Under the pieces are notes generated by a model. It made no database searches, was not told where the DNA came from, and saw only the letters and a program-made list of their open reading frames with translations. A program made the translations under genes and the position numbers. From Deltaproteobacteria bacterium (GTDB taxonomy: Bacteria > Bdellovibrionota > Bacteriovoracia > Bacteriovoracales > Bacteriovoracaceae): 36,250 nt of DNA. The stretch spans positions 1 to 36,250 of the forward strand of contig SBGE01000308.1 of assembly GCA_006226755.1 (NCBI GenBank). Reading direction: 5' to 3'. Below are positions 1 to 36,250 of the stretch, piece after piece. The first letter of the stretch is position 1, and each line of letters opens with the position of its first letter.

Positions 1-982
1 TATTTCTTACTCTACTAGAAGAAACAAGGTTAACTTCATTAGACTTATCATCAGTCAAGAATGGAATAGCTTCTACATTTACTTCTTCAACTCTTTCTTT
101 TTCTGTTAAAGCAACTTTTTTGAAATAAACTTGTGGAACGACTGAAACAGAGGCCTTCGCGACACCAACGTTTCCAGAAACCGATACTCCAACACCAACC
201 TTAAATTCTTTAAAAATAAGGGCCTTTGAAGAAGGTTCTTCTTCAAGTGATTTACCAATTTCAGATGCTAGACCGTTGAGAACAGTTTGTGCTTTTTGAG
301 CGATTGGACTCAAGTCATTATTCTTTTGGTAGAAAGTCTTTCTTGTCCATTCAAGTCTAACTCTGACATCTCCGCCAACACTTACAAACAATCCACTAAC
401 CTTACCATCTGCAGAAACCGAAAGATCGAGCCTAATTTTGTAAGGTCTATAGGCTTGAGGAGCAGATGCTTCAGCACCTTTTGCTACTTCATAAAACTTC
501 TGAACTTTATCTGTAAGTTGAGATCTAAGATTAGCCGCATCTTTTACCTTTCCAGACTCAATGAGTGAGTTGATGAAAGGATCAAGCCCAGCAAGAGCAT
601 CATTTAAAGATTTTGCATCTGAGAAGTCTAAAGTCTCTACATTATCTTCTGTCTCAATAAGTTCTTTATTACCAGATCTCTTTTTCCAGATAAGTTCAAT
701 TCCTTTAGATCCACCCCAAGAAAGAATTCCAAGTTTTCCTTTAAGTGTTAGTCCAAGAATTGTTTTCATGTGATCAAGATACCAACCTTGTTTTTCACCA
801 TCAGCTTTCTCCAAAGCATAAGTTTGCGCTTGGTGAAGGCTGTGCATGCTTTCATCAATGTCGTAGCTTGATTTTTCTTCGTTGTTTTTTGTGTCAGCTC
901 CAAAATACCATTCAGAAGGAAGACCTGCTGAAAGGGCATTGAAACTCATGACTAGTGCTATAAGGGCAATATACTTTTTCAT
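1..982 (-). CDS. Secreted protein of unknown function, 3' end beyond window (partial)
   Basis: Open minus-strand frame from ATG at 982 (MKKYIALIALVMSFNALSAGLPSEWYFGADTKNNEEKSSYDIDESMHSLHQAQ...) with no stop to the window edge. Signal peptide; GGAAA upstream. Absent from the ORF track because it runs off the edge. Confidence 0.85.
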   Translation of the reverse strand, partial: MKKYIALIALVMSFNALSAGLPSEWYFGADTKNNEEKSSYDIDESMHSLHQAQTYALEKADGEKQGWYLDHMKTILGLTLKGKLGILSWGGSKGIELIWKKRSGNKELIETEDNVETLDFSDAKSLNDALAGLDPFINSLIESGKVKDAANLRSQLTDKVQKFYEVAKGAEASAPQAYRPYKIRLDLSVSADGKVSGLFVSVGGDVRVRLEWTRKTFYQKNNDLSPIAQKAQTVLNGLASEIGKSLEEEPSSKALIFKEFKVGVGVSVSGNVGVAKASVSVVPQVYFKKVALTEKERVEEVNVEAIPFLTDDKSNEVNLVSSSRVRN

Positions 983-985
983 GAT

Positions 986-1339
986 TTATTTCCTTTTTTT
1001 GTAAATCAGGATGAAGGCAGGTTCAGCTTCCGCTTTAAGAACGTTGCCAAGACCAAGGCCAGCTTTAGCAGCAAGGCCAACTTCTACAGCATCAAGTTTC
1101 CAAGAATTGGTTTCAGCTTTTTCAACTTTTGATAAAGCTTTCAAGGTTTCTTTCTTGGTGTACTTCATTGCGCGAGCGTTGTACTTCTTGAACTGTTTGC
1201 CTGGAAAGCTGATCTCTTTGAGCTCTCCATTTCCATCCAGTCCAACAAAAGGAATGTCATTTGCTTTTTCTTTACAACTCGTTGCAACACCCAGTGTGGC
1301 AAGAAGAGCAAAGATCTTTAAGGCTTGTTTCCACTTCAT
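986..1339 (-). CDS. Small putative lipoprotein
   Basis: 117 aa; N-terminal hydrophobic segment followed by ATSCKEK lipobox-like Cys; 3 nt upstream of the next minus-strand gene. Confidence 0.75.
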   Translation of the reverse strand: MKWKQALKIFALLATLGVATSCKEKANDIPFVGLDGNGELKEISFPGKQFKKYNARAMKYTKKETLKALSKVEKAETNSWKLDAVEVGLAAKAGLGLGNVLKAEAEPAFILIYKKRK

Positions 1340-1620
1340 AAATCTCTCCCTAGATTGGTTTGATTCTAATTATTTTTAAAAGTTTGATAAGTCAAACAAA
1401 AGTTTTCTATGTCGTACTGCGTTTTCTCTGTCTCTTGTAAAATATGAAAATTTATAAGCAAAGTAGAGTCTTTGTTCTGTTGAATCGGTTAAGGATTCAT
1501 CAGGAATTGTCAGGGTTTGCTTTGACACAAGGTAAGTCTAATGGAGTGATGTGTTAATTGGAGATATGACTAATAAGAGAGGAATAGCAAAAAGCTCCTT
1601 CTTTTTGTAGACTACGTTTT

Positions 1621-1974
1621 ATGAAAATATTCCATATTGTAAACAAAGATGAGTGGCATCAGGCCAAACAAAAAGGATCTTACCATCCTCCAACTTTGGA
1701 TCATGAAGGTTTCATTCATTGTTCTAAGGCCGATCAATTATTAGGCGTGGCCAATTCGTTTTTCAAGGGGCAAGACCACCTAGTGATTCTTAGAATTGAT
1801 CAAGCTTTAGTTGGACCTGAAGTGAAAATTGAACCGCCACTTGAAGCTCCTATGAGTAATATTCTTTTTCCTCATATTTATGGTGAGTTGAATTTGGATT
1901 GTGTGGAAGCTGAAATCGATTTTAAGTGTCAACCTGATGGAAGTTTCAAACTTCCTGAAAATCTTTTGGACTAA
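1621..1974 (+). CDS. DUF952 family protein
   Basis: MKIFHIVNKDEWHQAKQKGSYHPPTLDHEGFIHCSKADQL...LVILRID matches the DUF952 pattern (W..A...G.Y...SL..EGFIHCS). Confidence 0.85.
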   Translation: MKIFHIVNKDEWHQAKQKGSYHPPTLDHEGFIHCSKADQLLGVANSFFKGQDHLVILRIDQALVGPEVKIEPPLEAPMSNILFPHIYGELNLDCVEAEIDFKCQPDGSFKLPENLLD

Positions 1975-1976
1975 AA

Positions 1977-2159
1977 ATGAAAAAACTATTCTCTCTTATT
2001 CTTCTTGTCACTCTATGTGCTTGTTCCACAACTAAAGATGGAAAAGTTGTAATCGATACTAAGAAAGTTGATAACACTGTCGAGGATGCAACTCAGAAAA
2101 TCAAAAAGAGAAAGGACTATTGTTCTCCGCTTGATAAGTCACTCGGGAAGTGCGAGTAA
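1977..2159 (+). CDS. Small putative lipoprotein
   Basis: 60 aa; LILLVTLCACSTT lipobox; starts 2 nt after the DUF952 stop. Confidence 0.6.
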   Translation: MKKLFSLILLVTLCACSTTKDGKVVIDTKKVDNTVEDATQKIKKRKDYCSPLDKSLGKCE

Positions 2160-2265
2160 GAAGACTTAAACAGTCGGGAAAATCTTATTTCAGCCACTTG
2201 CTATAGGCTGATTAAAACATAATCTTACATTTTTTGAACCGTATCTTGGGTTCGCGGACAATGGA

Positions 2266-3282
2266 GTGATGAAAACATTTATCACTCTACTTCTTTTTTC
2301 CCTTTTCACTCCTCTTACTTATGGAATCTGTGTCCACGAAAAAAAGCTGTCTGGTTTTGAGTTATTGGATTCTTTGACACATGAATCAGCTTCTCAGTTC
2401 CATGTTGAAGTTGATGGAGTTTTCTATCCCATGAATAAAATTCCTAAGCTTAATCCAGCTAAAGAATATTCTGTTCAATGGGGACACAGTAAAGCTATCA
2501 GTGGCTATGATGATAAATATGTTAAATATTATCGCTATTCTCGAGTACAAGAATTCATCGAAATTCATCGGCAGGCATTAACTCAAAAGGGATATACAAT
2601 TTCTATCATTGGGAAGTCTGTAGAAGGTAGAAATCTTTATTCAATTTATCCAAATACAATTGATACATCCAAGAAAATGGTTTTGATGTATGGAAGGCAT
2701 CATGGAGATGAAGGAACAGCAAACTGGATAATCGAAGGGTTTGTTGAAAAGTTACTTTCTAATAACGATTTTTTTGATCGTTTTCAATTGATACTTTATC
2801 CAATGGTGAATCCTGATGGAGCTGAGGCACAGAAAAGATACAATAGTCGTGGAAGAGATTTGAATCGCGTTTGGTATTCCTCTCCTTCGAGATCCAAAGA
2901 TGAAGTGGCCATCATTCAGACACATCTCAAGTCAATATACTTAGATAAAGGATATCTTCCGATCATCGCACTAGACATGCATGGTTCGTTTACTCAAGAT
3001 TTTATCTATCGCGTAGATCGCTCTTTTAGAGATCTTCCATTCTTTAATACCCAACAGAATTTTATCGATGAACTTGGCTCCAGAGATCGTTGGCAAGCTG
3101 GTACTTATGATCTATCCAATGGTGATCCTCAGATGGCGAGAATTTATCTGGTTCGAGACTTTGGGATTAACGCCCTTACACATGAAACTCCAAGAGATAT
3201 TGCCAAAAATGGAGAGCGAAGCCTCGAGACTTTGAAATCTCAAGGCCGAGATGTATATGAGTCGATTTTGACTCTTTATTGA
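2266..3282 (+). CDS. Secreted M14-family zinc carboxypeptidase
   Basis: Signal peptide; IGKSVEGRNLYSI...YGRHHGDEGTANW (HxxE zinc motif), NPDGAE...RGRDLNR, ALDMHGS, THETPRD. Confidence 0.88.
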   Translation: MMKTFITLLLFSLFTPLTYGICVHEKKLSGFELLDSLTHESASQFHVEVDGVFYPMNKIPKLNPAKEYSVQWGHSKAISGYDDKYVKYYRYSRVQEFIEIHRQALTQKGYTISIIGKSVEGRNLYSIYPNTIDTSKKMVLMYGRHHGDEGTANWIIEGFVEKLLSNNDFFDRFQLILYPMVNPDGAEAQKRYNSRGRDLNRVWYSSPSRSKDEVAIIQTHLKSIYLDKGYLPIIALDMHGSFTQDFIYRVDRSFRDLPFFNTQQNFIDELGSRDRWQAGTYDLSNGDPQMARIYLVRDFGINALTHETPRDIAKNGERSLETLKSQGRDVYESILTLY

Positions 3283-3283
3283 T

Positions 3284-4288
3284 CTATTTGAAAAAGATTG
3301 AAGCGAATCCGTCTCGTAATTCTTTACGTTTCCTATTCACAGAATCGATGACCATATCATCCCACCTGAAAGAACCTTTCATGAGTTCTGTTAGAGGTTT
3401 TCCCCCTTTAGGAGGAGCATGACTTGGGAAAGGAGAATAGCTGTAGGCATCGACCATGATTTTTTGAGCCTCTTCACTGAAAAACCATTTCACGACATCC
3501 TTCAAAAATGGTTTTTGCTTTTTCCTTTTGGGAAGAGCGAGAACATTCTGTTGAATTATGACACCATCACTTGGATAAATAATCTTCAAATCTTTTTCTT
3601 CATCCATATAACGAAGCATAATGTCCATTGTTAACCAACCGATGTCACGTTTTCCTGATTTGAGAGCTTGATAAACAGTCCCATTACCACCATTCGAAAT
3701 GGTTTTATTTTCTCTTAGACCTTGAACAAAATCCCATCCGTAATGATGTTGAAGCATGGCGAGAGTTGTAAAATTAGTCCCACTGGATAGAGGGTTTCCA
3801 ATAGCAATGCGTTTCATCCATTTTGGTGAGGAGAGTTCTTTAAATGACTTTGGAGCTTCAGAAGGAATAATCTTTTTACTGTTGTAGACAGGAACGGTTA
3901 CTGGAACACTGAAACTCGCGAAGAGATTACTCTTGTTTTTAAACTCATCTGGAATTTCTGCAATGAGATTTTGATCAATTGGAGAGAAGTATCCCTGCTT
4001 CGCTTTTTCCTGCATCCACAGTCTTGAGGTGGCAATGATTATATCAGCGTTGATCTCTCCATCGGTCAAAATTTGAGTATCAGATTTTCCGGCGATCTCT
4101 TCACTGCCATCCTTGTACCAGTGAAACTCAATTTCGGGAAACTTCGCTTTTAGTTTTTCATTAATTTCATCGACAGTTCCTTTCCATAGAGAACTATATA
4201 TCCATACTCTCTTTACTTCTGGAGCTTTTTTTTCCTGATTACAAGAGATCAAAAGAAAAGGAATCAATACAAGTAAAAACTTTTTCAT
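3284..4288 (-). CDS. ABC transporter extracellular substrate-binding lipoprotein (Fe3+/spermidine-type fold)
   Basis: Lipobox LLISCNQ; VWIYSSLWKGTVDEINEKLKAKFPEIEFHWYKDGSEEIAGK; KWMKRIAIGNPLSSGTNFTTLAML; 4-nt overlap with the paaZ-like stop. Confidence 0.82.
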   Translation of the reverse strand: MKKFLLVLIPFLLISCNQEKKAPEVKRVWIYSSLWKGTVDEINEKLKAKFPEIEFHWYKDGSEEIAGKSDTQILTDGEINADIIIATSRLWMQEKAKQGYFSPIDQNLIAEIPDEFKNKSNLFASFSVPVTVPVYNSKKIIPSEAPKSFKELSSPKWMKRIAIGNPLSSGTNFTTLAMLQHHYGWDFVQGLRENKTISNGGNGTVYQALKSGKRDIGWLTMDIMLRYMDEEKDLKIIYPSDGVIIQQNVLALPKRKKQKPFLKDVVKWFFSEEAQKIMVDAYSYSPFPSHAPPKGGKPLTELMKGSFRWDDMVIDSVNRKRKELRDGFASIFFK

Positions 4289-6321
4289 GGCTTCTTCGCC
4301 ACCATTGTTAGAATTGTAGCAAGAGCTGCCGTTTCTCCCTCATTATCGATGACATCAACTTGCCATTTGACGATACCTCTTGGAATTTCATCTTCTCTGT
4401 CTTCTTGGGCGATCTTTTCTTTACAAGTCAATTTGACCTGCATGGTTGCTCCAACATACATCGGTTTGATGAATCTGAGTTCATCAATACCATAATTGGC
4501 CAGGACTGGACCTTTTGGAGGATCGACGAACAGACCAGCCGCAGCTGAAATAATGAAATAACCATGGGCCACTTGGGAGTCAAAAAGTGTATTTGAAAAA
4601 TCACTATCGGCCTTATGTGCGTAGAAATGATCACCACTTAAATTGGCGAAGGCATCAATATCTTCTTTTGTGATTTCTCTGGCATTTGTTGTAAGTGTGT
4701 CGCCAATATTAAGTTCTTCAAAATATTTTCTGAAGGGGTGAACATCAAATTCAGGTCTAGCTCCACCTGGTTGGTAAACCTTAGTGACTTTGGTCAGTGT
4801 GGTCGGATGACCTTGAATGGCCGTTCTTTGCATGTAATGAAAAACTCCGCGTATTCCGCCCATTTCTTCTCCACCACCAGCTCGACCTGGTCCACCGTGT
4901 ACAAGTTGTGGCATTGGAGAACCGTGACCTGTACTTTCTTTGGAACAGTCTTTATTCAAAATTAGAAGACGACCGTGGGAGGAAGCACATCCCATCACCA
5001 TGTCGGTAGCAAACTGATCATCTGCTGTGATGATAGATCCAACTAGTGATCCTTGGCCCATCCTCGCCAACTGAATGGCCTCCTCTCTGCCTTCGTAAGG
5101 AATGAGGGTCGTGACAGGACCGAATGCCTCTATGTCATGGACATCTGTGTTTTTGAATGGATCTTCGCAACGTAGAACAGTAGGTGGAACGAAGGCACCT
5201 TTTTGTCTATCTCCACCTAGAAGTTCAAAGGCTTCATTTTGGTAAACAACTTCACACGACTTTCTTAGTTCAGATATTTTTGAAAGAACTTCATTTCTTT
5301 GGTCAATAGAGGCAAGCGGTCCCATGCGAACACCTTCTACAGTTGGGTCACCAATTGTAGTTTTCTCTAATCTTTTGGAAAGTGCTTCACCGACTGCTTC
5401 TATCATATTTTTAGGAACAATCGTTCTTCTGATCGCGGTACATTTTTGTCCTGCTTTGACAGTGATTTCTTTTGCCACTTCTTTGATGAAAATTTCAAAC
5501 TCTTCTGAACCTGGTTTGACATCTTCTCCCAAAATACAACAGTTGAGAGAGTCTGCTTCCATGTTGAATGGTACAGAGTGCTCAACTATATTTTTATGTG
5601 ACTTGAGCATCTTGCCGGTCGAGGCCGAGCCAGTAAAGGTCACCACGTCTTGATTGGTGACATGATCAAGAATGCCACGAGCAGATCCACAAATGAGTTG
5701 GATTGAACCTTCTGGAAAAATATTACTTGCGATGATTTCTTTCACAACAGCTTCTGTCAGATAAGATGTTGCCGTCGCTGGTTTGACGACTGCAGGAACA
5801 CCTGCAAGAAGGTTGACCGCGATTTTTTCAAGCATTCCCCAGACAGGAAAATTAAAAGCATTAATATGGATAGCAACACCTTCTTTAGGCACATAAATAT
5901 GATGACCGATAAAGCTTCCACCTTTGGAAAGGATTTCAGGTTTTCCATCAACATAAAAAGGGGTGTCTGGCATTTCTCGTCTTCCCTTGGAAGACATGAC
6001 AAACAAATTTCCAATACCGCCTTCAATATCAATCCACGAATCAATTTTGGTGGCCCCTGTCTGGTAACTAATGCGATAAAACTCCTCTTTTTTCGAAAGA
6101 AGATGCATGGCCAAGGCCTTTAATCTTCTTCCACGGTCGTGAAAAGTGAGCTTTCTTAAATTATGGTTTCCTACATTTCGGGCATAATGAAGAACTGAAC
6201 CCAGATCAATTCCTTCACTTGAAGCATAAGCAACAACTTCACCAGTTGAAGCATTCAGAAGTGCAGAGCCTTCGCCTTTACCTTCAGTCCACTTACCTTC
6301 CACGTAGTTCATAAGTTTCAT
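4285..6321 (-). CDS. paaZ: PaaZ-like bifunctional aldehyde dehydrogenase / MaoC-type enoyl-CoA hydratase
   Basis: 678 aa; N-terminal ALDH with GQKCTAIRR catalytic Cys and MEADSLN; C-terminal MaoC/hotdog FANLSGDHFYAHKADSDF...VAHGYF. Size and domain order match PaaZ. Confidence 0.88.
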   Translation of the reverse strand: MKLMNYVEGKWTEGKGEGSALLNASTGEVVAYASSEGIDLGSVLHYARNVGNHNLRKLTFHDRGRRLKALAMHLLSKKEEFYRISYQTGATKIDSWIDIEGGIGNLFVMSSKGRREMPDTPFYVDGKPEILSKGGSFIGHHIYVPKEGVAIHINAFNFPVWGMLEKIAVNLLAGVPAVVKPATATSYLTEAVVKEIIASNIFPEGSIQLICGSARGILDHVTNQDVVTFTGSASTGKMLKSHKNIVEHSVPFNMEADSLNCCILGEDVKPGSEEFEIFIKEVAKEITVKAGQKCTAIRRTIVPKNMIEAVGEALSKRLEKTTIGDPTVEGVRMGPLASIDQRNEVLSKISELRKSCEVVYQNEAFELLGGDRQKGAFVPPTVLRCEDPFKNTDVHDIEAFGPVTTLIPYEGREEAIQLARMGQGSLVGSIITADDQFATDMVMGCASSHGRLLILNKDCSKESTGHGSPMPQLVHGGPGRAGGGEEMGGIRGVFHYMQRTAIQGHPTTLTKVTKVYQPGGARPEFDVHPFRKYFEELNIGDTLTTNAREITKEDIDAFANLSGDHFYAHKADSDFSNTLFDSQVAHGYFIISAAAGLFVDPPKGPVLANYGIDELRFIKPMYVGATMQVKLTCKEKIAQEDREDEIPRGIVKWQVDVIDNEGETAALATILTMVAKKP

Positions 6322-6464
6322 GGATATTTCCTTTAAAAATGATGTTTATCAGCGATTTAAAAATATAATGAGTTTAAATTCTGCCTATAAAGATGACAAA
6401 TGAAACACTGTGCATCATGCCGGTATATTTACCTTAAGTCATAATGTGCGCCACAGGAGTTAGA

Positions 6465-8633
6465 ATGAGCACGAATTATTTCAGTAATGCGGACCAGTGT
6501 GTCGAAGAAACCATCGCAAAATTAGGCAAAAAGATAGTTATGGGAATTCCTCTGGCGCTGGGAAAACCAAACCATATCGTGAATGCCTTTTATCGCAAGG
6601 CTAAAAAAGACAAGTCCATCAGTTTAAAAATTGTGACTGCTCTTACTCTTGGACATTTAAAAGGGAAATCCTTACTTGAAAGTCGTTTCATCGAACCATT
6701 CAGTGATCGACTGTTTGAAGACTACCCAGATTTTGATTACGCCCTCGATCGTGCCAAGGGAAAAATACCATCAAACATTGAAATTTATGAGTTTTACTTT
6801 CCGGCTGGTAAGCAGATTGGAAATGAGTATGCTCAGCAAAATTATATCTCCAGCAATTATACTCATGTCGCAAGGGACATGATGGATCATGGTGTGAATG
6901 TTCTGGCTCAAATGGTGCATAAAAGAAGCGAGAATGGAGAAACAACTTTCTCTTTATCGTGCAATCCGGATGTAACGGTTGATTTGGTCCCTCTGATGAT
7001 GAAAAAAGAAAAAGAGACTGGTGAAAAAGTAGCTTTTCTTGCTCAGGTCAATAATAACTTGCCCTATATGTATGGAGATGCTGTCGTTCCTGAAAGTTTT
7101 TTCACAGATGTGGTTGAAAGTCCTGATCTGAAATTCAAACTTTTTGGTCCTCCAAAAATGGCGGTTTCTGATGCTGACTTCATGATCGGGTTGAATGCTT
7201 CTGCTTTGGTTAAAGATGGCGGGGCGATTCAAGTCGGAATTGGAGCACTTGGTGACGCTGTCAATTATGGACTTATTCTTAGAGAAAAAGAAAATGATCT
7301 CTATCGAAATGTTTTGAAAGATACCGGCATTTCCATGAAATTCGCAGAAGTCATCAATAAAGTAGGAAGTGTCGATAAATTTCAAGAGGGGCTTTTTGGA
7401 GCAACTGAGATGTTTGTCGATGGTTTTATGGACCTCTACAATGCAGGTGTCATTAAGAAGAAAGTTTATAATGATATTCATATTCAACGATTGTTGAATG
7501 AGAAAAAAATCAAGCCTGAGTTTGACAAAAATATTGTGGATCATCTTCTTGAAGCTGGAGCTATCCATCATCACTTACGTGAAAGTGATGTGGAATATCT
7601 CAAACGTTTTGGAATCCTGAAAGCAGGAGTTGAGTTCAAAGAAGGAAAACTTTATCTTTTGGGTGAAGAGCCCGTCGTTGCAGATCTTGATAACCTTGAT
7701 ACCAAAGATAAAATTTTGGATCATTTCCTTGGGAATTATCTGAAAGATGGTCATGTCATACATGGTGGATTTTTTCTGGGGCCAAATAAGTTTTACAATT
7801 GGTTGAACTCACTAAGCGAAGATGAGAGAAAATTGTTTTTTATGACCAGCGTTGGAGGAATCAATCAACTGTATTGGAGTGAAACAATTGATACTCTTCA
7901 AAGGAAAGATGCTCGATTTATCAATACTTGTCTCTATGTGACTATGAATGGCGGCGTCTGTTCTGATGGATTGGAAAATGGTGAAATCATTTCAGGCGTA
8001 GGGGGGCAGTATAATTTTGTGGCCATGTCTCATGCCATTCCTGGAGGGCGATCAATACTGAAACTCAGAGCAACCAGGTATGACGGTAAAAAACTTCAAT
8101 CTAATATTATGTGGAACTATGGACATATAACCATTCCAAGACATTTGCGAGACTTGATTGTGACGGAGTATGGTATTGCGGATCTCAGAGGAAAGGCCGA
8201 TAAAGATATCATCAAAGAACTTCTAAAAATAACTGATAGTCGATTCCAAGAAGAATTGCTCAGTATTGCAAAGAAGTATAAAAAAGTTGAAAAGAATTGG
8301 CAGATTCCCAAAGAATTTTGCCAAAATACTCCAGATTATGTGACTTCGAAACTTAAGCCTTATAAAGAGAAAGGTTATTTTGACAAGTTCCCGTTTGGTA
8401 CTGATTTTACTGAAGAGGAAATCATTATTGGGGGAGCTTTGAAAAAACTAAAAAAGGCCACTGCTAGAAAACCTAGAGCAATAAAAATTCTTTTAAGTAA
8501 TCTTGTTGCGAGTCCTAGAGTGAAGGGACAAGAAAAGTATTTGGAGAGAATGAATCTTCTGAAGCCGAAAGGATTCAAGGAAAGATTCTTTCAAAAATTG
8601 CTGCTTAGAAGTTTGAATGGAGAGTTTAATTAA
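6465..8633 (+). CDS. Acetyl-CoA hydrolase/transferase family protein
   Basis: ISGVGGQYNFVAMSHAIPGGRSILKLRATR and TEYGIADLRGK motifs. ORF opens at 6444, but an ATG at 6465 has an AGGAG just upstream and is preferred. Confidence 0.85.
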   Translation: MSTNYFSNADQCVEETIAKLGKKIVMGIPLALGKPNHIVNAFYRKAKKDKSISLKIVTALTLGHLKGKSLLESRFIEPFSDRLFEDYPDFDYALDRAKGKIPSNIEIYEFYFPAGKQIGNEYAQQNYISSNYTHVARDMMDHGVNVLAQMVHKRSENGETTFSLSCNPDVTVDLVPLMMKKEKETGEKVAFLAQVNNNLPYMYGDAVVPESFFTDVVESPDLKFKLFGPPKMAVSDADFMIGLNASALVKDGGAIQVGIGALGDAVNYGLILREKENDLYRNVLKDTGISMKFAEVINKVGSVDKFQEGLFGATEMFVDGFMDLYNAGVIKKKVYNDIHIQRLLNEKKIKPEFDKNIVDHLLEAGAIHHHLRESDVEYLKRFGILKAGVEFKEGKLYLLGEEPVVADLDNLDTKDKILDHFLGNYLKDGHVIHGGFFLGPNKFYNWLNSLSEDERKLFFMTSVGGINQLYWSETIDTLQRKDARFINTCLYVTMNGGVCSDGLENGEIISGVGGQYNFVAMSHAIPGGRSILKLRATRYDGKKLQSNIMWNYGHITIPRHLRDLIVTEYGIADLRGKADKDIIKELLKITDSRFQEELLSIAKKYKKVEKNWQIPKEFCQNTPDYVTSKLKPYKEKGYFDKFPFGTDFTEEEIIIGGALKKLKKATARKPRAIKILLSNLVASPRVKGQEKYLERMNLLKPKGFKERFFQKLLLRSLNGEFN

Positions 8634-8635
8634 CT

Positions 8636-9076
8636 CTATTCGGCGTCGCTCAGATACATTGAGCTCATAAACATGACCGGAAAGCTCACGACTTCTCTCC
8701 AGTAGTATTCGAGATCATCGTGCCAGTTGGCATCGCATTCCTTTCCCGCCATGATAAGGGCTTCTATCCAATAATAGTAATTATGAGGGTGGATGTTCAT
8801 ATTTTTCTTGTTATGTGTTTTACATAACCTCAAAAATTGAACACGAGCATTTTTATCATCGCCACTGATATAACCAAACATGAAGTCAAGTCCGTCAATA
8901 ATGACTTCCTCTTGCTTTTCAAAATCTGTATTTTTGAAATATTCCTTGATACTAGGTTTGAGATAGAAGAGGTATTTATAAAATCTCTCGGCAAAGAACT
9001 TGTGGCTGGCTGCTCGATAATAACTATCTTTGACCAGATCAACTTTTTCTTCCCATGACTTCTTTCTTGCTTTCAT
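8636..9076 (-). CDS. Globin-family haem protein, single domain
   Basis: 146 aa; FYKYLFYLKPSIKEYF ... FLRLCKTHNKKNMNIHPHNYYYWIEALI ... YWREVV resembles bacterial globin (RRHxxYGVxPxHYxxVgeALl). His in KTHNKK fits the proximal His. Confidence 0.72.
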   Translation of the reverse strand: MKARKKSWEEKVDLVKDSYYRAASHKFFAERFYKYLFYLKPSIKEYFKNTDFEKQEEVIIDGLDFMFGYISGDDKNARVQFLRLCKTHNKKNMNIHPHNYYYWIEALIMAGKECDANWHDDLEYYWREVVSFPVMFMSSMYLSDAE

Positions 9077-9148
9077 CTCTTCATGTTAGGAAGAATTGAG
9101 ATAACGGTCAATACTGATGAGCTTGAGATTGTCTTAAGGATGAGAGAA

Positions 9149-9997
9149 TTATTTCCACTTAAGTTGAATGTACTTACTTTTGACTTTTGACTTGAGTGGG
9201 ATGTCTTTAAGTTGATTCTTGATATTTTCAATCCGAAGGTCTTTCATCAGAGAATCAAACTTTTTTGAACATCCATATTTGGTAGCGGTTATTGTCGAAA
9301 AGCTGTTGGCCATATTCAATTCTCCAACTTGAAGGGATAGAGAAAGGTAAACAGAAGGGATACTGACTATTTCTGTTTCAATATCTTCTAGCTTTACTCC
9401 ATTCATTCTTGTTTCCAATTCTTCCAGCAATTGTTCTGTAATGACAGTGTCATAACCCAAAGCTCTTTTGGATTCTTCTCTTCTCGATCTTAAGTTTCTT
9501 GCTGCAGCTCCTGTAGCAATTGTCATGCCTACATTCATGTTGAAATTTTGAAGCTGAAAAGCGTTTTTTAAATTACCTGAATAACTTTCGACAGCTATGA
9601 CTGATTCACCACTACAGGTAAAGCTGACCAAGTCCAACGAAAGGGAATCCAATTTCTCTGACTTTTCTGTGTAATTTAATTTGATATAAGTACGAACATC
9701 ACCTGAAACTTTTTTGAACTCGACTTGCGGAGGATAAATATTCACTTCACCTTTAAAGTTTCCATTTTTTGAAACAACTTCAAAATCCAAACCAGACTTC
9801 TGAGTCATGCAGCCCGATTGAGCTCCTACACGAAGGGGTATTTCAATTTGCTGGCTTACACCGCCTTGAAAAGCTCCGTTCCCCCCGCCAATTGAAAGTC
9901 CAAAGCCTGTGCTTCGAACAATTCTGACTTGATCAGTTCTACATGCCAACACCTGCCATGACATAATAAGGGCGAACATAAAAATGAGCTTTTTCAT
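9149..9997 (-). CDS. Secreted protein of unknown function
   Basis: 282 aa; signal peptide MKKLIFMFALIMSWQVLACRTDQ; no family recognised. Confidence 0.75.
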   Translation of the reverse strand: MKKLIFMFALIMSWQVLACRTDQVRIVRSTGFGLSIGGGNGAFQGGVSQQIEIPLRVGAQSGCMTQKSGLDFEVVSKNGNFKGEVNIYPPQVEFKKVSGDVRTYIKLNYTEKSEKLDSLSLDLVSFTCSGESVIAVESYSGNLKNAFQLQNFNMNVGMTIATGAAARNLRSRREESKRALGYDTVITEQLLEELETRMNGVKLEDIETEIVSIPSVYLSLSLQVGELNMANSFSTITATKYGCSKKFDSLMKDLRIENIKNQLKDIPLKSKVKSKYIQLKWK

Positions 9998-10147
9998 TCA
10001 ATAATCTCCGATAGATTGGGTCGATTTTAACCTGATCTCGAGTATTTCTGGGAGGAATTGGAATATTTACATGGACATATGCTTCTTGCACCAAATGGGC
10101 TGAAGGCCTAAGATATCATCACATTTGAACCATTTAGCGGAGTTAAA

Positions 10148-11125
10148 ATGCGGTTTCTACCTCTTTGTATCCTAACAATACTTGTATCCTGTGCTTCTCC
10201 TCCACAGCAGATGACGATCATTGCTCATAGGGGGGCCAGTGGTTATCTGCCCGAACATACTCTTGAGTCGGCCTCTATGGCCCATGCTTTTAATCCAGAC
10301 TTCATTGAACCGGATTTGGTTATGACCAAAGATGATGTTCTCGTCGTGCTTCATGATATCCACATTGATACCACAACAAATGTGGCAAAAGTGTTTCCTA
10401 AGAAAAAGAGAAAAGATGGGCGTTACTACGCCATTGATTTTACTCTCAAGCAACTCAAAAGTTTGAAAGTAATGGAACGAGGAAATGTAAAATCTGGTAA
10501 GGCCATTTATGAAGATCGATTTCCAAGAGGAAGAGCAAACTTTGAAGTCGCCACATTTCGAGAATTTATCGAATTAGTTGAAGGTCTGAACAAATCAAGA
10601 AAAATGAATATCGGTATTTATCCGGAGATGAAAAGTCCTTCCTTTCATAGACAAAATAAAAAAGATATTTTGAAAGAAACATGGAAAGTCTTGAATGATT
10701 ATGGTTACACCAGTGGAAAGAAAAAAATATTTTTACAGTGTTTTGATTCAAGTGCACTCAAGGAATTTAAAAAGAGATTTAATCCAAAGTTTCCTATGAT
10801 TCAGTTGATAGGTGATAATTCTTGGAAAGAAAGCCCTGATGATTATACCAAGATGCTAACTCCGAAAGGTCTGAAAGAAGTTTCCAGTTATGCTCAAGGA
10901 ATAGGTCCTTGGTTTCCACAACTTATTCAACCAGTCGGAAGAAGTTATAGAATCACACCGCTGGCAAAGGTCGCAAAAAGTCTGGGGCTTAAGATTCATA
11001 CCTATACTTTGAGAGAAGATTCTCTTCCTGAATATGTTGATAGCGTGAAAGGCCTTTCCGTAATTCTTGCGAGAGAGGGAGTGGATGGTGTTTTCACAGA
11101 CTTCCCAGATCGGATCAGAGAATAA
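10148..11125 (+). CDS. glpQ: Glycerophosphodiester phosphodiesterase, lipoprotein
   Basis: Lipobox LVSCASPP; IIAHRGASGYLPEHTLESASMAHAFNPDFIEPDLVMTKDDVLVVLHD; GVDGVFTDFPD. Confidence 0.9.
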   Translation: MRFLPLCILTILVSCASPPQQMTIIAHRGASGYLPEHTLESASMAHAFNPDFIEPDLVMTKDDVLVVLHDIHIDTTTNVAKVFPKKKRKDGRYYAIDFTLKQLKSLKVMERGNVKSGKAIYEDRFPRGRANFEVATFREFIELVEGLNKSRKMNIGIYPEMKSPSFHRQNKKDILKETWKVLNDYGYTSGKKKIFLQCFDSSALKEFKKRFNPKFPMIQLIGDNSWKESPDDYTKMLTPKGLKEVSSYAQGIGPWFPQLIQPVGRSYRITPLAKVAKSLGLKIHTYTLREDSLPEYVDSVKGLSVILAREGVDGVFTDFPDRIRE

Positions 11126-11219
11126 AAGGCTCAAGTATTCAAGGACCTTTATTGATCGGTCTTTTGAAAATGTAATACCAGGGACTTAAGGCGGACTTCC
11201 TATGTGTCGATAGGGAGTT

Positions 11220-12842
11220 ATGGATATAGGAACACGATCAGTATTTATTGGAAGTTTCATCTTTTTTCTGGCACTCAGTGCTTTATTCTACTTCTTCTTT
11301 CCGTATGGAAATTGGATGTGGGTGATCATTGGACCGCTCTTCTTTGTGGGTTTCATTGATTTCTTTCAAACAAAACATGCTATCAGAAGAAATTTTCCAG
11401 TACTTGGTAATTTCAGATATTTTCTTGAATCGATCAGACCTGAAATCAATCAATATTTCATTGAAAACAATACCGATGGTAGACCATTCTCCAGAGAAGA
11501 AAGATCGATTGTTTATCAAAGAGCAAAAAAAGTTTTGGATACTCTTCCTTTTGGTACACAAAGGGACGTGTATAAAACAGGCTATGAGTATATTGCACAT
11601 TCTTTAGCTCCTGTTCATGTTGATGAAAGTAAAATGAGAGTTATGGTTGGTGGACCAGATTGTAAGCAACCATATGACTGCTCTGTTTTTAACATCTCGG
11701 CCATGAGTTATGGTTCACTTTCAAAAAATGCTGTTATGGCCCTCAATAGAGGAGCGAAAGAAGGAAACTTTGCTCACAATACCGGTGAAGGTGGAATCAG
11801 TCAGTGGCACCTGAAGTTTGGTGGAGACCTGATTTGGCAAATTGGAACGGGATACTTTGGTTGTAGAAATGCTGAAGGCGGTTTCGATGCTGATAAATTC
11901 AAAGAGAAAGCAGCTCTAGATAATGTGAAGATGATTGAAATAAAGCTATCGCAAGGGGCTAAGCCTGGACATGGAGGAATTCTTCCTGCTGAGAAGCTTA
12001 CTCCTGAGATTGCTGAAATTAGAGGTGTACCTATGGGACAGGATGTGAATTCTCCTCCTGCTCATAGTGCTTTTTCATCTCCTCGTGGGCTATGTGAATT
12101 CATCGGCAAGCTTCGTGAATTGAGTGGAGGCAAACCAATTGGCTTCAAACTTTGTCTTGGAAACAGGTATGAGTTTCACGCCCTTTGCAAGGCGATGATC
12201 GAAACAGGAATCAAACCTGACTTTATAACGGTTGATGGTTCAGAAGGAGGAACAGGTGCTGCTCCATTGGAGTTCACCAATTGGATTGGTACTCCTGGAA
12301 CAGATGCATTGATTCTCATTAATAATATTCTCAGAGGCTATGACCTCAGAAAAGATATCAAGATCATTAATACCGGAAAAGTTACAACTGGATTTGGTGT
12401 AATAAAAAGAATTGCACTTGGAGCAGACATTATTTATTCGGCTCGTGCAATGATGTTGGCTATTGGATGTATCCAAGCTCTTCGATGTAATTCTAACCAT
12501 TGTCCTGCCGGTGTTGCGACTCAAAACCCAGATCTTATGCAAGGACTTGTCGTAGAAGACAAATACATGCGAGTTTACAATTTTCATCATGAAACTATTC
12601 ATGCTGCTGCTCATATGTTGGGGGCAATGGGATTGGATAACTTAAATCTACTTCACCCAAGACATATTAAAAGAAGAGTCAGCGATCATGAAATTCAAGA
12701 GTACTCTGATTTTATTACGATTTTGGATGAGGGATGCTTTTTGAAAGGCGATATTCCTGCTGAACATAAGCGTGATTACAATATGGCCAATCCTGAAAGC
12801 TTTGCTGCCAATGACGTTAAATCTGAATACCGCTCTGCCTGA
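11220..12842 (+). CDS. FMN-binding glutamate synthase family protein
   Basis: N-terminal TM segments; NISAMSYGSLSKNAVMALNRGAKEG, GGISQWHLK, EIKLSQGAKPGHGGILPAEK, VDGSEGGTGAAP, RCNSNHCPAGVATQNP. Confidence 0.92.
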   Translation: MDIGTRSVFIGSFIFFLALSALFYFFFPYGNWMWVIIGPLFFVGFIDFFQTKHAIRRNFPVLGNFRYFLESIRPEINQYFIENNTDGRPFSREERSIVYQRAKKVLDTLPFGTQRDVYKTGYEYIAHSLAPVHVDESKMRVMVGGPDCKQPYDCSVFNISAMSYGSLSKNAVMALNRGAKEGNFAHNTGEGGISQWHLKFGGDLIWQIGTGYFGCRNAEGGFDADKFKEKAALDNVKMIEIKLSQGAKPGHGGILPAEKLTPEIAEIRGVPMGQDVNSPPAHSAFSSPRGLCEFIGKLRELSGGKPIGFKLCLGNRYEFHALCKAMIETGIKPDFITVDGSEGGTGAAPLEFTNWIGTPGTDALILINNILRGYDLRKDIKIINTGKVTTGFGVIKRIALGADIIYSARAMMLAIGCIQALRCNSNHCPAGVATQNPDLMQGLVVEDKYMRVYNFHHETIHAAAHMLGAMGLDNLNLLHPRHIKRRVSDHEIQEYSDFITILDEGCFLKGDIPAEHKRDYNMANPESFAANDVKSEYRSA

Positions 12843-13262
12843 TTAATCTCGAGCGCTATTTACATTTCTCTCTAATGTCTTTCCTAGAAGTTTTGCCCAG
12901 CTTCGCAAGCTACTTTGCTCATTGGGAGTATAACTTTTCTCTGAATCTCTAGGGTAAATTTTTGTGTTGGTGTATTTTGAGGGACAGGCTTTCTTGAAGC
13001 CTTGATCGCATATAAGATTTAATAAGTCTTGAGATTGAGCCTTGTTTTCATAACCTATTAGAGTTGCATATTGGTAACATCCTTCAAAATCTTTTTGGTA
13101 ACACGAGAATTTGTAGCACTTTTTTGAATCGTGAATTTTTGAAGATGAGAAATGCTGTTTACCAAGTTTGTTTAACTTCTCTGGGTTCATCTTTTCAGTA
13201 CAAGATTGAGAGACATTCAACTGAGAGCAGCTAGAAAATAAGAGAAATAGTAAAATATGCAT
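12843..13262 (-). CDS. Cys-rich Sel1/Hcp-like small lipoprotein
   Basis: Lipobox LLFSSCS; paired Cys spacing CYQKDFEGCYQYATLIG...LICDQGFKKACP as in Sel1/Hcp repeats; tail-to-tail with the upstream gene. Confidence 0.55.
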   Translation of the reverse strand: MHILLFLLFSSCSQLNVSQSCTEKMNPEKLNKLGKQHFSSSKIHDSKKCYKFSCYQKDFEGCYQYATLIGYENKAQSQDLLNLICDQGFKKACPSKYTNTKIYPRDSEKSYTPNEQSSLRSWAKLLGKTLERNVNSARD

Positions 13263-13323
13263 GAAACTAGTTTATATAGAAAACTTGAAATTGACCATAA
13301 AAGTAAGTGGATAAAAAATAAAA

Positions 13324-13344
13324 GGCCCCGTCATTAACGGGGCC
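13324..13344 (-). terminator. Rho-independent terminator for the 13391-14041 gene
   Basis: GGCCCCG-TCATTAA-CGGGGCC; minus strand continues TTTTATTTTTTA. Confidence 0.85.
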
Positions 13345-13390
13345 CTTAAGGGGTATCACACAATTCTATTGTCCTCGTCTCCCAGATCAA

Positions 13391-14041
13391 TCATTCTTCG
13401 TCGTCGAAGAGATAACTCCCTCTCTGTTGTATCGGTCGGGGTCCGCCAAAACGCCCACCTACAGAAAGGAATGGAAAATAGATATCGCCATCTGAATCTT
13501 CAAATTTTCTGACACTTAATTCAATAAACATCCCGGATCTTGATTCCATACCAACTCCAAACTCTTGAGTTGATTCAATATCGTCGCTAAGTCCCCAGGC
13601 CTTATAAACTCTACCTTTAAAATAAACGGTTCTTGCAGCAGTTGGGTTAAGTCTTAACTTCAAATAAGCACCAACTTCTGGAACAAATGCTCCGTTGGTA
13701 CCAGCTGCAATGAAGATAAATCCACCGTCAACACCGACTTCAAGATGATCCCAGAGCATTCTTACTCCGACATTTCCTCGAGCGCCCATGACCATGATCG
13801 TCGCTGTTACTTGACCTTCAATGGAGAGATGATTTCTTGCAAATTCTTCAAACGAGAAATCTCCGCCATCAAGTAGGGCCATGTCTTCAGAAGTTTCTTC
13901 TGCTTTTTCTGAGGCATAGTATGCTTCATCAACAATAATCCCTTCTGAAGGTTCTCCACCATCAGGAATCAACAAAAGTCTGTCTTCAGAAAAGCTTTGA
14001 GCTGAAAGAAGAATACTGAATAGAATCAGTAGTGTTTTCAT
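13391..14041 (-). CDS. Secreted/outer-membrane protein of unknown function
   Basis: ORF opens at 14152, but MKTLLILFSILLSAQSFSEDR signal peptide starts at ATG 14041, preceded by GGGGGAAC. Confidence 0.72.
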   Translation of the reverse strand: MKTLLILFSILLSAQSFSEDRLLLIPDGGEPSEGIIVDEAYYASEKAEETSEDMALLDGGDFSFEEFARNHLSIEGQVTATIMVMGARGNVGVRMLWDHLEVGVDGGFIFIAAGTNGAFVPEVGAYLKLRLNPTAARTVYFKGRVYKAWGLSDDIESTQEFGVGMESRSGMFIELSVRKFEDSDGDIYFPFLSVGGRFGGPRPIQQRGSYLFDDEE

Positions 14042-14207
14042 TTTTTGTTCCCCCGAACGTGTGTGGATGCATTGTTTAACAGCTAATGGGATTTGATGGA
14101 AGACAATGTGTAAAAGATACATTTCTAAATAGCCGTAATTGTTATAACCCATTGAAACCGGCGGGAATTGCCCTCTGAAACTCCCTCCGCAAAAACTCTA
14201 TAATTTA

Positions 14208-15284
14208 ATGATTATGAGGACTTGTTTCTTTATTTCCCTATTCATTTTTTCTTTTTTCTCAACCGATCTTTCGGCTTCATACCGTCATAGAGAGCTCAAA
14301 AATTTTGAACGCAACGTTACTTTTTTGGCCCAACATCATTTGGATGATGAGATGGTTGATAAATGGTTCCGTTACTATACGGGAAGAGGGAAAAATATTT
14401 TTGAAAGGCAAATGGCAAGAGGGGAAGTGGTTCGAAAGGCGATCGAAAACATCTTGGTTGAAAAGAATGTTCCTCTTGAATTGTACTACGTAGCTTTGAT
14501 TGAAAGTGGATTTAATTTTAGTGCTGTTTCACATGCAGGAGCTACTGGTCCTTGGCAGTTCATGAAGAATACAGGAAGAATGTATGGTCTTCGAATTGAT
14601 TCCGAGGTCGATGAAAGAAAGAATATCTATAAAGCTACTCGTGCTGCAGCTGAATACCTTTCAGATCTTTATAATATCTTCAATGATTGGGCCCTCACTC
14701 TTGCGGCTTATAATGCGGGAGAGTATCGAATCTTGAATGCTATCAGAAAAGCGAACACCAGAGATTTCAATTCTCTTGTGAAGATGAAAGTACTACCTCC
14801 TGAAACTATGAATTACATTTCGAAAGTCTGGACGGCAATGATAGTTGAAAAGAATGCATTGAAGTTCAGATTGGAAAAGAAAAGTGCCGATTGGAAGATT
14901 AATCCAACGGAACTTTCTTTGAGTATTGATAAAGACACGAAAGTTGAAAATCTTATTTCTCTCTCTGGCATGAGCGAGGAGCGATTCCGGAAATATAATG
15001 CGCACTTGCTTTCAAATACATTGAAGGCGAGAGCTGACAAGCCAATCGAAATTTTTATGCCAAAAAAGAATTATATGCGGCTTGCGATGGGTCTTTATGG
15101 CTACAAGGTCAAGCCTACTCCTAAAATTGTACCTGTGACTGATCCCCTGAAATTGACCGGACTAGGTTTTAAAAATGTGGAAAAAGGGGAAAAAATAGAA
15201 GTCACCAGGCTGGAAAGCGGTCAAATCAAACTGAAAAGACTGAAAAATGGCCGCATCATCATGATAAACAACCCCGGAAAATAG
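14208..15284 (+). CDS. Lytic transglycosylase (SLT/MltD type) with LysM-like region
   Basis: YYVALIESGFNFSAVSHAGATGPWQFMKNTGRMYGL (catalytic E, ES motif), LTLAAYNAGEYRI; signal peptide. Confidence 0.9.
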   Translation: MIMRTCFFISLFIFSFFSTDLSASYRHRELKNFERNVTFLAQHHLDDEMVDKWFRYYTGRGKNIFERQMARGEVVRKAIENILVEKNVPLELYYVALIESGFNFSAVSHAGATGPWQFMKNTGRMYGLRIDSEVDERKNIYKATRAAAEYLSDLYNIFNDWALTLAAYNAGEYRILNAIRKANTRDFNSLVKMKVLPPETMNYISKVWTAMIVEKNALKFRLEKKSADWKINPTELSLSIDKDTKVENLISLSGMSEERFRKYNAHLLSNTLKARADKPIEIFMPKKNYMRLAMGLYGYKVKPTPKIVPVTDPLKLTGLGFKNVEKGEKIEVTRLESGQIKLKRLKNGRIIMINNPGK

Positions 15285-15338
15285 AACTTTTCCAATTCCT
15301 TTGCTATCCTTTCTAAGAATTGAATTCAGGAGGTCCCA

Positions 15339-15749
15339 TTGGACAAGCTCGTTGAAAAGGCCTGGCATGTTGCCTTGAAGGCCCGTGAAAATGCTCATGC
15401 CCCATATAGCCACTTTAAAGTTGGAGCAGCTCTGAAATTGAAAGGAATGGATGAGATCATTCCTGGATGTAATGTTGAGAATGCATCATTTGGCGCCACT
15501 GTATGTGCAGAACGAACTGCAATTCAATGTTCTGTGGCAAATCATGGAAAAACTGATTTCGAGTTCATCGTAGTCGTCACTGACACTGATCCAGCGACCC
15601 AGCCTTGTGCGCTATGCCTTCAAGTCATGAGTGAATTCGCTCACCCAGATATGCCGGTGTACTTGGCCAATTTGAAAGGTGTTCAGTCCTCGATTACTTT
15701 CAAGGAGCTGTTGCCTAATCCATTTAATCATTTCGAACCTAATGAGTGA
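15339..15749 (+). CDS. cdd: Cytidine deaminase
   Basis: TTG start after AGGAGG; HAPYSHFKVGAAL, GCNVENASFGATVCAERTAI, PCALCLQV zinc ligands. Confidence 0.9.
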   Translation: MDKLVEKAWHVALKARENAHAPYSHFKVGAALKLKGMDEIIPGCNVENASFGATVCAERTAIQCSVANHGKTDFEFIVVVTDTDPATQPCALCLQVMSEFAHPDMPVYLANLKGVQSSITFKELLPNPFNHFEPNE

Positions 15750-17070
15750 CAAGCGAAAAGGTGTCACATTAGTTGTAGGTTTTTTAGGGTCAGGTAAGAC
15801 GACTCTTATCAATCAATTGATCAAAGACAACCAAGGACTAAAGCTTGCCCTCATAGAAAATGAGTTCGGTGAGCTCGGCGTAGATAATGAATTCCTTCCG
15901 AATATTGAAGAGCTTGTTTTAGAGATGAACGATGGCTGCCTCTGCTGTTCAGTTAGAGGGGACATGGTTCAAGCTTTGAAGAATCTTATCAACCAAGAAC
16001 AGGAGTTCGACCACCTCATTATAGAGGCCACTGGGATGGCATCGCCTGGACCAATTCTTGATAGCTTTAAAAAGAGTAGGGAACTGGAAGAGAGTTTTCG
16101 AATCAACACTGTCATTTCTCTTGTTGATGCCATACATTTCGATAGAAATATGAAACGAGATCAGGAGGAAGAGGAGTCGAATTTCTCTGATCAGCTGGCT
16201 TTTTCTGATCTGATTCTTCTCAATAAAACAGAAGGACTTGAAGAAAAGAAACTTGTCGTCATAGAAGATCAAATAACCGCCATTAATCCTGATTCAGAGG
16301 TTCGAAGAACAAATTTTTCTAAAATTAATCCATCCGAGATTTATGAGCGAAATTATTACGACCCAAAGAAAGTTGAAAATTTGCAGATCAATGTCGATGA
16401 AGGTGAGACTTTTGCATGGGCCGGACTTTTTGATCTTCCTGTAGGTAAGCATCATCTATACTTCAACCATATTCACCATTCTGTGAATTGGTCTTTTTTA
16501 AAAGAGAATTCAATTGATGCAGGTTTGAGTCTGGGAAGAATTTTGATGTCTTCTCCTCCTCATAAATTAAATAAGCTTGAAAAAGTGATGATCGGTAGCC
16601 CATATACAAGCGATCAAAGACTGTTTGAGCTTCATGTTCTTGAGCCCGGGAAAATAGTTTTCTTTCTTGATGATCATCCTTCCCACCTTCAAATGGAAAT
16701 TCGAGTTCGTGACAAGGTACAATTACCTTTGGAAGAAAGAGGATTCACCAAGCGCAAAAAGCATGCTCATGGAAAAGTAAATTCCGTTTCCATAGAAGTG
16801 GAAGGAGAATTGGATCCCTCTACTTTTCAGTTTTATTTAAACTCTCTGTTTATGAAATATCCAGATCGCATTTACCGCTCGAAGGGAATACTGTGTTTTC
16901 CAGGAAACCCACATAAGGTTTTTTTCCAGGGAGTCTATGAAAACTTCGACTTCTCTGAGGGGCCAATGTGGAGTGGGACAAAGCAAAATAGGGTCGTTTT
17001 CATAGGAATGGGGCTCAATGCTGATCTGATCACCAGTGGCTTCAAAAACTGCCTGATTAAAACCAAGTAA
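15742..17070 (+). CDS. CobW/COG0523-family GTPase (putative metallochaperone)
   Basis: TLVVGFLGSGKTTLINQL (P-loop), CLCCSVRGD (CxCC), NKTE, CobW C-terminal region. Preferred ATG at 15742 overlaps the cdd stop by 8 nt (ATGAGTGA); ORF track start 15679 is too long. Confidence 0.9.
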   Translation: MSDKRKGVTLVVGFLGSGKTTLINQLIKDNQGLKLALIENEFGELGVDNEFLPNIEELVLEMNDGCLCCSVRGDMVQALKNLINQEQEFDHLIIEATGMASPGPILDSFKKSRELEESFRINTVISLVDAIHFDRNMKRDQEEEESNFSDQLAFSDLILLNKTEGLEEKKLVVIEDQITAINPDSEVRRTNFSKINPSEIYERNYYDPKKVENLQINVDEGETFAWAGLFDLPVGKHHLYFNHIHHSVNWSFLKENSIDAGLSLGRILMSSPPHKLNKLEKVMIGSPYTSDQRLFELHVLEPGKIVFFLDDHPSHLQMEIRVRDKVQLPLEERGFTKRKKHAHGKVNSVSIEVEGELDPSTFQFYLNSLFMKYPDRIYRSKGILCFPGNPHKVFFQGVYENFDFSEGPMWSGTKQNRVVFIGMGLNADLITSGFKNCLIKTK

Positions 17071-17135
17071 TTGAAAATATTGATTTTTTTCTAAAGATAC
17101 CTTCTCATATTCCGAAAGGCACTATGGTCAAGGCT

Positions 17136-17164
17136 TTGATTAAGACCCTAAGTTGTTGTATAGT
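17136..17164 (+). promoter_or_regulatory. sigma70-like promoter upstream of rpsU
   Basis: TTGATT-N17-TATAGT. Confidence 0.6.
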
Positions 17165-17210
17165 CTACAAAAGTGTTTTTAATTTCTGCAACTTTCCTTT
17201 TGGAGGGAAA

Positions 17211-17432
17211 ATGGACGAACAGTTCAATGTATACGTAAAAGTCGATGATAGAGGTGCTGAAAGATGCATCAAAAAGTTTAAGCGTATGTGCGAGAGTTTC
17301 GGTGTTCAAAAGGAATATAGAAACAGAAAAGAATACAAGAAGCCTTCTATCAAGAAGAAAGAAAAGAATATCGCAGCGACAAAGAAGCGCTCGAAATCTG
17401 AAAGAAGAACCGGTAGAAGATCTAAAATTTAA
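17211..17432 (+). CDS. rpsU: Ribosomal protein bS21
   Basis: MDEQFNVYVKVDDRGAERCIKKFKRMCESFGVQKEYRNRKEYKKPSIKKKEK matches bS21 (RFKRxCExxGVxxExRRRexYEKPsxxRKRK). GGAGGG precedes ATG 17211; the predicted promoter lies inside the longer ORF, excluding the 17124 start. Confidence 0.85.
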   Translation: MDEQFNVYVKVDDRGAERCIKKFKRMCESFGVQKEYRNRKEYKKPSIKKKEKNIAATKKRSKSERRTGRRSKI

Positions 17433-17444
17433 CCGGTTTATTTT

Positions 17445-17969
17445 TTGAAAACCCCTCCCTGGGCCAAAAGTTCTCTCAAACTTGAATCCGCGGAGGGACA
17501 GCTCTGGCAAAGAGCATTCTCTGAAATCAAACCAAACTTCCAAAAGAATCTTTCTAAACATAATCTTACCCCTCTCCAAGTTGACCTTCTAGAAATCAAA
17601 CCTCTCTTTCAAGAAGATCTTCCAAAGGTGGGCGGTTATTACACCTCCAAAGAAGTTGTGGTTTTTCTTCCTCTTAATTCACAGGAGTTTATCTTAGAGA
17701 AACTTCTAGGGGGACATGGAGGACAATCAGGCTTTCAAGGAACGGGGTTGCTCGGAAAGAAAACAATTGAAAGTTTTCTGGCTGATGTTGTATCTATGCC
17801 TTTTGCAGGAGCAGAGTCTTTTAAGGAATTCGAACTGACTTTGAAGACTTCACGTTACCTGTCTCTTGAGTTGAATCTACAATATGAAAAGTACTTTCAG
17901 GCTTCTCTTTGGATACCTTGGGATCAACGATTGAAAATTCTTGAAAAAACCGGGGTGACGGATGAGTAA
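17445..17969 (+). CDS. Protein of unknown function
   Basis: 174 aa, TTG start; overlaps the next gene by 8 nt. Segment FILEKLLGGHGGQ...LLGKKTIESFLADVV faintly recalls FliM/CheC-type sequences (speculative). Confidence 0.6.
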   Translation: MKTPPWAKSSLKLESAEGQLWQRAFSEIKPNFQKNLSKHNLTPLQVDLLEIKPLFQEDLPKVGGYYTSKEVVVFLPLNSQEFILEKLLGGHGGQSGFQGTGLLGKKTIESFLADVVSMPFAGAESFKEFELTLKTSRYLSLELNLQYEKYFQASLWIPWDQRLKILEKTGVTDE

Positions 17970-18825
17970 ATTTGATGAATTCTTTTTGGGCCATTATGGT
18001 GAGCGATGGTCAGCCCTTTTTAATGAACTTCAAAAAGATGATCAGAAGGTCTTAAGAGAAGTTTTTCCAGAAGGTAAAAAATGGGACCTCGAACCTTTCA
18101 CAAACATTTCTCATTGCTATTATCCAACGACGGATCTTGATTATACAAAAGAAGAAAATCAAGAAGGCCTCCGTAGCTTTTATTATATGGACCCAGGAAG
18201 TATCATGGCCGCCAAGCTATTGGATGTTCAACCTGGAGATACTGTACTTGATATGTGCTCAGCTCCAGGTGGAAAAGGTTTAGTCCTGTGTGAGGCCCTT
18301 CAAGGCGAGGGACATATTGATTTGAATGAACCTTCAAGAAACAGAAGAGATAGACTTAAGAATGTCATCAGACAACATGTACCAGAAAAATTCAGAGGTG
18401 TAGTCAGTGTAAGAGGTCAGGACGGATTAAATTTTGGAATGAAGTCTCCTGATACCTATGATCGAATTTTAGTAGATGCACCATGTTCTGGAGAAAGACA
18501 TTTGATCCATTCCCCTGCTGAACTTGAAAAGTGGAGTCCTAAAAGAAGCAAACGTCTGGCCGCGAGACAGTACGGGCTTTTGACTTCAGCACTATTGGCG
18601 CTTAAATCCGGTGGAACTTTGATTTATTCCACTTGTTCTATTTCTCCGTTGGAAAATGATGGAGTTTTGGAAAAACTAAAGTCCAAAAAAGGTGAGCTAT
18701 TTGATTTTGTAGATCTTTCTGGAGAGTTTATCAGTATGGCAGATAAAACTGAATTCGGAAGACTTTTTCTTCCTGATACATCAGGTTACGGACCTCTTTT
18801 TATTTCAAAAATCAGAAAGAATTAG
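17962..18825 (+). CDS. RsmB/NSUN-type RNA (cytosine-5) methyltransferase
   Basis: VLDMCSAPGGKGLVLCEAL, RILVDAPCSGERHL, GTLIYSTCSISPLEND: SAM motif plus the two-Cys m5C methyltransferase signature. Confidence 0.88.
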   Translation: MSKFDEFFLGHYGERWSALFNELQKDDQKVLREVFPEGKKWDLEPFTNISHCYYPTTDLDYTKEENQEGLRSFYYMDPGSIMAAKLLDVQPGDTVLDMCSAPGGKGLVLCEALQGEGHIDLNEPSRNRRDRLKNVIRQHVPEKFRGVVSVRGQDGLNFGMKSPDTYDRILVDAPCSGERHLIHSPAELEKWSPKRSKRLAARQYGLLTSALLALKSGGTLIYSTCSISPLENDGVLEKLKSKKGELFDFVDLSGEFISMADKTEFGRLFLPDTSGYGPLFISKIRKN

Positions 18826-19337
18826 GCAGCTTGCTTTTTTTGGCGTGCGTGACGTTTCGCCTGGCGGTTTCGCTGGTTGATTCTACGGCGCTCCTTTCTG
18901 TGCTCTCTATAACTCTCTTTCATATTCATGAGCTCTTCAGCAAATGAAAGTCGACCGACATATGAAATTCTTTTAAGTGGAATCTCATAGAATGATCCAG
19001 CCTTCAGCTTGATGGTCAGATAGTTGTCGATAAGTTCAATTTTATCGACGTCTTTATAATTGGTGTACCCTCTAGTGTCGAAGATAAGACCGATCTTTGG
19101 AAATTCAAATCCTGTATTGTAGACATCGAATTCTTTGTATACTTCACTTGTGTTCTTGAGTCTGTTGACCATAAGAACTAGAACAAAGATGAAGAAGACG
19201 AGAAACGAGATGCTCATGCTCCCAAGTTTTGTTCCACTAAAATGAATGGCCATGAAAGTTAAAGCGCCGATAAACTTTAAATGTCGTTGTATATAGTTTG
19301 GTTGATATCGGTATCTAAGTTTAAGTTTTCTCGCCAT
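18822..19337 (-). CDS. Inner-membrane protein with Arg/Lys-rich C-terminal tail, unknown function
   Basis: 171 aa; two predicted TM segments, tail REHRKERRRINQRNRQAKRHARQKKQAA; 4-nt tail-to-tail overlap with the methyltransferase. Confidence 0.7.
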   Translation of the reverse strand: MARKLKLRYRYQPNYIQRHLKFIGALTFMAIHFSGTKLGSMSISFLVFFIFVLVLMVNRLKNTSEVYKEFDVYNTGFEFPKIGLIFDTRGYTNYKDVDKIELIDNYLTIKLKAGSFYEIPLKRISYVGRLSFAEELMNMKESYREHRKERRRINQRNRQAKRHARQKKQAA

Positions 19338-19449
19338 GAGCGCTTATCGGATCATATTGCTCTGAGTCTGAACGAAGCTTTTAAGACCAACCTTCGTCGT
19401 CGAACTTCGTCATCATAGTCACGTGACGAATGATTTCACCTGTTTACGC

Positions 19450-19458
19450 TGTGGATAA
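19450..19458. promoter_or_regulatory. Perfect DnaA-box consensus (TGTGGATAA / TTATCCACA)
   Basis: Exact 9-mer in a noncoding gap; functional status unknown. Confidence 0.45.
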
Positions 19459-19585
19459 AAGTAAGGTTTGTCTCTGTGGGAATTGGGGAAAACATAGTTA
19501 AGTCCTTAAATTCAGGGAAAACTTTGCTGATTCCTTCTTACAGTTTCTTGCAAGTAATTTACAACCAAGTTCGTCAAGTTAGATG

Positions 19586-19650
19586 ATCCTTTTGCGGGAT
19601 AAACCGGAAAGGATGCCAAGGACTGGCATACATCTAAAAGGAGGGTGGAT
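19586..19650 (+). promoter_or_regulatory. Structured GGA-rich leader upstream of a small ORF
   Basis: Hairpins ATCCTTT...AAAGGAT (inner CGG/CCG) and ATGCCA-AGGAC-TGGCAT; six GGA trinucleotides between 19597 and 19649. Confidence 0.4.
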
Positions 19651-19652
19651 TT

Positions 19653-19823
19653 ATGAAGAATTTACTCAAAGACCTTCTGGGAATTTTAACTGAGAGAAAG
19701 CTAGTAAGAACTAGGACAGGACACAAGTTAGCTACTCTCTTAGGACTTGGGTTAGTAAGGACTAACAAGCCCATTTCAAATTCCAGAAGGGAAAGAATGA
19801 TTCGATTTTTGGGAGAGCTATAA
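19653..19823 (+). CDS. Small basic 56-aa protein of unknown function (not in ORF track)
   Basis: MKNLLKDLLGILTERKLVRTRTGHKLATLLGLGLVRTNKPISNSRRERMIRFLGEL; strong RBS AAGGAGGGTGGATTT before ATG; ends 1 nt before the convergent gene. Confidence 0.55.
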   Translation: MKNLLKDLLGILTERKLVRTRTGHKLATLLGLGLVRTNKPISNSRRERMIRFLGEL

Positions 19824-19824
19824 T

Positions 19825-20616
19825 TTAGCTCGAAGCAGATTCGTAACGAATCAAAGCATGAGACCAAATTTTGAACATTAAAAATCCAAAGACAAATATG
19901 GCAGCGACCATACCTGCCACGTAGTCCCATGATTTGAGATCCAAGAGAAATCGAACAGGGGCACTACCAATCAACAAAATGGGCATGAGGACTGTAAAGA
20001 GTCTTCTTGCCAGCACTTTGTAAACAAAGTCGGGCCATCTCGCCAGCGACTGAATCTGCATTCTAAGAAAATTGATCCCAAGACCTTCTGTCATCCAGAA
20101 CATGGCCGTACTAATTATTATCTCAACGATGGCAAGAAGCATGAAGGATAAGATGAGAAACAGTGGCAAGAGTACCCATGAAAGAGTCGAAAGTGGAACT
20201 TTGGAGCCGTAATAAAAGAGAAAACCCCAGGCGACAACGGTATTTGTCATGCTCGATGGTCTTATATATCGAAAGAAAATCGAGAATATGGAATGTACAG
20301 GCTTCAAAAGAATAAAGTCCAACTCACCAGTTCGAATCTGACGTGCAAGAACCCAAAAGGATTCTGACAGTAGAGTCATATGGAGGTGATCTACACAAAG
20401 CATGAAGCTAATAAAGAACATCAGTTTTTCTTTTTGCCAGGGGCCAATTGTGGAGACGTGGTCATAGACAAAATCAACTGTCGCCAGTGTCGAAACGTAA
20501 AAAAAGATATCCATGACAATCAAGAGGACAAAACTCGTTCGAAAGCTTAATTGAACCGAAAAGCTTGTTGCGAGGAACTTTTTATAAATGGATAAATAAT
20601 GTCTCACTGAATTCAT
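19825..20616 (-). CDS. ABC-2 type permease (COG3694-like)
   Basis: Multi-TM protein; ATG at 20616 overlaps upstream stop (TGATG). RQIRTGELDFILLKPVHSIF typical of this permease pair. Confidence 0.82.
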   Translation of the reverse strand: MNSVRHYLSIYKKFLATSFSVQLSFRTSFVLLIVMDIFFYVSTLATVDFVYDHVSTIGPWQKEKLMFFISFMLCVDHLHMTLLSESFWVLARQIRTGELDFILLKPVHSIFSIFFRYIRPSSMTNTVVAWGFLFYYGSKVPLSTLSWVLLPLFLILSFMLLAIVEIIISTAMFWMTEGLGINFLRMQIQSLARWPDFVYKVLARRLFTVLMPILLIGSAPVRFLLDLKSWDYVAGMVAAIFVFGFLMFKIWSHALIRYESASS

Positions 20617-21422
20617 CACATTCCCGCCGCCGTATACATTCGGATTCCTTTCTTCCAGATCCATTTATTGAGGAAAAGAAGAATCACCATCCAGGCTCCG
20701 AGCATCAAATAACCTTTTGGAAAAAATCCAATCTCGCCCATGAACATTTTGATTGGATAGAAAGTTAGATAGGGAAAAGGTGTGTAATTCAAAAGAGTGA
20801 CCAGCCATTCTGGGTATAGCTCTAGAGGGATGATTGCACCAGAAAGAAAGGCAGTGAGAATTGAGAGAATAACTCTTAAAATCCAGGTTTCTTCCAGCCA
20901 GAATCCGATGATTCCTGTTAGATACTGGAGAATAAACCAGAATAAGCTGACATACACACAGTAAGTGAAACCAAAAATAAGTGAAGTGAAAGTTATATCA
21001 GGAAGAAAGCCAAAAACTGCTATTACAGTAATCGTGAGAGCACTGATAAAAAGTTGGAGTGTTTCAAAGGCAATAAATCCCGCAGTGTGGTATTCCCAAA
21101 AATCAATTGGGTAAATCAAATAGGATGAGATGCGTCCCATTCGAATATCTTCTGCTAGATTTAGTGCAGACATTCCTTGAGCAACCAATCCCACGATCAT
21201 ACTCCAAATGTGGTAGGTGATCATCTGATCGAGGTTATAACCTTTGATTGTCATATGAGCATCACCGTCATAGATGCTTGACCAAAGATTGTATTTCACA
21301 AAGAAAAAAACCAGAGCAGGTCCAATAATTTGGAGGAAAAAATTCATCCTATAGGCCGTATAATTAGACCAGCTGATTTTGATGGTCTGCCACCATTTTG
21401 GAAAGTTTTTCTCAAAGGACAT
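20616..21422 (-). CDS. ABC-2 type permease (COG4587-like)
   Basis: Multi-TM; AEDIRMGRISSYLIYPIDFWEY; preferred start ATG 21422 after CCGGAGAG, overlapping the ATPase gene end by 11 nt. Confidence 0.8.
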   Translation of the reverse strand: MSFEKNFPKWWQTIKISWSNYTAYRMNFFLQIIGPALVFFFVKYNLWSSIYDGDAHMTIKGYNLDQMITYHIWSMIVGLVAQGMSALNLAEDIRMGRISSYLIYPIDFWEYHTAGFIAFETLQLFISALTITVIAVFGFLPDITFTSLIFGFTYCVYVSLFWFILQYLTGIIGFWLEETWILRVILSILTAFLSGAIIPLELYPEWLVTLLNYTPFPYLTFYPIKMFMGEIGFFPKGYLMLGAWMVILLFLNKWIWKKGIRMYTAAGM

Positions 21423-22440
21423 GAGTCTGCTCTCCGGAGCTAGAATTACCAAGAGCTAGCTCGGGCTTCTCCATCAAGGTTTTCATTACGCGTTCTATTG
21501 GCATTTTTTCAGTGTTGAATTCTATGACTGGAAACTTGTTGATGACTTTACCACTTATTTCTCTCAAAGCTTCCATTGGGATTCTAAGATCAACTTTAGT
21601 GAAATCAGCATTCCACTCAGGTGAGAAGTTTTCAAAAAAATCTGTATAGTCATGTATAGATTCACTGAAACTAAAGCTGACACTTTTTTCACGACCGAGA
21701 ATTTGTTCAAATTCTTCAATAGGTCCATCAAATCCTTTTTTCCCTTGGAGAATTAAAACCAGTCGCTTACAAAGAGCATGAACATCTGCCATGTAGTGAG
21801 AAGTGAGGATTATCGTCGTATTATTTTGACGATGATATTCTTTAATGAATTGGCGGATGTTTTCTTGGGCCACCAAATCAAGTCCGATTGTCGGTTCATC
21901 CAGGAAAATGACTTCAGGATTATGAAGGAGTGACGCCATCAACTCCATTTTCATTCTTTCTCCGAGGGAGAGTTTTCTAACGTGGACGTGCAGAAGATCT
22001 TTAACATCGAGGAGCTCACTCATTTGCTCAACTCTCGCCTTAAAATCAGCATCCGGAACTTCATAAAACTTTTGTAAAAGTAGAAAGCTATCCATGGCTG
22101 GGATGTCCCACCATAGTTGAGACTTTTGTCCCATAACCAGTGCGATTTTCTTTCTAAAAGTTTTATCTCTTTCAGCAGGAACATAACCAGCGATTTTGAT
22201 ATCACCATTACTAGGAACAATGATTCCCGTGAACATTTTCATCAGAGTAGTTTTACCTGCTCCATTTGGACCAAGTAGACCAACAATTTCACCTTTTTGA
22301 ATGGTCAAATCGAACGAGTTGACGGCAGTTTTGGTAATGTAGTCTCTTTTGTAGAGCGCACGTAAGGAACCCATGAATCCAGGGGCTTTTTTATAACTTT
22401 TGAAATTCTTGGTAAGACCAGAAGTTGAGATCATACTCAT
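21412..22440 (-). CDS. ABC exporter ATP-binding protein (COG4586/NatA-like)
   Basis: GLLGPNGAGKTTLMKMFTG (Walker A), LSLGERMKMELMASLLHNPEVIFLDEPTIGLD (signature, Walker B). Confidence 0.93.
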   Translation of the reverse strand: MSMISTSGLTKNFKSYKKAPGFMGSLRALYKRDYITKTAVNSFDLTIQKGEIVGLLGPNGAGKTTLMKMFTGIIVPSNGDIKIAGYVPAERDKTFRKKIALVMGQKSQLWWDIPAMDSFLLLQKFYEVPDADFKARVEQMSELLDVKDLLHVHVRKLSLGERMKMELMASLLHNPEVIFLDEPTIGLDLVAQENIRQFIKEYHRQNNTTIILTSHYMADVHALCKRLVLILQGKKGFDGPIEEFEQILGREKSVSFSFSESIHDYTDFFENFSPEWNADFTKVDLRIPMEALREISGKVINKFPVIEFNTEKMPIERVMKTLMEKPELALGNSSSGEQTHVL

Positions 22441-22502
22441 GACATTTCCTATTTGATTTTGGAGTGCGAAAAAGTATCATGTGAGCACGAGGAGAGGCAA
22501 CA

Positions 22503-22838
22503 ATGGAGTGTAGGAAAACTTTTTTGGTTAAAGGAAAAGTTCAAGGCATCATGTTTCGACAAACTGTGATTCGCGGCGCCGAAAAAAGGGGACTCTGTGC
22601 AGGGGCCACCAATGATCCAACAGATCGCTCGATCGTGAGGTTTACACTCCAGGGAGATGAAAGCTTAATTCAAGAAATAGTTGATTTTATGACGGCCGGC
22701 AAAAAACTTAATTCTTGGGGCGCCTGTGTCGAAAGTTTGGAAGAACTGAGCCCTTCTATTGATATTAACGCTCATGAAGTGACAACACTGAATGTTGATG
22801 GCTTCAAGTGGACATCTGGTGTGGAGTTCTTTTTATAA
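22503..22838 (+). CDS. Acylphosphatase-family protein
   Basis: FLVKGKVQGIMFRQTVIRGAEKRGLCAGATND: acylphosphatase VxGxVQGVxFR with catalytic Arg/Asn positions. Confidence 0.8.
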   Translation: MECRKTFLVKGKVQGIMFRQTVIRGAEKRGLCAGATNDPTDRSIVRFTLQGDESLIQEIVDFMTAGKKLNSWGACVESLEELSPSIDINAHEVTTLNVDGFKWTSGVEFFL

Positions 22839-22854
22839 AATCAAAGTAGAGTTA

Positions 22855-23597
22855 TTAATTTAATTCAGGAAGTTTCCAGTCAATTTCTTTAAGTCCCTTC
22901 GATATTAAAAATTCATTTGTTTTGGAGAAATGTCCTGATCCAAGAAAGCCCCTATAGGCGGAAGTGGTGAAGGGTGAGGGCATTTTAAAATGAAATGTCT
23001 ACTAGGATCAACCTTTGCGGCTTTCTTCTGGGCAGGGGACCCCCATAGGAGAAAGACAACATTATCTCGTTCTTCATTGATCAACTGAATAATTTTATCG
23101 GTGAACTTTTCCCACCCTTTTTTGGCATGGGAGTGGGCCTTAGATTTTTCTACTGTTAGAACAGTATTTAAGAGCAGAACTCCTTGCTTTGCCCAGTGCT
23201 CGAGGTATCCATGTTTGGCAGGAGCTATACCGAGATCATTTTCCAATTCTTTGTAGATGTTCACCAAACTTGGAGGAATCTTGACTCCGGGTTTGACTGA
23301 GAAACACATACCGTGTGCTTGGCCTGGCCCATGGTAGGGATCTTGGCCGATAATGACCACTTTTACATCGTGAAAATCGGTTTTATTCAGCGCTGAGAAT
23401 ACTTCATCAATCTCAGGGTAAATTGTTTTACCTTTTGCCAATTCTTCCTTCAAAAAAGTTTGAAGGTTGACCATGTAGTCTTTTTCGAATTCAGGAAAAA
23501 GTTTGTCTTTCCATTCGTTCTCTATGCCCATTACTTCGTTCATAAGCCAAGTTTGCCAAAGGGGGGGAGCTTTGACAAACATTGCCATCTGTCCCAA
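22855..23597 (-). pseudogene. ung: Uracil-DNA glycosylase with 1-nt frameshift near 22962
   Basis: [41 protein letters not shown] track gives an aberrant C-terminus to 22905; the other frame reads [35 protein letters not shown] to 22855. A sequencing error is possible. Confidence 0.82.
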
Positions 23598-23605
23598 TCA
23601 AGGAC

Positions 23606-24346
23606 TTAGAGTTTTGAAGTCTCTATTTGTTCAGTGAAAATTTCTTTAGTTCTTTCCTTATCGGATTTCATCCAATCAGGTCTATATTTCCAAAGGGTCA
23701 ATGGGTTTTGAATGGCCCCCAATACCGTACTAACTCCTTGGTTGATTTCATCTATGGGCTCATCTCCTCCGTATGCATGTCTGTAGAGGAAAGTTACTGC
23801 ATCAGTTTGTATTTTTTCTTCTTCAAGACCAGTACTTAATTCAAAATGAAATGTCATGGGGATGAGGACTCTTTCACCATCGCCGAATGTCTCTAGAAAG
23901 TTTTGATCGAGGGCACGTTTAATCACAAAGATGACATAGTTTTTTAAAGAACTTGAAGTTGATTTAAAAGAGAGACTTATCAATCGGTTTCGGCTCAGCA
24001 TAATATGACCCATAACCTGACCTTGAATATTTCTTTTTACAAGCCAGTCAGGATATTGCAGATGCTGATCTATTTGTCTTATGTAACGATTTAGTTCGCT
24101 ACCTGCATCCAAAACTTTTGCATCATAGTCATTAAAATTTTTTGAATTGGAAAAATTGGGGGCAAGGTCTGCCATAGATAATCCTTTTCTCATTCCATCT
24201 TTTTTACGAAGTGTATTCAACATAATTTTTACCTTGAATTCTTCATTGGGTTTTACTTTTTTCGCTCTATTTTGAGCTTCATCTAAAACCAAATTCAAGA
24301 CGGCCAGATGAAGACCTACGCTGCATACTAACGCCGTCTTTTTCAT
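23606..24346 (-). CDS. TonB-like protein
   Basis: N-terminal TM with CSVGLHLAVL (TonB-type S...H) and YPDWLVKRNIQGQVMGHIMLSRNRLISLSF...IPMTFHFEL resembling the TonB C-terminal domain. Confidence 0.6.
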   Translation of the reverse strand: MKKTALVCSVGLHLAVLNLVLDEAQNRAKKVKPNEEFKVKIMLNTLRKKDGMRKGLSMADLAPNFSNSKNFNDYDAKVLDAGSELNRYIRQIDQHLQYPDWLVKRNIQGQVMGHIMLSRNRLISLSFKSTSSSLKNYVIFVIKRALDQNFLETFGDGERVLIPMTFHFELSTGLEEEKIQTDAVTFLYRHAYGGDEPIDEINQGVSTVLGAIQNPLTLWKYRPDWMKSDKERTKEIFTEQIETSKL

Positions 24347-24412
24347 TTTGTGATTATAGAATTTCAGGAGGGGAGATGAGTCAGCTGATTGTCAATTTTG
24401 GGTTAAAAAAAA

Positions 24413-24428
24413 GGGACCCGAAGGTCCC
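24413..24428 (-). terminator. Rho-independent terminator downstream of clpP
   Basis: On minus strand: GGGACC-TTCG-GGTCCC followed by TTTTTTTT. Confidence 0.92.
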
Positions 24429-24455
24429 TAAAGCTATGAAAAATTTACGCAAGAA

Positions 24456-25052
24456 TTAGAATCCAGTTGTCTTTGAAAGAGAGTCAACGATTCCGTACTT
24501 AAGAGATTCTTCTGAATTCATCCAGTAGTCTCTGTCAAAATCACCCATGACTTGTTCAAAGGTCTTTCCGCAATTCTCTGCCAGGATTCTAGCTGACATA
24601 TCTTTTGTTCTTCCAATTTCTTTGGCATGAATTTGAAGATCACTGGCTTGTCCATAAAGTCCACCAATCGATGGTTGGTGAATCATAACTCTACCGCTTG
24701 GCCAGATTTCTCTTTTTCCCTTTTCTCCACCGGATAGAATGATACTTCCCATTGAAGCAGCAAGGCCGATGCAAACTGTTCGAACAGGTGAAGAAATCAT
24801 TTGCATGGTATCGTAAATAACCATACCGCTGGTAACAATACCACCTGGGCTATTGATATAAAGTGTGATTTCTTTTCCTGGGGCATGTTGCTCGAGGTAG
24901 AGAAGTCTATTGGTTACATCTTTTGCACTTTCGTCATTAACAGCTCCCCAGAGAAAAACTTTTCTTGCTGAAAGAAACTCTCTTTTGAACCATGTGTTGT
25001 CTCCCAAGCCGCTGATGAGAGAATCAAGGTCTTTATTATTTTCAATTTCCAC
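24456..25052 (-). CDS. clpP: ATP-dependent Clp protease proteolytic subunit
   Basis: ITLYINSPGGIVTSGMVIYDTMQ, GLAASMGSIILSGGEKGKR, MIHQPSIGG, DRDYWMNSEESLKYGIVD. Confidence 0.93.
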   Translation of the reverse strand: MEIENNKDLDSLISGLGDNTWFKREFLSARKVFLWGAVNDESAKDVTNRLLYLEQHAPGKEITLYINSPGGIVTSGMVIYDTMQMISSPVRTVCIGLAASMGSIILSGGEKGKREIWPSGRVMIHQPSIGGLYGQASDLQIHAKEIGRTKDMSARILAENCGKTFEQVMGDFDRDYWMNSEESLKYGIVDSLSKTTGF

Positions 25053-25223
25053 GATGGGCTCCTTTTTCTTAAGCTAAAGGATATTTTACGGGATTTCGGA
25101 AAATTTTCATCCTTTTTACAGGATGCCACGAGTCAACACGGATTTCGCATAGTGGTAAAATCAGTATTTGTTTAAAATGGCCTTTTCTCAGCAAAATAAT
25201 GCTCTTTGGTCGGGTCTTACCCA

Positions 25224-25252
25224 TTGAAATGTGAACCCTCTATGGTTACAAT
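25224..25252 (+). promoter_or_regulatory. sigma70-like promoter for the 73-aa protein / histone unit
   Basis: TTGAAA-N17-TACAAT, ~40 nt upstream of the ATG at 25293. Confidence 0.65.
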
Positions 25253-25292
25253 TTCGCATTGTATTTTTGATTCCAAAAATTTGGAGGAATAA

Positions 25293-25514
25293 ATGGAAGT
25301 CGTCAAAAAGACTGATGCTTACGTCATCGTTAAGAAAAGATCTGGAAGATTTGGTGTAAAAAACTCTTCAGGAAAATGGATTAACGGAGAAGAAAAAGTA
25401 AAAATTCTAGTTGAGGCCGGATTGGTTAAAGCTGCTGTTGCAAAGAAGGAAGAACCTGTCGCTGAAGAAACAGCTGAAGCTGCTCCAGCTGAAGAAGCCT
25501 CTGCCGAAGCTTAA
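25293..25514 (+). CDS. Small protein with acidic Ala/Glu-rich C-terminal tail
   Basis: 73 aa MEVVKKTDAYVIVKKRSGRFGVKNSSGKWINGEEKVKILVEAGLVKAAVAKKEEPVAEETAEAAPAEEASAEA; TTTGGAGG RBS. Confidence 0.8.
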   Translation: MEVVKKTDAYVIVKKRSGRFGVKNSSGKWINGEEKVKILVEAGLVKAAVAKKEEPVAEETAEAAPAEEASAEA

Positions 25515-25567
25515 TAAATAACACCATAGATGGTTGTTGATATTTAGATAAAAACAAGAGGTGAATT

Positions 25568-25795
25568 ATGGCTAAGAAAAAAACAACAAAGAAAGCTGCT
25601 CCTAAAGGCAAAAAGAAAGAAATGTTGCTTGTAGGATCTAAAACAAAAGAAGCTCTAAAGGGTAAGGGATACAATGTATCTTCTGATACTCTTGATGCAA
25701 TGAACGAGTACGTATACTGGCTTGTTGATCAAGCTCAAAAAAGATGTGCTGCCAACGGCAGAAAAACCATCAGACCATACGACATCCTAGGTTAA
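25568..25795 (+). CDS. Histone-fold protein with lysine-rich N-terminal tail
   Basis: 75 aa: MAKKKTTKKAAPKGKKKEM + LLVGSKTKEALKGKGYNVSSDTLDAMNEYVYWLVDQAQKRCAANGRKTIRPYDILG. GRKTIxxxDI and helix pattern match the histone fold (cf. HMf GRKTIKAEDIE; Bd0055-type bacterial histones). Confidence 0.85.
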   Translation: MAKKKTTKKAAPKGKKKEMLLVGSKTKEALKGKGYNVSSDTLDAMNEYVYWLVDQAQKRCAANGRKTIRPYDILG

Positions 25796-25816
25796 TTTCT
25801 AGATCATTGTTATATG

Positions 25817-25845
25817 AAACCCGCCTAAGGCGGGTTTTTTTTTGT
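25817..25845 (+). terminator. Rho-independent terminator after histone gene
   Basis: AAACCCGCC-TAA-GGCGGGTTT followed by T-run. Confidence 0.93.
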
Positions 25846-25918
25846 CTTTGTTCATAATACGCTAGTCGAAATCAGGAACATTCAAGATAATGAAGAAAAT
25901 ACTTCAGGGAAATTCTGA

Positions 25919-26695
25919 ATGAAAACTTGTGTTGGCTATTGTCACGCTGAAAATATAAACCTCGACTCTCTCCTGACAAATTCTGATACTGAACTTGTTA
26001 AGCTTAGAGAAGTTGTCTTGATCAAATCAGATCATACCGAGTATTTTTTATTCCCTTATGGAGTCTATGTCGTCTGGGGCGCCAGAGATCATAATGTCGA
26101 AAAGCTCGTTGAGAAGTTTTCACGTGATCCCCTTGAAGAGTACCTAAGACTTACAGATTCTTTCGAGTTTGAATATGGCGAGTCTTCAAAATTGATTGAG
26201 GAAGACCTTATTCAATTACCTGACGAGGATGTAAAAACTCGGCTTTCTATTTCTCACGGTATTGCTCAGTCTCTTAAGCTTTCGCAAATTGAGGATGAGG
26301 TTGTAGCAAAGATCAAGGATCTTTCTCACATTCCAAAAATGTTGAGCGAACAAGGAAAAATTAAAGAGAGTAAAAAGAATATCTCCAAGCTTAGGGGGCA
26401 ACTCTATGAACTCAAGGCCAAGGTGAATTTCAATTTCTCTCTTTTGGATAAGCCTGAATTTTTTTGGGAAAACCCTGAATATGACACTACTTATATTGCA
26501 ACTATAGATTATCTTGAACTTGCTCAGCGGATAGAAGTTCTCAATAAGAAAATGGATGTAGTTGACGAGTTGTTGGCGATTCTAGCAGACGAGCTAAATC
26601 ACCGTCATTCTTCACGGCTAGAGTGGATTATTATTTGGTTGATCGCCTTTGAGTTTTTGATCTTTCTGTTACATGACGTTTTTAAAATTGTTTAA
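25919..26695 (+). CDS. RMD1/YagE (DUF155) family membrane protein
   Basis: YFLFPYGVYVVWGARDHNVEKLV, GIAQSLKLSQIEDEV, FFWENPEYDTTYIATIDYLELAQRIEVLNKKMDVVDELLAILADELNHRHSSRLEWIIIWLIAFEFLI: characteristic DUF155 ending. Confidence 0.85.
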   Translation: MKTCVGYCHAENINLDSLLTNSDTELVKLREVVLIKSDHTEYFLFPYGVYVVWGARDHNVEKLVEKFSRDPLEEYLRLTDSFEFEYGESSKLIEEDLIQLPDEDVKTRLSISHGIAQSLKLSQIEDEVVAKIKDLSHIPKMLSEQGKIKESKKNISKLRGQLYELKAKVNFNFSLLDKPEFFWENPEYDTTYIATIDYLELAQRIEVLNKKMDVVDELLAILADELNHRHSSRLEWIIIWLIAFEFLIFLLHDVFKIV

Positions 26696-27136
26696 TCACC
26701 AGATCCCACGATCAACTTTTCCAAATTGATTCATAAATTCTTGGCATCTTTGAAGAAATTCTCTTCTCTCTTTTCTACTCATAAGTTGCCATTCATCGAG
26801 TGTCCAGACATCTGACGATTGAACCTTCCCAACTTCCTCGGTAAAGATAAAGCAGTTAACAGATTTACCATGGAGGCTAACGGTGATGTTTTTTTTGTCA
26901 TAATCTTGCTCAAAAAAATCAATTCGATCCCAGAATACTTTGGAACTTGAGGTGATAACTGTACCTTTTAGTTTCGTCCCAACTTCTTCGACGAGAATCG
27001 GATAGTCTTCTCCTTCTACACGTCTGGTAGTGTGATCGTCGTACCATGCAAGGCCTAGGCGCTCATAGGGCTCTCCTCCGGCCACGATATCGAGAACATC
27101 CAAATCTTGCAAAGTTCCATAACTAAAAAGGTTCAT
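26696..27136 (-). CDS. Gamma-glutamylcyclotransferase-like (AIG2/GGCT) protein
   Basis: MNLFSYGTLQDLDVL N-terminal motif and FFEQDYDKKNITV. Confidence 0.8.
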   Translation of the reverse strand: MNLFSYGTLQDLDVLDIVAGGEPYERLGLAWYDDHTTRRVEGEDYPILVEEVGTKLKGTVITSSSKVFWDRIDFFEQDYDKKNITVSLHGKSVNCFIFTEEVGKVQSSDVWTLDEWQLMSRKERREFLQRCQEFMNQFGKVDRGIW

Positions 27137-27178
27137 TTATCCTTTATAAACTGCTTCAAGCGCTTATACAATGGTGTC

Positions 27179-27700
27179 ATGATCCGACTATTTACAGCAC
27201 TTAAGATACCTGATGATGTCAAAGAAGAGCTTTTGGGACTTAAAGAAAGTATTCCAGGAGCAAAATGGGTAAAAAAGAACAATATTCATCTTACTTTGCA
27301 GTTTATTGGAGAAATTTCGGAAGAGAAATATCACAATCTCAAAGATGAATTGGAAGATGTGCAAATGTCTACTTTTGAACTATCCCTTGGAAAAATAGAT
27401 CGGTTTGGAGAGAAAGTTATCTATGCATCTGTTGATCACTCAGTCGATCTCATGGATCTTCAACAAATGGTAAAAGAGAAAATTGAATCTATAGTTTCAG
27501 TTGAAAAAAAGAAGTTCATCCCACATGTTACTCTCGCCAGATTAAATGAAGTCAGCGTTCACGATCTGGCTGCTTATCTTCAAAGCAATCATGACTACGA
27601 ATCTAGAGAATTTTCAGTTCAGTCATTTTGTCTTTATTCCTCAAAGCTTACAAAAGATGGCCCCATCTATGCTTTGGAGGGAGAATATGAACTCTTTTGA
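27179..27700 (+). CDS. thpR: RNA 2',3'-cyclic phosphodiesterase
   Basis: MIRLFTALKIPDDVKEEL with two HxT motifs (HLTLQFIG, HVTLARL); ATG 27179 preferred over ORF track start 27107. Confidence 0.9.
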   Translation: MIRLFTALKIPDDVKEELLGLKESIPGAKWVKKNNIHLTLQFIGEISEEKYHNLKDELEDVQMSTFELSLGKIDRFGEKVIYASVDHSVDLMDLQQMVKEKIESIVSVEKKKFIPHVTLARLNEVSVHDLAAYLQSNHDYESREFSVQSFCLYSSKLTKDGPIYALEGEYELF

Positions 27701-27807
27701 GACTGTTGCGTCGCATTCTTTGTAAAAGTACTGTCATTCTAAAACTGTTCAATTGACGATCTTCCATGGAAATGGGGAAATGCCTTCCTTAAACACACGG
27801 GGCCAAA

Positions 27808-28821
27808 ATGAAATTTTTTATACTGATAAGCACATTGCTTGTCTGCCATTCTGTTTTTTCTCAAGATGCAGATTTGTTAGGTAGTGATTTTGAAAATCTA
27901 GATCCTACAACTTCTTTGTCACGCAATAGAACCCAAGTCGTCATGATGGGGAAAGTTGTAAACGGGCAAATTACGATTGCACATTTTAACGACGAGGATT
28001 TGCTTGGATTTGGTGAACAGTTAGGTTTTCCTCGTGATGATGATATGGGAAGAACGGCTGGACTAGTTGTTAATTACAGGCTTCAAACTGATGATGGTTC
28101 AATTGAAGTGGATCTTCAGAATTGGCTTTTTACCAGGTGGACTGGAAACGTCGATAACGAAGATGAACAAATTATAGAAGAGCTTTCGACCATTCAGATT
28201 CGCTCACGGCAATTTATAGATGGAGCTGATAATAAGTGGATTATTATCGGTTTCAGTTTTGCTAATTATATAGAAAGACCTTTTCTCATGGCCTTCCTTC
28301 AAGGCTTTGTACATGACATCAATTCGAATTCTGCAACTAGGTGGAATGTTAATCGTGATGGTAATTCAATTAACTTAGGCGGAATATTCGGCATTGGTGG
28401 CAAGTACGATATTTTAGATCATCGAAGTATCAATATCACAGCTTCTGGTGAACTCGAAATTCAACCCAATACTGACTTTTTGAATTATGGAAATGTCCGA
28501 ATTAGGGCATCGCTCGAACTACGCTGGGCTGCTTGGCAGACGACTGAAACTCCTCTCCTTCGAGTTAAGTTTTTTGCCGAGCAGATCCAGTATTTCAATG
28601 GAGATAGAGGAGGAGTCATCGGTGGAGAACTCTTTCTGGGGTTCAGTCTCGGGAGATTCTTTATTGAACCAGGGCTCTCTGTTACCAGATGGGTATCAAG
28701 GCAGGATGACTTTTATGAAGGTGATGCCTCTTGGAATATGGCCATTTTTATTCGAGTGACAATTGCACAGGATCGGGGTGATCGAGATCGTTATTTGTTT
28801 GAAACGGATGAATTGAATTAA
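27808..28821 (+). CDS. Secreted, probable outer-membrane beta-barrel protein
   Basis: Signal peptide MKFFILISTLLVCHSVFSQ; alternating beta-strand-like sequence (ASLELRWAAWQ, GGELFLGFSLGRFFIEPGLSVTRW). Confidence 0.72.
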   Translation: MKFFILISTLLVCHSVFSQDADLLGSDFENLDPTTSLSRNRTQVVMMGKVVNGQITIAHFNDEDLLGFGEQLGFPRDDDMGRTAGLVVNYRLQTDDGSIEVDLQNWLFTRWTGNVDNEDEQIIEELSTIQIRSRQFIDGADNKWIIIGFSFANYIERPFLMAFLQGFVHDINSNSATRWNVNRDGNSINLGGIFGIGGKYDILDHRSINITASGELEIQPNTDFLNYGNVRIRASLELRWAAWQTTETPLLRVKFFAEQIQYFNGDRGGVIGGELFLGFSLGRFFIEPGLSVTRWVSRQDDFYEGDASWNMAIFIRVTIAQDRGDRDRYLFETDELN

Positions 28822-29285
28822 TCTTTGGAAAACTGACAAACTTTGTAGTCATTGAGATTGAGATAGTCCTCTGTCTTCATAATGAAAGATTTGGTTAAGA
28901 GTCCTGCGTTGAAACAGATAATTTCATTTTGAACAATTGATTCATCCAAATAGAGATCATAGGGGAGAATCTGTCTTCCAAATGGAGGAAGAGCTCCACT
29001 TTCAACACCTGCTAAATTCATCAATTCTTCATGTGTAGCAAAGCGAAGTTTTTGGCTACCAAGAATCTTTCTTACTTTATTATTGTCAATCTGAAGTGCT
29101 GCAGAAATGACAAAGAGTCTATAGTCCGACTTATCTTTGAAGAGTATCGTTTTCCCACCATACTTGAGTTCTTCTCCTCGAGCCTCGGCCGATTCTTCAC
29201 AGGTTCGAGTTTCATGGTGATCGATTTCTCGGAAATCAATTTGATTTGACTCAAGGAGATGTCTAATTCTTTCAGTTATCGTCAT
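28818..29285 (-). CDS. YbaK/EbsC-like aminoacyl-tRNA deacylase
   Basis: HETRTCEESAEARG, GGKTILFKDKSDYRLFVISAALQIDNNKVRKILG, GVESGALPPFG. Confidence 0.85.
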   Translation of the reverse strand: MTITERIRHLLESNQIDFREIDHHETRTCEESAEARGEELKYGGKTILFKDKSDYRLFVISAALQIDNNKVRKILGSQKLRFATHEELMNLAGVESGALPPFGRQILPYDLYLDESIVQNEIICFNAGLLTKSFIMKTEDYLNLNDYKVCQFSKD

Positions 29286-30247
29286 ACTTGAAGTTCTTTA
29301 AGAGGGACTCTTCCTCTTAGAACAAACTCAATCATAGGTTCAGGTTTTGTGATGATTTTTCTGACTTTGCTATCCGGTTCATTGGAAAAACGAAGATGGT
29401 GCCAGGGAATCAGATCTTCATCTGGAGTTAAGATATCGATTATGTTTTGAATCTTTATTTCCATAATAGGATAGGCCGTTGTGAGGTGATTATCTTGAAT
29501 GGAAAACCAGCTATCTTTGGTTGGGATGAGAAATTGCTCACTCTCTTCTTCTATTAAAAAGCACTTAGTTTTATCATCTGATACTTCGAGTAATTCATCA
29601 GCATAATCTTTTTCAAAGCTGGTGACTTGGTAAACAAAAATACCGTCTCTATGTCTTGGACTCTCAGATTCTACAATTTCAGAGAGTTTTAGAGAGTTTC
29701 GTTGACCTTCTAGTAGAGGAATAAGATCACCATGACTTTCAATCGCGATAATAGATGTTCCAATTCTCTTCTTTGCTCGCTGAATTAGTTTTTGAGTTAA
29801 TGGAGTCGAGGGAAGATAAAGGAACATGAAATCGAAATCATCTTGCATTTCGAGGGCATCTCCTGATCTTACTCCATTTGATGGTAAATGAAGAGATCTT
29901 GCAGCTAGTTTCGCCGAGAGAACTCTAGATTCAACTTGTTCAATTCCTGTATATTTAACTTCAGGATAAAGGATTGAGAAAAGAAAAAAGGCCCTGAAGT
30001 ATCCAGCTCCTGGCTCAAAAAAATGAGTACCAGGTTGAGGGCTTAATGTCTCCATCATTGAATAATAGTCTCTGTAACTAGTGAGTAGAGCTCTTGTATC
30101 GAGTCCTGGATAACTATGCTCGAGATCAGAAGAACCTTCTTCAAATGTTAAACCGAAGACTTTATCAAGAAGCTGATCGACCTCTTCAGAGGAGAGGTCT
30201 TGATCATTAAGAATTTCAAGGATTGAGTGCTTTTCTAGTAGTGCCAT
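29282..30247 (-). CDS. Putative SAM-dependent methyltransferase-like protein
   Basis: THFFEPGAGYFRAFFLFSILYPEVKYTGIEQVESRVLSAKLAARSL resembles a Rossmann SAM-binding start; overlaps both neighbours. Confidence 0.55.
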   Translation of the reverse strand: MALLEKHSILEILNDQDLSSEEVDQLLDKVFGLTFEEGSSDLEHSYPGLDTRALLTSYRDYYSMMETLSPQPGTHFFEPGAGYFRAFFLFSILYPEVKYTGIEQVESRVLSAKLAARSLHLPSNGVRSGDALEMQDDFDFMFLYLPSTPLTQKLIQRAKKRIGTSIIAIESHGDLIPLLEGQRNSLKLSEIVESESPRHRDGIFVYQVTSFEKDYADELLEVSDDKTKCFLIEEESEQFLIPTKDSWFSIQDNHLTTAYPIMEIKIQNIIDILTPDEDLIPWHHLRFSNEPDSKVRKIITKPEPMIEFVLRGRVPLKELQV

Positions 30248-31152
30248 GGGAACCTGGAAAAATCCTGATCTCTCTTCTCTACAAAAGCATTTCTTCCTTC
30301 TACAGCTTCGTCAGTACCATAGGCGAGTCTTGTGGCCTCTCCTGCGAAAAGCTGTTGTCCGACCAATCCATCATCAGTCAGATTGAATCCGAATTTAAGC
30401 ATTCTCATCGCTGTCGGAGATTTAGAGTTCATGATCGCTGCCCATTCGAGAGCCACTTTTTCCAGATCTTTATGAGGAACGACTTTGTTGACCATTCCCA
30501 TTTCAAAAGCTTCTTGAGCAGAATAATTGAGGCCAAGAAAGAATATTTCACGTGCTCGTTTTTGTCCCACCATTTTGGCAAGGTAGGCTGATCCATAACC
30601 AGAGTCAAAACTGGCGACATCAGGATCTGTTTGTTTGAAAATGGCATGTTCTTGGGAGGCAATTGTCATATCGCAGACTACATGGAGAGAGTGTCCTCCT
30701 CCAACTGCCCAACCTGGAACAACGGCCATGACAATCTTTGGCATAAAACGAATCAGTCTTTGAACTTCAAGAATATGAAGCCTACCTAATCTCGCAGCAT
30801 CAATTCTTTCATCACTGGAGCTTTTGTAGTTCTCGTCAGAGCCTTCGTATTTATAACCATCTCGTCCTCTAATTCTCTGGTCTCCACCAGAGCAGAAGGC
30901 CCACCCTCCGTCTTTCGGTGAGGGACCGTTACCAGTCAAAAGAACGACTCCTACATCTGCGGCTTGCCTTGCGTGGTCGAGGGCTTGATAGAGCTCATCG
31001 ACAGTATTTGGTCTAAATGCATTTCGACATTCGGGCCGATTAAAAGCAACTCTTACCGTTCCTTGATGCTTGGCCCGGTGATAGGTGATGTCTTTAAAAT
31101 TAAAACCTTCAATTTCATTCCATTGTTCTGGGTCAAAAATATCACTGACCAT
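30235..31152 (-). CDS. menB: 1,4-dihydroxy-2-naphthoyl-CoA synthase
   Basis: RVAFNRPECRNAFRPNTVDEL, WAFCSGGDQRIRGRDGY, VPGWAVGGGHSLHVVCDMTIAS, DVASFDSGYGSAYLA, C-terminal RDQDFSRFPW. Confidence 0.95.
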   Translation of the reverse strand: MVSDIFDPEQWNEIEGFNFKDITYHRAKHQGTVRVAFNRPECRNAFRPNTVDELYQALDHARQAADVGVVLLTGNGPSPKDGGWAFCSGGDQRIRGRDGYKYEGSDENYKSSSDERIDAARLGRLHILEVQRLIRFMPKIVMAVVPGWAVGGGHSLHVVCDMTIASQEHAIFKQTDPDVASFDSGYGSAYLAKMVGQKRAREIFFLGLNYSAQEAFEMGMVNKVVPHKDLEKVALEWAAIMNSKSPTAMRMLKFGFNLTDDGLVGQQLFAGEATRLAYGTDEAVEGRNAFVEKRDQDFSRFPWHY

Positions 31153-31546
31153 TTGGTTGCTCCTCTTCAGTTTTATTCATCATATGTGTTGCAAATTGAT
31201 AAAAGGACATGAAAATTTGACGATCCCATGCTTCCGGAAGTTTCATTCCGTCCATAGCGACTCGCATACAGACGAGCCATTGATCTCTTTCGACTTTTCC
31301 AATGGGAAAAGGAAGATGTCTGGCCCGCATTCTGGGATGACCATATTTTTGTATATAGAGATCCGGACCACCAAACCAGCCTGAAAGAAACTCAAATAGT
31401 TTTTCGCGAGCAGTATCAAGACTTTTGGCATGTAGATCTCTAATCACTTTCATATTAGGATTAGAATCCATTTCATCATAAAACCTTTTCACAAGTTTTT
31501 TGACTCCTGACTCTTCTCCAATAATTTGATAAGGCGTTTCTTCCAT
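31142..31546 (-). CDS. Group II truncated haemoglobin
   Basis: MEETPYQIIGEESGVKKLVKRFYDEMD...FEFLSGWFGGPDLYIQKYGHPRMRARHLPFPIGKVERDQWLVCM. ATG 31546 overlaps upstream stop (TAATG); ORF track start 31651 is inside the upstream gene. Confidence 0.92.
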   Translation of the reverse strand: MEETPYQIIGEESGVKKLVKRFYDEMDSNPNMKVIRDLHAKSLDTAREKLFEFLSGWFGGPDLYIQKYGHPRMRARHLPFPIGKVERDQWLVCMRVAMDGMKLPEAWDRQIFMSFYQFATHMMNKTEEEQPNGQ

Positions 31547-32052
31547 TATTTTCCAGCTAGTCTGATCAACAATCCAACAATCGTATCTGCAGATTCTGGA
31601 TTTAGCTCTTTTTGATTGTTTGTAATAATTGGTCTGGCGAGTACTGTACATCCGACATGCTCAAGTTGTTGTCTCATTGCCTGACAAACTTTCAAACCAC
31701 CGCCACCACTGTGAGTTCCAACGACGGCAACTTTATCATTGAAAGCACCTCTCCAATCACTGCCAGTTCTTGAAACCCAAGCAATGGCATTGTTGACGAT
31801 AGGAGGAATTGAACCATTATATTCAGGAGCACAGAAAATCATGCCTTGTGAGTTACTTAAAATTTCAGTCAACTCTGCTGCTTTTTCTGGTACACCACTT
31901 TTTTCTTGGGGTGGTGTATAGACAGGCATAGGATACTCTTCAAGATTTACCAATACAGGTTTTGCACCCGCATTTGTCACAACTTTTTGAAGTTCTTTGG
32001 CCAGTTTTAGGTTATTTCCAGATGTGGCCGAGATAATTGCAATCTGAGTCAT
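31546..32052 (-). CDS. NAD(P)H-dependent FMN reductase family protein
   Basis: IAIISATSGNNLKLAKEL, MIFCAPEYNGSIPPIVNNAIAWVSR, GTHSGGGGLKVCQAMRQQL. Confidence 0.88.
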   Translation of the reverse strand: MTQIAIISATSGNNLKLAKELQKVVTNAGAKPVLVNLEEYPMPVYTPPQEKSGVPEKAAELTEILSNSQGMIFCAPEYNGSIPPIVNNAIAWVSRTGSDWRGAFNDKVAVVGTHSGGGGLKVCQAMRQQLEHVGCTVLARPIITNNQKELNPESADTIVGLLIRLAGK

Positions 32053-32161
32053 ATCTTTATACTCCTTTTTTTTTAGCTCTCTTTTTAAAACAAAGCGAAT
32101 GAATCGTCATCCGCGGAGCTTCTGTGTCAGCTCTTTGTTAAATTTCCTTTCATCTTGTGAG

Positions 32162-32211
32162 AATCCTTGTATTTTTGGAGGGTTAGAAGCTGTGCATTTT
32201 TTACAAGGATT
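32162..32211 (+). repeat. Perfect 10-bp inverted repeat in leader of the 32289 gene
   Basis: AATCCTTGTA (32162-32171) and TACAAGGATT (32202-32211), 30-nt loop. Confidence 0.6.
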
Positions 32212-32288
32212 TGGCCAAATCACTGTTGTTTCCCAAAATCATGGTAGCAATGGCTTATCAGACGGATATTTCTAAAAGGGAGAGAAAA

Positions 32289-32852
32289 ATGAAGACACTC
32301 GTGTTGGCCCTCATGGCCTTACCAATGCTGGCCTTTGGTCAGGAAATTATGCTTGATAAGAAAACAATTGATCTCGGTGCTTTGACTCAAGAAACTAACG
32401 CTGCGGCTAATGAGTTGGTTGCTATTAAAAGAACTGCAAAGACTCCAAAGAAAGTTGTTTTGAAATTCAAGATGAACTACATGGAAAAAAAATGTGTAGA
32501 GTTCGAAACAAAGCAGGAAGATATTCCTGAGTTTACTCAAGTTGTTTGTGTTCCAGGACTTGCTGGACAACATGACTGTGAAGAAAAAGTTTATGCGGGA
32601 CTTTTTAATGCTAAAACAGTTTGTGTAAAAGAAGGACTTGTTAGAAAAACTCTTTCTGAAGAGTTGAAATTGGATTTTGGTGGAGCCGTTGCTTTGTCTC
32701 CATCAGCTACTGAACTTTTCCAAATCAATATCAAGCAAAAGACAATCATGTCAGATGATTTTGAATTGGCCGGTAAAGCTCTAGATGCTGCTTCTCTTTA
32801 TGAAGTTAAGAAGAGTGCATTTGGAAATACTCTTAAGTTCAAAGCAAAATAA
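32289..32852 (+). CDS. Secreted protein of unknown function
   Basis: MKTLVLALMALPMLAFGQEI signal peptide; preferred ATG 32289 with GGGAGAG upstream. Confidence 0.72.
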   Translation: MKTLVLALMALPMLAFGQEIMLDKKTIDLGALTQETNAAANELVAIKRTAKTPKKVVLKFKMNYMEKKCVEFETKQEDIPEFTQVVCVPGLAGQHDCEEKVYAGLFNAKTVCVKEGLVRKTLSEELKLDFGGAVALSPSATELFQINIKQKTIMSDDFELAGKALDAASLYEVKKSAFGNTLKFKAK

Positions 32853-32878
32853 TCTGAAAAGAAATTTAATCAATGAAG

Positions 32879-32908
32879 AAGGCTCACTTTATGTGGGCCT
32901 TTTTTTAT
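32879..32908 (+). terminator. Rho-independent terminator
   Basis: AAGGCTCAC-TTTAT-GTGGGCCTT followed by T-run. Confidence 0.85.
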
Positions 32909-32909
32909 T

Positions 32910-33662
32910 CTAGAAATTAAAGCCAATAGATAACGTTGTTCGCTCTTGAGTATAGTTATTGTATCTGGTAGCTGTTCCTGTATAGATATCTAGCTTGACG
33001 TATTCCGCTCTAAAAACCAGTGCTTTCTGATAAGCGTAGAGAGGGTAGGCGAGACCTTTTCCGCCACCTAATGGAATGTAAAATACAACACCAATTGTTA
33101 ATTCATCACCTTCATAATTAACAGTAGTAATAGGTTTTTTGAAATAGAAACTATAGTTTACATCAGTATGATAACCTGTAGGATAGAGAACGATTTCTGG
33201 GTACACTTGAGTCGCATTATTAAATTCGAGTGAGTATTGATTCCACGGATCGAGATTTTTTAAATAAAAATATTCAGCAGATATTCGAATTCCTATTCGC
33301 TCCCAGAGAAGAGGAAATGTAAATCCAGTTTTTGCAATGTATTCCACCCACTTGTATTGATGTCCATCAGTATCTGAAGTTTGAAGTGAACCATCTGTAT
33401 ACTGTGCCTTGAGTTCCATATCAAACCAAGGGGGAATAAAAAAATACTGCCAGGTAAGTGCGTAACTCAGACCTTTTTGACTTTGTTCTTGTGGGATAAC
33501 AGATCCGAAATTTCTCGTTTCGACAAACTTGGTGGTTGCGTGACCCACTGTAAATTCGTAGCGTGAACGTGAAGGGAGTTTAGCCGCTTCTAGAGAAGAA
33601 GCTAAAAAATATAAGGTCATGAATGTGATAAGCCTGATAGGCTTCCCTGCCCACGTATTCAT
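32910..33662 (-). CDS. Probable outer-membrane beta-barrel protein
   Basis: 250 aa; signal-like N-terminus, beta-strand-rich, C-terminal aromatic ending TTLSIGFNF. Confidence 0.7.
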   Translation of the reverse strand: MNTWAGKPIRLITFMTLYFLASSLEAAKLPSRSRYEFTVGHATTKFVETRNFGSVIPQEQSQKGLSYALTWQYFFIPPWFDMELKAQYTDGSLQTSDTDGHQYKWVEYIAKTGFTFPLLWERIGIRISAEYFYLKNLDPWNQYSLEFNNATQVYPEIVLYPTGYHTDVNYSFYFKKPITTVNYEGDELTIGVVFYIPLGGGKGLAYPLYAYQKALVFRAEYVKLDIYTGTATRYNNYTQERTTLSIGFNF

Positions 33663-33776
33663 CTCTGTGATTTTACCATGCCAATGAAAATAATTCTTTT
33701 TGGGTAAGATTGCCTCTTTTGGTCAATTGTAAAGAAAAATTTAAATAAAAACAGCTATTTACGGTTAAAAATTGAC

Positions 33777-33804
33777 TAAAGTTGTCGGGTAAACCTTCCG
33801 AATA
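33777..33804 (+). promoter_or_regulatory. sigma28 (FliA)-like flagellar promoter
   Basis: TAAAGTT at 33777-33783 and CCGAATA at 33798-33804 (spacer 14), close to TAAAGTTT-N11-GCCGATAA. Confidence 0.5.
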
Positions 33805-33827
33805 GTTGATTGGGAAAGTTTGCTATT

Positions 33828-34661
33828 ATGAAATACAGTGTAGAGCCAAAAATTTCTGCACTTGTCGGACACTCGAGTCTTAAACAGAACTCCGCTAGGG
33901 TGGAGTCTTCTGTTGTTAAGATGTCGTCTGGCAAGCGTATCAACAAAGCCGCGGATGATGCGGCCGGGCTCTCTATCGCCTCCAAACTCAACTCCCAAAT
34001 CAAATCCATGTCTCAAGCAGTCAGAAACACCAATAACGCCGTGTCTATGGTCCAAGTGGCCGAGGGCGGTCTGTCAGAAGTTCAAGGCATTCTTTCCCGT
34101 ATGCGTGAACTAACCATCCAAGCAGCCAGTGATACTAACGGAGATACTGAAAGATCGTATCTAGGAAAAGAATTTGAACAAATGAAGGATGAAATCGCGC
34201 GTAACGCTGACTCTGTAAGATTCATGAAAAATAAATTTTTTGACGCCTCTATTGAAAAATTAACTATTCAGGCAGGTACCTCGAACTCAGAAAATGATGT
34301 GATTGAACTCGATATGAGAGAAATGGTCCAGACTTTGGATGCTCTAGGAATCTTTGATGCCAATCTTAGAACTCATATTTCGTCAGTCGCTTCTATTGAT
34401 AAGATTGATTACGCCATTAAATCTGTATCTGAATCAAGAGCGGTTCTAGGATCACTTCAGTCAAGACTGCAAACTGCAGCTTCTAATTTGAATAATCAAA
34501 AGGTCAACGCTGAATCAGCAAGATCAACCATTGAGGATCTAGATTATGCTCTGGAAGTGGCAACTTATGCCAAGTCTAAAGTCATGGAAAACGCTGCTAT
34601 TTCAGTCGTCGCTCACGTAAATACCGGTCCAGATGTCTTAGGACTTCTCCTCAAAGACTAG
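33828..34661 (+). CDS. Flagellin (atypical termini)
   Basis: KMSSGKRINKAADDAAGLSIASKLNSQIKSMSQAVRNTNNAVSMVQVAEGGLSEVQGILSRMRELTIQAASDTN and C-terminal SRLQTAASNLNNQKVNAESARSTIEDLDYALEVA. ATG 33828 preferred over TTG 33810. Confidence 0.9.
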   Translation: MKYSVEPKISALVGHSSLKQNSARVESSVVKMSSGKRINKAADDAAGLSIASKLNSQIKSMSQAVRNTNNAVSMVQVAEGGLSEVQGILSRMRELTIQAASDTNGDTERSYLGKEFEQMKDEIARNADSVRFMKNKFFDASIEKLTIQAGTSNSENDVIELDMREMVQTLDALGIFDANLRTHISSVASIDKIDYAIKSVSESRAVLGSLQSRLQTAASNLNNQKVNAESARSTIEDLDYALEVATYAKSKVMENAAISVVAHVNTGPDVLGLLLKD

Positions 34662-34679
34662 TCGATTTATAATATTCCT

Positions 34680-35213
34680 ATGAGAAAAGATCATAAGAGG
34701 GACCTGAAAACGGCCCCTAAAAAACTCCAAATCAAGGTTTGGCCGTTTTTTGCGGTTCTTGTTCTGTTTATGTTTTTTAAGCGCGACAGCCTTAAGGAAT
34801 TCTTTCCAGGGCTACGATCAGAAGATGTGGCCAAAGCCGCCCTCAAAGAAGACATGAGTATCCGACACCCTATCACTAAGCTTTATTTTGAGACATATAA
34901 GTTCGATGGGGCCCAGGAATTTGCTGATGAGTTTTGGAAGAAGTGTGAAGATAATCTAAATAATCAATCTAAGGCCAAAAGATGTGCTGAGTTTGTTAAA
35001 AACTTAATTGATCGAGAAGGAAGTAGGCCTGTCATAGCCAAGGCGATAACCGATCATTACTGCCTTGAAAGAAACTTCTCTCCATTTTGCAATGAAGTTT
35101 ATGCTTACTGGAAGGTGGATGATTCAGATTATTCTCTTCAGATTTTAGAGAGATCTTGTAAAGAGCTTGAAGATAAAGACGGTTGTCAAATTTCTCAAAA
35201 AATTATGGATTGA
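34680..35213 (+). CDS. Membrane-anchored Cys-rich protein
   Basis: TM segment VWPFFAVLVLFMFF then paired Cys (CLERNFSPFC, CKELEDKDGC); 18 nt after flagellin. Confidence 0.65.
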   Translation: MRKDHKRDLKTAPKKLQIKVWPFFAVLVLFMFFKRDSLKEFFPGLRSEDVAKAALKEDMSIRHPITKLYFETYKFDGAQEFADEFWKKCEDNLNNQSKAKRCAEFVKNLIDREGSRPVIAKAITDHYCLERNFSPFCNEVYAYWKVDDSDYSLQILERSCKELEDKDGCQISQKIMD

Positions 35214-36051
35214 AATCTGCAGTTGCTCCGACTGAATCAGTAACTCGAAGTTTGTCAGCAGTCGCTCTGTAATCAACTTTAACAACTGTTCCAAGACCTG
35301 TGACGTTGATTGATCTAATAGGAGCGACGTCTCCTGAAGCATTTGAAGCAAAAACCAAAATCTTGTTTAAATTCGAATCCAACACATAAAGTTCATTCCT
35401 TGAAACAGAGACAGCTGCATCAACAGGGGAGATCATTTGAGTGGCACCTCCGGCAAGTGTTCGTTTGATATCAGTTTGGTGCTCTGTCGTTTTCCCATCC
35501 ACGCAAGCTAATCGATTATAGAATGAAAGTCTGGCTTCGCTAGAGTGAATCACAATCAGTTGATTATTGGCTTCATCAAGAGAAACTGCACTTGCTGAAT
35601 CGAGATTGGTGGTATTCGTCAATCTTCCTGTCGGAGCGATATTTCCACCTTGATTTACCTTCCAGGAATAGATAGCTTTCGTTTCTCCAATTAGCCCTAG
35701 AATCATGTTATTTGTTGTGTCGAGATGAAGGTGATGAATCGTTCCATCAAGTCGAGTCTGATCTCCTGCATGATTGTATTTATGAGTTAGGGTGCCATCA
35801 AACCAACGTGTAAAAATGATTCTATCCATACCAAAAATTTCTAGGTTCCCATCTTCGCTGATATCTTTATTTTTAAGTGTGGCATTTGAATTGAAAAGAT
35901 CGTAGCAATTGGATCCTATCATTGATCCTCCTGAGGGCTGCCCATAAAGTTCAGCTTGGGAGTTACAGGTATCTATTTCTGCTTGAGAAGCAAAAGTTTG
36001 ACTCGTTAAAATTAAGAAAATGAAGATTCCTTTTTTCATTACTAACCTCAT
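35203..36051 (-). CDS. Secreted beta-propeller-like protein
   Basis: Signal peptide MKKGIFIFLILTSQTFASQ (alternative start 36039); repeated ...NQLIVIHS..., ...NELYVLDSNLNKILVFASNASGDVAPIRSI... NHL-like units. Confidence 0.7.
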   Translation of the reverse strand: MRLVMKKGIFIFLILTSQTFASQAEIDTCNSQAELYGQPSGGSMIGSNCYDLFNSNATLKNKDISEDGNLEIFGMDRIIFTRWFDGTLTHKYNHAGDQTRLDGTIHHLHLDTTNNMILGLIGETKAIYSWKVNQGGNIAPTGRLTNTTNLDSASAVSLDEANNQLIVIHSSEARLSFYNRLACVDGKTTEHQTDIKRTLAGGATQMISPVDAAVSVSRNELYVLDSNLNKILVFASNASGDVAPIRSINVTGLGTVVKVDYRATADKLRVTDSVGATADFNP

Positions 36052-36250
36052 GGAGTAGTCCCTGTACAGGTAAGTGAAGGCGTAGCAGTTGCTGCACCAT
36101 CAGTCACATCAAAGACACCTGTATGTGGACCAGACGGATTAGATCCACCTTTATATTCTACATCTACGGTACAGCTTGAGCCTGGAGTCAGCGTTCCCGT
36201 GCAAAAATCATTTAAAATAGACCATTTTGATCCTACCCCTGAAGATCTAG
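36048..36250 (-). CDS. C-terminal fragment of larger secreted protein with ASH/choice-of-anchor-D-like domain
   Basis: Open minus frame to edge: ...RSSGVGSKWSILNDFCTGTLTPGSSCTVDVEYKGGSNPSGPHTGVFDVTDGAATATPSLTCTGTTP*; LTPGSSCTVDVEY is typical of these domains; ATGA junction with the next gene. Confidence 0.6.
   Translation of the reverse strand, partial: RSSGVGSKWSILNDFCTGTLTPGSSCTVDVEYKGGSNPSGPHTGVFDVTDGAATATPSLTCTGTTP

Follow-up and report, generated by a model that had tools for sequence, protein, structure and literature searches.

Among solved structures, the protein considered here comes nearest to HLp of Leptospira perolatii (PDB 9QT0, 9QT1 and 9QT2; PMC12701072), a face-to-face (FtF) histone whose tetramer has about 60 bp of DNA wrapped around it. 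R49, N53 and R55 of HLp have been named as the tetramer residues that bacterial FtF histones conserve (PMC12701072). Matching residues (R41, N45, R47, T49 and D54) have been named in a haloarchaeal FtF histone (PMC11390915). A survey published in 2024 had placed FtF histones on record in the class Bacteriovoracia, with the bacterial-dimer group coming from the class Bdellovibrionia, and had reported that bacterial FtF histones commonly bear tails, most of them positively charged, whose sequence is not conserved (PMC11390915). The same survey raised ZZ histones as possible binders of such tails, and doubted the idea (PMC11390915). A solved structure from the phylum studied here is that of HBb, or Bd0055, of Bdellovibrio bacteriovorus (PDB 8CMP and 8FVX).

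The window, by which we mean the whole 36,250-nucleotide stretch of DNA that was analysed, carries a gene for a small protein of this kind, which opens with ATG, is preceded by a ribosome-binding-like GAGGTG that is also kept in the second species of the genus, and translates as MAKKKTTKKAAPKGKKKEMLLVGSKTKEALKGKGYNVSSDTLDAMNEYVYWLVDQAQKRCAANGRKTIRPYDILG. We take the open reading frame to be a real gene, since homologues across many genomes encode the same protein. Features of the locus are listed in Table 1.

Table 1 Features of the histone locus, in window coordinates.
Feature	Position	Strand	Basis
FtF-type bacterial histone gene, 75 aa	25568..25795	+	ORF; nearest solved relative HLp (9QT0)
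Lys-rich tail, probably disordered, residues 1-17 (9 K, net charge +9)	25568..25618	+	Sequence; residues 1-10 at pLDDT about 50
Histone-fold core, residues 18-75; RKTxxxxD motif at 65-72	25619..25792	+	AlphaFold2 model; residue counts per alignment column (78 sequences)
Upstream small gene, 73 aa, basic core and acidic Ala/Glu C-tail	25293..25514	+	ORF; 53-bp gap to histone gene
Sigma-70-like promoter, TTGAAA-17-TACAAT	25224..25252	+	Scan; both hexamers conserved in same-genus genome G001
Intrinsic terminator after histone gene	25816..25838	+	10-bp stem followed by T run; strong

The original prediction of a single histone fold in the core was borne out by PDB sequence matches, by a profile search, by an AlphaFold2 model and by Foldseek. 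In the model (built from 58 aligned sequences), helices span residues 23-31, 39-62 and 70-74, with core pLDDT above 90; these three helices, with a long central helix, a short alpha2 and a one-turn alpha3, are those of an alpha3-type histone. A sequence search of the PDB placed HLp (9QT0) first (E=5.6e-12), followed by HBb (2.5e-5) and Thermococcus HTkC (0.0012), and a profile of 58 homologues returned the three in the same order (1.1e-21, 4.5e-14 and 3e-12, respectively). The single-chain structural comparison agreed: HLp was the top Foldseek hit (TM 0.93-0.94 over the target, rmsd 0.7-0.8 Å), ahead of HBb, which was second, and HTkC, and TM scores over alpha3 histones were 0.84-0.94 versus about 0.6 or less for HMfB and eukaryotic histones. 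The whole protein matched the Pfam family CBFD_NFYB_HMF at 16.6 bits, below the curated histone cut-off of 21.4, and 19 of 22 homologues matched it at E values up to 0.1. Partial matches to the NCBIfam F0F1 ATP synthase gamma model (20.7 of 436 bits) and to Pfam SpoIIP, ATP-synt and Frankia_peptide fell far under their cut-offs and were rejected; a PHROGs search returned nothing.

Residues at the predicted tetramer interface and at the DNA-contacting surface were compared across 78 sequences (the window protein and 77 loci). R59, N63 and R65 of the window protein, together with RKTIRPYD at 65-72, align with R49, N53 and R55 of HLp, and R59, N63, R65, T67 and D72 correspond to the five residues named in the haloarchaeal FtF histone. 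N63, R65, T67 and D72 are invariant (78/78), and position 59 is R in 58 sequences and K in the remaining 20. The DNA contacts S14, K15, K17, K21 and T57 of HLp are identical in the window protein (S24, K25, K27, K31 and T67, respectively), while those that differ are T56 (K66), A13 (G23), T27 (V37) and G29 (S39). The helix-1 lysines, comprising K16 of the FtF profile and its neighbours, are likewise kept (K25 in 78/78, K27 in 76/78, and K31 in 76/78 with R in the other two). Since HLp is nearest by sequence, profile and fold, and the tetramer-interface residues are present, we file the protein on sequence evidence as an FtF histone, its oligomeric state being read from these residues.

Bd0055 had been offered as the yardstick for this protein, which would make it a bacterial dimer that bends DNA. 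The two proteins do share the alpha3 fold and a phylum, and HBb is the second-closest solved structure. HBb is nevertheless the weaker match by sequence, profile and fold alike, it has S, D and R at the positions equivalent to 59, 63 and 65, and dimers of its type have been reported from a class other than the one that holds the FtF histones (PMC11390915). The yardstick is thus misleading, and we consider a DNA-bending dimer of the HBb type very unlikely.

The same genome encodes further proteins of this kind. A tail-less FtF paralogue (L002:1498-1683) of 61 aa is 61% identical to the window protein, ends in RKTVRSSDF and belongs to a type that the tree groups, with support, in a clade of its own. 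Another gene product (C27; L003:1495-1971) combines a Cys/His-rich N-terminus with a C-terminal histone fold like that of the bacterial dimers, and has K and D at positions 59 and 63; it fits the published ZZ-type zinc-finger histones, a known class, with no Pfam zinc-finger match. Full-length ZZ histones occur in about half of the family's genomes. Three HU/IHF-type proteins are also encoded in the genome. Some relatives have double histone-fold proteins of about 140 aa with two folds per chain (e.g. L029:1485-1908).

The N-terminal extension had been described as a 19-residue tail with 10 lysines. The tail is indeed Lys-rich, and the tail and core pieces quoted in that description both occur in the translation, with LLVG between them; the quoted stretch, MAKKKTTKKAAPKGKKKEM, has nine lysines, however, and as the conserved core begins at about residue 18 (EMLLVGSK), the tail proper is 17 residues long. 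Such richness in lysine is unusual within the window, where, among the 40 open reading frames of at least 100 aa, N-terminal 19-mers have at most six lysines and any 19-mer at most seven. The homologues came from relatives of the genome and from named genomes, mainly Bacteriovoracaceae and Halobacteriovoraceae, with other records titled Omnitrophota, Acidobacteria, Planctomycetota, Kofleriaceae, Gemmatimonadota and one archaeon. Across the 78 sequences, the core is nearly fixed and the tails run from 2 to 42 residues, a range in which individual lengths may be off (starts were picked by Shine-Dalgarno fit) and from which the extreme values of L121 and L136, probably wrong starts, were excluded. 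Proteins with cores 93-95% identical to that of the window protein have tails of 7 (L058), 14 (L066), 21 (L064) and 42 (L068) residues. Composition in the tailed homologues is of low complexity (48% K, 27% A, 11% T), and no tail position after the start Met is conserved in the 78 sequences. On a tree built from the core only, with few columns behind it and many forks left open, tail presence needed 13 changes (bootstrap range 12-15), at least five of them forced by well-supported branches. FtF histones 68-82% identical to the window protein were also seen in six records titled Candidatus Omnitrophota (L070, L075, L078, L085, L086 and L089), every one with a short tail (5-7 residues); these reflect either horizontal transfer or wrongly binned contigs.

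A fixed core, a variable tail of K, A and T, and at least 13 tail gains or losses together suggest that the tail is a polybasic DNA-anchoring extension and not a site-specific regulatory one. The regulatory mode originally suggested for a eukaryote-like tail found no support in the alignment of homologues, in which neither the length nor the sequence of the tail is conserved. A regulatory tail, in which reversible acetylation of lysine or some other mark controls DNA binding, would have nine accessible lysines to work with, and a precedent exists in Streptomyces HupS, a Lys-rich HU protein that binds DNA less when acetylated (PMC11229371). We nonetheless judge this quite unlikely, as the tail holds no conserved site, shrinks to just a few residues in proteins with 85-95% identical cores and needs at least 13 changes of state across the tree. 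Nor do full-length ZZ histones track the tail: they are as frequent in genomes without a tailed FtF histone (14/29) as in those with one (4/8), so the idea that ZZ histones read the tail is unsupported, in agreement with the doubt voiced in the survey (PMC11390915).

Conversely, the tail could be a neutral low-complexity expansion, arising from slippage in Lys/Ala codon repeats and having no function of its own. Its length does vary without restraint, and in L068 the long tail consists of repeats at spacings of 15 and 18 nt. Against this, a composition of 48% K and 27% A with almost no acidic residues is held over about 30 tailed proteins from several phyla, and it is this constancy across phyla that points to selection on the charge of the tail. 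For the tail encoded in the window, repeat slippage was rejected, as no DNA repeat of 12 bases or more is present there. A neutral origin is in our view unlikely. The aligned sequences show the pattern of an extension selected for its charge and free of fixed positions, and they offer nothing in favour of a conserved regulatory code.

Very probably, then, the window protein is an alpha3 FtF wrapping histone with a Lys tail that contacts DNA non-specifically, a reading in which we infer the tetramer, the wrapping, the function of the tail and the abundance of the protein, the first three by analogy with HLp and with Lys-rich bacterial HU proteins. Histone folds would dimerise, and two dimers would close into a torus-shaped tetramer via R59, N63 and R65, round the rim of which DNA (some 60 bp, if HLp is a guide) would wrap. 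Contacts with DNA at the rim would be made by S24, K25, K27 and K31 of helix 1 and by the RKT loop of L2 (K66-T67). The flexible tail, with its nine lysines in 17 residues, would add non-specific electrostatic contact, either strengthening binding or extending to DNA nearby, as do the Lys-rich extensions of HupB/HupS or linker histone H1. The histone would work as one of several nucleoid-associated proteins in the genome.

The gene immediately upstream has a family of its own, with a conserved basic core of about 48 aa and a variable acidic C-tail rich in Ala and Glu, which is found in 24 of the 59 genomes searched; the protein had no Pfam or NCBIfam match. No terminator was found on this strand across the gap between the two genes, and both probably share the sigma-70-like promoter, whose function is predicted from the scan. 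A perfect inverted repeat, TACAAT-TTCGC-ATTGTA, at 25247-25263 overlaps the -10 hexamer; it occurs as a single exact copy within the window, is conserved in the same-genus genome and appears operator-like. The upstream gene adjoins the histone gene in G000 and G001; the search of 59 relatives gave no further case. Co-transcription with the histone is thus probable in this genus only. When open reading frames were clustered around 48 homologue loci and the window, no neighbour family was common to all histone loci and the largest neighbour sets were local, covering seven loci. A second cluster of 15 members was dismissed as a neighbour, being the antisense frame of the histone itself.

It could be proposed that the acidic-tail protein serves the histone as its own partner or chaperone and covers the basic tail, which would make it the bacterial equivalent of an acidic histone chaperone. 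Within the family its gene co-occurs weakly with FtF histones (15/20 versus 6/17, Fisher p=0.02, uncorrected for kinship), and we regard such a role as extremely improbable. The proposal takes the histone and acidic-tail genes of this genus to be transcribed together from the conserved promoter with its inverted repeat.

Taken together, the window histone and the three-histone set of its genome add one more case to a described group. Earlier work had already covered the fold, the group, the class of organism and the charged tails, so the overall picture is unchanged and the protein is a good example, not a surprise. The locus puts a tailed FtF histone into a predatory bacterial lineage in which a tail-less FtF paralogue, a ZZ histone and proteins of the HU/IHF type also occur, and the homologues, with cores up to 95% identical and tails of 4 to 42 residues, provide a natural series for measuring the effect of a basic tail on a wrapping histone. 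Compared with the published FtF histones of Bacteriovoracia (PMC11390915), the protein agrees in organism class, type and positive, non-conserved tail, and no distinguishing feature was found. Actinobacterial HupS and HupB (PMC11229371) resemble it in having a flexible Lys-repeat extension on a small DNA-binding core, an analogy of mechanism only, since they have the HU fold, a C-terminal tail and no homology to it. HBb/Bd0055 has the alpha3 histone fold in common with the window protein, but is a dimer with no long tail and with S/D in place of the R/N interface pair. The likeness is greatest to HLp, which has the same alpha3 fold, 45% core identity, the R/N/R tetramer residues, the RD clamp and the helix-1 S and K contacts; the two differ in the L2 loop, which is RKT in the window protein and RTT in HLp, and in the disordered N-terminus, which spans 6-7 residues in HLp versus about 17, with nine lysines, in the window protein.
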